Shown: in pieces, positions 1-64,000 of the stretch
How the letters are laid out: the number at the start of each line of letters is the position of its first letter
Numbering within the stretch: the stretch's first letter is position 1
Source: Hexactinellida sp. DTS-2022
Taxonomy: Eukaryota > Porifera > Hexactinellida
Reading direction: 5' to 3'
NCBI GenBank assembly: GCA_028753945.1
Contig: JAPNXP010000001.1
Span: 4,020,501 to 4,084,500, forward strand
DNA: 64,000 nt
Made by a program: the position numbers and the translations under genes
Notes under the pieces: generated by a model
Seen by the model: the letters and a program-made list of their open reading frames with translations, nothing else
Databases searched by the model: none
Told to the model about the DNA's origin: nothing

Positions 1-641
1 GTTAGTCACTCATGTTGGGTAACAGAGAAACTCGATAATGTCTTTGGTATGCTAAAAATACATTCTAATAAGTTGACTTTATTAATAGGTACTTTAATAA
101 TCAGGTTTCATTCATGAATACAAGTTGTTTTACTCAGAAGTTTAGCTGATATTTTGCCATATTAATGTACTCTCGAATAGTCGAACCTGCCTAACGGCCA
201 CATCCCTTACTATTAGCTAATAGCCCTGAATATATGCCTAAAACTGTCTATAACTGTCACTACCTGTTTAAAAACTATTTGTTTATTACAGCAAATACAC
301 ACAATGGCGGCGGACGGGGGGAGGCGAACGTGCGTTCGCCCCCCCAAAAATCCCAAAATATCCCAAGGTTTTTATTGTATTTGCAATTTTAATACTAGGG
401 TGTCGAACCCGGTTCTCCAAGACCGCCCCCCCCCCCCCCCAAAGAAGCTCCCAGCGCCGCCACTGCACTGAATACACATCTGAGGAAGATTTAGTTTAAT
501 CATAGTTGTGCTAGGAAAGCGAAAATTATACTACTTGTCTATAACGGCCACATATGTATTCCGACCATTTTAACCAGTTCCTTGAATGGCAGTTATAACA
601 GGTTCTACTATATACTATTATCTGTTTTTTTCTGTTGCTAG
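1..641. other. Probable THOC2 intron sequence
   Basis: No THOC2-like coding exon is visible here. The stretch ends with a T-rich acceptor (AG at 640-641) and holds one short transposon at 302-470. It is most simply intron upstream of the first visible THOC2 exon. Confidence 0.5.
302..470. mobile_element. hAT-type MITE, 169 bp, with 8-bp target duplication
   Basis: An exact 8-bp direct repeat AATACACA lies at 294-301 and 471-478. The ends inside it are inverted: CAATGGCGGCGG on the left and, read from the right on the other strand, CAGTGCAGTGGCGGCGC. The 8-bp duplication and CAG/GGCG termini are typical of hAT elements. The inside has long G and C runs and no transposase. Confidence 0.75.
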
Positions 642-3600
642 ATAACATTCTCTATCGCAAAGAATCTCTATATTGAGGCAGTGGACCAGTCCCTGACCGG
701 AATACACTCAGACACGAGGCTGCTCTACCCGGACAAGGTGTGGGAGGACATAACAGTGCATCTTTTCGTAGCGTTCTGGTCTCTAGCCCCATTCGATGTC
801 ATCACTCCTGTTGACAAGTACGAGGAGGAAATGGCTAGAATAAAAAATGTAAATACACCGTATACTCATGACTTAATGCGTTGTATTGACTGTGCAATCT
901 ATTTAGCTAAAACAGGAGGTAGACAACAACCCCGAGCTGAACAGCAGCAAGAAGAAGAAGGAGCAGGAGAAGTTCCAGACGATGATAGACAAGCTGCAGG
1001 AGGAGCTGCGGCAGCAGAGCGAGAACCACAAGCTGGTGCTGGCACGGATCGACCACGAGAAGAGCAGCTACTTCAACACGAGTGTAACACGCAATCGCAG
1101 CATAACTCAATTCCTACAGCTGTGCGTATTCCCGCGCTGCTGCTTCACAATGACGGACGCTCTCTTCTGCGCTCAGTTCGTTCTAATGCTCCACGCACAG
1201 AAGACGCCCCATTTCTCCACGCTGCTCTTCTACGACAGAGTGTTCTCCGATATCTCGTACACAGTCACCTGCTGCACTGAGAACGAGACACGGCGGTATG
1301 GGAAGTTCCTGCAGGCAGTGCTCACCACTATTAGCAAGTGGCACGAGAGTAAATCTACTTACGAAGTATGTACATTCGTATCTCACTAATTTTACTAACA
1401 ATTTAAGTTTGGACTGCAAAGTCATTGTCTGGATATGAGCGATGCTTTAGATCTTAGATGAAGTTGTTTGTTGAGGTCCATATCTAAAAGCAAACACAAT
1501 TTGTGGTCCACAGCATAATTACACCCCTGTTTATTACAGTTAGCAGATGAGTCTATTCGGACCGTGCGGTCCTTAGTCACTGCTTAGATACACAAACATT
1601 TTCTTTGGGCCCTATGCAATTGATATGATTGTTAGTTTGCTTGTAAAAAAACTCTCTTTAATGACAAATTTTTGTATCCACTGCAGTGTTTATGTGTCCG
1701 GGACTAATTAGCTAACTCTAATATTCAGTTTAACCCGATTTATTACCCCATATGTACTGTATTTATTTGTTGTCTAGAGAGAATGCTCCAATACCCCGGG
1801 GTTTGTGAGTATGATCAGAACGAGTAGTGACGCTAATGAGAATGTAAAGAACTGTCTCGACTTTGAGAACTTCAGACACATCTGCTTCAAGTGGCACTTT
1901 AAAATCACAAAGTCTCTCGTTATCTGTTTGGAATCTAAAGACTACATACAAATAAGAAATGCTCTAATCATTCTAACAAAGCTGCTACCTCAATATCCAA
2001 AGGTAAGCTTGACCTCTTGAATTATTAATATTGCAATGGGAGTTTATTGGTATTTTAAGTCTGAGTACAGTAGACAGTATCTTACGGATAAGGCAGAATA
2101 TCGGTTTAAAATTGAATTACCCTAGCCTATACAAATGCATGTAAGTGACTCCTGTTAAGACGACTTTCTGGGTAATGCGAATATATTCCGACGATGTTGG
2201 TATTAACGAGACTACTGTATTGCGTTCAAATGAATATTTAACAAGAAAATAATGTGTCACTTTGCTGTGTTTGCTTCATATTGAGGGATTTCCTTTTACT
2301 ATATACAGTGAACAGCTGTTTTAAGTTAATATCCTCACTTGTCTCTAGGCAAATAATTCTATTAAATTAATTTCATTTCATTTCACTCGACCATTCGAGG
2401 ACAGAATAATTTGTAATGCGTTTGTATAGGTTCACCACCTGAGTGCAGCTCTTGAGAAGCGAGTGGATAAGATTAAAGACGACGAGAAGGGGAGCAGAGA
2501 TGATCTATTCATAATAGCCTCGTCCTATATCGGTAAGCTCAAGAACCACAAGAACAATCTGCTATCAGAGGCAGAGTACCACAAGAAGGACGATAGGGTA
2601 TCAAACACACTCGACTCTAAAAGAGATCCTATCAGGCAAGTTTTAAAATAATCAATTTTTATCATGACAAATCAAGTCCTCTAGGATTGTATAATACCTT
2701 ATGATGCTTTTTGTATTATTCAATGGGAGAGCTCACAGTTTTCGAAACAAATTGTTATTCAATAGTTGTAACGCTACAAATGTATTTATCTAACTTTTGG
2801 GAATTTAGTTATTGTTTGAAAGGATTCTATAGTGGTGTTCGCCTAATAGTAATTTCTCTATTAGCAAGTTGTTTTCAGTCCCCAAGCGAGCATTTAATGT
2901 TAATTTTGTTCCTCTAATAGCAAGTACGCCTATTAGCATGCAAGTCTCGTGCAAATTGCGACTTGCTATTACATGAACACCACTGTTTTGAGTTCCTCTT
3001 AATTTATGTTATATCGAATTTACCTATTAGCAGTCGAGATTATAAAGAGCCTAACAAGACAGCTGCACAGTCCAATTCAAAACATCCCAAGTCCGATGAG
3101 TTCCAGTCTCAACACAAGCCCCGCTCCAATCCAACCGCGCAGACCACGAGCGCCTCTTCTAAGGACTATAAGGACTCCAGCTCTGCTTCCAGAAGCAACC
3201 ACGACACCCACGCTAAGGAATCTACGGAGAATGGAGAAGATGGACTCAGCGAGAGAGACCCCAAGAGACGCAAGACAGACCCCAATGATAAAGAGAAGGA
3301 GATCACTAGGATCAGAGAGCGGAGGGACGATTCAGAAAAAGGTTACACATACCTATTAGTATTTATTGTATCCATATAGTGATTGAAATAGAGACCTGAA
3401 ACTACAAATAAGAATTAACTTGATACAAAGCAACATTATCACGATCTTGGTTAGTTCTTCCGTATCCCCTCCACAGACCAGTTTTATTTAGTGTTGTAAG
3501 GTCGGTAAATTTCCTAGGAAATTTCCAAAAAAATAGCTAAATTTCCGGAAATTTTACAAGGAAAAATTATTAGATATACCTAGTTTTTTTAATTTTGATA

Positions 3601-4639
3601 AACCATATCTATAATGTAGAGTTGTTACTGTGCGCTTGTTATTTTCCCTCATGACAGTCTAACTTAAGTAGCACAAAAAATTTGGAAATTTCAAATAAAG
3701 TTCCTAAGCATAATTTGAAATATGTAATCTTTCCAGAAATTTCCATAGAAAACAAAATTTTTGGAAATTTTACAACACTAGTTTTATTAACTAAAAACTG
3801 AAATTTTCAAGATAGATGTCTCATGGATTGTAGATGTGCACCTGTGGTCACGATTTGATAATTCACATTTCCATCCCAAAAGGTGACAAAACTTTTAACC
3901 AATTAAATTCGTGGGTTCTACCAGTATGGATTATCGAGTAGCATTCAATTAGTATAAAGGATTTTCTATCAATTGTTAAGTGCGCATTATAGAATGCCTA
4001 CAGAGGTGTAATTTAATTTAGTAGAGAGTATATTCATGCATCCAATCAGTTATTTGTGTTCCATCAGTTATTTTAACCAGTTTTATTTACAGCATTTCTT
4101 TTGGAGGCAATATTGATCAACCAACGACCAAAATATAGTGCCTCCAAAGGATATGCTTTCGGCACAGCTGTAATTTTAGATTTTTCTACGTGTAAATCTT
4201 ATGTTATTTCGCAACTGAATCGAAACTATCGAAATTCTTTTATTTCCGAAGTTATGATCTGTTACGAATAAATTGTTTGTTTGTAGAGAGGAAGGGCGAA
4301 AGAAAGCGAGACAGGAGCAGGGAGGGGTCGGTAGAGAACTCCAAAGATGTGAAGCGGAAGCGAAATGAAGAAACAGCTGCTAATAGCACTGAGGCACCTA
4401 CAAAGGAGTCAAGTGCAGTTCGCACCCCAAAACTCAACTTGAAGAGGGAGCCGTTTGTCGGTACCAAGCAGCATGCACACGCCCCACCAGCCACTAACGC
4501 CCAGCTTAAGGAGGGCAAACCGATCCTGCTCCAGAAGAAGAAGAGAGAAGAGTTATCGGAGTACCCAAGGAAGCACCCTTCCTCTGAACCGATTGCCCCT
4601 CCTATTGTAACTCAGGCAAAGAAGAAGCCAACTCTATAG
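642..4639 (+). CDS. THOC2: THO complex subunit 2 (THOC2), 3' part of the gene, six exons
   Basis: THOC2 is the large scaffold of the nuclear THO/TREX complex, which couples transcription to mRNA export. Exons I place: 642-848, 916-1365, 1778-2002, 2430-2635, 3034-3341 and 4287-4639 (stop TAG). Reading frame and phase agree at every junction. Conserved blocks seen in order are DTRLLYPDKVWED, FLQLCVFPRC, HFSTLLFYDRVFSD, CTENETRRYGKFL, PGFVSMIR, DFENFRH and ALEKRVDKI. A basic, Lys/Arg/Glu/Ser-rich low-complexity tail follows, as in animal THOC2 but shorter. The first intron is only 67 bp (849-915). Intron 4 starts with GC (AG|GCAAGT) and ends at TAGCAG, which offers two acceptors 3 nt apart. The acceptor at 640-641 shows that earlier exons lie upstream; I could not place any inside the window. 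Introns 4 and 5 hold MITEs. Confidence 0.93.
2830..2985. mobile_element. Short terminal-inverted-repeat element in THOC2 intron 4
   Basis: TAGTGGTGTTC at 2830-2840 is matched in inverted orientation by GAACACCACTG at 2975-2985. The interior repeats the word TATTAGCAAG several times. Its ends resemble pogo/Tigger-type MITEs, but the TA duplication is imperfect. Confidence 0.5.
3489..3780. mobile_element. hAT-type MITE, 292 bp, in THOC2 intron 5
   Basis: Exact 8-bp target duplication GTTTTATT at 3481-3488 and 3781-3788. Perfect 11-bp inverted ends TAGTGTTGTAA and TTACAACACTA. The interior is built from repeats of GGAAATTT and TAAATTTCC. No coding potential. Confidence 0.75.
4090..4186. repeat. 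Hairpin MITE family, copy 1 (damaged left arm)
   Basis: The right arm carries TAGTGCCTCCAAAGG and CGGCACAGCTG followed by AATTTTAGATTTTT. The left arm is shortened (TTTTGGAGGCAATATTG). Five better-preserved relatives occur at 17641-17770, 18497-18626, 51551-51675, 54079-54206 and 56689-56820. Confidence 0.65.
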
Positions 4640-4942
4640 ATTCTGAACTTTATTAGTTTTACGGCATTCCTGAAAGTGTGTGCTCTACACTCGAGGTTAG
4701 ATTCAGTATTGATTAATACCTGTGCTCTCTCTCTCATATGAGATTACCACAGTCTCTTCGTTGTAGTTTCACCTTCAATTATCTTATACTATTCGTCATT
4801 TTGCTACAAATAATGAGAGCTATCTACATACTATGATTTAACTTAGACTTTGCTGCATTATGAATTCCCTCGCTACGCATAAGTTACCTTGTCATTTAGG
4901 ATTCTTAACACTATGGCACTTATGTATTCAACAGCAGTATAG

Positions 4943-6919
4943 ATGGCTTATGTTTCCAGTGAGGAATTATGTAAAAATTATGACGTCATTGTTTATGGAA
5001 CAGGTCTAACTGAGTCTATAATAGCCGCAGCCTTGTGTCGCAATGGTGTGTCAGTACTCCACCTTGATTCCAATCAATTCTACGGTGGAGAGAGCGCTAG
5101 TCTCATGCATAGGGAGTTCCTGGAATTTCTAGAGGCCGCCCCTGTCCCTCCACAAACAGATGCTCAAACTTTCGAACCTTGCGATCAGCGATATTTTCTC
5201 CGCTCTTCTCTCTCTAGAATATATGAGAATATTGAACAGCAGTTTGTAGAAGAGCCTAACTTGCCTGTAGACACCCAATTAGCTGTGCCTAGTGCTGAAC
5301 AAGATAGTTCCACTTCAGAAGTCGTTTGTTCGGAAGCAGCGGAAGAAACACAAGCTACTTCGAGTCAAATAACAGAAGACCTACAATCCATTAGCCCTAC
5401 CCAAACCCCGAACAATGAATTGAAAACATTCAGCTCGGAGGTTGGTTCTCCTTCCCTTGCAGTCTCTACTTCTCAGCCGAATACCATCGACCCTACAGCT
5501 TCAAATGAGTTAGTTGCCACGCCTGCGGAAGAAAGTACACAGTCTCAAGAACAGGAACTAGCGCCTCCAGATATAGCTCACCCTGCTGCAAAACCAGTAA
5601 CTGGACCCGTACTATCCTGGACAGAAATGGAGTCCAAGTATAGAATGTTTACCTTCGACCTTTGGCCCAAACTAATCTACGCAACTGACCCATTTGTAGA
5701 TCTTATCGTTAAGTCTACCATAACTAAGTATCTTGAATTTAAAGCTGTGAATAAGATTATCACTGTTCTGGACAGAATCCTAACGCTAGTGCCCGCCTCC
5801 CGAGCGGACGTGTTCACTAGCAAGTCCGTTAGTGTTCTGGAGAAAAGACTCCTAATGCGATTCGTTACTTTTGTAATGGAACTGGACAAACACGAGGATG
5901 AGTTGGAACAATTCAAATCCCGCTCCTTCACTGAATTTATGAACCACTTGAACTTGAACCAGAAGCTTAAATCGCTTATAAGGAGCTCCATTGCTCAGGT
6001 GGAGGAGGATTCGTTAACAAAAGTTGCACTTGAGAGGTCAAAGTTCTACCTGGAATCCATCGGAAGGTATAGCAACTCCCCTTACCTCTGGCCAGTGTAT
6101 GGCCCGGGAGAACTCCCACAGGCGTTCTGTCGCATGTCAGCTGTGTTCGGAGGCTGTTACATGCTCAGGAAGGAGATCCAATACTTGAACTTGATTCAAA
6201 CAGACGGAGTCACTAAGTGCACCTCTGTGTGCGATGTCGAAAGCATAACATTCAATTGCAAGCACCTAATCCTCGGCGCATCCCTAGTCCCCGATATCCC
6301 CTCCACTGCCCGCTATAGCAGGGCTATATTAGCAACCAATAGGATGCTCTCTCCTCCCAACAACCCAGACATAAAGTCGGACGTTGGGTTTATTACGATT
6401 CCTAGCTACACACTAGGAGCAGCTCAGTCACATACTATAAAGGTTATCGAACTCTCCCCCAACTCCCAGTCCTCTGCAGACAGGTGCTACCTCGTGCATC
6501 TCACCTGTTTCTCCTCTCAGAGCACTGCTCGGGCAGACCTGCTGCCAGCAGTGGAATTCCTCTTCCACAACGCCGTCGATACGACTGACGAGCCTCCCAG
6601 GCCCAAGGTGCTGTACTCCATCTACTTCAACTACAACGGCACTCAGTCTCCTGCTGCTGACAAGTTCCAGCTAGCTGATAATGTGCATCTAATATCAAGC
6701 CCTGATTTGGAGCCCTCTTACCAGCAGATTCTGAATGAAGCAAATAACGTGTTCAATAGGATCTGTCCCGGAGACACGTTTCTGCCCCCTCCCCCAGACC
6801 CTGAGGATATCATATACGAGACAACTACTCCTGAGTCCACTGAGACCGATGCAGGAACTGTCCCAGATTCTCCTGCTGATGCAGTTGAAAGCGATGTTGC
6901 TGATCAAACAGAGCAGTAG
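4943..6919 (+). CDS. CHM: Rab escort protein (REP/CHM, GDI superfamily)
   Basis: 658 aa, single exon, close to the length of vertebrate REP-1. REPs present newly made Rab GTPases to Rab geranylgeranyl transferase in the cytosol. The N terminus has the GDI/REP dinucleotide-fold signature (YDVIVYGTGLTESIIAAAL, then HLDSNQFYGGESASL). A long acidic Ser/Thr/Glu-rich insert (about residues 105-225) separates it from the second conserved part (LWPKLIYATDPFVDLIV and, near residue 385, YGPGELPQAFCRMSAVFGG). The insert and the degenerate C-terminal tail distinguish REP from the shorter GDI. The ATG directly abuts a TATAG acceptor-like site (AG at 4941-4942). THOC2 ends 303 bp upstream and ZSWIM7 starts 140-180 bp downstream on the same strand. 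Reading it as REP rather than GDI rests on the insert and length. Confidence 0.9.
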   Translation: MAYVSSEELCKNYDVIVYGTGLTESIIAAALCRNGVSVLHLDSNQFYGGESASLMHREFLEFLEAAPVPPQTDAQTFEPCDQRYFLRSSLSRIYENIEQQFVEEPNLPVDTQLAVPSAEQDSSTSEVVCSEAAEETQATSSQITEDLQSISPTQTPNNELKTFSSEVGSPSLAVSTSQPNTIDPTASNELVATPAEESTQSQEQELAPPDIAHPAAKPVTGPVLSWTEMESKYRMFTFDLWPKLIYATDPFVDLIVKSTITKYLEFKAVNKIITVLDRILTLVPASRADVFTSKSVSVLEKRLLMRFVTFVMELDKHEDELEQFKSRSFTEFMNHLNLNQKLKSLIRSSIAQVEEDSLTKVALERSKFYLESIGRYSNSPYLWPVYGPGELPQAFCRMSAVFGGCYMLRKEIQYLNLIQTDGVTKCTSVCDVESITFNCKHLILGASLVPDIPSTARYSRAILATNRMLSPPNNPDIKSDVGFITIPSYTLGAAQSHTIKVIELSPNSQSSADRCYLVHLTCFSSQSTARADLLPAVEFLFHNAVDTTDEPPRPKVLYSIYFNYNGTQSPAADKFQLADNVHLISSPDLEPSYQQILNEANNVFNRICPGDTFLPPPPDPEDIIYETTTPESTETDAGTVPDSPADAVESDVADQTEQ

Positions 6920-7098
6920 TTGTGTCATTAAATGTTTAATAGATGTAAATAGTAGTTATTGGCTGTAGTAATATTTTAGAGTTTCAATATGTATTCAATT
7001 CAGTATTTATTTCTTAATACCCGGTTTGGAAGTAATCATTATTTTTCTATTTCTAACGAATGCTAAAGTGTTATGAAATTAAGCCAATAACTTATACA

Positions 7099-7530
7099 AT
7101 GAATGCAGTAGTAAATCAAGATTGTCCTGTATCTATGAGAGAAATAGCAGCACATTTGTTCCTAGAACTGAGAGAACAGTGGGATACTGAAGGGGAGATA
7201 CCAGACGGTCTCTTAAGGGACCTCCTCACGCTTTTCCCTAGTACTCTATTCCCTGCATTAGATCTTGTGGACCACAAAACTGTTATTGAACTTAAGAGCA
7301 CTTCTGGTAGGTGTATTTACGAGGTGGCTGGCATTTCTGAAGATAGCTACTGCTGCTTGTTGGAGACTAACTACTGTCCCTGTACTTCATTCCAGTACTC
7401 AGTTTTAACCAAGGACGAATGCATAATGTGTAAACACCTCCTTGCTGTTCATATAAGCATTGCATTGGGACTTGTCTCTTACATTGGAGTGACAAACCAG
7501 GCTCTGACGGAGTCATTAGTTAATATGTAA
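7099..7530 (+). CDS. ZSWIM7: SWIM zinc-finger protein ZSWIM7 (SWS1)
   Basis: About 143 aa from the ATG at 7099, compared with about 140 aa in vertebrates. An in-frame ATG at 7060 would add 13 residues. In the Shu-like complex, ZSWIM7 pairs with SWSAP1 to support RAD51 filaments in homologous recombination. The family pattern is clear: ALDLVDHKTV, then SGRCIYEV, then a SWIM finger CPC...CKHLLAVHIS, which gives the Cys-x-Cys...Cys-x-His metal ligands. I prefer the 7099 start because the family begins at MxAVV and because the residues before it look like untranslated sequence. It is one exon and lies just downstream of REP. Confidence 0.88.
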   Translation: MNAVVNQDCPVSMREIAAHLFLELREQWDTEGEIPDGLLRDLLTLFPSTLFPALDLVDHKTVIELKSTSGRCIYEVAGISEDSYCCLLETNYCPCTSFQYSVLTKDECIMCKHLLAVHISIALGLVSYIGVTNQALTESLVNM

Positions 7531-7873
7531 TTCTCCTATCCTTCCAATTAATTTCAGTTTTGAAAATTTGAATTCGCAATCAGTTTACCTAGTCTCGCTG
7601 CAATGTTTCTATAGTTTACACCATTTATCGATTCATTACCAAACCATGAATTTTTCTTGGATAAGGATTTCCAATCTTTCGATTTCGAATTGTATCTTGG
7701 TCTAAATGTAATTTTTATTTGTAAATCAAAATGAATTGTAGTTTTATTTATTAGTGAATTTATTGGGAAAACAAGCAAAAGTACGTACTAACTGAGGTAC
7801 GTCTTATCCGTATACATAATCCACAAGTCGAATACTGACTTGTTCAATGGTATGAATACGTAGGGTATTCATT

Positions 7874-8831
7874 GCTTGCCGTGGAGATGAAAAATCGCAT
7901 CCATATCCATATCCAGACCATATTTGTGGATATCCATTGAATATTGATATATTTCTAAGTTGAAAATAAATTCTAACACCTAATATCAACAAAATATCCA
8001 GAAGATTTAGGTCCTAAAATTTATGTATATTTATTATTTATCAACTGAATGTTGTACTAGTATATAATCAATGTTCGTCAATATCGCTATCATCCTTAAA
8101 ACATCTCTTTCTGGGTCATTATTGATTGTTTCTGCTAGATTATTGGGTCCGATAACAAATCCTAGCTTTTTGAAGAGCCCATCGCGACTAATTTTTTGGA
8201 ATTTCATTGTCTCTTTTATGGTTAATTAATGAGCTAAAAGTATAGCAAGTAGGATAAACGAAAAAGCCAAAACAAAATAATAATCATGGCAAGTAAATAT
8301 TCAGTAGTGACGTGAAAAATTAAGGAAATAGACGGAGGTCAATCTCAGGAAATATAACAAAGTCCACATTTCTTGTATTAGCATTCCCAAATATACTTTG
8401 ACATGCAAGGTTTCCAAATGTGAAAGAAAAATTCGATTCGGTTACTATTTTGACCTTTTTGAAGGTCACTAAAGGTCAAAATCACCTTCTTTTAGAATAG
8501 TAAGGCTAGTAAATAATTTTATAAGATGAAATTAATTAGATGTGTAAAGTTCCAGGGTTGCCGTGGGTATGGGAATCCTGTGGAAATCCTATGGGAATGG
8601 GATGGGAATGAGAATGAAAATTCCCTTCCCACGGCAACCCTGCACTGTGAACCAATTGGGAGTAGGACAAAAAAACTAAGACTACTTAATTTTCACACTC
8701 ATTTTTAGAACCCTGGTTTGAAATATTTTCGAAGTTAAATTTGAAATGGATTTCCACAATATCCATGGATATGACAAAAACTCGATATCCATCCATGGAG
8801 ATATCCATGGATATCCATATCCACGGCAAGC
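7874..8831. mobile_element. Composite TIR element with a nested 90-bp MITE
   Basis: GCTTGCCGTGGA at 7874-7885 is inverted at 8820-8831 (TCCACGGCAAGC). Both ends are followed inward by runs of ATCCATATCC and ATATCCATGG words. Inside, at 8553-8642, is a second element with perfect 15-bp inverted ends (CAGGGTTGCCGTGGG) filled with GGGAATGGGA words. I see no transposase. No target duplication was clear for either. Confidence 0.5.
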
Positions 8832-8949
8832 CTTCAAGTCTTGAACATACTAACGATAGGATTAAAGTGTTTAAGTTGTTACTCTTAAACCAAATACTAA
8901 CTGACTTATGCTGATAGTTTTCTAGAGTAAGTTTTAACCGAATTAAAAT

Positions 8950-9128
8950 AAGAAATTGCTTATATAGAGCTCTAGTAGAGTTCAGTTTTTCAGTATGTGT
9001 ATTCAGGCACTGAGAAAGGTCAGTTTTCCCCAAGCTTTGAAATTGACCTTTAGAAAGTAAGCCTGGGCTTTTAGTATGGGAAAAAATCTGAACTCTACTA
9101 GAGCTCAGCTCTATATAAGCATTCTCTT
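8950..9128. mobile_element. TIR MITE family B, copy 1
   Basis: The ends GCTTATATAGAGCTC and GAGCTCAGCTCTATATAAGC are inverted. The middle holds GTTCAGTTTTTCA, CAGGCACTGAGAAAGGTCA and GTAAGCCTGGGCTTTTAGTA. A second copy lies at 45235-45620, where it has been split by another transposon. The rest of 7531-9499 is AT-rich with no gene. Confidence 0.6.
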
Positions 9129-9499
9129 AAAATAAATGCATTTTATTTACTTGGCATAGAAATTGGTTTTTCTTATCCGAATGTATTAACCGAATCATGT
9201 ATACTGGATCAGATAGGAGGAAAAATCGGTTATTAGAGAACAGTACGTAGTATCCGAGAATACGTCTTAAGCCAAGTACGTACTATTCGAGTTCCACTAT
9301 ACCATCATCTTCTAAATATTATCATAGCTTGATGTGTATATATTTATTGAAATAACTTAGATGTAGACCGTCTATACTTAAATACTATTCCCCATATACT
9401 GCAGGGGCTTTTGGTCTACATAATTTATAAATGCCGCGGTTTATTAAGCTAATTAAGTTAAACCTGGGTTAACTAATTCATTAAAATTAGATTTCACAA

Positions 9500-9877
9500 A
9501 TGTCTGACGAAGCATTGAAGCAGTACACATTGTCGGAGATCCAGGAGCACGCCACTCGTAGCTCCCTGTGGATAGTGTTTGAGAACAAGGTGTATGACGT
9601 CACATCATTCCTAACTGACCATCCTGGCGGTGAGGAGGTGCTACTGGAACAGGCAGCTAAGGATGCTACGATTGCATTCAATGATGTCGGACATTCAGAG
9701 GACGCGTTGGAGAGGAGACGGACCTACCTAGTGGGAGAAGTGTTAGAGTCAGAGCGCCGAGACCCTGAGCAAGGAGAAACTGCTGTTGATAATGAGAAAG
9801 GAATGAATTGGTGGTACCCTGTTGGTATTATTTTGGTCGGAGTGACTCTATTCTTCATAATAAAGAACTTCCAATAG
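9500..9877 (+). CDS. CYB5: Cytochrome b5, tail-anchored
   Basis: 125 aa, one exon. A small haem protein that passes electrons to desaturases, P450s and other oxidases on the ER or outer mitochondrial membrane. The haem-binding core (residues about 8-82) has both axial ligands: His41 in HPGG and His65 in GHSEDA. The C terminus has one hydrophobic segment (about 101-121) after an acidic linker, followed by a short KNFQ tail, as in tail-anchored members. The start has a TTAG acceptor-like site 9 nt upstream. I cannot tell the ER form from the mitochondrial form; the single basic residue after the membrane segment leaves both possible. Confidence 0.95.
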   Translation: MSDEALKQYTLSEIQEHATRSSLWIVFENKVYDVTSFLTDHPGGEEVLLEQAAKDATIAFNDVGHSEDALERRRTYLVGEVLESERRDPEQGETAVDNEKGMNWWYPVGIILVGVTLFFIIKNFQ

Positions 9878-10412
9878 CTTATCTATGTATTCTGTTTAGT
9901 TATTTTACTTCATCAATAGACTAGTTTATGATATACTTATTTATAGGCGGTCTTAAGAAACGGATTTTACCTATTCATTTGTATTGACACGTCTCAAGAT
10001 ACAGATAAGATTTCATTTCCTGGGACAAGTAATTATAATATTGTAGATATTATAATTTTTCCTTTAGTAATGATTTAGTGGCTCCTAACTCGAATCCTAT
10101 TTCATTCACAGTTAGTGATGTCCAAAACTGTAACATACATACGTATAACATATTTACGTATAACATATATACGTATATATATTTACCGCACATACTAGAA
10201 TTATATGGAGTTTGCAGTTATGATTTATTATTATGAGTTCAATTGAAGTTGTCTATAATACACGGAGCTATATTAACATGTACGTAATACGTACACTTCA
10301 GTAGCCATCTCACCTTTTAATTAACAGGACCCAGAAACAATAAATTGTGTCAGTGCTTTTTTCGACGTATTAAAAAGTAATTTTAATCTATTTATCCTGT
10401 ATTAGTATATCA
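9878..10412. other. Gene-free AT-rich spacer
   Basis: Between cytochrome b5 and PSMD5. It has repeated ACGTATA words (10140-10180) and T-rich sequence ending in ATTAG at 10401-10405, just before the PSMD5 ATG. No gene or clear transposon seen. Confidence 0.5.
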
Positions 10413-11945
10413 ATGGATCTCAAGTCCCTGCTGGATGAAATATCTAGCGAGGAGACTGTCCCTCGCCGCGTAGAAACACTGGAGAATATACTAGCTTCCA
10501 TTGTATCCGGACAGATACGACTGCTGTCACTGCAACCAGATATGTTGCAGTTGCTAGTGACGGATCTCTTGCTGCTCTCCTCCAGTGCATCTGCAGCCGA
10601 GAGCTCTCTTATCCTTACGATTTTCGGACGCATCTTGACCCTTCCTCTCTACCCCGCCCTCTCCCCCCTCCTCCCGCCCTCACACATAGAGTCTGCTATC
10701 CACAATGCCGTGCCCCTGCAAGTGCAGCTGGCCTGTGAGTTCCTAAAGTTCTTGGCTTCGCAGGATCCCTCATCCCTAAAGTGCTATCTCTCCCCCTCCC
10801 TCCTCTCCTCCCTGCCCGCTCTGTTCTCCCACCAGGACATGCGAGTCGTCGGGAACATAGCAGACACTCTAGTCATTCTCTCTTCCAACCAAGCCTCCCT
10901 CTCGATCCTCTTCTCCGACTCCTCTCCCCTTCCCTCCGGCCTCTGCTCCCAGCTGCGGGAACACACTTCTGCTGTCCGGGTGCTCACAGCCGTCTCCCGG
11001 ATATCTGTGCTCTCTCGACCGGCTTTCGAAGCGTGCCGGGCGTCCGGCCTCTTGTCCGCCCTCCCGGATCAGATGAGCCTTGAGGATCCGCTCAGCTTCC
11101 TCTGCTACCTGGACACGCTGCGTACCTTCTGCCAGTCCCCTCGCGGCTACGCCTTCTACAGAGACTCCGGACTCCTGTCCCGTCTCCTCCAGCTCTCCAC
11201 TGCACACAGCTCAGGCAGCTCAGAGGAAATGGTCCGCCATGACATAATCGTGTTCTTTTTCTCTCTTATTTCTCTCCCGCATACCGCCCCAGAAGCCATG
11301 CTCTACTTCCACCCACTCTTCTCCCACCTCTTCTCGCTCTTGGAGGCTCCAGAGGAGAGAGACACTAAGGTGTTCATGGAATCTCTGGCACACCTCTCTT
11401 CCCTGAAGGAGGGACGCGAGCTGCTTAGTAGTAGCAGCGGTAAGGTGCAGGAAGCTCTCTGCTTTTTCGGGTCCCAGCTTGTGAGTGGCAGCAGCCGCAG
11501 CAAAGAACAGCTGCTGAGCATGTTCTCCGCGCTAGTGCGGGAATACAGCTGGATGTCCGACGGAGAGTTCTACTACGAACAGACTCGCTCTTGGTTCCGC
11601 TGCATAGGCAGTGATGCTATGAAGAAACTGTTTCTTTTGATGAAGCAGCCTTTCTCCGAACAGCAGCTCGGCGCGTTTTCAGTCTGTCGGTCTTTGGCCG
11701 CGTGGAAATGGGGACAGGAAGAGATGCGGAGCTGTCCGGGACTTCTTGAGTTTCTGCTAAATTCTGAAAACATATCCGGAGAAGATTTGGTGTATACTCG
11801 CTTTGAGATAATCTCTCTTCTCGCGAATTCTGTCACCTCTCAGGAAACTCTGGGTGCTATTTTTTATGCCAAGATAAAAGAGCAGTTAACTCTCGGACCT
11901 TACCACGTTAAAGCTCAGTATGTAGTTGAGGTGGAAAATGATTGA
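10413..11945 (+). CDS. PSMD5: 26S proteasome assembly chaperone PSMD5 (S5b)
   Basis: 510 aa in one exon; vertebrate PSMD5 is about 504 aa. This HEAT-like alpha-solenoid binds the ATPase subunit Rpt1/PSMC2 and chaperones assembly of the 19S base. Helical Leu-rich repeats run through the protein. The C-terminal third carries the recognisable family block: QPFSEQQLGAFSVCRSLAAW, then LANSVTSQETLG, then LGPYHVKAQYVVEVE. The coding strand from 10620 to 11350 is strikingly pyrimidine-rich (CTCC/CCTC runs), giving many open but meaningless frames on the other strand. YAG lies 7 nt before the ATG. MACROD follows after about 340 bp on the same strand. Confidence 0.88.
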   Translation: MDLKSLLDEISSEETVPRRVETLENILASIVSGQIRLLSLQPDMLQLLVTDLLLLSSSASAAESSLILTIFGRILTLPLYPALSPLLPPSHIESAIHNAVPLQVQLACEFLKFLASQDPSSLKCYLSPSLLSSLPALFSHQDMRVVGNIADTLVILSSNQASLSILFSDSSPLPSGLCSQLREHTSAVRVLTAVSRISVLSRPAFEACRASGLLSALPDQMSLEDPLSFLCYLDTLRTFCQSPRGYAFYRDSGLLSRLLQLSTAHSSGSSEEMVRHDIIVFFFSLISLPHTAPEAMLYFHPLFSHLFSLLEAPEERDTKVFMESLAHLSSLKEGRELLSSSSGKVQEALCFFGSQLVSGSSRSKEQLLSMFSALVREYSWMSDGEFYYEQTRSWFRCIGSDAMKKLFLLMKQPFSEQQLGAFSVCRSLAAWKWGQEEMRSCPGLLEFLLNSENISGEDLVYTRFEIISLLANSVTSQETLGAIFYAKIKEQLTLGPYHVKAQYVVEVEND

Positions 11946-12284
11946 TTTAGTTGTATTAGAGAAAACCTGTATGTAAGTAATGGGATGTAATAAATCAGGC
12001 GCTCATCACTGCGTAGTAACGCTGCCGTATTCTCAGAGTTGTTATCCTCCATTATTAGGTACGCCGCGCCCGTACGATAACTCAAACCTTACTAGATTTC
12101 ACACTATATTTAGTAATATTTTTTGATTTATGAGATTTTATGAAGTAGATACTTTCTCGTCCCAAATTATCATTATATTGCCTTAAAATAATTAACTGGC
12201 TAAAATTACAATAATGCGACTATAGGTTTGAACACCGGGTTCAGGAGATCCTGACAGTAACTATAAATATTGCATAGGATATTT

Positions 12285-13946
12285 ATGCTATCATTACGTG
12301 CAATAAGAAGGTTATTTTTACTGAATCTAATCCCGAATCGAAATAACTCCATCCACTCAACTGCTAGCATCATATACACCTATACAACCTCACCACAATA
12401 CCACCTGTCACTAACTGTGTATCGCCAGAGGATGGCAAGCTCAGATCCTTCCTCCCACACAGATACACAAACCCCTCCCACGGAGAAAAACACTGCAGAC
12501 GCAGACGGGCCTGGAGTTACAGCTGAGGGCAGCAGCGAGCAAACTGTAGTGGAAATTAAAACTAATACAGAGACTGCATCTATAGAAGATAGAGATGCTA
12601 CACCTCCATTGGAATCTCCAGAAGATGCAACTGAAAAGCCAGCTGAGAAGAGTTGTGACTCCGAGCCAGCTCTCCCTAATCAGACTGAGACCTCTGACGA
12701 GCGAGTGGAGAAATCTCAAATCAAATCTGACAATAAGGCAGCCGTTAGCCCAGACGCTAAGGCCAACACCCAGCCCGTTGCCAATGCACATTATAAGCCC
12801 TGGTATACGCGATCCAACACTACGCCTCTAGAGACGAGGGAGCACTTCGAGAGCATGCCGATAGATCGGAAGCGTAAGCTCTACAAGTGTGGCTCACGCT
12901 ACCAGCAACTGAAAGACATCGACACCTGGCCTGTCTTCAAGGCTGCTCACAAGTGCAACAGTAAATACAAACTTGCCCAGCTCGTAGCACCTGATGCTGC
13001 CATCAACAGCAAGCTGTCGCTCTGGAGGGGAGACATTACCGCTCTAGAGATAGACGCTATTGTCAACGCGGCTAACCGCACTCTCCTAGGCGGGGGCGGA
13101 GTGGACGGAGCAATTCACGATGCCGCAGGGCGGTCCCTTCACAAGGAGTGCTATGCGCTAAACGGGTGTGAAACTGGTGAGTCTAAGATATCAGGCGGAC
13201 ATAAACTTCCTGCGAAGTTTATTATTCACACAGTGGGCCCGATAGGAGAGCACGAGGATCAACTGGCTTCCTGCTATCAGAGCTGCTTGAGACTTGTTGA
13301 GAAGAATAGCATAAAGTCAATTGCATTTTGCTGTATTTCAACTGGGATATACGGGTACCCCAATCTAAGGGCTGCTAAGACTGCGCTGCAGACAGTGCGT
13401 CATTGGTTTGAAACGAGTGAGTATGCTAAGATTCAGATGGAGCGTGTCATATTCTGCGTATTCTTAAAGATTGACTTTCAAATATATTCTGAACTCCTGT
13501 GTAACTTCTTCCCCACACCCGCTGCTCCCATTCCTGACACAAATGAGATAGGAGACAAGGAGGGCACCCCTCCAGCAGAAGATAAAGAGCCTCTCGCACC
13601 CCAGCCCCCCTTGGCTGTTCCTCCCCTTAAGTCAGCGGTGACTGCTCCTGCTGCCATAATCGCCCAGCTAGCTCCAGCAGAGGGAGAGGGAGACAAAGCT
13701 AGGACCGAAATAACCGAGTGTTCGGAGGCGACACATGGAATGTCAGAGGGAGGGGCTACAGCTAGTGAGTTGGAACGAGTTGAGCCTAGTGCTAAGCTGC
13801 CCAAGTTAGAGGATGCTGCAACACATTCAGATGCAGAGTCAGAATCTGCCAAGCTAGATAAAGCTACTGAACTTATGGAAGATAGACTCACACAGGATCC
13901 CTTTACTGATGCTAAGCCGGCAGCAGAGGAAGAGAAGAGTGTATAA
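12285..13946 (+). CDS. MACROD: Macrodomain ADP-ribose hydrolase (MACROD1/2-like)
   Basis: 553 aa from the ATG at 12285. MACROD proteins remove mono-ADP-ribose from acidic residues and deacetylate O-acetyl-ADP-ribose. The macrodomain spans about residues 240-402 and has the MACROD signatures: WRGDIT, DAIVNAAN, the Gly-rich loop LLGGGGVDGAIH, ISGGHKLPAKFIIHTVGP and the second loop CISTGIYGYP. The N terminus (MLSLRAIRRLFLLNLIPNRN) is basic, hydrophobic and free of acidic residues, as in a mitochondrial presequence. A second in-frame ATG at 12432 (MASSDPSS) would give a cytosolic or nuclear form. Both have YAG just upstream. Long acidic Pro/Glu/Ala-rich stretches flank the domain, most like the tail of MACROD2. 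No introns. Confidence 0.88.
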   Translation: MLSLRAIRRLFLLNLIPNRNNSIHSTASIIYTYTTSPQYHLSLTVYRQRMASSDPSSHTDTQTPPTEKNTADADGPGVTAEGSSEQTVVEIKTNTETASIEDRDATPPLESPEDATEKPAEKSCDSEPALPNQTETSDERVEKSQIKSDNKAAVSPDAKANTQPVANAHYKPWYTRSNTTPLETREHFESMPIDRKRKLYKCGSRYQQLKDIDTWPVFKAAHKCNSKYKLAQLVAPDAAINSKLSLWRGDITALEIDAIVNAANRTLLGGGGVDGAIHDAAGRSLHKECYALNGCETGESKISGGHKLPAKFIIHTVGPIGEHEDQLASCYQSCLRLVEKNSIKSIAFCCISTGIYGYPNLRAAKTALQTVRHWFETSEYAKIQMERVIFCVFLKIDFQIYSELLCNFFPTPAAPIPDTNEIGDKEGTPPAEDKEPLAPQPPLAVPPLKSAVTAPAAIIAQLAPAEGEGDKARTEITECSEATHGMSEGGATASELERVEPSAKLPKLEDAATHSDAESESAKLDKATELMEDRLTQDPFTDAKPAAEEEKSV

Positions 13947-14093
13947 ATGTAGAGGTTAGTAAATTTAGGAATTGTTTACTAACTCATCATGAGATAATGT
14001 TAATTTTCAATTGAATTTAATATTAACTCTCAGAATTGGAGTAATTTATTTACAGTTCATTATTCACTCTTTCTTCCAAAGGGTAATTGAGAA

Positions 14094-14835
14094 CAGTGGC
14101 GTAGCCAGGGGGGGGAACATCCGGGGCTAGGCCCCGGTTAACTCACCCCTGTTGTCGCAACCAGTGTGGGCCCACTGTCTCAGTATTTCTGCCTTGCGGT
14201 CCCGCTGAAATACTAGTTAGGCTGCTGCAAGAACGGATCCACCCCAAGGATGGGGTGAAAAATCTTGATACATACTCTCATATTTTCTCTTATTTCAAAT
14301 AAGTGCAACCTCATTAACCAGGCTCGTTGGAACAAGTCCAAGGGTTTGGATAATGGAAGCCTCAAGTGGCCATGTCCGGTTAATTGAAGTTCGGGTAATC
14401 AAGATTTTTAGAGGGCTAAAAGGCCTAACAATTGTTGTTCGCTACGCTCGCTTGATATTCATAATATTATATTTGCAAAGGGGTCGCATCACTCGCATGA
14501 AGGATTGCGCAACACTGATTTAGCTCCATTAGTATTGATTAAATGAATGCACATTTAGCTTGGCTTTAGACCTATAATGGTGCCTGTTGAGGGAGGTGCC
14601 GTATCTGAGAGGTCCGGATCTCGGAGGTTTAAGTGTACTGAGTGTAATTCAGCAACATATGATCAATACTTAATTTGTTATTCGAATGAATCGGATCACA
14701 AACCATACAAGCATACAGGCGCTTGCTACGCCCTGGCTCGACTCCCAGATATGCCATTAGTAGCTAGCCAATAATGTATTTAAAAGTAGGCCCCATGTGT
14801 GCACCAGGAAAATTATAATCCTAACTATGCCACTG
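14094..14835. mobile_element. hAT-type nonautonomous element, 742 bp
   Basis: Ends CAGTGGCGTAGCCAG and, inverted, CAGTGGCATAGTTAG. The target duplication ATTGAGAA (14086-14093) matches ATTTAGAA (14836-14843) at 7 of 8 bases. CAGTGGCGTAGC is a common hAT terminus. A 65-codon open frame at 14577-14774 with a CTECNSATYDQYLICYSNE segment lies inside. It may be a captured or decayed coding fragment; I do not recognise it as transposase. Confidence 0.7.
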
Positions 14836-15036
14836 ATTTAGAATCCATTAAGAAATATTGTATATTTAATCATTTGCTTTATTAAATACGTATATTTCTC
14901 AATTTCTGATAACTACGGTATTTATCTTATTACGTATGTAGTATATTTCGGGAAATATCAAGACTTAATTAGATATCAATCTTCAAATTACAATTGAAAT
15001 ATATTTATTCCTTCAAACATTCACCTCTAATAGTAA

Positions 15037-15942
15037 ATGAATCGTTTGGGCAAGAGAAGACACCCAAGTTCAGTTGTCCCAGAGGCTAAAAGCTCGAGAA
15101 CTGGGAACGTACAGTTATACACCTCAAATCCCGCTAATCCAACACTAGTTCGAATCGGGTTAACACATTTAGCATGTGCATACAACTATATGAGTGACCT
15201 ACTACTTCTGTACGGATACAATATTGATCATTCATATCTTATACTCACAAATGAAGGATATTTGGTGACAAAGGTTAAGCTAGGATCTGGTACAACTTTT
15301 CATGAACAACCGAACACTCTTGTCGCTAGCTTCACTAATGAACAGATTTTAATTGAGATATTCAAATACACTATTTTCCTCTCTACAGACTATGGAATTA
15401 ATATACAGAAATACAAAGGTTCTGTTTTCGATTGTGACGATAATGGGAATATTTATATTAGCGTCAATCACGAACGAAGAATCGCTATCCATTCTTCTGA
15501 TTTTATATTCAAAGGCAATTTTCCTGAATACCCTACTCAAACTGGAGAATTGATCGCATTGACTATCAAAGGAAATTTAATGGTTGTTCTCTCTGAATCT
15601 ACAAATTATTCAAATTCTAGATGGGACGAATTGTTGAAAATTCACAAATATTCCTTAACAACTGAAAATCTTATTCAAAAGTGTATAATAACTAAATTTT
15701 GTACCAGTGTACCAGATTTATTTTGTATCGATAAGTTTGAAAATATATTGTTAATGGAGAAAAAAAAGTCCAATAAATACTGTGTACTATATAAAGATGG
15801 CAGTGTTAACAGTTATTCGTTAGGAGATGAATTATCTACCCAGTGTAGAAAGGTCGGCTTCTCAATAACGAATAGCCTCGAACTCATCCTGGTTTTCAAA
15901 AGAGATAATATTTGTGTTTATAATATTAGCATTTTTAGTTAA
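15037..15942 (+). CDS. Divergent beta-propeller (NHL-like) protein, uncertain
   Basis: 301 aa, one exon, no recognised catalytic motif. The N terminus is basic (GKRRHPSS). The rest alternates short beta-strand-like segments. Some resemble NHL blades, for example VFDCDDNGNIYISVNHERR and LFCIDKFENILLMEKK, where a D-xx-GNI/NIL strand is followed by a polar turn. This is weak evidence. The larger NHL protein at 45922-47103 shows the same pattern more clearly. The ATG is preceded by CACCTCTAATAG, an acceptor-like site ending 3 nt before it. There is no signal peptide or membrane segment. Function unknown; it could be another beta-propeller type. Confidence 0.6.
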   Translation: MNRLGKRRHPSSVVPEAKSSRTGNVQLYTSNPANPTLVRIGLTHLACAYNYMSDLLLLYGYNIDHSYLILTNEGYLVTKVKLGSGTTFHEQPNTLVASFTNEQILIEIFKYTIFLSTDYGINIQKYKGSVFDCDDNGNIYISVNHERRIAIHSSDFIFKGNFPEYPTQTGELIALTIKGNLMVVLSESTNYSNSRWDELLKIHKYSLTTENLIQKCIITKFCTSVPDLFCIDKFENILLMEKKKSNKYCVLYKDGSVNSYSLGDELSTQCRKVGFSITNSLELILVFKRDNICVYNISIFS

Positions 15943-16042
15943 TGTGTTTCACTTGTCTATTCTAGTATTTCATTATTTTCTTTTAAGTATATTGTTTCAA
16001 ACTCAGTTTAATGGAAATCTGATTTATAGTGTAACATACGTA

Positions 16043-16223
16043 CAGTCGAAACCGGTTTTACTAACACCGGTCTTTTCTAACTACCGGTAATTGTTTTTTT
16101 CTAATAACAATTCATTCTAAATGCATAAGTCATTCAAAATATTTTTCAGTTTATTCTAACTATCGGATTTCTCTTACTTTAATTCCATGCAAAGAATTGG
16201 TTAGAAAACCCCGGTTTCAACTG
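16043..16223. mobile_element. pogo/Tigger-like MITE, 181 bp
   Basis: Flanked by TA on both sides. Inverted ends CAGTCGAAACCGG and, from the right, CAGTTGAAACCGG. The interior repeats CTAACTACCGG-like words. Noncoding. Confidence 0.65.
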
Positions 16224-16401
16224 TATTATGAAATTCATTTATGCCAAAAAGCTCTCATATTTTCATATCGCAGATAGACCAGGTCAATGACCTACTATAC
16301 TGCCGTAAATATAGTAGTGGAAGCTTTTGTTTGTTTGTAAATCCATACTTTCAGTCGATTCATTAGTTAAATAAATACCATTGCAAGTGTTTTAATATAA
16401 T

Positions 16402-16656
16402 ATGAATAAGATAAAACTTATTAGTATTTGCATTCGAGGAAATAAGCGCACTCCCATTCCGGCTCCTAAAATTCCTAAACCCGCTCTGCTCTTTTTCGAT
16501 CCATCTGGACCTGGTCCTGTATGGTATATTTTAAATCCGAAAAATGTCAAATGGGCTTTTGGACAAAATAATAATTTGTTGACAATGTTGCATGAAAAAG
16601 TCAACATACAAGATGCAACAGTTGCCCGTGTATATGGTGGGCTTACCATGCCTTAA
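16402..16656 (+). CDS. Small open reading frame of unknown status
   Basis: 84 codons, starting MNKIKLISICIRGNK, with a Pro-rich stretch (TPIPAPKIPKPALLFFDPS) and VKWAFGQNNNLL further on. I recognise no family. The opposite strand is also open for about the same length, so openness alone means little. It may be a decayed gene fragment between the 15-kb gene and the subtilase. Confidence 0.2.
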   Translation: MNKIKLISICIRGNKRTPIPAPKIPKPALLFFDPSGPGPVWYILNPKNVKWAFGQNNNLLTMLHEKVNIQDATVARVYGGLTMP

Positions 16657-16775
16657 ATACAAGTTTATACGAAGGTCACGGTTTATAATATAGGGAAGAT
16701 TAAATTTAATAGAATATCGAAATAATCTGAATATGCTTAGGGACTAGGGAGTATATTAGTAATATTATGAATCAT

Positions 16776-19700
16776 TTAATTAATATTATGTTCGTAGTAA
16801 GTTGGCACATAGAGTCTCTGGCTATGAGATTGTAACTGTACGGGGAAGGAGAGTTCTGATCGATCAATGTCTCTTGCCTCCCCTTTCACAATTTCATCTT
16901 TAACTTGCTTTGGAGTTAGCAGATTGTTGTTTTGCTTAATTAGTGCCGCGGCTCCAGCTACATGGGGACAAGCCATTGATGTACCAGTGCCTAACGCGTA
17001 GCCTACGAAACACATATTATCAATTTGTCACTTATTACAGCACTGGATCGGTTGTACAAATACACAAATGCTCTGACTATTTACATCTGATATATTTTCT
17101 TCTCCAACGGACGGTCAAATTTGTTCGCTTTATCCGGAGTTCGTATTAACCGGAGTAATATTCAATGAATAACTATTGCAGGGAGCTGATTTTGTAGAAC
17201 TGTTTGTTCGTATTAACCGTGTTCGTACTAACGAGGTTCTACTGTATGTTACTTTGCAGTAGTTTTACTGTGCCGGCTATATAGTATAGTGGCCCAGTAT
17301 TTAAATGACTGCCTTGGATAGTTATTATTATAACGACTACTATGTAGTAGGCCAGTTCTAAAATGACTAGCAACACAATTATGGCACAAACTAAGCCCAG
17401 TTTGAAAATTCGTGTAGAATTAAATTCTCTATCGAATGCATATAAATTAGAAATTCAGGCACTATTTATTGTTCCTGTTGTGACATTAAACAGGTGTAAA
17501 AACGTGTCCAAAAAAATTTAATCAAAAATCGTGACCCCAGGTGCACATCTGTAACCCATGAGACACCTATCCTGAAATTTTGGGCTCTTAGTTAATTAAA
17601 CTCTGTTCTGTTCTGTGGAGAGGATACGGACCATTATAATAAAAAATCCAAATTGCAGCTGTGCCGACATCATTTTCCTTTGAAGGCACTATGTTTTGGT
17701 GTTTGGTCGTTTGATAGTACCTCCAAAGGAAAATGCTGTCAGCACAGCTGCAATTTTGGATTATTATTATTATTCTTCGTAGACGGTGTCATGGCCAAAG
17801 CTTTATAGTTAATGGGCTGAAAATTGGCATAAAGGCATACCTGCCAACCTATTTGAGTTATGTCCCTGCACAGGGCTCTCATCTTCCCCTGTTCATTGAC
17901 AAAATCCCTGGACACCCAATTTTTTTTCTAATACAGTCTACTCCGCTTTATAGAGTCACCTCGGGACCAGGTTACTTAGACCCGATTAAGCGGAGAAATC
18001 TATTAACAGAAAATATTTTATACCAAACTATCATTCCGTCCTATAAATCCTGTAAAATTATGACCCCATTAAGCGGAGAAATCTATAACCGGTGGCTCAA
18101 TTAACGGAGTCGACTGTATATACTTAATGAATAATTGCAAATTATATCGGAGATGGTGCAAAATACAAACAAATTTCCAATTTATTAATTGATCCTTATG
18201 CCATGTGACACCTTAACATATTGGTCTTGACACATTGAGTTAATGATGACTTCGTCATAAAATGTGTTTTTGCAATTTGTGAATTCGATATTTCGAAAGT
18301 ATTGGTTGGAGTATAGTGATCACTCAACATGTGCTGGAAGAATGTTGACTCATCAGCTATTATATTAATACTCAAACTAAAATAACTATGAAATTAATTG
18401 GATTAGAAGGAAACTTTCGACGCTATATAGGAGTGTTGCCTAACAAAGCACCTTCGTGAAGGGGTTTAACACCTTTATGGTGATGATCACATGACGAAAA
18501 AATCTAAATTACAGATGTGTAGACAGCTATTTCTATTGGAGGCACTATCAACCAAACGATCAACAAAATATAGTGCCGCCGCGCCAAGAGAATATACTGT
18601 CGGCACAGCTGTAATTTTAGATTTGTTACTCAGGGCCTATCATGGTAATTGGTGAATATATATGGGTAGCAGTCCTCTGGGTGGCTCTGGATATACGTAC
18701 TATTTATGATATATTATCAACCTGATATTATATATACGTATTTCAATGGCGTCATTAATAATATTGCTCATCAAAAAAATCCTTGCCTTTGTTGTGTCTG
18801 TAATCTACACTCATAATTTTTGTCCCAGGGGCTATCACATCAACACACTTTCCCCAGTTTGAGAATGATTCTATTGGGTTCCTGCATCCACTGTATAATG
18901 ACCACTGTGGCTCAGAGTGAGCCCCTACATTTATGTTATCTCCAGCCGATCCAGGGCTAGCCGAGCAGGCATTCACCCCATTATTTCCACTCGCAGTTGC
19001 AATAATCACTCCTCTACTGACTAGTTTGTTTACCTCTGTGTTGAAAGAGATGCTTGCTCCGCCTCCCAGTGACATGCTCACTATAGTAGCCACGAAATCT
19101 TTCCTATACAGTTGAATATAATATAGTGTCGTTGTAATCAGGGTTTCAAACAGGGGGTTGTAAGGGGGGGGGGGGGCATTTGCCTCCCCCCTCCTTCAAG
19201 TGCTCCCCCCCCCCTAGAAAAACCACTTGCACTACGAAGTTTAATTTATGCCCCCCCCCCTTAAGAACATACATATCCCAGAGTGCCCCCCTTGAGAATT
19301 TACATAACCCAGATTGCCCTCCTTGTATGCAAATCCTGTATGAAACACTGGTAATAATTTTCTGCAAAATTTGGTTTTACTTGACAATGTTGACATTGAC
19401 AGCTAATTTGGTACTTTTTGTCAAGGGAGCTTTCCTTCAATATTGGATGTTGACACCAAATTATACCGTTGATAAAATACAGAATTCTCCTTGGAACTTC
19501 ATAAATTACTATATCTATAATTTAAATTGGCGACAAAACAACATTTAAATTAGCGGACTAGAATAGAACAATGTCACAATCCTGTCATAAGCTATTGGTA
19601 AAGTCGACACTTCATCCAAATATCAAAATGGCAACATTCTTTTCTAAAAATAATCCATATTAACGTAATATATAACATACTTCTATCGCCTTGTCACTAT

Positions 19701-21003
19701 GTAATTATAGACTCATTAATGCACCTAGACACAGTTATCATAAACTTACTTCTTTGAATTCCTCATGTGTACCTCTGCAATGTAATCTAAGGCTCCTATA
19801 ATGGACGAAGTAATCCCTCTCCCATCGCAATCCAGGACTCTGATGCTGTACAGATTGGCATTCTTTGCTACTCCACTCGTTAGTCCAGCTGCGATCCCAG
19901 CGCAGTGTGAACCGTGTCCCTCACAGTCCCAACCATGCTTGAAAGGAAGAACAGCTTCATAACCACCATACTTTGCCCGCATCTTTCCATGCTTATCTTT
20001 GAAGTCATCATGGTCGTAGTTAATTCCCGTGTCCAGTATGTATATATCTGCTCCTGTGCCATCATTAGGCGGGCTGTATGTAGAATTCCCACATACTTTA
20101 GCTGGTTTATTTATTATATCGAGATTGTAGCGATCTGTGCTATGCTCCAGATCTGGTGTTGGTTTCTCCAGCCATTTAGAAGCATTGTAATCCGAACTAA
20201 ATGGGAGCATGTACACAGGCTGGTCCTTCTCAACGTATTTCACTTCAGGCAAACCTCTTATCTGTAAGATATAATTATACTTTAATCTATGTATATTTAT
20301 AATTACAGTAATGTCAATGTGTTTTTCCAAAAGAAGATAAATTTTCACCTTTTATTTCAATTAATCCTCTCTCCTACCTCTAGGTTTTATTTGATTATTT
20401 AGAACGTATATTTCTGTCTGATTCTACGATTATTTCAAAATTAGATTGAGCAATCTTGTAGTTATTTATCTGTCCGGTCTATTATTACTAATCAACTTAA
20501 ATCGTTGCATGAAGATATTCCGCAATTCAAAACACACGTACTGTCCAGTTTGACAGTTATCTTGATAGTATATCAATATACAAGTCGTTCTCTCCTCGAT
20601 ACTGGCGTTCTGAGTCTGACACATAGCACTAAAACTTACTGCCCTTGCTTCTAATTCAAATTTCGAACATACTATTATAGATAGGAACTTATATGTGGTT
20701 AGATAGCTGGAATAATATTTAAATGAATGGATTACCAGTTACTTCTCTATTTACCTTATTTATTGTTTCCTCGCTGACCGTAGCAAATATAATTGGTATC
20801 AGATTGCTGATATGTATCATCTCCAGTTCTTCCCAATCCCTCTGTTCGTGAATCTCTATTTGGCTCATCACACGCTCGAAGTCTAGTCGTGTCGAAGAAC
20901 CTTCTTTTAGTACAATTATGTATCTTGCTCTTTCTTGTGTCGACGCTTTTGCCACAATTGTAGCAGGTATTAACAATATAATAAGTCTTAACGCCAGCAT
21001 CAT
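16776..21003 (-). CDS. Secreted proteinase K-like subtilase (peptidase S8), four exons
   Basis: Exons on the minus strand: 21003-20755, 20261-19750, 19103-18787 and 17002-16776. Phases agree at all junctions, giving 434 aa. An N-terminal signal peptide (MMLALRLIILLIPATIVAKA) is followed by an I9-type propeptide (ARYIIVLKEG...) split by intron 1. The catalytic triad is complete: Asp160 in YILDTGIN, His199 in GHGSHCAG and Ser368 in GTGTSMACPHVAG. The oxyanion Asn294 lies in TASGNN. The last intron (18786-17003, 1.78 kb) best fits a GC donor (AAAG|GCAAGG), because the frame runs into a stop soon after. Expected to be an extracellular or vesicular endopeptidase that matures by propeptide cleavage. 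The ATG has TTTAG 4 nt upstream. The introns hold several MITEs. Confidence 0.88.
17641..17770. repeat. Hairpin MITE family, copy 2 (subtilase intron 3)
   Basis: Near-perfect inverted arms of about 50 bp: ATCCAAATTGCAGCTGTGCC at the left and GCACAGCTGCAATTTTGGAT at the right. The inner ends are TTTCCTTTGAAGGCACTAT and AGTACCTCCAAAGGAAAA, around a short loop. Confidence 0.7.
17934..18116. mobile_element. pogo/Tigger-like MITE, 183 bp (subtilase intron 3)
   Basis: TA on each side; inverted ends CAGTCTACTCCGCTTTATAG and, from the right, CAGTCGACTCCGTTAATTG. The interior repeats ATTAAGCGGAGAAATCTAT. An end of a related element (AACGAGGTTCTACTG) lies at about 17234-17248. Confidence 0.65.
18497..18626. 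repeat. Hairpin MITE family, copy 3 (subtilase intron 3)
   Basis: Arms AATCTAAATTACAG and CTGTAATTTTAGATT, with TTGGAGGCACTATC and ATAGTGCCGCC inside. The 300 bp to its left (GATCCTTATGCCATGTGACA, TTTAACACCTTTATGGTGAT) also matches sequence left of copy 6, so both hairpins are parts of one longer element. Confidence 0.65.
19139..19350. mobile_element. hAT-type MITE with G/C runs (subtilase intron 2)
   Basis: Ends CAGGGTTTCAAACAGG and, inverted, CAGTGTTTCATACAGG (14 of 16). The flanks GTTGTAAT and GTAATAAT match at 6 of 8. The inside is runs of G then C. Noncoding. Confidence 0.6.
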
Positions 21004-22612
21004 TGTCCTAAACTATATCAGACACATCAACAAATAAGTTGTGATCAGTTTGTAATTACATTTATTACTATTTAGTTAATAGCTATCCCCAAGTGCTTTT
21101 CCATGTTTTTCCATGATTTTTCTTGATGTTCCATATTTTTGTATTTTCCATATTTTTAAATAATCGAATGTAAAACTCTACATACATGATCACGATGCAG
21201 CTTTGTTGCATGAAATGGTGTTACATTTACACGATTCAACATTTTTGGATCGTGTATGTTGAGTTTCATGTAACATTATTGAACTAAACTTGAAACTTCT
21301 GCATGGAAAATAATAGTGTTTTGTTGCACATTGTATGTTAGTTGCATGCAATAGTTTAATTGTATTTGACAGCTTAAGACAATTAGAAACATATTTTACA
21401 TACTCTAATTATCACTCGGTTAGTAATATTAGTAATTAATAATTTTCAAACAAACTGGAGTATATATTTTGCATGAAATTTTAATTTGATCGATTGCCGT
21501 TTTTTTTCTTACTTAATAATTAGCCATTTATATTTTGGTTCCTTCAAAATATTAAAAAACAATCAACCTTTCGTTATCTTGAGAATATCGAAGTCCACCA
21601 TCTAATTGTTTTGTTACCCACACAACTCCACACTTGTAATTATTATTCATATTACTCATCAAAATAATTCTGCTATTTGATGTGGTACAACTAGTATATT
21701 TCCGCGTTATATGGAATTACTTCCTTTAAATTACCTACCTGTTCATCAGTGCTGAAATTTCATATATTCATATATAATTAATCTCTGAATTTGACCTGTG
21801 GGGGTTTAAATTTTTGTTGATCTATTCCATTTCTAGCCAATTAGTTAAAATTTTCTTAATTGATTTCTTACCCTGTCTTAATTAATTAATTATTAATTAC
21901 AACGCAAACCTTTTCGTGCATAAATATTTAAGATTTATTTATAGTGTAGCTTTAGAACTATTTTTGTGATAAAAATATTTTTGACACATTGAGTAGGTTT
22001 CTTTCCCATATATGTTATAACATTTAAAACAAAATTTACATATTTTGTATAATTCGTACAGGTTACTCTATCTTCCCGTTTGAATCATCATTACAAGTAG
22101 TTGCACTCTTTGATTAGGATTTTACTTTTATTCGGCTAATATAATAGTAGTAGATTAATTTTGATGATGACCTAATGTATAGATAGGTCTTTTCAGTTAT
22201 GTCGAAGCTCAGTATCTTCAATAAATAAAAATACTGCTACTCTTATCAACTCGCTAAACTCGACTTAACTTGGATTCTTTCTTGAAAACTCTATTAATTA
22301 ACAGAACATTTATGACGATCTGTTAGAAATTATTTATTCTAAAGTTTAGCTCTGAACAAGTTCTTCAGCTAAGAGATTGTAATTCAGTCTTGATAGATAG
22401 CAACTATTTAATTCCTACGTATCAATTGTTTTTGTCTTTTCACTTGATCTACTATTATATTTCCACTTTTATCGTTTTCTCTGTCGCAGGTAGTTCTATT
22501 GTTATTTTATTGTTGTCTAATTGGATTTTAATTGCATACAAATTATAAATATATATTTGTAAGACAATTTTAGAATTAAAGTACACACCCAACAAATTCT
22601 TTCATTTATAGA
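21004..22612. other. Divergent intergenic region, AT-rich
   Basis: Separates the subtilase (minus) from TMC (plus), so it should hold both promoters. It is AT-rich with repeated TTTTTCCATG/TTCCATATTT words near 21100 and TTAATTAATTAATTA near 21890. No gene or clear transposon recognised. Confidence 0.5.
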
Positions 22613-25033
22613 ATGGCAACTCCATTCAGCGAGGAGAAGTCTTCAGGACAAAACTCCGGTATTTTTTCCTCTCCTGATACTATATTAGAATGTCTGTTAG
22701 AGGCGCCTAGCAAGGCGACCCAATACCAAGAGGAATGTCTTGACCTGAAGCAAGTGAGGAAAAAACTGAAGGACTGCAAACGTTCAAAGACAATTGATAT
22801 GATGATGACCTTGGAAGAGGAGAAATCAACTGTTATGTATAATAACCTGGTGTGTAGACGGCTCGTTAGGAATGTGATGAAAGTAGAGAGCATTGAGGAT
22901 CAAGAGTTGGTTGGAATTGCTGATATCAGCTCAAAGCAAAGGTCTCAAATGCCTGAGATTACCGAAGTACCGGAGAGCCCTAAAAAAGAAACAAAGAACT
23001 CTTTGATTTCCTCTGGAGATGTGAGCGTTGAGGTAGACAGAAATGCCAGTAGAGCAGATGAGCCAGTATATTTTCAAGGTATCAAGGCGCATGGCCGTGT
23101 GAATGGAAGGCAAACTCTACACAGTCGGACTGACTTTAGGAGGTACATAGCAGTTGGTAAGAGTGAAGAAGGATGGAAATCGAGACTAAAAATGGTGAGG
23201 AGTTCAATTAAGAATGCAATCTCTTTCATGGACGTCTCTAAGTACGCTTTGAAGAAGGTAGAGAGTAGCTTCGGCTCTGCAATAACAAGTTACTTTGTAC
23301 TTTTGAAGCATCTCGTTTGGATGAACTTGTTCCTTCTACTCATACAGACTGCGTTTGTACTTGCGCCTCAACTGATTGTGGAGAATCCAAGCGACTACTC
23401 TCTCGCTTCTTCCAGTCAGACGGTAGCCACATGTGCTGCCAATGGTAGCAAGACCGAGTTTGTATGCGTCTTAGAAGAGTTTGTACTTGGTCTGTTCACT
23501 GGAGAGGGTTGGTTCACTAACACGCCTATCTTCATAGGCCACTATACGTCTGATCACATCAACCCGATCTCTGGCACCACTGCTTTCGGCTACCACATGC
23601 CTTCTGCCTATCTATACACTTACTTCGCTCTGCTATTTGTTATAACTATATTCCTTGCCCAGTGGGTAGGCGACTCACTGCTACTGACCTTCTCAGGCCT
23701 CAAGCTGGAGCCGGGACTCAAGTTCGCCGGAGTTATATTCAGTTCCTGGGACTTTAACATTACAAAAGAAGTTTCAGCCAGAAGAAAACTGAAAGGAAAC
23801 CTTATAAATCTTACCGAACTACACCGTGAGCATTTAGAACGACATGATGCTCGCTCGCTCAAGTTCAAACTACTGATATACATGTGGCGTATGTTTACCT
23901 GGCTCCTCACTATCTTACTGCTCTTATTAGGTTGCTTTCTTATCGTCATCTCTCCACTCTGTAATCTGCTTAATGTTATCAATGAGCAGTGCGCAGCTAC
24001 TGAGTCCTATCGCACCATCCTCTCGCCTGTTATTGTCCTGATAGTACAAGCTGTGTTGGACTTTCTTTTTCCGCTAATCACCAAGCTAGAGTTTTACCAT
24101 AAAAAAAGTGTCCAAGTGTTCGTTTCTCTATTACGTATTGTGTTAGTTCGAATATTCACGATATCTGCAATATCAATTGATTTACTGGCTGTCTACATTT
24201 TGAGCACAGGTGTTGACAGCTGCTGGGAGACCCAGTACGGACAAGAGTTTTATAGACAGACTATATTTGCTCTCTTGGCTTCTATTTTCGTATATCCTAT
24301 TTATCTCGGCATACGTCGTCTCGTGTCCAAACTAATTCTCCGTGAGCTGCACACTTGGAAATGGATTCCTAAGAAAAGAATGAAACTACTCGATTTTGTG
24401 ATTGATGGGCCAACCTTTAATATCCCCACGCGTATAATGAATATAATCTACATACAGACACTGATTTGGTTCGGTCTATTCTTCTCTCCTTTTATGAGCA
24501 TTATGGGATTCCTAGGATTTACACTGCTGTTTATTGTTATGACATTTGCTACTCTATCCTTCATGAAGTTTGACGTTTCTCAGATCTACTATTCTGCTAA
24601 ATCATCCCTCTACTATAACTTTATCCTAATTATTATGTTCGGTTTTACATTTCTTCTTCTGATCTGGCCTATCTTCACATTCAGACCCAGCAGCAATTGC
24701 TCTCCCTTCAGAAATAGCCTAACTATATACACTATCTTCACAGATCAGCTGAACACCCTTGCGTCTCTAAGTCAGGTTAGAATTCCCCTCAGAGGAATTA
24801 ACAACACCAATCCGATACAATGGCTTGTGGCAGATTTTATCAACTCTCCTCTTGCCATGCCTGTCTTCAGCATTATGATTATAATAATAGCTGGTCTCAT
24901 AAGAACTCTATCTAAAAAGAAAAATGAAATACTTCATCTTAATAAGCGAGTTTACGAGGAGACTACTGATAAACTATACTTTCTCTCAGTGGCAAAGAAA
25001 TTGGGAGATAAGTTTATAATTAACCAGAGCTAA
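22613..25033 (+). CDS. Transmembrane channel-like (TMC) protein
   Basis: 806 aa, one exon. TMC proteins belong to the TMEM16/OSCA superfamily and form ion channels; some act in mechanotransduction. About nine or ten hydrophobic segments are visible, starting with HLVWMNLFLLLIQTAFVLA near residue 235 and ending with FSIMIIIIAGLIRTL near 760. The TMC-domain signature is at Cys537-Trp-Glu-Thr (SCWETQYGQEFYRQT) after a Cys-rich loop. The N-terminal 180 residues are polar and charged. The first extracellular loop has two Cys (TCAANGS, FVCVLEEF) and NGS/NGT-type sites. TTTATAG ends 1 nt before the ATG. Which TMC subfamily this is cannot be judged here. Confidence 0.9.
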   Translation: MATPFSEEKSSGQNSGIFSSPDTILECLLEAPSKATQYQEECLDLKQVRKKLKDCKRSKTIDMMMTLEEEKSTVMYNNLVCRRLVRNVMKVESIEDQELVGIADISSKQRSQMPEITEVPESPKKETKNSLISSGDVSVEVDRNASRADEPVYFQGIKAHGRVNGRQTLHSRTDFRRYIAVGKSEEGWKSRLKMVRSSIKNAISFMDVSKYALKKVESSFGSAITSYFVLLKHLVWMNLFLLLIQTAFVLAPQLIVENPSDYSLASSSQTVATCAANGSKTEFVCVLEEFVLGLFTGEGWFTNTPIFIGHYTSDHINPISGTTAFGYHMPSAYLYTYFALLFVITIFLAQWVGDSLLLTFSGLKLEPGLKFAGVIFSSWDFNITKEVSARRKLKGNLINLTELHREHLERHDARSLKFKLLIYMWRMFTWLLTILLLLLGCFLIVISPLCNLLNVINEQCAATESYRTILSPVIVLIVQAVLDFLFPLITKLEFYHKKSVQVFVSLLRIVLVRIFTISAISIDLLAVYILSTGVDSCWETQYGQEFYRQTIFALLASIFVYPIYLGIRRLVSKLILRELHTWKWIPKKRMKLLDFVIDGPTFNIPTRIMNIIYIQTLIWFGLFFSPFMSIMGFLGFTLLFIVMTFATLSFMKFDVSQIYYSAKSSLYYNFILIIMFGFTFLLLIWPIFTFRPSSNCSPFRNSLTIYTIFTDQLNTLASLSQVRIPLRGINNTNPIQWLVADFINSPLAMPVFSIMIIIIAGLIRTLSKKKNEILHLNKRVYEETTDKLYFLSVAKKLGDKFIINQS

Positions 25034-25633
25034 ATATATCACTCTACCCAACGGAAAGATTTACTTATTTTCTTATTATATTATTTTTCCCTTTTCAACC
25101 CCTACACATGCATGTTGTACCTTTTAAATCTGGTCTTATTTATGCGATTTATGCTACTATTTGTTGTTGTTGGTCCAATTACATGATTATTCCTTCAGTA
25201 TGTCTCCTTTGGATCATATTATTGTGTACTAATTCTAGCACTAATGAGATTAGGAGACATAATTTTCATTCAACAACCTGCGTTATTCAGTGTTTATTCT
25301 GCGAAGAGGATAGTTCGAAAAGTCTTAATTTATTAATGCTTGTCCTCAACGTGTCTCCAAATTTCGTTTCGCATAGAAGTAAATACTATAATACATTTGG
25401 GTTTTCTTTTTCGTAAATTAAAGTTCCAGCAATATGCAATTGAATTATTATTAATTGTTATCCAAGATCTACAAATAAGCTGCTTAATTATCCCGTTTCT
25501 TGCTATTAATATTAATATAAATAAGTCATTGCATATTACGGGTTGTACTACTCACATACAGATACATAATATCTACTAGCATATATTATTGATACTAGTG
25601 TATACACCTATCAGGTATTTTTATTGTGTAGCG

Positions 25634-26113
25634 ATGATAGAGTTTATGTTACTCTTCAGTAGACAGGGAAAGCTACGTCTTCAGAGATGGTATAATGCTC
25701 TGCCAGTGAAAGAGAAGAAAAAGATTATCCGCGAGTTAATCGCTACTATACTCACTCGTAAATCAAAGATGTGCAACTTTTTGGAGTATCGCGATAAGAA
25801 GATCGTGTACAGGCGATATGCTAGCCTTTTCTTCTGCTGCGCCATTGACAAGGAAGACAACGAACTTCTAGCGCTAGAAATAATACATCGGTTTGTTGAA
25901 TTGTTGGACAAGTTCTTCGGGAGTGTTTGTGAATTGGATGTGATTTTCAATTTCGAGAAAGCCTACTTTATGCTAGATGAGCTGCTGCTGGGGGGTATTG
26001 TCCAGGAGACAAGCAAGAGTCACGTTTTGAAAGCTATTCAGTGCCAGGAGATGATGGCAGACGATGCGGAGACTCGCACTCACGCTGTGTTGGAAGAACT
26101 AGGATTTACTTAG
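25634..26113 (+). CDS. AP1S: AP-1 complex sigma subunit
   Basis: 159 aa from the ATG at 25634. Starting at the in-frame ATG 45 nt upstream would add residues foreign to the family. This is the small sigma subunit of the clathrin adaptor AP-1, which sorts cargo at the trans-Golgi and endosomes and helps bind dileucine signals. The fold is well conserved throughout: [85 protein letters not shown] and GGIVQETSK. These match sigma-1 better than sigma-2 or sigma-3. TTTATTGTGTAG ends 2 nt before the ATG. No introns. Confidence 0.94.
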
Positions 26114-26213
26114 CACTTCACTATGTGTTGGTTCTAACTAGTCTGTATAGAATCGTGTGTTATACAAATTAATTGATTAGTTTACTTTCAGTAGTCTACC
26201 CAATAGCATAGGG

Positions 26214-26892
26214 CAGAGGCAGCGCGAGGGTGGAGCCAGGTGGCAGTGGCGGCGCCAGGATTTTTAATCAGGGGGGGGGGGCTCTGGGAGGGCAGGGGGA
26301 TTTCAGGGGGGGCACAATTAATTTATATTTTTTAATGCTCCATTACAAGACTATAATAAGTTAAGAAATCTATCAAATTTATAGTAATAAAGGAGCTACA
26401 GCAGAGGAGGGAATTGTCGATTGGTACAGCGATGAAGGCATTTAGGAATACTTGAAATTTTCATAATTAGAATAAATAAAAATTATTTGCCATTTTTTAA
26501 TGAATTATCTAACTTAGATAGTGAATTAGTGATTACGAAATGAAAACAAATGAATTCCAATTACTATGTACGTATATGCTTTCATTTTTCAAATATTCAT
26601 TCTAATTCAAAGGTACAGGGACAACATAAATGTAATTTCTATATTACAACCTCGTACAGAGGTTGTAACATCCTTATGAGGATGATATTCTATTGCAGCA
26701 CAAGGGGGGGGCTCACCCGAAAAGAGGGGAGGCTCGAGCCCCCCTACCCCCCCTGGCGCCGCCTCTGCCAGGTGGGCCACTGCCCCACCTGAATTTAAGT
26801 GTGTTCCACCTCATTAATGTATGTGTGTCCCCAGTTTAATAGCCTGTGACGCATTTGTGCTCACCAGTGGTTGCTGGCTAGCGCCGCCACTG
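26214..26892. mobile_element. hAT-type MITE (outer host of a nested insertion)
   Basis: Ends CAGAGGCAGCGCG and, inverted, CAGTGGCGGCGC. The flanks GCATAGGG (26206-26213) and GCAGAGGG (26893-26900) match at 7 of 8. Without the nested element it is about 150 bp. Confidence 0.65.
26244..26767. mobile_element. hAT-type MITE, 524 bp, nested in the outer one
   Basis: Exact target duplication CCAGGTGG at 26236-26243 and 26768-26775. Ends CAGTGGCGGCGCCAGG and, inverted, CAGAGGCGGCGCCAGG (15 of 16). Subterminal G and C runs. No transposase. Confidence 0.8.
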
Positions 26893-27479
26893 GCAGAGGG
26901 TGATATTAATATATTGCAATATCATTAGAGTGTACTAAAATTCAGGGCCGCCGTGTCCTGGGTGTCCGGACACCCACTGCCTCAAGGAAATGAAGTGGTG
27001 CTTGGACAGTGACATCCACTACACCCACACCTCATAATACGTGGCGCCGGCAATGAAAATTTAACTACAGGATCGAGTGAGAGTACACATATTGGTCGAT
27101 AATTTGTAGCACTAAACATAAGCACATAATGTTGAAACTCACTGAGAATGGTTTTTAGATATATACTGATAGAAGAAGTACAGTTGATATAAAGCGCCCT
27201 TAAGTGGGGCAGTTGCGGGATTCTGGCCTTACTACCGATACAAACTACGATTATTATATATTATCTAAACTACGATTAGATAATATGATATCATCAATCT
27301 CCTTTTATTTACCTTACTTAACCCTTCAGTCTTGGCCGCTTCGTAATCTCGCTTCATTCATTGACATCTCAATCTTAGTTAAAGTTCCTTAGCATCTGTA
27401 ATATCATGTTCATATTTCCAAGTTGTCAATAGAAAATAAATAATCAGCATACTTGTTATCTATTATTGCTTGTCTCTAT

Positions 27480-27779
27480 CAGTGCTCGACAAATTAGGTG
27501 GTTTGGTGGCAACCACCAAAAATCTTTTTAAGCCACTAAATTTTGTCTTTGGTGGCATAAACGAATTTACCATAGATTGTGGATTATTATTTTACTTTGC
27601 GTATATTATATTCTTCGTTGCATCATTCGTTTTTAACAATAGTATTGTTTTACGGCATCAGAACTTTGTTAAGTCATCAGTGGTTTATTAAACCGGCCGT
27701 TGTTTATTCTTTAGCCACCAGAAAAAGTGAGGTGGTGGCTTAATTAGCCACCAACAAAATTTCATTTTGTCGAGCACTG
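27480..27779. mobile_element. TIR element, 300 bp, probably hAT-like
   Basis: Inverted ends CAGTGCTCGACAAA. The interior repeats GGTGG and GCCACCA words near both ends. The 8-bp flanks do not align cleanly. An open frame inside (27470-27691) has no recognised family. Confidence 0.5.
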
Positions 27780-28821
27780 ACTCTCTATATAAAAACTTAA
27801 CACAACAAATGTTCGCTATATACCTGAAAAACTTTTCTGAATTGGTTTAACACCTAGAGATTATAACATGTATAACAATCTAAATTTTCAGGTGTGCTGG
27901 CAGTATTTTTTATGGCGGCACATATTGATCTAAAAAAAAATTCCCTATTTGGTCAACAACAACAATTTCTGGTAATTCGTTACGAATTTCACTATTGTTT
28001 ATAGTTCCACTGGATTCGCGGACTAGAACTTATATGTTAAAAATTTTGTTGCATACTATTTGATTTTTGCTCTGCATAAGATGACTAGTCATGTGAAGGC
28101 GGAATGGAAGTTATGGAACTGATATTTCATACTCAGATCATCTTACAAATGATATTTTATATGACACAAGTTCCTACAATCTCAGTTATCACCTATCTAC
28201 TCTATGACATTTCTTCAGGGAAATGATTTGATGCAACTGTTAAATTTTATGGAAATCTAAGTAGTATCCTACTATGTCTATGGTATAGAGTCTATAGACC
28301 ATTAAATTTATTTTGTAATTTTAATTTTGAAAGAAAAATTTTTCATTTAAATATTCAGAATTTCAGACTCAAACCTTCTTACACAATCCAATATGAAAGA
28401 CTCAGTGTAAAATGTGTTTATACTTATACGTATGTACAGAATATAACAAAGTTTCCATTGCTAACTTGTCTATCCATTATCAACTCAATTACACGCCCCT
28501 GAACTAGTAAACTTTAAACTTTAACTAAACTTCAAATCTTAACTCTACGTCCGCTAATTGTACTCGGCTGTTATTTTAAAATAAATAATTTAATAATTGC
28601 AAGGGGTATTGGTTTTGAAGTTGCAATTGACTATATTTATGCATATTTATGCATTTACTCTATTAGAACTCCTATTAGCAATAATATTATTAATTAAAAG
28701 TAGTCTTAAATGTTCTTTTTGAGGTAATTACAAGTGAATATCTTGTTTACTCCTATCAAAATGTTTCCATATATACAGTATAGCAAAAATTTGTTGGATC
28801 TGAAGTCGCTAGTGTCATCCA
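27780..28821. other. Gene-free AT-rich spacer
   Basis: Upstream of TARBP1. It contains a half-copy fragment of the hairpin MITE family (near 27880-27945: TCTAAATTTTCAGGTGTGCT) and otherwise nothing I can name. Confidence 0.4.
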
Positions 28822-31800
28822 ATGGATATTGTGCATCGATTACTGGATTGTGAATCTCAGTTATCTACTTCGACTATCATAATAATTAACGGGTTGATTA
28901 ACTGCAGCGAATTTATATTTCCTTCAGAAACGTATAATGTAATTTATAAGAAACTATTACAAGAAATTTCAAAATATTCAGTTGTACAGGATAGAATGCA
29001 ACAGCTGATCAGCTTATTGTGTCTCATTTTGAATCAAGAAGTGCTCATGACTAACTTCAAATGCGAGTTCGTACCCTCATCATTGCAAGAATTTATTGAT
29101 TCGGATTTCACACACATATGTAACTTGTTATTCAAGACTAACTTCTCTGGCTCTATTCAAGAAATGGATGGGAAGATTCGTCTTTTGAATTATTTAACTC
29201 TACTTGCATCTCCTCGGTTGTTAGAACTAATATCTAAAGGAGGGATATGTGAGACTAGCTTCAAACTTCTGCTTCACCTCTCAGTCTCAAGTAAAGAGAA
29301 CTGTTTGAAGCAAGTGCTCACGATTCTCCGTGCTTTCCCATGCTCAGCAACTGAACAAAAAGATTTGTTTCTTCTAATAGATTCTCTGCACTGTGGTATA
29401 ATTACCTCTGCACAAAGAGGTCTCTGCTATGCTCTTTTGACATCTCTGTATTCATACTCTGGATCAGAAGGATGTCCACTGAGCTACCATGTGTCGGATA
29501 CTTACTGGGTTATTGTACAACAGGGGTTAGTAAATCCAGATCCACTCACTAGGAAACAGTGTATCTTCCTTCTCAAGATTGGTGCTAGTAAACTTCCTGG
29601 GAATTCTTGCAGTGAGTTACCAAAGTGTGTAACTTTCCTTAGCAACTTAGATACATCGGTTAGTGAGCACTGGCGTACTGTGATATACTTACTGGAAACT
29701 TATGAGGAGACACAAACTCATATACTCCAGTCCTCTCTTCCTCTCCTGTACTCACTCGCAAGTTTCATCAAACAACAGGAAGAATTAAGTTGCACACACT
29801 CTATACACTACTCATGGCTCCTCACTCTCTACTCGCGGTTATTCTCACACGAGTCCCGAGTAGTACAATTATGGAGTTTGCAGGCCGTGCTAGAGTGTCC
29901 AATCTCTCATTGCTCACAAACTGAAGTGACTTTGTTTGTGACTCAAACTCTTATTTTAGCGTTTAATAATACTACAATATTCACACGAACTCCTGTTCCT
30001 TTAATTGAGTCTCTCATTCAATTTTTATCGCAGTATTTATGTGTATTCTCCACAGAAGATGCTGGACCTATTCTCGAAAAATTAGTAACAAGTCTTTATT
30101 TTTTAACTGATATTCCTCTTTTCTTTTTGAGTTACGTTCTTTCAAAGCTAACTCCTTCTCCTATCGCTGGCCGAGGTGCTCTTTTCGCGTTGCAAAGGTT
30201 GTTCTCCAGATGTGTTCTTGTCCACTCACATTTGCTAAGGAAAGGCATAAAATGTTTCTTGTTAAGGTTTGTGACTCGCTGTATTAACCTCGCTAGTTGC
30301 TGCTGGGCAGACATATTTATGTTACTTACTTATATGGAATTAGATTTTGGTGAAATAGCTGAACGCAAAGAGTTCCATAATCTTATAAACACGCTCGTGA
30401 AATTACGCACGATCGAGGACTCACCTTTCACAATACACATATTCAGAGTACTTACGAGTTCCTATATTGGAGCTGACTATAGCTCAAGCTATGAATTATC
30501 AAAGAGTTTAGATGGTGAACATTTAGTTGGGGAATGGTTAAATATATCTGAAGGAAAAGATCTCACAGTTGAAACTCTAAACTTCCCTATTAAAACAGGA
30601 GGCGTGGTTGCTCAACTATCATGTGTGGTCGGACATTTATGTGGACAGTCATTGATTAGAATGTTGCATGATACACTAAAACCAGTAATTCAACTATTAT
30701 TGGGTGTCAATACACATCCCTATATGTCTGACGAGCAGACCAAAAGAGCATTTGAGCTTACTCAACGAATACTCACTATATCCAATAATTCTGTATACAC
30801 CTCTCAAACTAGTGTAATATATCCCTTATATAAAACAGTAACAAGTAACCTTACAGAGCTCGCATTATATCTGATCAACCAAGGAAATTACAAAGCTCTA
30901 CAGCTTCTATTGAGTAGTACAAGTACATTCGAGTCAGTAAATGAGACGTCTCGAGGGCAACACTGGCATAGCCTCGCAGTAGAAATTTCTTCGCTATGTC
31001 TCCAGGAGCTAAATAATGCTCTCTCCAGTGGAGAGATACATGTAACACTGAGAATGTCTAGTTTAATGTCGATATTTGGATCTGTACTTTCCTATACAAT
31101 TAACAATGAATCTATTTGGCCTGTAGTTTATACAATGGTTCATAGGTTAACGGATTCACTCCATTTTCTGGAAAATAAGATATTAACCGATTCTACTGAA
31201 GATCGTCTTAGATTTATCAATGCTACGCTACATGTTATTAGCCTAACTCACTCCAAGGAGCTCACCATTTCAGGGGTCACCTTGTTATCCTTGTTTAAAG
31301 ATCTCGCAACTGTTTCTGATTCCTTCGGACTCATCTCAATTCTGAGTATTATATCCTCTCTTCTTCCTTCTCTTTGCAGCGAGCATACAGAGCTATGCAG
31401 TGAGTGTGTATTTGCTTGTTGGACAGGTGTACAGGAAGAGTCAGCTGACACGAATGAACTGCTTTCATTGTTTCCTATCTTCCTCAAGGCCTGCCTTGGA
31501 AAGAACCTTTTACTGCCCACATCTTTCCATGACGGAGCTATTCTTTTGACCCTTATGTCCCTATTCAATCAGGTTATCGAGTGGGGAAATAAGAGAATGG
31601 GAGTTATGCATATGCTAGTAGCACACCTTGCGGATGTTTGGAATTCGCCTTCAGCCATTGTCAGCATGTCCATTTATTGGAGGGAGATAATTAAGATTTT
31701 CTTCACTTCCCCTGACCTCAATAGATCAATGAAACAATTAGAAAGTGTTGTATCATTTGCTATCCATGTAGAAGAGTTTGACTTCACCAGCTGGAGAGGC

Positions 31801-33348
31801 AATTACTTTCAGAACATGACGCACTTCTATCTGATAGAACTGTCAGGGGTATTGACTGACAGTGAAATTGCAAAGCTAGAGGGATACACGGCTCTGCTGG
31901 AAACAATTGTGAATGAGCTTGTTAGGATTGAAATTCAAGGTTCGAAAACAAACTTAAAAATTTGTAGTTTTAATTCTCATCTTCACAGAAAAAAGCTTTT
32001 TACTTGGCAATTAATTCTGCTATTACTAGTAGCTCATCAGAAGTCTTATGGATCAAATTCAAACTATTTCGACGAAAAATTTATTCTTTCTCTTCTCAGA
32101 GACCATATACCTGCAAACCTCCAACCATCCGTACGCTGTTACATAGAGTGGAGTGCAGCATTATTAGTATCAGATTCTACAATTCTAAATGATACACTGC
32201 TCCATGAAATGAAGCTGTATTCTTCATCTCCCGGTGATAGCCCTCCATTTGTTTACACCTCATACGTGTCGGTTCTATCTCTTGTTATCAAGAAGATACA
32301 GATTACAGCTGCATTAATAACAGAAATTGTAGCTATACTAATTGGGATGATGTCATTAGGCAATACACTTCTCAGATATTCGTCGCTTGATTTATTAAAA
32401 CAGATTAGGATTTTGCCTGAAACAACTGAGTTGTCCTTTCTAATTCCACTCCTTAAATATTGCCCAGATACAGGCAGGCAAGTTGAGCCATCGAACTGGA
32501 CTATGTTAATTCACCCTATGGAAGACTTAACATTACGCTGCCTCTTTGAAGATATTCCGATTCATTTCAGACTCGAAACTGAAAACTTGGGTTTAGATGC
32601 TTTGGCCGGAAGTAACTGGGATGATAAACATATGATATCTCTTGGGATTAACAATGACAATGAAAATAATAATATTAGACTTAATAAACATTTCAATAGC
32701 TGCGTGATTGAAGACAAAGTCAAATCAAACGTTAAAGTGGATGCCAAAGATTTAATGCAAAAGAAAATAATGCCTTGGGAAATAATGGATGGAGACTTTT
32801 GTATGGGACTCGAGGGGAGATACTCTGAGCAAAACGAATGTAGTCACAAAGGGAAGTTGATATTAATCGCTAGTTTAATTGACAAACCTACAAACCTAGG
32901 AGGAATGTGTAGAACCTGCGAAGTGTTTGGAGCAGCGACCTTAGTAGTCTCGAACAGAAAGTTGTTGGAAGACAGAAGTTTCACTTCCCTGAGCGTATCA
33001 GCTGAAAGGTGGGTGTCAGTCGAGGAGGTTAAAACCGCAGAACTTCCGAAGTATATCACACTTCTCAAGGAACGAGGCTATACAGTGGTAGGTGTAGAAC
33101 AAACACCGAATAGTGTTAGCTTGCAAGAATTCACTTTCCCTAAACTTACCACTCTCTTAATGGGACATGAAAAGTTTGGAATCCCCATACAGCTTCTAGA
33201 ACTGGTAGACCTCTGTGTTCAAATTCCTCAATTTGGTATCATTCGCTCTCTCAATGTACATGTATCCTGTGCTATCTCAATTTGGCAGTATACCACTCAG
33301 CATTTGTTAAATACCAAAGTGAAACAGATTAATAAGGATTCTACTTAA
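28822..33348 (+). CDS. TARBP1: TARBP1-like tRNA 2'-O-methyltransferase (SpoU/TrmH family)
   Basis: 1508 aa in one exon; human TARBP1 is about 1620 aa. The family methylates the 2'-O of G18 in tRNA (yeast Trm3). About 1300 residues of Leu-rich helical (HEAT/ARM-like) sequence precede a C-terminal SPOUT domain (about 1340-1495). All three SpoU motifs are seen: motif 1 ASLIDKPTNLGGMCRTCEVF, motif 2 LLMGHEKFGIP (about residue 1446) and motif 3 QFGIIRSLNVHVSCAI. The Asn/Arg of motif 1 and the Glu of motif 2 are present, so it should be active. A linker rich in Asn and Asp (NNDNENNN) joins the halves. CTAG lies 9 nt before the ATG. A 4.5-kb uninterrupted frame is striking for an animal gene. Confidence 0.92.
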   Translation: MDIVHRLLDCESQLSTSTIIIINGLINCSEFIFPSETYNVIYKKLLQEISKYSVVQDRMQQLISLLCLILNQEVLMTNFKCEFVPSSLQEFIDSDFTHICNLLFKTNFSGSIQEMDGKIRLLNYLTLLASPRLLELISKGGICETSFKLLLHLSVSSKENCLKQVLTILRAFPCSATEQKDLFLLIDSLHCGIITSAQRGLCYALLTSLYSYSGSEGCPLSYHVSDTYWVIVQQGLVNPDPLTRKQCIFLLKIGASKLPGNSCSELPKCVTFLSNLDTSVSEHWRTVIYLLETYEETQTHILQSSLPLLYSLASFIKQQEELSCTHSIHYSWLLTLYSRLFSHESRVVQLWSLQAVLECPISHCSQTEVTLFVTQTLILAFNNTTIFTRTPVPLIESLIQFLSQYLCVFSTEDAGPILEKLVTSLYFLTDIPLFFLSYVLSKLTPSPIAGRGALFALQRLFSRCVLVHSHLLRKGIKCFLLRFVTRCINLASCCWADIFMLLTYMELDFGEIAERKEFHNLINTLVKLRTIEDSPFTIHIFRVLTSSYIGADYSSSYELSKSLDGEHLVGEWLNISEGKDLTVETLNFPIKTGGVVAQLSCVVGHLCGQSLIRMLHDTLKPVIQLLLGVNTHPYMSDEQTKRAFELTQRILTISNNSVYTSQTSVIYPLYKTVTSNLTELALYLINQGNYKALQLLLSSTSTFESVNETSRGQHWHSLAVEISSLCLQELNNALSSGEIHVTLRMSSLMSIFGSVLSYTINNESIWPVVYTMVHRLTDSLHFLENKILTDSTEDRLRFINATLHVISLTHSKELTISGVTLLSLFKDLATVSDSFGLISILSIISSLLPSLCSEHTELCSECVFACWTGVQEESADTNELLSLFPIFLKACLGKNLLLPTSFHDGAILLTLMSLFNQVIEWGNKRMGVMHMLVAHLADVWNSPSAIVSMSIYWREIIKIFFTSPDLNRSMKQLESVVSFAIHVEEFDFTSWRGNYFQNMTHFYLIELSGVLTDSEIAKLEGYTALLETIVNELVRIEIQGSKTNLKICSFNSHLHRKKLFTWQLILLLLVAHQKSYGSNSNYFDEKFILSLLRDHIPANLQPSVRCYIEWSAALLVSDSTILNDTLLHEMKLYSSSPGDSPPFVYTSYVSVLSLVIKKIQITAALITEIVAILIGMMSLGNTLLRYSSLDLLKQIRILPETTELSFLIPLLKYCPDTGRQVEPSNWTMLIHPMEDLTLRCLFEDIPIHFRLETENLGLDALAGSNWDDKHMISLGINNDNENNNIRLNKHFNSCVIEDKVKSNVKVDAKDLMQKKIMPWEIMDGDFCMGLEGRYSEQNECSHKGKLILIASLIDKPTNLGGMCRTCEVFGAATLVVSNRKLLEDRSFTSLSVSAERWVSVEEVKTAELPKYITLLKERGYTVVGVEQTPNSVSLQEFTFPKLTTLLMGHEKFGIPIQLLELVDLCVQIPQFGIIRSLNVHVSCAISIWQYTTQHLLNTKVKQINKDST

Positions 33349-33871
33349 ATTTTTTAGCTTCCTTTATAAAAATTAATTATTAATTCAATTCGTAAAATTG
33401 TGGATGTGCTTTGCAGTTTGGGAAATTTTTATATTTCAATTGAAAAAAGCATGTATTAATCGAGTAGAACATGCATACTCCAATAATCGTTGGGATAGGT
33501 AAAATGTCGGATTTAACTGAATTCCCGATTATACGTAGAGTGGTTAATTTTACCGTAATAATTGACACGTATATGTACAATATATTGGAACTGGAACTAA
33601 TGTTATTTTATTATAACTGGAATCGACTGACCCATACAAAAACGTTCTACCAACCCTTGCATTAGAATGATTAGATAATATAATCTTGTTCTAGGAAATA
33701 GAAAAGCTGTTTTATTTTATTAACCCCAAGCTGTTAACTGCTAAATGTAGTGACTAAGTTAAAAAATGAGCAGTTAACAGCGAGAGGCTGGCTGTTAACA
33801 GCTATTCTACCAGCCCTGATGACTAGTCCTAGTCCTTTAATAAATCAGTTATATATCACTTAGTTATTTAA

Positions 33872-34435
33872 ATGGCCAAGTTTTATGAAGAGCATGATGT
33901 AAGTGGATATAATCTTCTTGAATGGTCACGACGCAACGCTGCAATGAATTATAACCAGAAGAAAAAGGGAAAACGTAGTAGTTACAGTGGAATGATATCT
34001 CTTATTGTCCCTGGTGTTTATCTTGGGAATAAGGCTGCTGCTTCAGATCATTCTCTCCTGAAGAGATTATCAATAGTTGCTATATTAAATATTGGAGGTG
34101 GGAAATGTTATTTTCCCGATGAGTTTGAGTATTTTCGTATTGCAGTAAGTGATTCAGAACAGGTTTCCTTATTACCTTATTTTGATAATGCTTGTCATTT
34201 TGCTCAAACCTGGAAGAAATATGGAACAATATTTTTTCATTGTCGAGGTGGTATGCATCGATCTCCTTGTATCCTCGCGGCTTATTTAATCAGAGAGGAG
34301 GAGCTCACCGTTGCACAAGCTTTGGAAGTTGTTTCACTTGGGAGACCGATAGCAAAGCCAAGTCCACATATGGTGTCCGATTTAGTGGAATTTGAAAGTA
34401 AGATTCAATCATCTTCGAAACCCAGTACTCAATGA
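33872..34435 (+). CDS. Atypical dual-specificity phosphatase
   Basis: 187 aa, one exon. The DSP domain covers about residues 42-180. The PTP loop is HCRGGMHRS, with the catalytic Cys at residue 124 and the Arg six residues on, so the C-x5-R motif is complete. A likely general acid is in AVSDSE about 30 residues earlier. The domain starts IVPGVYLGNKAAA, as in small DUSPs, and ends in KPSPHMVSDLVEFE. There is no MAPK-docking domain, signal peptide or membrane segment. Substrate unknown. TTAG ends 8 nt before the ATG. Neighbours (TARBP1, MATE) give no functional hint. Confidence 0.85.
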   Translation: MAKFYEEHDVSGYNLLEWSRRNAAMNYNQKKKGKRSSYSGMISLIVPGVYLGNKAAASDHSLLKRLSIVAILNIGGGKCYFPDEFEYFRIAVSDSEQVSLLPYFDNACHFAQTWKKYGTIFFHCRGGMHRSPCILAAYLIREEELTVAQALEVVSLGRPIAKPSPHMVSDLVEFESKIQSSSKPSTQ

Positions 34436-35026
34436 TTTCTGTTGGTGTGATTAATCTTGTTTTTGTAAACAATAATCTTAATTCTGAATTCTGTGTATCA
34501 AATATTTTTTAAACATGACATCAAATAAGTTGTTCACTATTGCAATTACAATGTTACTATTGGAATGGGGATTCCCATGCATCGGTATATTTAGGAAAAT
34601 GGGAGAATGCTAACATAACTCTAATATTGTAAGCATTAAATTCACAGATAACCTTTCATCAATTAAGCAGAATAATTCGTATATTAAATATACCAAGGCA
34701 GTAAGATCAGAACTGGGCCACTATACTATGGTATAGTCGGCACAGTAAAGAATGACTAGTGAAAGACAAATTATGAAAATTATTATAATTACTTTCAATA
34801 AATTATTAATACGCTTATGTACTTGTATCTCTTCTGGAATGGTCTCCACGAACCAAATTTGATATTACATTCAAATAGGAATGACTGAACTGTACTAGTA
34901 TGTATACAAAAGAACAATTCATGCATTTATTGACTAGAATGACGTAAGAATAGCTAGCTAGCTAGTTATTTGAATAAATATAATTAAATTAAGAATACAA
35001 AATATTTCATAATAAGTTAATAACTT

Positions 35027-36736
35027 ATGTCTATCAGACCACTGATTCGTTTTTGTTTAAAAGAAAGTTGGATTATATTCAAGTTAGCATTGCCTGTCTA
35101 CCTTACGACATTAACATCAGAATTGAATAACAGTTTTATACCATCAATATTCGCAGGACACTTTGGTGATACAAGTAAAAACTATGCCTCCATAATGCTG
35201 AGTATAAATATAGTTATGATCACAGGCACTCTTCCTCATATGTGTTTGAGCTCTGCACTCAATACTTTAGCTTCTCAAGCTTACGGCGCGGGGGAATTTA
35301 AATATTTGGGGACCCTCTTTCAAAGGAGTGTTTGGCTACACCTTCTGCTGTGTTTACCGATCTTACTCGTATGGCTGAATACGTTTAATATTCTAATGCT
35401 ACTAGGTCAAACAGCTGAGCTCGCTACTCTCTCTTCTGAATATATGATTGTTTTCATCCTAATTCTGCCAGCGTATGCGATACTATATCCTACAATGAAG
35501 ATTCTACAGATTCAAGATATAGTAATGCCATCTACAGTTATTTTCACTCTTGGGAGCTTACTTGAAGCAATAGGTTGTTATTTCTTCATATACCAATCAA
35601 ATTTGGGGGTCCGAGGGCTAGCACTAGGTGTAGTAATTTCTGTGTATTTCATGACACTAGCCCATCTCGTATATATACGGAGCATGGGCGTGTGGTACAA
35701 GATATGGGATGGGCTGAAATGGGCTGCCTTCGAGAAGTGGGGGCAGTATCTCTACTACGGAATGCCATTATTGATAATTTTGTGGATCGAATTTTCTATT
35801 TTTTACAATGGTACTATATTGGTGGGAATAATCTCCAAAGACCCGGCATTTGAAATTTCCGTATATTCCGTAATCATCAACATTGATCTATTCCTCTATA
35901 TTCTCTCCATAGCGGCTAATTCAGCGACCTCGATTCGTATCGGGTTCTTGGTTGGACAAGGTGATATTGAGCGAATGAAACGAGTTGCTGTCCTAACAAC
36001 GCTATTGATATTACTCTACCAAATTCTTCAAATCTCGATTCTATTAGCTGGAAGATCTATGTGGGGGTATATATTCACTTCCAACGAGAGAGTAGTCAAT
36101 GGAACAGTTAACATGATTTATTTGCTTGCTATTTTTCATCCTATAGATGGATTAGTTGTAAACTTTCAAGGAATTTTAGTGGGAATTGGTAGGCAAAAGG
36201 TTGGAATAATTATTCCTGTAATATTCTTTGTTATTACAATTCCAATGGCAACGGCCTTCATCCTGTTTACTGATCTGGGACCATTTGGTTATTTTCTAGG
36301 GATATTAATCGGAATGCTTATTCGCTGTTTTGCCCCCATACCAATCGCCACCTGCTGGATCAATTGGAATAATATTGTTAGCGTGAATAATTTGGTAGAA
36401 GTTTCTACTTTCAATGATAAATCAATTGAAGATTCACCAGAACAATATCGACTATTATCACAAGGGCTGGAATCAAATTGTGGGTTAGATTTACACCAGG
36501 GAAAGAGTTGTAATATAAAGAAGGTGTATTCTCAACTGTTCTACAAGTTTCTATTTATATCTGTTTGTCTCACAATCTTGGTTTGGATGATAGCTTGTGA
36601 ATATAGTAGTTCTAAAATTATTGTTAATATCGGCAGATCATATCTAAAGTCTCCTATTGACTTTTGCTGTATTAGATTCTTGCCTCTAGAAAATGGCAAA
36701 AACTATTCCTACTCCAACCCAACCGGACTGCCTTAA
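35027..36736 (+). CDS. MATE-family multidrug and toxin extrusion transporter (SLC47-like)
   Basis: 569 aa, one exon, plasma-membrane antiporter type that exports organic cations in exchange for protons. About 12-13 hydrophobic segments are visible. The MATE signature between the first two is present (SALNTLASQAYGAGEFKYLG), and its counterpart in the second half is ATSIRIGFLVGQGD. A conserved Pro-rich half is FHPIDGLVVNFQGILVGIGR. The C-terminal part has a polar loop and one extra hydrophobic segment near residue 512, as in animal MATEs. No conserved acceptor-like YAG is found close to the ATG, unlike most genes here. Confidence 0.9.
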   Translation: MSIRPLIRFCLKESWIIFKLALPVYLTTLTSELNNSFIPSIFAGHFGDTSKNYASIMLSINIVMITGTLPHMCLSSALNTLASQAYGAGEFKYLGTLFQRSVWLHLLLCLPILLVWLNTFNILMLLGQTAELATLSSEYMIVFILILPAYAILYPTMKILQIQDIVMPSTVIFTLGSLLEAIGCYFFIYQSNLGVRGLALGVVISVYFMTLAHLVYIRSMGVWYKIWDGLKWAAFEKWGQYLYYGMPLLIILWIEFSIFYNGTILVGIISKDPAFEISVYSVIINIDLFLYILSIAANSATSIRIGFLVGQGDIERMKRVAVLTTLLILLYQILQISILLAGRSMWGYIFTSNERVVNGTVNMIYLLAIFHPIDGLVVNFQGILVGIGRQKVGIIIPVIFFVITIPMATAFILFTDLGPFGYFLGILIGMLIRCFAPIPIATCWINWNNIVSVNNLVEVSTFNDKSIEDSPEQYRLLSQGLESNCGLDLHQGKSCNIKKVYSQLFYKFLFISVCLTILVWMIACEYSSSKIIVNIGRSYLKSPIDFCCIRFLPLENGKNYSYSNPTGLP

Positions 36737-36902
36737 AATAATAATATTAGTTACATTTAATTTGTATTAGGATTAGAGTACTGTATTTATGATAATAATA
36801 TGACGTCTAGAGTTCGGTATATCGGGATGACAAAAATATAGGCTATTCAAAAAATATCGTTATTTTAAAATTTCTGGAAATTAATGGCAATATTTTCCGA
36901 TA

Positions 36903-37076
36903 CAGTAGATGTCGGATATAAGCACACCGGTTATAAGAACATATCGGATATAAGCACACTATGTTGGAAAACGGTTGTCATATACACTGTATAATTTATG
37001 TCGGTTATAAGAACATGCCGGTTATAAGCACCTTAAGTGCAGTTCCCGACGATGTGCTTATAACTGGCATCCACTG
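36903..37076. mobile_element. pogo/Tigger-like MITE, 174 bp, copy 1
   Basis: TA on each side; ends CAGTAGATGTCGGATATAAG and, inverted, CAGTGGATGCCAGTTATAAG. The interior repeats GGTTATAAGAACAT and TATAAGCACA. A copy of exactly the same length lies at 50451-50624. Confidence 0.75.
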
Positions 37077-37717
37077 TATTTATTGTTGGAATCAGCTGGA
37101 TTATATTGATATTCTCCCCAAATATCAAAAAAATCAACATCTTTCTGGAAATTGATCCTGAAATTCATTATCGGACATTTTCACAAAATATCTTATTGAT
37201 ATCGAGATTTTCCCCCGATATTTGTAAATCCTTGTATCAAGCTAGGAGTATAAAGATAATGTTTTCTACATCTTGTGGCCAATAATGGATTACTAACTCA
37301 AAAATTATTTTTTTTACAAAGAAAAGCACACATGATAAAAGCTCTATGAATTGGAATACATAGTGCATCTATTGTATATTTTATCACTTATTGTGAGATC
37401 TTCATCATAAGCTACAACTCGTATATGGCTCCTTATTTAATTTGTAACGCATCACGTTATATGATTAATATACAATTGGGACCTTTGCCTCAATAATTAT
37501 TCTTACTTATTCCTAGTGCACCCGGCGCCCCAGCCTGTATCAACTCGTCTTTTAGATATTATGTTTAGTATTTAGCTCAATAGAGACCTTGCACAACGTG
37601 AGTGTAAAAGCTACTCACATGCCTTGATTCTTAGAGTTTACTAAATTTCTAGGTGAAACGAAGTTGTATTGATATTGTCCATGGAATTTGGAACCTTTTT
37701 CGCTTAAGTTTAATAAT

Positions 37718-38835
37718 ACGAGCCCTTCGGTCTCGGTCGCTTCGCGACGGATCACTCTCTCACTAAAGTCGCTTCGCAACTTTTGTTCGTTGGTGTTAGG
37801 CACTACGCGATACAATTAACGGCCACTTCGCGGCCTTTCCCTCCCCAAAAGCAATCACATTAATAATGAGTTTTAATAGCTCAATAAATTTCAGTTGCAC
37901 GATAAGAAAGCTCGAATCAAAATAATACTAAAAGAAAAACAGGCAATAGAATCAAATGATTGATTGGTTAAATGAATTAATTTTAAATCAATCAAATTGG
38001 AGCCTCAGAAAATATTTATATTATGCACAATCTATTTATACTAATTGATGAAATCTGCTAATCCATACTAACAAACCCTCGAATTTAATTGGCTAATATA
38101 TTTTGTCACCTTCAAATGTAAATATTTCTCTTCAAAAACCAATAGATCGTTGTCGCAGTATAAAATTACCCCTGTATACAAATTTTCAGCTTTCTGGGAC
38201 TCGTAGTCTTTCCAATTAATTCTGGACAAACAAACAAACAAACACACAAACAAACACACACACAACAATTCCTCTTTTTATATACGAGCCCTTCGGTCTC
38301 GGTCGCTTCGCGACGGATCACTCTCTCACAAAAGTAGCTTCGCGACTTTTGTTCGTTCGTGTTAGGCACTACGCGATACAATTAACGGCCGCTTCGCGGC
38401 TTTTCCCTCCCCAAAAGCAATCACATTAATAATGAGCTTTAATAGATCAATAAATTTCAGTTGCACGATAAGAAAGCTCGAATCAAAATGATACTAAAAG
38501 AAAAACAGGCAATAGAATAACAAATGATTGATTGGTTAAATGAATATATTTTCAATCAATCAAATTGGAGCCTCAGAAAATATTTCTATTATGCACAATC
38601 TATTTATACTGATTGATTAAATGCTATTCCATACTAACAAACCCTCGAATTTAATTGGCTAACATATTTTGTCACCTTCAAATGTGAATATTTCTCTTCA
38701 AAAACCAATAGATCGTTGTCGCAGTACAAAATTAACCCTGTATACAAATTTTCAGCTTTCTAGGACTCGTAGTCTTTCCAATTAATTTTGGACAAACAAA
38801 CAAACACACAACAATTGCGCTTTTAATATAGAGAT
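37718..38835. repeat. Tandem duplication of a 566-bp unit with GCTTCGC palindromes
   Basis: Copy A 37718-38283 and copy B 38284-38835 are highly similar from ACGAGCCCTTCGGTCTCGG to the AAACAAACAAACAC run at the end. A damaged start of a third copy lies at about 38840-38885. The first 150 bp of each unit hold three short palindromes centred on CTTCG (GTCGCTTCGCGAC, AAAGTxGCTTCGCxACTTT, GGCCGCTTCGCGGCC). Open frames across it (for example MYRVVPNTNEQK) are a by-product, as they differ between copies. Confidence 0.75.
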
Positions 38836-39360
38836 AGATAAAGTCATTTGGTTTCGGTCGCTTCGGGAAGGATCACTCAACCGACGGGACTTCACCATAT
38901 TTCCATGCCCTTTCTCAAATACTAGTTATTGTACACAACAATAACAATAAGTATACAACTATTTATAATAGCTAAATTTTTTTGTACATTTGAAATTGGT
39001 AATAATCTTACATATTTTCACGTTGGGAACTCATCTCATATTCATCAATTGAAATTATTAAAACATAAATATGTAGAATACCCAATACATCCTACAAGTA
39101 AATTACAATCCTAAATTATAACAGAAAAGAATGTAAATATGAGTAACTAATAACTATTAACCAATAAATATTACGAAATCTTCCAGGCAGGGAGGGAGAG
39201 AATAAATTATTAATTTTATACACCAGCCCTATTATATGACTCAAGATAAGCAGACATATTTGAAGATTTGTACATGGTTTGTGAACTAAATTTAACAAAT
39301 TCAAATTTGGCAAACAGTGCTCTAATTGGGAAACCGGAATTTGTCCTGACTCCTAAGTTT

Positions 39361-39725
39361 CAGGCATGGGGCCAAGCCCCAAAGGGCTTAAGCCCTTTGG
39401 ACTTAAGCCCATTTTTGAGAGGGCTTAAATCCGGACTTAAGTCCTCCTATAATAAAAGGGGCTTAAGTCCGGACTTGGACTTAAGCCCTTTATAGATGAG
39501 CTTCAAGCCCATTTCAAGCTCTTTTCAAGGCACATATTCAATAAAATACGGTGTGGATTTCTAAATAGTTAGAGTAAAAGACTTAAGTCCGGACTTAAGC
39601 CCTTTATTAAGGGCTTGAGCTTGGACTTAAGCCCTTTTTCAAAAAGGGCTTGGGCTTAAGCCCTTCTGGGTAGTAGGGATGGGCTTGGACTTAAGCCCTT
39701 TTGAAAGGGCTTGACCCCATGTCTG
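39361..39725. mobile_element. Word-array MITE built from AAGGGCTTAAGCCC
   Basis: Ends CAGGCATGGGGCCAAGCCCC and, inverted, CAGACATGGGGTCAAGCCCT (16 of 20). The whole interior is the self-complementary word AAGGGCTTAAGCCC and variants with GGACTTAAGTCC. Flanking 8-mers CTAAGTTT and CTGAGTCC match poorly. From 39336 to 39905 the surrounding sequence repeats GGAATTTGTCCTAA. Confidence 0.6.
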
Positions 39726-39916
39726 CTGAGTCCTAACTGACTGCTGGAATTTGTCCTAATTTCTACATTCGGAATTTGTCCTAAAACGAATCCGGAATTT
39801 GTCCTAAAGGAATTCCCAACTTTGGAATTTGACCTAAAATAAATTGTTGGATATTGTCAAAAAAAGAAAATGGAATTTTTAGAATTTGTCTTCATTGAGC
39901 CCATGAGCCTCACAAA

Positions 39917-40165
39917 GTGGTATACACCGAACTCTACAAGACATACTTGATTGCCTGTACCATCCCCGTGACTACAGCTGAAAAGGAACGTTCATTCTCC
40001 TGCATGAAACGTGTTAAAACGTATCTGCGAAGTACAATGGAAGATTGTAGACTAGGAGACCTTGCGACTTTGTCAATCAATAGGACACGTACGTCCAAAA
40101 TTGATATGGATGAGATGGTTGATAGATTCGACAAGACTGGGAATCGCAGAATACCATTGAGTTAA
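39917..40165 (+). pseudogene. hAT transposase C-terminal fragment
   Basis: The frame reads TAEKERSFSCMKRVKTYLRS, then LGDLATLSINRTRTSKIDMD, then a stop at 40165. This is the hAT-family C-terminal dimerisation segment (the ERSFS...K block followed by R-L-xx-L). No upstream catalytic part is present, so it is a fragment. Its last 55 codons and 3' flank are repeated at 44511-44835, on the far side of the LINE. Confidence 0.75.
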
Positions 40166-40321
40166 ACTATTTCTAACATTTAGTTGTTAAAATTACAAAT
40201 TATACTCAAAACAGATCATAATATCTCTACTTCAATGAAACTGAAGAAGTTATAATCAATTTTAGTATCTAAGCATTGGGGTTATATTTATCAAAGCTAA
40301 TCCATTACACTGGTATAGTCC
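39998..40321 (+). repeat. Direct repeat bracketing the LINE, left copy (324 bp)
   Basis: Runs from TCCTGCATGAAACGTG to GGTATAGTCC. Compared with the right copy it shows one substitution (AGTACAATGG against AGCACAATGG) and one single-base gap (CCATTACACTGG against CCATTAACACTGG). Confidence 0.9.
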
Positions 40322-40365
40322 CGCTTTATAACTTTACTAAAACTTCAAATAAACTAAAAACAGTT

Positions 40366-41423
40366 ATGACTAGCATTACTCGGAATTCGGCAGCTTTGAC
40401 TGTCAAAGTTCCTATCTCAAGGACGTCATCAGCAAATAAACTTTCAAAATGGATTAACTCTCTAAATAACATTACAGAAGAGGATCTGAACCCACTGACC
40501 AGTTATGAACTCAAGTTAATTATCCTCAGTGCTCGGGATAGAGAACATACCAGGCACGTAGCTACGGGGGGGCGAGGGGGGGCAACTGCCCCCCCCAAAA
40601 GTACTTCTCGCCCCCCCTCCCAAGAGAATTTAAGAAGTGTTCGTTATAGTAAATAGAGTGATTCGTCCCCCCTTGCCCCCCCGACTCCCTGCACTTGCCC
40701 CCCCCAACATAAAATTTGCCCCCCTGAATTACATACTCTAGCTACGTGCCTGGAACATACAAGTAGATCCAATCTCAATGTCAACACTGGGGATTTAAAT
40801 CTTCTTCAACCTACTTTAAACGAATTAACACAAAACTTAAAACAACTAACAGAGATAGTTGAAGAACAATCTAGGCTGATTGTCCAAAATGCAAATACCA
40901 AGAAAACTTACTCTCAAGCTGCATGCACTGATCTACCAGTATCATGTGAACAAATGAGAGTATTATTACACGAAGAAGAAGAAAATCGACGATCAACGAC
41001 TGCAGAGGAAAAGGATAAATTCAAAAGGGAGAAAAATATTATTGTCTATGGACTACCAGAGGAAATGATGTTACCGCAAGCAAACAGACGAATTCAAGAA
41101 AATAGCCCTAGAGTTAAACTCCAAACCTAACGTCATCAAAGCAGATCGTTTAGGTAAAGTTAAGAGTGACAACAAACCTCGACCCATCTGTTTTAAGCTC
41201 GAATCGAAATATGAGAAACAAAGAATAGTGGCATCTGCGCTGCAAGCTTAAGTCAAATCAACGATTTAAAACAATTTACCTTAAACCAGACCTGACGAAG
41301 ATGGAGAGGATCTTACAAAAGGAGGCCTGGGAAAATCTAAAGCAATCAATAACTAAGCACCCAGACAAACGATGGAAAATTAAAAATTTCAATGTAGTCG
41401 AATTATCACCTAATGTAGATTGA
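40366..41423 (+). pseudogene. LINE ORF1, interrupted
   Basis: Begins MTSITRNSAALTVKV. It is split at residue EHT by the MITE at 40551-40752; the frame continues intact after it (SRSNLNVNTGDLN). It next holds a coiled-coil-like part and the RRM-like FKREKNIIVYGLPEE. A frame break near 41080 separates this from the C-terminal part (NVIKADRLGKVKSDNKPRPI; YLKPDLTKMERILQKEAWEN). The layout fits ORF1 RNA-binding proteins of CR1-type LINEs. Confidence 0.65.
40551..40752. mobile_element. hAT-type MITE, 202 bp, inside LINE ORF1
   Basis: Exact target duplication GAACATAC at 40543-40550 and 40753-40760. Inverted ends CAGGCACGTAGCTA. The interior is G and C runs. It must be younger than the LINE copy it interrupts. 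Confidence 0.85.
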
Positions 41424-41436
41424 ACTACCCCAGGGG

Positions 41437-44401
41437 TTGGGATATTATCACATGACACCACCCCATTCTCTTGACCCGACTTTATCATTACTACCAGACT
41501 TTGTAAGCGATTCACAATTTTCCACTAATCCAAATGGAATTAATTTCATGTACACTAACTGCCGTTCACTCAGCAATAAGTACTTAGAATTTGAGCAGTT
41601 AATAAATGCAGAAAGAATTCATTTTGCCGCCATTACTGAAACTTGGTTCAAGCCGGGTTATGAACTACAATTACATGGATACCACGGCTTTTTCTGCTCA
41701 AGAGAAGACTATAGAGGAGGAGTTGTAGCGCTTTACATAGATGACAAAATGACACTAAAGCACTATCCGATAGAATCTAAATCATTTAACCGTATTAACA
41801 TATTAGTCATCAAGGTGGAATTCATCAAGTCTACCTACATTTGTTTAGTGTATCGACCTCCAAACTCTTCGACCCAAGATACAAAAATTATTGTGCGATT
41901 ACATCAAAACCTTTGAAGGTAAAAATATTATTCTATTGGGTGACTTAAATCTACCCGGGATTGATTGGTCCTCTCACCTAGCTTCTGGTTGCCAAAATCA
42001 ATCGGTTGCATGAATTCTTAAATGCTATTGATGACCTATTCCTCTATCAACATATTATCGAACCTACACGTAAGAAGTTTCAACCTATTTGTGCTTCCTA
42101 TAAAGCCATACTGGATTTAGTATTTACAAATAATCAGTATCAGGTCAGCAAACTAGTATATAGACCTGAGACCTCCTCTCAGTGGATGCGACCACGATGT
42201 TATATTATCTTCTTCAACTACAACACCGCAGTTCCGAAAAGACTAGGAAAAGTGTACCTATACCACAAAATAGATATGTTCCTAGCTGAACAACTTTTCA
42301 AGGACTCGCTACCAGCCTTCACACTTACTCATTCTTTAGATACATTATGGAATAAATTTTTAGATCTATACTCTCGTCTGCTTTCCCTAGTCCCTACTAC
42401 TAATCGGAAAGACGTAAAACCATCATATTTAAGATCAATAACCTTCAAGCTTGCTCTGACAGAGAAATTTTCATGTTGGTCCAAGTATAGAAATAGTCCA
42501 AATCTACACAGTCTATCCGCATATAAGAAAACAAGGGATACAGTATCTAAACTTTCAAAAAAATTGAGACTGGATTATGAAAATCAACTTGTAAACGATT
42601 TTAAATCCCCCTCTTCGGTCCGCAAGTTCTTTAAACATGCCAAACAATACAGAAATTCCAATACTTCTGCTATATCTTTACTTAAAGATTCTGGAAACCT
42701 AACTGTTACTGACTCAGAAACGGCAGATACTTTTATTAAACATTTTGAAACAGTCTATAACAGACCTGTAGCTCGTGGGAATTACCTAAACACTCTTCCT
42801 CGAGTTCTAACATCACTGGACGATGTAATAATCACAGAACAGATACTACTTCAGAAATTGGAACTTTTAGATATTTCTAAATCACCAGGTCCTGATAATA
42901 TACATCCCAGATTATTGAAAATGTTCTCCCATCATTTTTCTATCCTACTAACGATCCTGTTTTCAAAAAGTATCCTAACAGGTGTACTACCTAGTGACTG
43001 GAAGAATGCTTACATAATTCCAATTCATAAAAAACTTTCCAAGCAGCATGCAAAGAATTTCAGGCCCATATCAATCACTTCAGCAATAATAAAGATATTA
43101 GAATCTATCATTAAACCACACATTGTTGACCATCTGATAAAGAATGACATTATCCATCCTGACCAACATGGGTTTGTTCCCGGCAGATCAACTGTGTCTA
43201 ACCTACTAGAAGCCCTGGAAAATTGGACATTATCCCTGGATAACAAGTTAGATGTAGATATTGTCTATATTGACTTCGAAAAGGCCTTTGACAAGGTACA
43301 GCATAGTATTCTCTTGGATAAACTAGATTCTGTAGGCATAAGAGGTAAACTTTTTACCTGGCTTGAATGTTTTCTGATAAACAGGAAACAGAGAGTTAAA
43401 TTACAGGAAACTCTTTCTAAATGGTCTACTTTAACTAGTGGAATTCCACAAGGATCAGTTCTAGGACCCATCCTTTTCTTAATATACACATTTGACATCC
43501 CATCTAAATCTTTCTATAGCAAACCTCAGCTTGATAACAGTGTTTATATTTCTTCCTTTGCTGATGATACCAAGTATTATACTGATGCGCACTTGGATAA
43601 CAACTGCCTTAAACTCGAATCTACATTAAGCTCACTACTGAATTGGTCACAAAGAAATTATATGTCTATCAATATGGATAAATGTAACTTACTTCACCTT
43701 GGTAAAAGACTACACCAAAATTACTCATACTCTATCGACACAATTACTCTTCACCAGACTTCACTAATAAAAGATATGGGTGTATTGATGGATGACAGCT
43801 CACCTTCACAGCGCATATTGCTAAAATATCGCTTGAAGGAAATAGAGCATTGGGTTTAGTTAAGCAGACTTTTGCCTGCATAACGCCAAATATATTTAAA
43901 ATAGTCTATAGATCTCTGATTCGTCCAAAACTTGAATACGCTAGTCAGATCTGGTCACCCTTCCTCATTAAAGATATACAGAAACTAGAAAAAATCCAAC
44001 GGAGAGCCACTAAATGTGTCCAGGGCATGAAACATCTTCCCTACCGTGTTAGACTGGAATTATTCTGGTTGACTTGTCTAGAGATAAGGAAACGTGGCGA
44101 CCTAATTCTTATGTGGAAATACATAAATGGCACATCCGGCATTAAGTTTAGTCAACCGAATCTATTCAATCCTTTAAGCGGTTATCTCCGTGGTAATTCT
44201 TTAACTTTATTAACACCTTCAAACCGGCCGCCTAACACAAGAATAAGGAGTAACTTTTTCACTGAAAGAATTGTGAGTATTTGGAACAAACTACCAAATG
44301 AAATTGTTACAGCTCCGTCTATATCCACATTCAAGGGTAGACTGGACAGTCATTGGGAAGACCCCAAAAAACTTCCCCCGTGCTCCTGTTACAAACCTTA
44401 A
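41437..44401 (+). pseudogene. LINE ORF2: endonuclease plus reverse transcriptase, frameshifted
   Basis: Order of parts: APE-type endonuclease (41437-42000; TNCRSLSNK, ITETWF, CLVYRPPNSS, LLGDLNLPGIDW), a linker, reverse transcriptase (about 42860-43600; SKSPGPDNIHPRLLK, FRPISITSAIIKILE, DIVYIDFEKAFDKV, IPQGSVLGPILF and the catalytic FADDTKYY) and the C-terminal LRPKLEYASQIWS-type segment (43850-44401). Frame breaks fall near 41890, 42005 and 43810; they are single-base changes, one at an A run. The domain order and motifs point to the CR1/L2/Rex-type branch. This copy is not able to make an intact product. Confidence 0.85.
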
Positions 44402-44510
44402 AATTAGATTAAAATTAGATTAGATGTGCATAAGCCCACTTACTGGGCAGTACTTTTATTTCCTGAACTTCATTCTTGTCAACCTGCACTAATTATTATT
44501 ATTATTATTA

Positions 44511-44835
44511 TCCTGCATGAAACGTGTTAAAACGTATCTGCGAAGCACAATGGAAGATTGTAGACTAGGAGACCTTGCGACTTTGTCAATCAATAGGACA
44601 CGTACGTCCAAAATTGATATGGATGAGATGGTTGATAGATTCGACAAGACTGGGAATCGCAGAATACCATTGAGTTAAACTATTTCTAACATTTAGTTGT
44701 TAAAATTACAAATTATACTCAAAACAGATCATAATATCTCTACTTCAATGAAACTGAAGAAGTTATAATCAATTTTAGTATCTAAGCATTGGGGTTATAT
44801 TTATCAAAGCTAATCCATTAACACTGGTATAGTCC
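44511..44835 (+). repeat. Direct repeat bracketing the LINE, right copy (325 bp)
   Basis: Starts directly after the LINE's ATT tail with TCCTGCATGAAACG. It again holds the end of the hAT transposase frame (stop at 44676-44678) and its 3' flank, then runs into unrelated sequence (CAGTCATG...). Confidence 0.9.
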
Positions 44836-45234
44836 AGTCATGTATTATTTCGGTTACTAGTAACTCAGTTCCAAATTACTATTCCGAAAATCCTAATACA
44901 AATATAGTTATATGCAAGTTTAAATAAAGTTTCCTATATAAAGCAAGGTTGGCTTAGCCCCATCAAGAAAATATTGAGCCCGGGTTAGTCCCATTCATTA
45001 CGGAGCGCTAGCGCCGCCACTGCTTGCAAGCATGCAAATTGTTGCACTCAATGTAGCGACGAAATTGGACTTCTTCAATAAACTTGTCCAACTTGTAGAA
45101 GAAGCACAATTGAAGGCAAATTTCAAATTTTTCTTAATTAATATTTTCTTCTACCGATCATGCATGCATAAATTAATATAACTTGATAGTATTATAATAG
45201 TTATTTTTCACAGTAAACTACAGATTAATAAAAT

Positions 45235-45620
45235 TAAGAAATTACTTATATAGAGCTCAGCTCTAGTAGAGTTCAGTTTTTCACTATGTGTATTCAGGCA
45301 CTGAGAAAGGTCAATTTTTTTCCAGAGTTTGAAACAGGGGTTTATCCAGGAGCGCGCCATACGCCTAGAGGCGTATAAATTGGGATATGTTTGCGTTTGG
45401 GAGCGCGAAAACTTCCGAAAGTCCCCATAGAGTAATACAAAACTGACCTTTTAGGCGTACAAAATTCATACTCTAGTGACCTTAGGACAGTTAGGAGTCT
45501 CCAATTTTACTCCTGTATAATACCCTGGTTTGAAATTGACCTTTAGAAAGTAAGCCTGGGCTTTTAGTATGGGAAAAATCTGAACTCTACAAACTCAGCT
45601 CTATATAAGGATTCTCTAAA
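45235..45620. mobile_element. TIR MITE family B, copy 2, split by a nested element
   Basis: Left half ATTACTTATATAGAGCTCAG to 45334, right half 45528-45620, together matching the copy at 8950-9128. The 193-bp element at 45335-45527 interrupts it. Confidence 0.65.
45335..45527. mobile_element. hAT-type MITE, 193 bp, copy 1
   Basis: Exact target duplication GTTTGAAA at 45327-45334 and 45528-45535. The left end is CAGGGGTTTATCCAGGAGCG. It shares TACGCCTAGAGGCGTATAAA and GACCTTTTAGGCGTAC with the copy at 55346-55538, which is in the opposite orientation and has the same length. Confidence 0.85.
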
Positions 45621-45921
45621 ATTAATGCCAAATAATGAAATTCGATCAAATGTCAATACATTAAATTCGACCTAATGCATGAATCTGGAATTCGACCTAA
45701 TGCCAACACTATATATATTACAGTTAGTATATACTTCTTTTTCCATACTCAGCTCTGTTGTCAGGTATAGACCAGATCCGGACCGCTGTCCCGCCAGTAG
45801 ACATGACTAAATATGACATCATACAACACATTAATGGCACAATCTCTGAAATAAAATACAATTAATTAGAGATATACTCAAACCGATTAATACACTGCAA
45901 GTCACATTGTGACAAAGTAGT

Positions 45922-47103
45922 CTAATATATAAGAATATTATTAGCACAAACGCAGATAATATTCATGCTGTCTGTAACCTTTATGTCCATTGGTCCCTCA
46001 CAACGAATGGTATGTATCAACTCTCCATCCATTGTATATATCTGTATTGAGTTCCTGACGTTATCGCTAATTAGAATATTATTAAATAAGTCAAAACACA
46101 GAAACTTGGGTCCTATTGAATTATCTGCTTGTAACCAACTCTGCACTATCTCGCCAGAGCTTGAGAATATATGCACGCTATTCTTCTGAGATTGAGATTG
46201 ATCAATTACAAATACTTGATTTATGTTTATTTTGACGTCAACAGGGCATTTAAGTTGATACTGTCCTATTTCTCCAATCAGGTGTAGTTCTGTGTTACAA
46301 ACTGCAATTCTATGATTCCTACTATCAGCTACTAATACTCTTCCGTTATTGTCCACTGTCAGACCTAGAGGACAGTCTAGCAGCCCATTAACACTCATAT
46401 TAATCAGTTTATAGTTAGATTGCTCGAATTTGAGTATTGCATCCTGAGCCTGATCACTCACGAATACCCATCTGTCGTAAAGTACTAAGGAGTTAGGCTC
46501 CTTTAAATGACCCTTCCCGAACTCTGAAATAAACTTCCCATCGGAGGAGAATATCTGGATTCTAGCGTTTCCACAATCTGATACGTATATCATGCGATCT
46601 TCATCGAGAGTAATGCCACGAGGCAAACTCAGTTCCCCCTTCCTACTTCCTCTCTTACCGAAGCACTTAACAGCTTTTATTTTATCCTTGTATAGCCCAG
46701 GCAGATCTTGAACAGATCCAAAACACTCCAATAGTTGTAGGAGAAATTGGAGTCCCTCTGTGTTGAAGAGTGGGAAGGGTGTTGGCGTTGGATTTTCGAA
46801 TCTGTTCATTTCTTCTTTCATGTGAAGAGTGTAATCTTCTTGTTGGTGTGCATTCTGGTTACTTGAGATATTCGCCTCGTTGAGTTGTCCCATTATCTTT
46901 TCAAGATCAGTCAGTTGTTTCTTTCTCGCAATTTCTTTGTTTATATAATTCAGTTTCAAATCATTTAGCTGTACCAGCATCTGGTCCCTTCTCTCAGTCA
47001 CTGCCTTCACCATTTGTTCAAACGTGAAACGAATCAGATCTTCCACTCGGGTAAAAGGGTTCAATGTCAATGTTGACTCCCCCTTTGGTTCCTGACTAGA
47101 CAT
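45922..47103 (-). CDS. Coiled-coil and NHL-repeat protein (TRIM-NHL-like without RING)
   Basis: 393 aa, one exon, ATG at 47103. Residues about 20-95 form a coiled coil (TEINKEIARKKQL-type heptads). After a Pro-rich linker, about 145-393 form a six-bladed NHL beta-propeller. Blades include ITLDEDRMIYVSDCGNARI, FVSDQAQDAILKF, LTVDNNGRVLVADSRNHRI and LFNNILISDNVRNSIQIY. This order resembles the C-terminal half of TRIM-NHL proteins, which bind RNA or proteins. RING and B-box are absent, so it is unlikely to be a ubiquitin ligase by itself. CTCTTAG ends 2 nt before the ATG. It lies downstream of OST3 on the same strand, 564 bp away. Confidence 0.82.
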   Translation of the reverse strand: MSSQEPKGESTLTLNPFTRVEDLIRFTFEQMVKAVTERRDQMLVQLNDLKLNYINKEIARKKQLTDLEKIMGQLNEANISSNQNAHQQEDYTLHMKEEMNRFENPTPTPFPLFNTEGLQFLLQLLECFGSVQDLPGLYKDKIKAVKCFGKRGSRKGELSLPRGITLDEDRMIYVSDCGNARIQIFSSDGKFISEFGKGHLKEPNSLVLYDRWVFVSDQAQDAILKFEQSNYKLINMSVNGLLDCPLGLTVDNNGRVLVADSRNHRIAVCNTELHLIGEIGQYQLKCPVDVKININQVFVIDQSQSQKNSVHIFSSSGEIVQSWLQADNSIGPKFLCFDLFNNILISDNVRNSIQIYTMDGELIHTIRCEGPMDIKVTDSMNIICVCANNILIY

Positions 47104-47667
47104 TTCTAAGAGTATATATTCTACTTATTTATTATTCCTACTTGACAACGTCGAAGTATTTATATTTGTTTTATCTATTGCCTATTCAAGTGTCATCGAT
47201 ATTTGGAAAGTATAATTACATTTCGATACCACTTGTGAAAATCAAAAGGGAAATATGATACAAATCGAGCTATTGCTCCACAAGAATGACAGAGGTTTAA
47301 ATATTAATTAGTTTTATTGGGATACTTTCACTAAGCAAATAGGTAACTTTTGCTTTGGCTCTTTAAATTAGAATAGGTAAGTACAATGAACTGAACTCGG
47401 TCAATACTTAGCCCCTCGGGAATGGAAAAAGTACGCATTATCCGATTTTAAATTACGTAGAATATATACAGTATATGTATCATTAGTTTTACTGCTTTAT
47501 AAAGTAGGTTATAAAATTAGTACGTACTAAGCCGAAATACGCAAGTACTTAGTAACTCAGGTTAAATTAATTTATACGGGAGAATAGCTTCAATGAATCA
47601 GGTACTAAGATACTTTCCGTAAATAGTATGAAACAATTCTAATAATTCCATTATCAAACAAATAATC

Positions 47668-48784
47668 CTAACCAAACAACAAGAAACTATAGGGATACCC
47701 TTGGTACTTCATCTTGAAGATAGAGAGCAGATAAGAGAAGATTAACACGAACATGATAAGCCCTCCCAGAGATGACAGGCCTCTAGAAGGGACGCCTGCC
47801 ACGCTTTGGCTCTTTATTGGGAGCAGGTCATGGTTTAGCATGATCAGTGAAAAGGTTATGCCGCCATAAAGCGCGAACACAATGCCAGTTTCCGCTACAA
47901 ACTGGTACTGGCTGCTACCGGAGAAGAAGCCGGTCGCACCTGTGTTTGGATCCCGGTGTACCATTGGCGGGCCCCGGATCTGGTTCCACATCTGCCCAGA
48001 TATCATAACGAGTACAATAGCGATAGACAGGAGGGCCCAGTATACTGGGTTGTAGAAGGAGTCCAGCTGTTCCCGCATCCAGTACCCGCCTAGCATCATC
48101 AGAATGAACAGAAGAACAGCTCCGAATAGCAGCGTATAGTTAGGCGGGCGGAATACACGAATCTAGTAAAAAAACAAGTAGAATAAATAGGTAAATAATG
48201 CAGAAGGAGAGACCAGCTACCTTAACACCCGCCACATCTGATATCCACTGTGCCAGCGCCTCGGAGTGCACTCCCTGTCGTGACAAGTCGAACTTGTCAG
48301 ATGCCTTTGGCTTCCCAGTCGGCGGGTAGTGTATGAACATTGGGGCGGTCTTGAGGTGGAGAGCCTCGAATATTGTGCCACCTCCTTCGTCAAAGTCAGT
48401 CATTGCGAAAAATAACAGTTTATCTTGGGTCACGTCTCGATGTCCGTAAGAGAAGCGAAATGAGTCAGCGACAATCTTGTACTCCTCCTTGGCCTCCTTG
48501 CAGACCTGGCAGCCCCTCTCCGCCCGGAGAGCTGTCAGCATCAGTACCACGGAGTAGTTGCGAGGCTTGGTGCGTAGGTAGAGCTGGAAGGAATCGTAGC
48601 TCGTGAATTGTATTATCGTCCTCTGCTGTGTCCAATCCCAGAGCTGGGATACTTTATTATCAAGCTTGTTGCCTATTGAATCCTGCCCCGCCCTCTTTTT
48701 AACTCCGTTGACATGCGATAGCTGGGACAGCCAAAGAGCGAAGCACAAAAATACAAACGAATAATGTATATTATAAAGAATCAT
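47668..48784 (-). CDS. TUSC3: Oligosaccharyltransferase subunit OST3/OST6 (TUSC3/MAGT1)
   Basis: Two exons, 48784-48221 and 48162-47668, give 352 aa; human TUSC3 is about 348 aa. The 58-bp intron (48220-48163) has GT and AG ends. This subunit of the STT3B-type oligosaccharyltransferase in the ER has a thioredoxin-like lumenal domain that holds substrate cysteines by mixed disulfides. A signal peptide (MILYNIHYSFVFLCFALWLS) is followed by that domain with the redox motif Cys92-Gln-Val-Cys95. After FRPPNY there are four membrane segments. SGQMWNQIRGPPMVHRDPNT and the end KMKYQGYPYSFLLFG match the family. I start at 48784 rather than 33 codons upstream, because the signal peptide begins there and ACAG abuts the ATG. 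Confidence 0.93.
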
Positions 48785-48954
48785 CTGTGTATCTATGTAA
48801 GAGATAAAGTCGATAAAGTGTAACCAAGTAGACCGATGAGTAATTGTAAGACAACATGTGGCATAAAGTAGACTCATTTGCATTGTGGTAGATATTGTAT
48901 TACTATTAGGACCACTTTCGACTGTACAGAAATTAATTAAAAGTGTTCAGTAGT

Positions 48955-49290
48955 GGGGGGGGGGTACAATTTTGCAGGGGACCATTTTAGTTCAATACCA
49001 TGGATATTTTACAAAAATGGTCCCCCAGGACCAATACCGTAGGGAGACCAGTTTTGTCAAAATATTACAATATTATGAACAAATACATAGAAAATACCAA
49101 ATAAAAGTAGGAAACAGCCATAATATTTACTATCAAGTAATCAACTAATACATAACAACTACTAATAAGTAATTAGTAGTAGGGGGGACCACTTTTGCAG
49201 GGGGGATCAGTTTTGTTCAGTACCATGGATATTGACAAAACTAGTTTTGTAGGGGGGACCATTTTTGTCAAAACATTATCTTGGACTTAA
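48955..49290. repeat. Word-array repeat of GGGGGACCATTTTTGT
   Basis: Repeats of GGGGGACCA(C/T)TTTTG and TTTTGTCAAAA in both orientations, with two copies of AGTACCATGGATATT-type sequence. Probably a noncoding transposon related in style to the other word-array elements here. No ends resolved. Confidence 0.5.
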
Positions 49291-49494
49291 AAATTGCGGA
49301 TCTCTACTAAATCGCCGATATTACCCCGAAAGGAAACTTTTTCAAAATCTATTCTGGCCAAGATATTAACATCGAAAATGTACCGTTTGTCGTGGGGTCG
49401 CGGAAATTTTTGATGCCGGGGTCATAAAGATTAGGTATAAAAAATTTGGTGCTTGTGTCCAGCGTGTCCGGAAATCGATGTTAAGCGACCTGAA

Positions 49495-49625
49495 TTGTAT
49501 GGTCCCAATTTAACAACTTACATAGGGTTTGTATTAAGTTGAGTTCGCTTACTATGAAGTCTTCTATTATGATTCATGAACACAATTTTTGGTTCCTTGA
49601 ATGTTCAGAATAAAAGAACCTGACT
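49495..49625. mobile_element. Truncated pogo-like MITE
   Basis: In reverse orientation it matches the left two-thirds of the element at 63772-63955 (end AGAACCTGACTG; ATTAAGTTGAGTTCGCTTA inside). The other end is missing. Confidence 0.55.
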
Positions 49626-49636
49626 GTATACTATTA

Positions 49637-49966
49637 CAGTCAACTCTCGTTAACGAAGTGCTCGGGACCGTAGTTTCATTTCGTTATAAGCTGAGTTCAA
49701 TTTAAAAAGAGTTCATTACAAGTTTAATTTCGTTGTAACCGGAGTTTATTATTAACGGATTTCGTTATAACCGGAGTAAAATCAATAGCTTAGAGGCTAT
49801 ATGGGATTTAAATTACTTCGTTATATGCGGAGTTTCGTTATATCCATTTCGTTGTAACCGAAGTTTTAATAATGTAATAAGATTTCCGGACCATTGATTG
49901 ACTTCGTTATAAGCAAGTAGTACTGTACTTCGTTATATCCGACCTGGTTATAACGGGAGTTGACTA
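49637..49966. mobile_element. pogo/Tigger-like MITE, about 330 bp
   Basis: TA at the left; ends CAGTCAACTCTCGTTA and, inverted, TAGTCAACTCCCGTTATAAC. The interior repeats TTTCGTTATAACCGGAGT. Confidence 0.6.
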
Positions 49967-50450
49967 TATCTACGTTATATTATATGACACAAAAACAATG
50001 TGGACAAAGGAAACTCTCCCAATATGCTTGCAGATTTTTATGTCTATTGTTTTTTGCGAAAAGTAAAGAAATACATTGATAATGAGTCATTATCAATGTA
50101 ATTAATCCATTAGCCAAATAATATACGTCAGTGTGATATAGATTGCAAAAAAAAAGATTAAAATCAAAATTCTGATTTAAATAAAAAGAATCATGATTTT
50201 TATCAACCCTGAAATTTAATTCAAACAAGTAACTAAAGAATCAGTTGGTGTCGTTTTTACATGAAATGGCCTAACAGTATTAGGATGTTTCTTTTTAAAC
50301 AGTACACCTGACTTTCAAAATAAAGAGGAAATTTGCAATCAATGTCTTATATGAACCTAATGCGCATGCGCACTGGGTCTACTGTGCATGCATGCAGACT
50401 GGACTTTTACTATAAGAGGAATATATACATAATATGTATATTGAGTAATA

Positions 50451-50624
50451 CAGTAGATGTCGGATATAAGCACACCGGATATAAGAACATATCGGATAAA
50501 AGAACACTATGTTGGAAAACGGTTGCCATATAACATATATAATTTATGTCGGTTATAAGAACAGGCCAGTTCTAAGCACATTAAGTGCAGTTCCCGACGA
50601 TTTGCATATAACCGGCATCCACTG
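50451..50624. mobile_element. pogo/Tigger-like MITE, 174 bp, copy 2
   Basis: TA on each side; same ends and interior as 36903-37076 (CAGTAGATGTCGGATATAAG; TAAGTGCAGTTCCCGACGAT), with about a dozen differences and identical length. A fragment of another TA element starts near 50895 (CAGTACACCCTCGCTAATCC). Confidence 0.75.
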
Positions 50625-51550
50625 TAAGTAAAATCAATGTATTTAATTATACAATCATTTGTAAATACGCTCCTAATCCTGGTCTGATCCAATTTAATTC
50701 GCCTAAATCACAAATTAATGTTACGGTATAGGAGAAGATCCCAAATTTCCCGCTCCTGAATCCAAATTTTCAAAAATCATGCTTTCAAAAGAGCGTCTCG
50801 CGCTCCTGGATAATTCCTTGCGTGAAATCTTTTTTCATAAGTGAGAAAAAAATCACGTACATATTATACAAGATGTCTTTACTATAGGCTGTTGAATACA
50901 GTACACCCTCGCTAATCCGAACCTCGTTAATCAGAACCCTCGCTAGCCCGAACTGGAGATGCAAATCTATTTTTCGTATATATTTTCGAAAAAATCTTGT
51001 ATATTTGTATATTACAATGGAAGTATAAAAACCCCTCACAGACGGGATGGGAGTGTGCTTTTTCTGGTTGCACAGGCGGCCCGCACCCAATGTATAATTT
51101 AACTGAATTTCAATATTGAAATTACATTTCATCTTAGTTTAATATAATTAAATCAATGTTTGAATTGTGAAGACTTCAAATGTTTAAATTAATTAAAGAT
51201 TAATTATTACAAATAGAATAGAAAAATGTGTAGACTACGGTGTAGTATTTACGGTATTATTTTGAATAATAGAATTGACATCATCATCTACTTGTAAAAT
51301 GTTCCAAGTGTTTTCATTGCACTTGTTATGAAACATTACTTACAACCGATCAAATAACAGTCATTATCTAGCAGTATATAAATGTAATGTTCTCTAGTAT
51401 CAGTATACTATAGAGTAATTACAATATGGAGAAGATGGCTGATTACGTAAAAACGTTAATAAAACGGAGAATTGGATAACGACCTACAACCTCTATATTG
51501 ACGGACGGAACTCCATCAGAACGAATTCAATAGTGTGCAACTTATAGTAT

Positions 51551-51675
51551 AAAAATCCAAAATTGCAGCCTGTGCCGAAAGTATTTCCCTCTGGAGGCAC
51601 TACTAGTTACAGAACCACCAAATGGAGTGCCTCCAAAGGGAAATGCGTCGGCACAAGCTGCAATTTTGGATTTTT
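51551..51675. repeat. Hairpin MITE family, copy 4
   Basis: Arms AAAAATCCAAAATTGCAGCC and GCTGCAATTTTGGATTTTT; inner ends CTGGAGGCACTA and GAGTGCCTCCAAAGGG. Flank GGTGTCCATCAATTACAGAT on the right is also found beside other copies. Confidence 0.7.
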
Positions 51676-51861
51676 ATTATTATTAGTCCGTAGATCCTCC
51701 ACAGAACATAGTTTACTAATCAAGAACTGAAATTTTCACGATAGGTGTCCATCAATTACAGATGTGCACCTGTAGGTCACGATTTTTATTTCATTTTTTT
51801 GGCACATTTTACGGGAAAGCGGAATATGTCCTACACCAATATCGGAAAATGTCCTACACCG

Positions 51862-52930
51862 TGACCTTCGATTTAAAAGGCCTGAGTGCTAAGCGAAAAT
51901 TTGTGTACCATGGATTACTTAAAGTGCATTGAAAAATGGAGAATTGATCTTTATTCCAATAATTAGCAATGATAGAGCTGAAAAGTGTATTATAACTATA
52001 TAGGAATATGGTATCCAGGTATACATAGCACCCTCCAGAATTGTGATATGTCATCATCTGATGACGTTATGGTAATTTGGTTTCGAATTATCTTGTTTTT
52101 CTAGCATACTTTTAACATAGTTAAACGTGTTATAAATGTTATAAATTGGAACATGGTTATACCCAGAAGTCATAGAATAAAATATATCGAAATTATAAAT
52201 GGAATGTTTAACATTCCTCGGTTGCCATGGAAAATGTATATTTCCTAAAATGTGCCATAACTCAAAAACTATGAATGTTATATAAACTAGGCTGGTACTG
52301 ATCTGTCCGGTATAGTTAACTTCCTATTCATCGATAATACATTTTATATGCTTAACTTCAATAATTTTTGAGATAATGAGATGATTAACACTTAATTCAT
52401 TATTAGGTAATGACTCACTATCTCAAAAATTATTGAAGTTAGGCATATAAAATGTATTATCGATGAATAGAAAGTTAGCTATTCCAGACAGATCAGTACC
52501 AGCCTAGTTTATATAACATTCATAGTTTTTGAGTTATGCACATTTTAGGAAATATACATTTTCCATGGCAACCGAGGAATGTTAAACATTCCATTTATAA
52601 TTTCGATATATTCTATTCTACTACTTCTGGGTATAACCAGGTTCCAATTTATAACATTTATAACGCGTTTAACTATGTTAAAAGTATGCTAGAAAAACAA
52701 GATAATTCGAAACCAAAATTACCATAACGTCATCAGATGATGACATATCACAATTCTGGAGGGTGCTATGCATACCTGGATACCATATTCCTATATAGTT
52801 ATAATACACTTCAGCTCTATCATTGCTAATTATTAGAATAAAGATCAATTCTCCATTTTTCAATGCACTTTAAGTAATCCATGGTTCAAACCAGCACGGC
52901 AGCACTCAGGCCTTTTATATCGGAGGTCAC
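51862..52930. repeat. 1.07-kb near-perfect palindrome (fold-back)
   Basis: Two arms of about 530 bp are inverted around a centre at about 52397. Examples: GGAATGTTTAACATTCCTCG near 52201 and its complement near 52570; AACTTCAATAATTTTTGAGA at 52354 and TCTCAAAAATTATTGAAGTT ending at 52440; GTGACCTTCG at 51862 and GGAGGTCAC at the far end. Mismatches are few. Both sides continue into TCCTACACCAAT words. No open frame in the arms has a recognised family. Confidence 0.85.
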
Positions 52931-53277
52931 GCCTACACCAATTTCGGAATATGTCCTACATATTTTCTGATGTAGGAATATGTCCTACACCAATTCCGTA
53001 AAAAGTCCTACACAGTTTCAGTTTCTGATTGATATAATTGCTAGTATATTTATTGAAACTGAAATATAATTGGTAAAATAAAACGAATAAGACTGAAATA
53101 TAATTGATAGTACAATTGGAATTAAAAATAAAATGAATATACGTATATGTATGACTAAAGTATAATTGGCATTAGAGAAAAATGGATGAATATAAATGAA
53201 CAAAATACTTATATGGAGCTGAGTTACTGGTAACTGAAGTAGTTTTTACTGTGCCGACTATACTATAGTATAGTGGC

Positions 53278-53444
53278 CATAGGCGTCGTAAACCGCCCGG
53301 GTGCCCGGAAATGTCCGGGCGGGCCGAAGGGATTGTCCCTATGCTATTAACACTAAACTCCGAGTTTACCCGGAGTTTACCCGGACATTACCCGGAATTT
53401 CCGGGCGGCCCGAAGGATTGACCTTTGCATTTACGACGCCTATG
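53278..53444. mobile_element. hAT-type MITE, 167 bp
   Basis: Exact target duplication ATAGTGGC at 53270-53277 and 53445-53452. Inverted ends CATAGGCGTCGTAAA. The interior is CCGGGCGG/CCCGGA words. It inserted into a short repeat with the palindrome ACTATACTATAGTATAGT, which recurs at 53500-53570 and, inverted, near 34725. Confidence 0.8.
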
Positions 53445-54078
53445 ATAGTGGCCCAGTTCTAATCTTACTGCCTTTAAATATTATATACTGTGCAGACTAT
53501 ACTATAGTATAGTGGCCCAGTATTGGAATCACTGCCTTTATTATTACTGTGCCGACTATACTATAGTACACTCCCTGGCCAAAAGTATTTGAACAAGAGG
53601 TATTTTAATGCAGACACATTATTCTTTTAGCAGAATGTTGAAAGCTAGTTAATTGTCGCTTCTTAGTAGCTAGGTTATTTCCCTCCATAATAGATTATTA
53701 ATTACAATCTTTTCGTTCAATTTTAGATGAATTCCTTGTATGTCGGCGAGATTTTGCTTATATGTCGGCCAAATCATTATTTGTCGGCGAAATTTGCTTA
53801 TATGTCGGCTAGGCGGGCTAGCCGACATTGTAGGCGGCCGCCATATAAGTAAGCCGATATAATATAAGGAATTTGTTGACTCAACTCAACTAACCGTGGA
53901 TAACATTGCTAAAATATATAACTAATAATATAATCTTTTATCAATTCATAATGAATTAATGGCATTAAACTCAAGATGGTTTATGATAGAAACAAACTTC
54001 ATATTTATCTACCGTTCCTTGTGACTCGGACCAATTAACAAATGGTTCTTGACGCCTTGAGGCGTTGATGACTGGGCG

Positions 54079-54206
54079 AAAAAATAATCCAAAATTGCAG
54101 CCTGTGCCGACAGCATGTTCCTTTGGAGGCACTATCAATAAACAACCAACAAAATATAGTGCCACCAAAGGAACATGCCTCGGCACAGGCTGTAATTTGG
54201 ATTTTT
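54079..54206. repeat. Hairpin MITE family, copy 5
   Basis: Arms AATCCAAAATTGCAGCCTG and CAGGCTGTAATTTGGATTTT; inner ends TTTGGAGGCACTATC and ATAGTGCCACCAAAGGAACA. Before it, at 53740-53870, TATGTCGGC words repeat. At 53571 CACTCCCTGGCCAAAAGTAT looks like one end of a Tc1-type element. Confidence 0.7.
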
Positions 54207-54383
54207 ATTATTATTTATGTCTAAATTTCATTTCTGAGTTTATGGGTCTTTTAGGATTCAAGCACTTCCTTATATGGCAGTTCAGTTTCCAGTAACTGAG
54301 CTCCATATAAGTAATCTGATAAATGAGAGTATAATGAGAATTAATCTGTTATGAACTTATGTAGAAAACGACTGACTAATCAT

Positions 54384-54832
54384 TCATTGAAAGATTTTTA
54401 ATACACCATTTATTTTGTATCTACAAATTGGGCAAAGACAAACATGACATCGATCGCCATTCATTTCTTCTTCATCTGCTGAAAGGTCTGAAAAGTAATT
54501 AGAAATATCCAAACTATTTGCTGGTACTGTGGTAATGTCTGAGCAAAAGTTCCCATGGCCAATTGTTAGTGCCATTGCATCAATAAATTCAACTGAACTA
54601 AAGGAGTTATTCAAATATTTTTCTATATATTCGTTTCTTCGAGCTGTTTTGTATTTAGTAATGGCATTAGGTCCTCTGGTTTGGTAGTTTCGTGATTTTC
54701 GAGCAATCGTTGTAGTTCTACACGTATGTCGTAATCTGTCATAATGTTATTCAAAGTTCCCATAAATTTCCGTATGTTAGGATGGGGTGTTTTAAACCAG
54801 AGTGGACCATGGGTCGATGGGTCATGGGTCAT
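54384..54832 (-). pseudogene. Possible MULE-type transposase remnant
   Basis: Two minus-strand frames. The first (from 54832) reads HPNIRKFMGTLNNI and VELQRLLENHETTKPEDLM, like the C-terminal region of animal MULE/FLYWCH-type transposases. The second (54614-54384) is acidic with CHVCLCPICRYKI. They are in different frames with stops between, and the start is cut by the transposon at 54798. Function, if any, unknown. Confidence 0.3.
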
Positions 54833-55227
54833 GGGTCAGATGGGTCACCTAAATCGATGGGTCAGATGGGTCATGGGTCACGGCTCCGTGACCCATGACC
54901 CATTACCAATTTGAAATTTCATTGTCATCTTCAGTTAAAATACTAATCACTCATCATCATCATTATTATTATAACATTGATGTGCATTGAAATACTAAAC
55001 ATCTTCGACATTGCAACAAGTAGGTTTGTTGAGGTAATTTATACGGTTATTCTGTTATACTGTTAATGTTACAGTATAGTCTTTAGATATTTGAAATTGT
55101 GTGATGGGTCAATGGGTCAATGGGTCACTCGATGGGTCATGGGTCAATGGGTCAATGGGTCATGGGTCAGAAATGGGATGGGTCAGATGGGTCATGGGTC
55201 ACCAATGTTGACCCATGGTCCACTCTG
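54798..55227. mobile_element. hAT-type MITE, 430 bp, with GGGTCAT word arrays
   Basis: Exact target duplication TTTTAAAC at 54790-54797 and 55228-55235. Perfect 18-bp inverted ends CAGAGTGGACCATGGGTC. Both ends are arrays of GGGTCAT, GGGTCAA and GATGGGTCA. The middle is AT-rich. No coding. Confidence 0.85.
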
Positions 55228-55345
55228 TTTTAAACTAAGATTTTAGGCATTTATGTTAGGATTCTGCCCCATTGTTAGTTGCTTTTTCATAATAAAAGAC
55301 GGACAAGTTACCCTGAGAAAATTTCTTTATCTAATAATAGTCGCC

Positions 55346-55538
55346 CAGGGAATTATACAGGACTCAAATTGAACGCTCCTAATTACCCTAAGGTCACTAG
55401 AGTATGTATTTTGTACGCCTAAAAGGTTAGTTTTGTATTACTCTACGGGGAGTTTCGGCAGTTTTCGCGCTCCTAAACGCAAACATAGCCAAATTTATAC
55501 GCCTCTAGGCGTATGGCGCGCTCCTGGATAAACCCCTG
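55346..55538. mobile_element. hAT-type MITE, 193 bp, copy 2
   Basis: Flanks TAGTCGCC (55338-55345) and TAGTCGCA (55539-55546) match at 7 of 8. Ends CAGGGAATTATACAGGA and TCCTGGATAAACCCCTG. Same family and length as 45335-45527, inverted. Confidence 0.8.
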
Positions 55539-55722
55539 TAGTCGCAATACGATTATCAACCGACTATACTAAATAAATTGTATCAACATGTGATATTCTC
55601 GAAAAGTCACAAAATTTATTGGTCAGAAAATGGCCTAAAAAACAATAATCGCCTATTCAAATAAATACGGTATTTATACTAATTACCTAAATTTCATTAA
55701 TCTCAGAATTCATATAAGATAG

Positions 55723-55956
55723 TGTAGTAACGGAGACTACGACGATGGGCAACTGTAGACTAGTAGCGTACATAACCTACTAGTGGGGTTTCGTTCCATT
55801 ACAGGAACTCATCAGGAGGGTGACCCTCGACCCCATGACTCCACTCACGCCTGTGGGTGGTCACGCTTCCTTATTGCCACGGTGTCTCCATCACGACACT
55901 CGTGCCTCCTGCCGGGTGTGTCTCCATAACAACACTATCCCGGCCCCGATACTACA
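55723..55956 (-). mobile_element. GC-rich 234-bp element carrying a hammerhead ribozyme
   Basis: GC-rich island in AT-rich DNA. The ends TGTAGTAACGG (55723-55733) and CCGATACTACA (55946-55956) are inverted at 10 of 11. Besides the ribozyme it holds a perfect 8-bp inverted repeat ACTAGTAG/CTACTAGT (55759-55766 and 55777-55784) right beside the ribozyme, and two 19-bp near-copies of GTGTCTCCATCACGACACT (55882-55900 and 55918-55936, 17 of 19). No clear target duplication, so its class is unknown. Confidence 0.5.
55785..55834 (-). ncRNA. Hammerhead self-cleaving ribozyme
   Basis: Read on the minus strand from 55834: GGGGU then C (predicted cleavage site, between 55829 and 55828), stem I GAGGG-UCA-CCCUC, core CUGAUGA (55815-55809), stem II GUUCC-UGUAAU-GGAAC, core GAA plus A15.1 (55792-55789) and CCCC. 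GGGGU pairs with ACCCC as stem III. All conserved core bases are present (C3 to A9, G12 A13 A14, the A15.1-U16.1 pair and C17), as is the G10.1-C11.1 pair. Stems I and II are closed and stem III is open, so this is a type III arrangement. Similar ribozymes are known in retrozymes, Penelope-like elements and satellite DNAs, where they cut repeat transcripts to unit length. Confidence 0.85.
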
Positions 55957-56068
55957 GATGGAAACAAACTTCCGATTTATCAATTAATCCTTATACCACG
56001 TAACACCTCTACAAATGGGTCATGGCACCTTGAGGTGATGATGACATCGCTAAAAAATGTGTTTTTAC

Positions 56069-56466
56069 CAAGGTTGCAACCGAATAGTTGACCGAATAGT
56101 TGGTTGCCGATTAGCTAAGATTTGGTCGCTTACCGAAACCCAGTATTATTTGTCATTTTGGACCCCATATATATCCATGTCTACAAATACAAGTATTTGC
56201 TTCACCTGATAATGATATTTTGTTGAATATATGTTAGTATTCGGTTGACAAATTGTACTATCGGTCAACCGAATAATACTATTTGGTCTACCGAATACTA
56301 ATATCAGATCAGCAAAATATTATCATCAGGTAAGCCAAATGCTTTTATTTGATGAGCTAAATACATCAGGGTTCATATAAACCCAATAAAACTGAATTTG
56401 GGTATGCAACCGATTCTTAGCTAATCGGCAAGCAACTATTCGGTCATCTATTCGGTTGCAACCTTG
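56069..56466. mobile_element. hAT-type MITE, 398 bp
   Basis: Exact target duplication GTTTTTAC at 56061-56068 and 56467-56474. Inverted ends CAAGGTTGCAACCGAATAG. The interior repeats ACCGAATA and CTATTCGG. It inserted into a longer element whose other parts resemble 18120-18630. Confidence 0.85.
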
Positions 56467-56688
56467 GTTTTTACCATTTTGTGAAGTAGGTATATAATTT
56501 GAATGGGTTGGTTGGTGTTGGGTTATCACCCAACAAGCACTTAAAAAATGTTGAGTCATCACCTATTAAATTATGCTGAAACTTGAATATCTCTCAAATG
56601 AAGTGAGCTAAATGGAAACTTACACCACTCTAAGGGTCGTTGCCTTCTGAAATAATTTAACACCTTCATAGTGATGATGACAATTGGA

Positions 56689-56820
56689 AAAAAAATCCAA
56701 AATTGCAGCTGTGCCGACAGTATTTTCCTTGAAGGCACTATCAATTACCCAACCGGTAGCCACCAATAGATAGTGCCACCAAAGGGAAATACGTCGGCAC
56801 AGCTGCAATTTGGGATTTTT
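56689..56820. repeat. Hairpin MITE family, copy 6
   Basis: Arms AAAAATCCAAAATTGCAGCT and AGCTGCAATTTGGGATTTTT; inner ends TTCCTTGAAGGCACTATC and ATAGTGCCACCAAAGGGAAA. It abuts the MULE-like fragment on its right. Confidence 0.7.
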
Positions 56821-56825
56821 TCATT

Positions 56826-57370
56826 TGTCACAAAACCTCTACCGGCAAATTCAGTCAAAAGGGCTTACAACTCAATATATGGATGACGAAGAGTTCGCTG
56901 TCCAAATGAGAATGTTAGCAGCTCTATCCTTCGTTCCAGAATGTGATGTAACTGACTGCTTCGTCATACTAATGGCGCAGTTTCCTCCTATTGCAGTAGA
57001 AATAGCGGAATACTTTGAAATAAATTACATAGGTAGAAGACTCCCGGATCAAAGTAGAAGGACACCACCGTACCCAATAAGAATCTGGAACATGTTCGTT
57101 CGTGTAATATCTAGGACCGCACGGACCAACAACGCTGTTGAAGGGTGGCATAATGCCTTTAAGTCCGGGGTAAATTGTCCCCACCCGTGTTTTATAAAAC
57201 TTTTGAGCCATTTGCAGAGAGAACAATCATTACAAGAGGCAAATGTAGTTAAATTGGAAGCAGGGGAAATTTCAAGCATTTCAAAAAGTAGCAAGACGAG
57301 AACGAGAGAATCTTCAATATTGTCTCGAATTACGAAAATAGAGAAACGCTTTTCTACTTACGTGGAATAG
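56826..57370 (+). pseudogene. MULE-type transposase fragment
   Basis: About 180 open codons: HLSQNLYRQIQSKGLTTQYM, EFAVQMRMLAALSFVPECDV, PYPIRIWNMF, then RTNNAVEGWHNAFKSGV and LQREQSLQEANVV. The NNAVEGWH block and the surrounding order are typical of animal MULE transposases, which carry a C-terminal half like this. The N-terminal half with the first catalytic residues is missing, apparently cut off by the hairpin MITE. Probably a dead fragment, although this part is still open. Confidence 0.65.
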
Positions 57371-57728
57371 CTTTTAATTTTCAATTTTAATTAATTCTAT
57401 CAGCTATTAATTAACGTCATAATCAGTAAAGTATTCTCATAATAATTCTCATAATCTACTACTATTCATTGATGGTCTCTAATTAAAAACATAAATCTAG
57501 TTTTAAATTATATTATTTCATTATTTTAAAGTTAAGACTGCAGTATACTACTTGATATGTTAATTAACCCATTTATGCACTAATGTTGATAAAGACTAAA
57601 CGTCCATGCGACGAAATGTCCATGCGACGAAATGTCCGCCATTCGTAGTAGTTTTATACTATTTGATTAAATTCTTAAAATATTGTGGTACACATTATTT
57701 ACTCTTAGTAATTTATTTCAATTACAGC

Positions 57729-60410
57729 ATGTATGCTAATAAGTTGAAACTTCAGAAAGAACTTTTCGATCCTATTCGAGAGAAGTTAATCTTTGTGATA
57801 AATGTAAATAAAATTGGCCGCAAAAGGAAGAGTGAGCAGGTGTGCGTGACTCTAACCATATCATCTCCCCAACACATCTACATACACCAAGTTATTCAGT
57901 CGGAGAAAGATAACTACAAGTCGAAGCGCCATTGGCAGATAAATCAATTACGCTTGGTAGATGGGAAAGAACGAATCAACTCGAGCAACACTTTGGAATT
58001 TGAGCTCCACTTTGAGCGAGCGTTCAAATGGTCTGCCACTCATGTGGGAGACAAGAGCAGCTTCTTGAGCGCTCTTTATAAAGTGATTTGTCAATTCGCC
58101 GACAAGAGTAAGATAGAGTTACGCAACTTGGACGTGACACGACTGAAGAAGGATCTGTACGGAATGAACCACCTGTACTCCGACCGGTCGAGTGCGGACG
58201 CAGAAGATCAGGAACTGGCGATGCTGGGACTGCCAGAGGACGGACAGGAAGAGTACCAGGACCTCTCGGCTAAGGAGGAGCAGGACCTGAACAAACTGTT
58301 TAATCAGACCACCTGGGCTATTTCTAACTCAGAGGCCTTCACTGGACAGCTGGTTGGCGAGCTGGAACTGCTTGACCAGCAGAATATAGAGACCATAATG
58401 CGGTCAGAGGTGCAGATAACTCAGCTGATGGTTGTGCTGGATAACGCAGTGCAGGAGCTGGAGCGGATGTCTGATCACCTGGTCGAGTGCGAGACCCTGC
58501 TGCAGGCAGCCCGGGAGAGCATCGAGGTGGTACAGCTGAGGGACACCAATCTGGACGTGGAAGAGCGCAACTCTAAGCTCCTATACAAGGACATACAAGC
58601 GCTGATAGGAAAGCTGGAGTTAGACAGCAACACGCAGGACATCCTGCTGCACCAGCCGCTCACTGGGGACTGTCTGAGCATATGTACGGACAGAGCCTTC
58701 CATCTGCTGGCAGCTCTGAACCAGGAGTTCGATAGCGGCACTGCTATGATGCGCTCCGTAATTGACCAAAAACAGTCATTGAACTCTCTCAAGGATTCCT
58801 TTGTGGTGCGACTACATAGACACCTCGTGTTCGAGTTCAAGGAAGCTATGCCGCGAGAAAGCGCAGACATAGCCTACCTCTCCGAGTATCCCTCCCTCCC
58901 TTCCCACGACAGGGCCCATAAGAAACTGGTGCTCTATTCGCGGCTCTCGCTCTGGCTGAAGATCGCAGAGCCGGACAGACTGCAGGACATAATCAAAGAC
59001 TACATCAGCGCTGCTGCGCCACTCTACAGTGACGAGTTCCGTAACTTCTTCCACGAGATTAAAAAGTCAGCTTTCAAGGTGCACGACAAATCGAAGTTGC
59101 CTCTGAAGCGGACAGGCAGTCGGGCCATACCCACCGGCTCCACCTTGGAGATCCCGGACCTCTACGCCAGCAAGTCTAGCTCCATCGGACACCTGGTCCG
59201 TTCCGAGTCCATCAGTAGCAACATATCAAACTTCTCGGAGGGATCCTCTGTGGAGGAGTCTGACAAGTTCGAGCATACATTCTTTGTCTTACTCCACCAA
59301 TTCCAGCCGATCTGTCAGCGCGAGCAGACATTCCTGGAAAATTTCTTCCACTTCTCGGAGGAGGGGTCCGCCTCTGGGTTTAGGGAGGACAGTTACAGGA
59401 CTGCGGCAGAGCACACACAGCTAGAGGTCGGCCGGACTATGAACCAAGATCTGAAACTCTGTCTCACGAAACTGTTCGATACTCTAAAACCGGAGTTGGA
59501 GGGATTCATTAATCGTGTCAACGACTCCGGTTCTCCGTTCCAGATCCTCTACGTGTTACAGTACATTTATTCAAAGGTTAAACCGAAAGTAATAGACCCC
59601 TCTTCTATGAACTATTTTGAGATTTGTCTGAACTACTGTCTGCCTTCTCTACAAAACCATTTCGATAAATACTTTAGCTCATTCAAGCGCCAGATTGAAG
59701 ACATTAGGAATGTGAAGCGGACCAAGGAGAGTGGCATTCTAGCCTGTGTCCGTAAAGTAGTGACATTTCTGGTCAGTGCTAAATCAATTATGTCCAAGTT
59801 CGAATTCACTAACATCGGACATTTAGAGCGATACTTCCTCACCCTGATGGAGAGCGTGTCTAAGACGATCGAGAAGTCCTCCTTCGAACTAAACAAGACT
59901 AGAGGCGATGTCTGTCGATTCGAGAATTATCAATTTATGTTCTCTAAGCTTTCTGAATTAAAGATAAAGTGTCTAGAAGGTTGCAAGGAGGAGGCTAAGA
60001 AGAAAAGCCGCGAGTTTGTGGATTCCTACACCAGGAGCATGCTAGGGCGTCCCCTGGAGAAACTGAGTCTCTTCTTCGAGGGCGTGGAGTCACAGCTGAA
60101 GAAGGGTACCAAGCCAGAGGAGATTGGATTTATTTCTGAGTTCCATAAGACAGAGCTCCGTCGCTGCGTGAGTATGTATCCTGGGAAGGAGGTACGTAAG
60201 GTGCTGGACACCATTTATAAGAAAGTGGACAAGCACCTGAGTCCTGAGATGGGAATGAACCAAGTCGTGTGGCACCAAATGCAAACACAGCTGATCTTAC
60301 AATTCCAGAACATTACAAATCTCATTGAGAGCTGCTACTCCGATGCTAATGTTAAGTTAGATTTTACTATAAAAGATCTCTACGGGTTCTTCTCTGATAT
60401 TCGACTCTAA
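57729..60410 (+). CDS. EXOC1: Exocyst complex component 1 (SEC3)
   Basis: 893 aa in one exon from the ATG at 57729; vertebrate EXOC1 is 894 aa. An in-frame ATG lies upstream at 57606, but the family starts near MYANKLKLQKELFDP, and ATTACAG ends 1 nt before 57729. SEC3 tethers secretory vesicles to the plasma membrane. Residues about 15-130 form the PH-like domain that binds PIP2 and Rho-type GTPases (KLIFVINVNKIGRKRKSE; EFELHFERAFKW). A coiled coil follows (about 190-300; NIETIMRSEVQITQLMVVLD), then the long Sec3 helical rod to the end. No introns. CAMKMT starts 65 bp after the stop on the same strand, as in an operon. Confidence 0.94.
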   Translation: MYANKLKLQKELFDPIREKLIFVINVNKIGRKRKSEQVCVTLTISSPQHIYIHQVIQSEKDNYKSKRHWQINQLRLVDGKERINSSNTLEFELHFERAFKWSATHVGDKSSFLSALYKVICQFADKSKIELRNLDVTRLKKDLYGMNHLYSDRSSADAEDQELAMLGLPEDGQEEYQDLSAKEEQDLNKLFNQTTWAISNSEAFTGQLVGELELLDQQNIETIMRSEVQITQLMVVLDNAVQELERMSDHLVECETLLQAARESIEVVQLRDTNLDVEERNSKLLYKDIQALIGKLELDSNTQDILLHQPLTGDCLSICTDRAFHLLAALNQEFDSGTAMMRSVIDQKQSLNSLKDSFVVRLHRHLVFEFKEAMPRESADIAYLSEYPSLPSHDRAHKKLVLYSRLSLWLKIAEPDRLQDIIKDYISAAAPLYSDEFRNFFHEIKKSAFKVHDKSKLPLKRTGSRAIPTGSTLEIPDLYASKSSSIGHLVRSESISSNISNFSEGSSVEESDKFEHTFFVLLHQFQPICQREQTFLENFFHFSEEGSASGFREDSYRTAAEHTQLEVGRTMNQDLKLCLTKLFDTLKPELEGFINRVNDSGSPFQILYVLQYIYSKVKPKVIDPSSMNYFEICLNYCLPSLQNHFDKYFSSFKRQIEDIRNVKRTKESGILACVRKVVTFLVSAKSIMSKFEFTNIGHLERYFLTLMESVSKTIEKSSFELNKTRGDVCRFENYQFMFSKLSELKIKCLEGCKEEAKKKSREFVDSYTRSMLGRPLEKLSLFFEGVESQLKKGTKPEEIGFISEFHKTELRRCVSMYPGKEVRKVLDTIYKKVDKHLSPEMGMNQVVWHQMQTQLILQFQNITNLIESCYSDANVKLDFTIKDLYGFFSDIRL

Positions 60411-60475
60411 CTCATTCTATTACAAGCTAGGCTGTGTTCCTATTCCTTTATCTAGCCTATCTCTACTAGTTAATA
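60411..60475 (+). promoter_or_regulatory. EXOC1-CAMKMT intercistronic spacer with acceptor-like site
   Basis: Only 65 bp separate the EXOC1 stop and the proposed CAMKMT ATG. A pyrimidine-rich run (GTTCCTATTCCTTTATC, then CTATCTCT) leads to ACTAG at 60465-60469, 6 nt before the ATG. This looks like a trans-splice acceptor between two genes of one transcription unit. Confidence 0.5.
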
Positions 60476-61561
60476 ATGGATTTGTTTATTCAGTATATTG
60501 GGAGTATTGTTTGTATAGATTACACTCAGCGTCGTAAATTAATCTGAGTATTATACCCAATGGATTATTTAGACTGTATTAAATTAATTATAGTTTAAAA
60601 GTTAGCCAGTAGCAACACGGCTTGTTACAAGGAATCTACTGCTCTAGCAGAACAGAAAGTGTCTCCGGGGCTCCGCTGGGATATCCTTAAGCATGCAGTC
60701 CTGAATCAGCCTAGAGAGTTGGTGTATGGCCATAGGTCAGTCTCTGTTCGTAGTTTTGAAGGATACTCTCTCTTCAATAGGCATTTCATCCTCAGTCCCC
60801 TAATGCACGGATGGAGCGCCCTACCTCCTCTCTCCGATATAGACCGCGTACCTGGGAAATGGTATGCGTACTCCAGCACTCTAGAAAGCTATGGCGATCT
60901 ATCAGTTAAGGTTAAACTGCTGACTGGAGCAGTTTCTAAGCAGGACTTGGTAGGGGTCGATAACACTGGGAATATCTGCGTCTGGCCAGCAGAAGAGGTG
61001 CTGGCCTATCTAATGCTAGCATTAGACAGTGAATTGAAAGATCTGAGCATCTGTGAACTTGGTGGCGGTATGACAGGATTCGCTGGACTAGTAGCAGCTA
61101 TCTCGAAGCAGCCGAAATTAGTGCTTCTGTCCGATGGAAATGAACTGTCTGTCAATAACTGCAGAGTTGTTATTGAGGGTAATGCGGATCAGCTGATGGC
61201 AACACGGGTAGAGTGTGATGTCATCAAATGGGGAGATAGACTGGCCTATCAGAAGCGTTTTGGACAATTTGATTTGGTTATTGCGGCTGACTGCTTATTC
61301 TTTGATGACGTGCACACAGAACTGATTAATACGATCTCCGATTTGCTAAAAGAGGAAGGAAAGGCCATTCTCCTAGCGCCCTATCGTGGAAATACACTTA
61401 ATACTTTTTGTGAGCTTGCTAAGCGACTCTTCACTGTAAGAATTACTGACAACTACGACCAATTAATTTGGGATAAACACATTAACACATTAAATCTCTT
61501 CCCAAACTCGTACAAGACTGATATACATTATCCAATTCTTATCACTCTGTTGAAAAAATAA
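60476..61561 (+). CDS. CAMKMT: Calmodulin-lysine N-methyltransferase (CAMKMT)
   Basis: Trimethylates a lysine of calmodulin using S-adenosylmethionine. The conserved frame from about 60611 to the stop has no ATG near its start, so I propose a short first exon 60476-60492 (MDLFI plus 2 nt; donor CA|GTATAT) joined at 60610. That gives 322 aa; human CAMKMT is 323 aa. Features: LRWDILKHAVL, VSVRSFEGYSLF, NTGNICVWPAEEVLAYL, the seven-beta-strand SAM motif I CELGGGMTGFAGLV, LLSDGNELSVNN, DLVIAADCLFFDD and LAPYRGNTLNTFCELA. The gene assignment is firm; the 17-nt first exon is a proposal based on phase, length and the YAG upstream. Confidence 0.85.
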
Positions 61562-62350
61562 ATTTGTCTTTCTCACAGAAATATAAATATGATCCAATTC
61601 CAATATCCAGAATATTCCTTATCACCATCTATTTATATTTAAATATGACAGGTGCGTGTTGGGATTTAGGAGTAATATATGTGAGGGACGGGTGTTCCTC
61701 TATCACTGATAAACGGCGTTACTGTTATTTTCATATCTTTTGTCTTAATTAATAGCAAATATCATTAAATGTTAGATGAAAAAATAACAATGACGCAGAT
61801 GACCCCTTAAATTTTTTTTGGTTTAATCGTAGCCCACTTAATTAGGCCATAGTTTCTCAAATTCGGTTTCAACCGAATAAGAGTCAACCAAATATCACAA
61901 TATATGGAATTCAATATATTTCAGTTTCAGTTGATGTGACGCTTCTTGGGAATAATACAATACGTAGTATTGATGAATAGCTTAACTCCCACGTGACCAA
62001 AATATGTTCATATACGGTAACAGGCAGGCGTCATCCAGGAAAAAATTCTGCTCGCTCACACGCTCCAAAATTACTAATTTTTGTAATACGCCTGTGGGAG
62101 CATCTAGAAAAATTTCCTTCAGATTTACGCGTCTCCATCAAACCTTGGTTTATATGAACTTTACTAGGAAATTAGGAATATAGTCTCTTTCATAATAGAC
62201 AGGTGTTCAAATTAATTGGGTTCATCCTCTAATATAAGAGGATTGTCTTAATACCTTTTTACTTAAATTGATAACCAGAAACTGTCACACAAATTGTTGT
62301 ACAAATTGGCATATTATACTCGTACGACAATAATAATGTGATAATATATG
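61562..62350. other. Convergent intergenic region
   Basis: Lies between the 3' ends of CAMKMT (plus) and the coiled-coil gene (minus). AT-rich. A patch near 62040-62130 (CATCCAGGA, ACACGCTCC, TACGCCTGTGGGAGC) looks like a decayed relative of the 193-bp hAT MITE. No gene seen. Confidence 0.4.
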
Positions 62351-63256
62351 TTATTTAGTGTTCAGGTGATACATCTTATTTATATGGCACAATAAATTTG
62401 TGTCATATAAATCTATCTTTTTATTGACCACATCGTATATTAATTTTAGACAAGATTGGATGGTAGCTAGACTTGTTTTCTGTTCCAATTTCAACTTTTC
62501 CACTTCCCTCTTCAATGAAACAATTGCTTCTTCATCACGTCTAGTTATCCTCCCAAATCTAGTTAGATTTTCTTTATAGGAAATATTTGTTTCGCTAATT
62601 ATTGCCGTTTTTTCTCTGAATCCTGAGAGTGCGTGTTGAAAACATTCCATTTGTTCTCTGTTGTCGTATATTTCATATTTTAGATAACGTTGTATCTCCA
62701 CTTGACTCTCTATTTGTTGTTTCAACTTATCGTTCTGCTCTTTCAAGCTTGAGAACTCTTCTCTTATCCGTTTTTCAGTATCCTTCTGAGTATTCTTACA
62801 GTTTTCTTCCATCTCTTGCTTGTACAATTGAAACTTCTCACTGAGTTTCTCAATCTTAACCTTGAGTTCTTGGTAGGATTCAGCTTTACTGATTCCCTCT
62901 TGTTTCACTTCCCTATCCACTTCTTTCAACTTTCTTTCCTTCTCGATTTCCAGCTCCGTTAGCTTCCTTATAGCAGCATCAGATCTCGTAACCCATCCTT
63001 TTGTCTGTTCTCTCCCTCTGCTGCACTCCTCCCGCGTATACCTACCTTCTTTCTCCTGAATTTTTGTATTTTTCTTCAACTCAGCCAAGTCCAGATTCAT
63101 CCTCTCTATTTCCCTCTCGACATTCAATAACTTCATTTCGATTTGACCCAATTGCCTCTGAATACCCATTCGAACTGACTTTTCCTTTCCCATCGTATCC
63201 CAAGTCCATTGGATGTTATCACAGAGTTCTTGTTTCAAATCTCTTTTCTCTTGCAT
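62351..63256 (-). CDS. Coiled-coil protein of unknown function
   Basis: 301 aa, one exon, ATG at 63256. Almost the whole chain is charged heptad repeat, rich in Glu, Lys, Gln and Leu, starting MQEKRDLKQELCDN (for example LLNVEREIERMNLDLAELKK near residue 45). The last 40 residues are less charged (SCLKLIYDVVNKKIDLYDTN). There is no enzymatic motif, signal peptide or membrane segment. It could be a cytoskeletal or scaffold protein, or the coiled-coil half of a larger gene. A TTTGGATAG acceptor-like site lies about 15 nt before the ATG. I do not recognise a family. Confidence 0.7.
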   Translation of the reverse strand: MQEKRDLKQELCDNIQWTWDTMGKEKSVRMGIQRQLGQIEMKLLNVEREIERMNLDLAELKKNTKIQEKEGRYTREECSRGREQTKGWVTRSDAAIRKLTELEIEKERKLKEVDREVKQEGISKAESYQELKVKIEKLSEKFQLYKQEMEENCKNTQKDTEKRIREEFSSLKEQNDKLKQQIESQVEIQRYLKYEIYDNREQMECFQHALSGFREKTAIISETNISYKENLTRFGRITRRDEEAIVSLKREVEKLKLEQKTSLATIQSCLKLIYDVVNKKIDLYDTNLLCHINKMYHLNTK

Positions 63257-63771
63257 TTGCGAGAGGTACTCTATCCAAATAAAGTAAATATCAAACTATG
63301 ATAGCATAACAATTATAAATATATTTCAGATCAATTATTCACGTAACATAAGAACCTGGATTCATGGAATACCGACTTCTCGAGAGTCGATAGACTCGAT
63401 ACTCACCATTTCGATACGCGAATAAAATCAATTTCATGTATTGATTGTCGGTATTCCGGGTAGAAGACGATTTATATCTTAAATCACGAAGAAAAAAGGT
63501 TGGAAAGGATGTTCAAACTGAGTTAATATTTTTTGAGGCTAAAAAAATAGTCAAATCTTTGTTTTCTTGATTGTAACAAGCCAAGATCCAAAAATTGATG
63601 AAAAATCTCAAGCTCTGAAGACACTGGTCTCTATACTAAGTTCATTAAACTATATACTAATATATCTACCTATTGTGACAACAATAAATATATTAGCGTA
63701 GCGCAAAAACATTAATTATTCCAATCTTTTGGGATTTGGCCATTGACTAACTATGAATATACAGTCAGGTT

Positions 63772-63955
63772 CTTTTATTATGAACATTCAAGGGACCAAA
63801 AATTGTGTTTATAATAGAGATACTTCATAATAAGCGAACTCAACTTAATACAAATCCTATGTAAGTTGTCAAATTGGGACCGTAGGGCTTGTTCATAATA
63901 AAAAATCTTCATATTAAGCAGACGAAATCTTGTTTACAATAAGCAGACCTGACTG
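63772..63955. mobile_element. pogo/Tigger-like MITE, 184 bp
   Basis: TA on each side; ends CAGTCAGGTTCTTTTATTAT and, inverted, CAGTCAGGTCTGCTTATTG. The interior repeats TTCATAATAAGCGAAC-type words. From 63965 to the window end another such element may begin (TAGAACTTCGTTACTACGAA). Confidence 0.7.
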
Positions 63956-64000
63956 TAATACAATAGAACTTCGTTACTACGAATACAAGGGGACCGTCAT

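Follow-up and report, generated by a model that had tools for sequence, protein, structure and literature searches.

Genes and repeats in the window

The window, by which we mean the whole 64,000-nucleotide stretch of the glass sponge Hexactinellida sp. DTS-2022 analysed here, encodes a Sec3 protein with 77% identity to that of Oopsacas minuta over 96% of the query, and a MatE protein with 48% identity to that of the same species over 80% of the query. ENA proteins match at 95% (Sec3) and 91% (MatE), and O. minuta is the only named relative listed for either protein. Genes of O. minuta have few introns, 1.59 per gene in the available text of PMC10280926, and the long open frames of the window fit that low count. 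An additional open frame at 42006-43859 contains a reverse transcriptase domain whose closest solved structures are LINE-1 ORF2 and the related enzyme 8c8j.

Repetitive structures of several kinds are also present. Positions 51904-52888 form a nested inverted repeat of nearly 1 kb, a large fold-back element with arms 95 to 97% complementary. At 54791-55234, a cluster of ATGGGTCA repeats lies inside a 25-bp inverted repeat (96% complementary), so that the whole resembles a small transposon enclosing a minisatellite. Positions 56067-56468 form a palindrome of two 186-bp arms (77%), which gave weak matches to microRNA precursors, far below the cut-offs.

A type III hammerhead ribozyme on the minus strand

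A preliminary description of the window had placed a hammerhead ribozyme, complete in all its parts, at 55785-55834 of the minus strand. When the 64-kb window was scanned with cmscan and Rfam 15, the sole match above gathering was RF00008 (Hammerhead_3) at minus-strand positions 55836-55783, with a score of 57.7 bits (gathering cut-off, 48.5 bits), an E value of 3.3e-10, and coverage of model positions 1-54 of 54; the box drawn earlier is this match less 2 nt at each end. The parts of the ribozyme, with the evidence for each, are as follows.

55783 to 55836, minus strand: type III hammerhead ribozyme (RF00008, fold, and covariation in 60 distinct copies)
55830 to 55835, minus strand: stem III 5' strand UGGGGU, partner at 55784-55789 (fold; double changes in alignment columns 3-52 and 4-51)
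55828 to 55829, minus strand: predicted cleavage site, 3' of C17 at 55829 (RF00008 alignment position)
55816 to 55828, minus strand: stem I hairpin GAGGG-UCA-CCCUC (fold, covariation)
55809 to 55815, minus strand: catalytic core CUGAUGA (sequence and RF00008)
55793 to 55808, minus strand: stem II hairpin GUUCC-UGUAAU-GGAAC (RF00008, fold, covariation)
55790 to 55792, minus strand: catalytic core GAA (sequence and RF00008)
55784 to 55789, minus strand: stem III 3' strand ACCCCA (fold, covariation)

The three stems first proposed (GGGGU/ACCCC, GAGGG/CCCUC, and GUUCC/GGAAC) and both core segments, CUGAUGA and GAA, were recovered as described, and stem III reaches one pair further, to six (UGGGGU/ACCCCA). 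The proposed cleavage site, between C17 (55829) and the base that follows it (55828), agrees with the position predicted from the RF00008 alignment. As in type III hammerheads, stem III is open, stems I and II are closed, the core is conserved, and C17 is present; the loop of stem II has the UGNNAU form of the RF00008 consensus. Energy minimisation of the 54-mer alone gave the hammerhead at −21.6 kcal/mol, a value equalled by 6 of 200 shuffles. For the whole 234-nt long terminal repeat (LTR) in which the ribozyme lies, stems I and III are lost at minimum energy, which counts against the interpretation reached below; in the centroid fold, stems I and II survive along with three of the stem III pairs. 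Judged by the covariance model, minus-strand positions 55836-55783 are a type III hammerhead with a predicted cleavage site, and the reading of a complete ribozyme is supported by this match, the fold, and the covariation among genomic copies.

Ribozyme copies are abundant and covary

The genome surveyed comprises 112 Mb in 18 contigs, among which COX1 did not turn up. The ribozyme core pattern CTGATGAGTYYYTGNNATRRRACGAAACC was found in 238 exact copies and in 338 copies with at most one mismatch, compared with none for the reversed pattern. At least 68 RF00008 matches, spread over 13 of the 18 contigs, were obtained; at least 64 score above the cut-off, and 0 of 14 control genomes gave any match to this model. 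These counts argue that the match in the window did not arise by chance, as had been anticipated from the number of bases that it requires. An exact search for the full ribozyme pattern returned nothing from the viral and prokaryote genome collections. For type I hammerheads no match was found in the genome, in a search whose control was silent too and to which no weight is given.

The window and the fetched loci together supplied 113 core hits with up to two mismatches, of which 93 were distinct when the ribozyme was compared along with 60 nt of flank at either end. There were 71 distinct 54-mers, and the 60 with at least four of the five stem I pairs, including that of the window, were aligned. 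Standard pairs occupy 93.6% of the pair cells in this alignment versus 44 to 64% when partners are slid, and two-sided changes occur in 42 cells against a shuffled mean of 14.8. Covariation is clearest at stem II column 33-40 (C-G in 41 copies, U-A in 18) and stem III column 4-51 (U-A in 45, G-C in 5, A-U in 4), and double changes from C-G to U-A are seen in stem II at alignment columns 31-42, 32-41, and 33-40. The core is invariant in the aligned set partly because it was the search pattern; given the stem I filter and the core-fixing patterns, the independent evidence comes mainly from stem III and from the side-to-side match of stem II.

The ribozyme lies within a probable solo LTR

Alignment with related loci placed the hammerhead inside an LTR with TG...CA ends. 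The element and its surroundings are listed below.

55723 to 55956, minus strand: solo LTR, 234 bp, TGTAGTATCGGGG...CCGTTACTACA, terminal inverted repeat of 10 of 11 bases (alignment with loci L089, L076, and L005)
55718 to 55722, no strand assigned: presumed target-site duplication, copy 1, GATAG on the plus and CTATC on the minus strand
55957 to 55961, no strand assigned: presumed target-site duplication, copy 2, GATGG on the plus and CCATC on the minus strand; 4 of 5 bases as in copy 1
53865 to 54104, minus strand: related repeat without the element, junction CTATC at 53985-53989 (flank alignments; unoccupied version of the target site)

The ends, with first bases TGTAGTATCGG and last bases CCGTTACTACA, were set by this alignment. 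No substitution and a single 4-bp indel separate the window LTR from the LTR at L089, from which we conclude that it moved recently; its identity to L076 is 97.0% and to L005 96.6%. The window copy consists of a single LTR without a primer-binding site or purine tract, and its presumed target-site duplication agrees at 4 of 5 bases; both points count against the reading that we prefer, namely, a non-autonomous LTR retrotransposon processed by its own hammerhead (an LTR retrozyme).

A variant compatible with that reading holds that the window copy is a functionless relic. It is a single LTR whose internal part is missing, it is intergenic, and the Sec3 frame runs on the other strand. Set against this is the lack of any substitution relative to L089, by which the window ribozyme is intact and could cut any minus-strand read-through transcript. 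We give the relic even odds.

The repeat at 53865-54104 clearly matches the left flank of both the window element and L090, with 0 of 500 shuffles as good. For the right flank, 0 of 500 shuffles equal the alignment of L090 and 39 of 500 equal that of the window element, a weak result that also counts against an LTR retrozyme. L090 has CTATC on both sides, and together with the element-free repeat carrying CTATC at 53985-53989 this makes a related unoccupied site visible. The window element sits at the same position in another copy of this repeat. The window element and L090 belong to different subfamilies and occupy the same position of an old repeat whose copies are about 72 to 79% alike. As far as flanking sequence can tell, the shared position suggests a target preference.

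Sister loci carry tandem LTRs, a tRNA-Gly primer site, and a purine tract

Among the fetched loci of the window's family, L076 and L090 contain two tandem LTRs, the first of which is truncated at its 5' end in each; the first LTR of L090 runs into an inverted copy. In both loci the first LTR is followed by a T and then by TGGTGCATTGGCCGGGAA, which equals the expected tRNA-Gly(GCC) primer-binding site at 18 of 18 bases, as confirmed with the sponge's own tRNA gene (L092). The 18-of-18 site follows the LTR at L076, L089, L090, and L091; L089 and L091 are palindromic, and one of the two primer sites of L091 adjoins a broken ribozyme. Genome-wide, the combination of CA, any base, and the primer site has seven matches, six of them exact; all six exact matches fall at hammerhead loci, and the reversed control gave none. 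In a search for an autonomous partner that shares this site, the exact 18-base site on its own also gave seven genomic matches, six at hammerhead loci and the seventh at C1:10354292. Near matches comprise the primer site with one mismatch at C6:4406164 and the LTR end plus site with two mismatches at C1:17446167.

The second LTR begins 110 (L076) and 137 (L090) bases past the start of the primer site, and purines occupy 13 of 13 (L076) and 11 of 13 (L090) positions before it. At L035 and L055, which belong to other families, the corresponding counts are 12 of 13 and 11 of 13, versus 6 of 13 and 8 of 13 before the first LTR. Ribozymes in tandem pairs are spaced by 344, 486, and 238 nt, the 344-nt spacing being that of the window's family and the 486-nt spacing that of L035. 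The tRNA-Gly site was found with the window's family alone, a point against the LTR-retrozyme reading. In the TGTGACG family (L035, L080), a hairpin, CATAACATAATAAC..., stands at the junction of LTR and internal part, where no tRNA primer site was recognised; it is possible that this hairpin acts as a self-priming signal.

Target-site duplications flank some motif-defined copies

Ends were defined for this analysis by motif and not by the duplication, since a free-boundary automatic search for TG...CA had produced many spurious ends, and 23 of the 93 distinct copies were scorable. The rule misplaced one 5' end (L035+2419, 346 instead of 325 bp). Exact 4-bp duplications flank 5 of the 23 copies (L026, L027, L028, L031, and L040), against a permutation mean of 0.30, and none of 20,000 permutations reached five; L029 and L030, left out as near-duplicates, have exact duplications as well. 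The other 18 copies are without an exact 4-bp duplication, three of them matching at 3 of 4 bases, and some copies lie inside arrays. These 18 copies count against an LTR retrozyme, as do the flanks of L089, which do not match.

The scored copies measure 233 to 325 bp, and 17 of the 23 have terminal inverted repeats at 6 to 7 of 8 bases. Such small elements, with palindromic copies among them and with a family (L035) in which no primer site was recognised, could be miniature inverted-repeat DNA transposons with TG...CA ends and 4-bp duplications, moved by a transposase and carrying the ribozyme incidentally. That account leaves no place for tandem LTRs around an 18-base tRNA-Gly site and a purine tract, and the ribozyme stays paired through double changes, which points to selection on RNA and argues against a DNA transposon. 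We therefore regard it as improbable.

Palindromic and dimeric copies

Among 100 listed of the 238 exact core sites, 12 pairs of neighbours are no more than 1.2 kb apart, 8 of them direct (spacing, 238 to 653) and 4 convergent, and not every pair represents one element. Palindromic or inverted copies were observed at L066, L035, L090, L089, L080, and L004. L066 is a 494-bp palindrome with CGTA at both outer sides and two LTR starts facing outward; at L018, which is the same place as L066, the arms are 98.4% identical over 508 nt. L035 spans 2,184 bp and holds several LTRs in both orientations, again with two LTR starts outward and with CTAT at the outer sides, while the palindrome of L090 has two LTR ends outward and a CTATC duplication. 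L089 is laid out as LTR, internal part, and inverted LTR, its arms differing by one single-base gap. At L066, L035, and L090 the whole palindrome is bracketed by a single target duplication, which suggests that the DNA was palindromic before integration. Our guess is that such palindromes arise when the first cDNA strand primes itself.

On the minus strand at L073 lies a 475-bp head-to-tail dimer of LTR-like units, with almost no internal part between them and a CTCC duplication. This dimer, like the L1-like reverse transcriptase within the window, would suit tandem-repeat non-LTR retrozymes of the animal kind, mobilised by Penelope-like or LINE enzymes and bearing a type III in place of a type I hammerhead. 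The 4- to 5-bp duplications, TG...CA ends, primer site, and purine tract of the sponge elements all oppose this account, as published animal retrozymes are said in the available text of PMC7229834 to have no LTR, primer-binding site, or purine tract; we consider it very improbable. A chance match or contamination is scarcely credible given 57.7 bits, 238 exact copies against none reversed, RF00008 matches on 13 of 18 contigs, sponge genes in the same window, and the lack of exact matches to the full ribozyme pattern among the viral and prokaryote genomes.

A proposed cycle for the element

We interpret the ribozyme as the processing element of a non-autonomous glass-sponge LTR retrotransposon, an LTR retrozyme, of which the window holds a recent solo LTR, and we assign this reading a probability of about 0.85. 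It draws on the ribozyme, the LTR ends, the primer site and purine tract of sister loci, some of the duplications, and the recent identity, all of which were read from sequence. The presence of hundreds of copies inside the LTRs of mobile elements points to unit-length processing of a retroelement RNA and not to a stand-alone motif.

From these elements we infer cleavage, a circle, priming, and a helper enzyme, arranged as follows. A copy with two tandem LTRs would be transcribed, and the hammerheads of both LTRs would cut the transcript to release one unit composed of one LTR and a short non-coding internal part, 344 nt long in the window's family, judging by the distance between ribozymes. 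Closure of the unit into a circle by a host ligase would follow. Reverse transcription would be primed by tRNA-Gly just past the LTR and second-strand synthesis by the purine tract, with reverse transcriptase and integrase provided by an autonomous LTR retrotransposon, and insertion would generate the 4- to 5-bp target duplication.

The pairing predicted for the circle exceeds that of shuffles at L073 (z = −4.4), L055 (−4.3), and L035 (−6.6 to −7.6), and a 334-nt fragment of L076 gave −3.2; at L010 (−1.0) and L090 (−0.8; −0.83) it is not clearly better. The very low circle score of L063 was not counted, since this locus contains an inverted ribozyme pair. Integrase-core matches, scored across the genome with mobilisation by Ty3-gypsy machinery in view, number 150, many of them in long open frames. 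The genome yielded no autonomous element sharing the ends of the retrozyme, which weighs against the LTR-retrozyme reading. The reverse transcriptase frame of the window (42006-43859), being closest to LINE-1, is not the helper to be expected.

A broader proposal, which we advance tentatively and rate at slightly less than an even chance, is that glass sponges harbour a large, recently active LTR-retrozyme superfamily with classical type III hammerheads that spreads by viroid-sized RNA circles of ~240 to 490 nt together with snap-back palindromic cDNA, its two identical LTR ends facing outward, integrated whole (L035, L066, and L090).

Significance and comparison with known systems

In the available text of PMC7229834 and PMC7761336, retrozymes are divided into a plant kind, with LTRs and type III hammerheads, and an animal kind, without LTRs and with type I hammerheads; the glass sponge would break this division. 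Among the titles and abstract openings listed from open PubMed Central papers, a body that leaves most subscription journals and preprints outside, none dealt with an animal LTR retrozyme or with an animal LTR bearing a type III hammerhead; such elements have so far been described from flowering plants. The finding bears on the descent of viroid-like circles from retrozymes and on movement between kingdoms. If the superfamily reading is true, plant-type LTR retrozymes would occur near the base of the animal tree, whether by common descent or by horizontal transfer. The elements also offer a testable set, with hundreds of copies, at least one substitution-free pair, a primer tRNA, a predicted cleavage site, and a related unoccupied site, and the palindromic insertions offer a hint of the way in which reverse transcription of a circular template might terminate.

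Animal retrozymes, as described in the available parts of PMC7229834 and PMC7761336, are non-LTR elements with type I hammerheads and without a primer site or purine tract. The sponge elements share with them an animal genome, hundreds of copies, a non-coding unit of a few hundred nucleotides, and one hammerhead per unit (Cervera and de la Pena 2020, PMC7229834, available text). They differ in that the animal elements place type I motifs in tandem repeats that have no LTR, primer-binding site, or purine tract and make longer target duplications (same source), whereas the sponge elements have type III motifs with LTR, primer-binding site, and purine tract present. Type III hammerheads occur in animals also as the atypical motifs of HDV-like agents, termites, and dipterans; according to the available text of PMC7936874, these have longer helices I and II and a pseudoknot, and the genomic ones of termites are isolated, whereas the sponge ribozymes are short and classical. 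Mammalian Clec2 genes carry a discontinuous type III motif (PMC6155905, in the text available), and Penelope-like elements and Terminons carry minimal type I motifs and belong to other retroelement classes (cited in the available text of PMC7229834 and PMC7761336).

The closest comparison is with the LTR retrozymes of plants, which, in the available text of PMC4918200 (Cervera, Urbina and de la Pena 2016) and PMC7761336, carry a type III hammerhead in LTRs of 300 to 400 bp, 4-bp duplications, a tRNA-Met site, and a purine tract. As far as the text of PMC4918200 extends, sponge and plant elements have in common a type III hammerhead within an LTR of a few hundred base pairs, 4-bp duplications, a tRNA site immediately downstream of the LTR, a purine tract ahead of the second LTR, an absence of coding capacity, many single LTRs, and a unit RNA predicted from two cleavages. 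By the same source they differ in the size of the LTR (about 234 bp in the window's family, 233 to 325 bp among scored copies, versus about 350 bp in plants), in the length of the unit (344 nt in the window's family to 486 nt at L035, versus 600 to 800 nt), and in the primer, tRNA-Gly versus tRNA-Met; the sponge host, the 5-bp duplication at L090, and the palindromic copies also set the sponge elements apart. The tRNA-Met primer characterises the plant elements and is not something that the mechanism requires. Overall, we propose that the glass-sponge elements represent a known type of mechanism in a new branch of life, with traits of their own in the tRNA-Gly primer, the smaller unit, and the palindromes.
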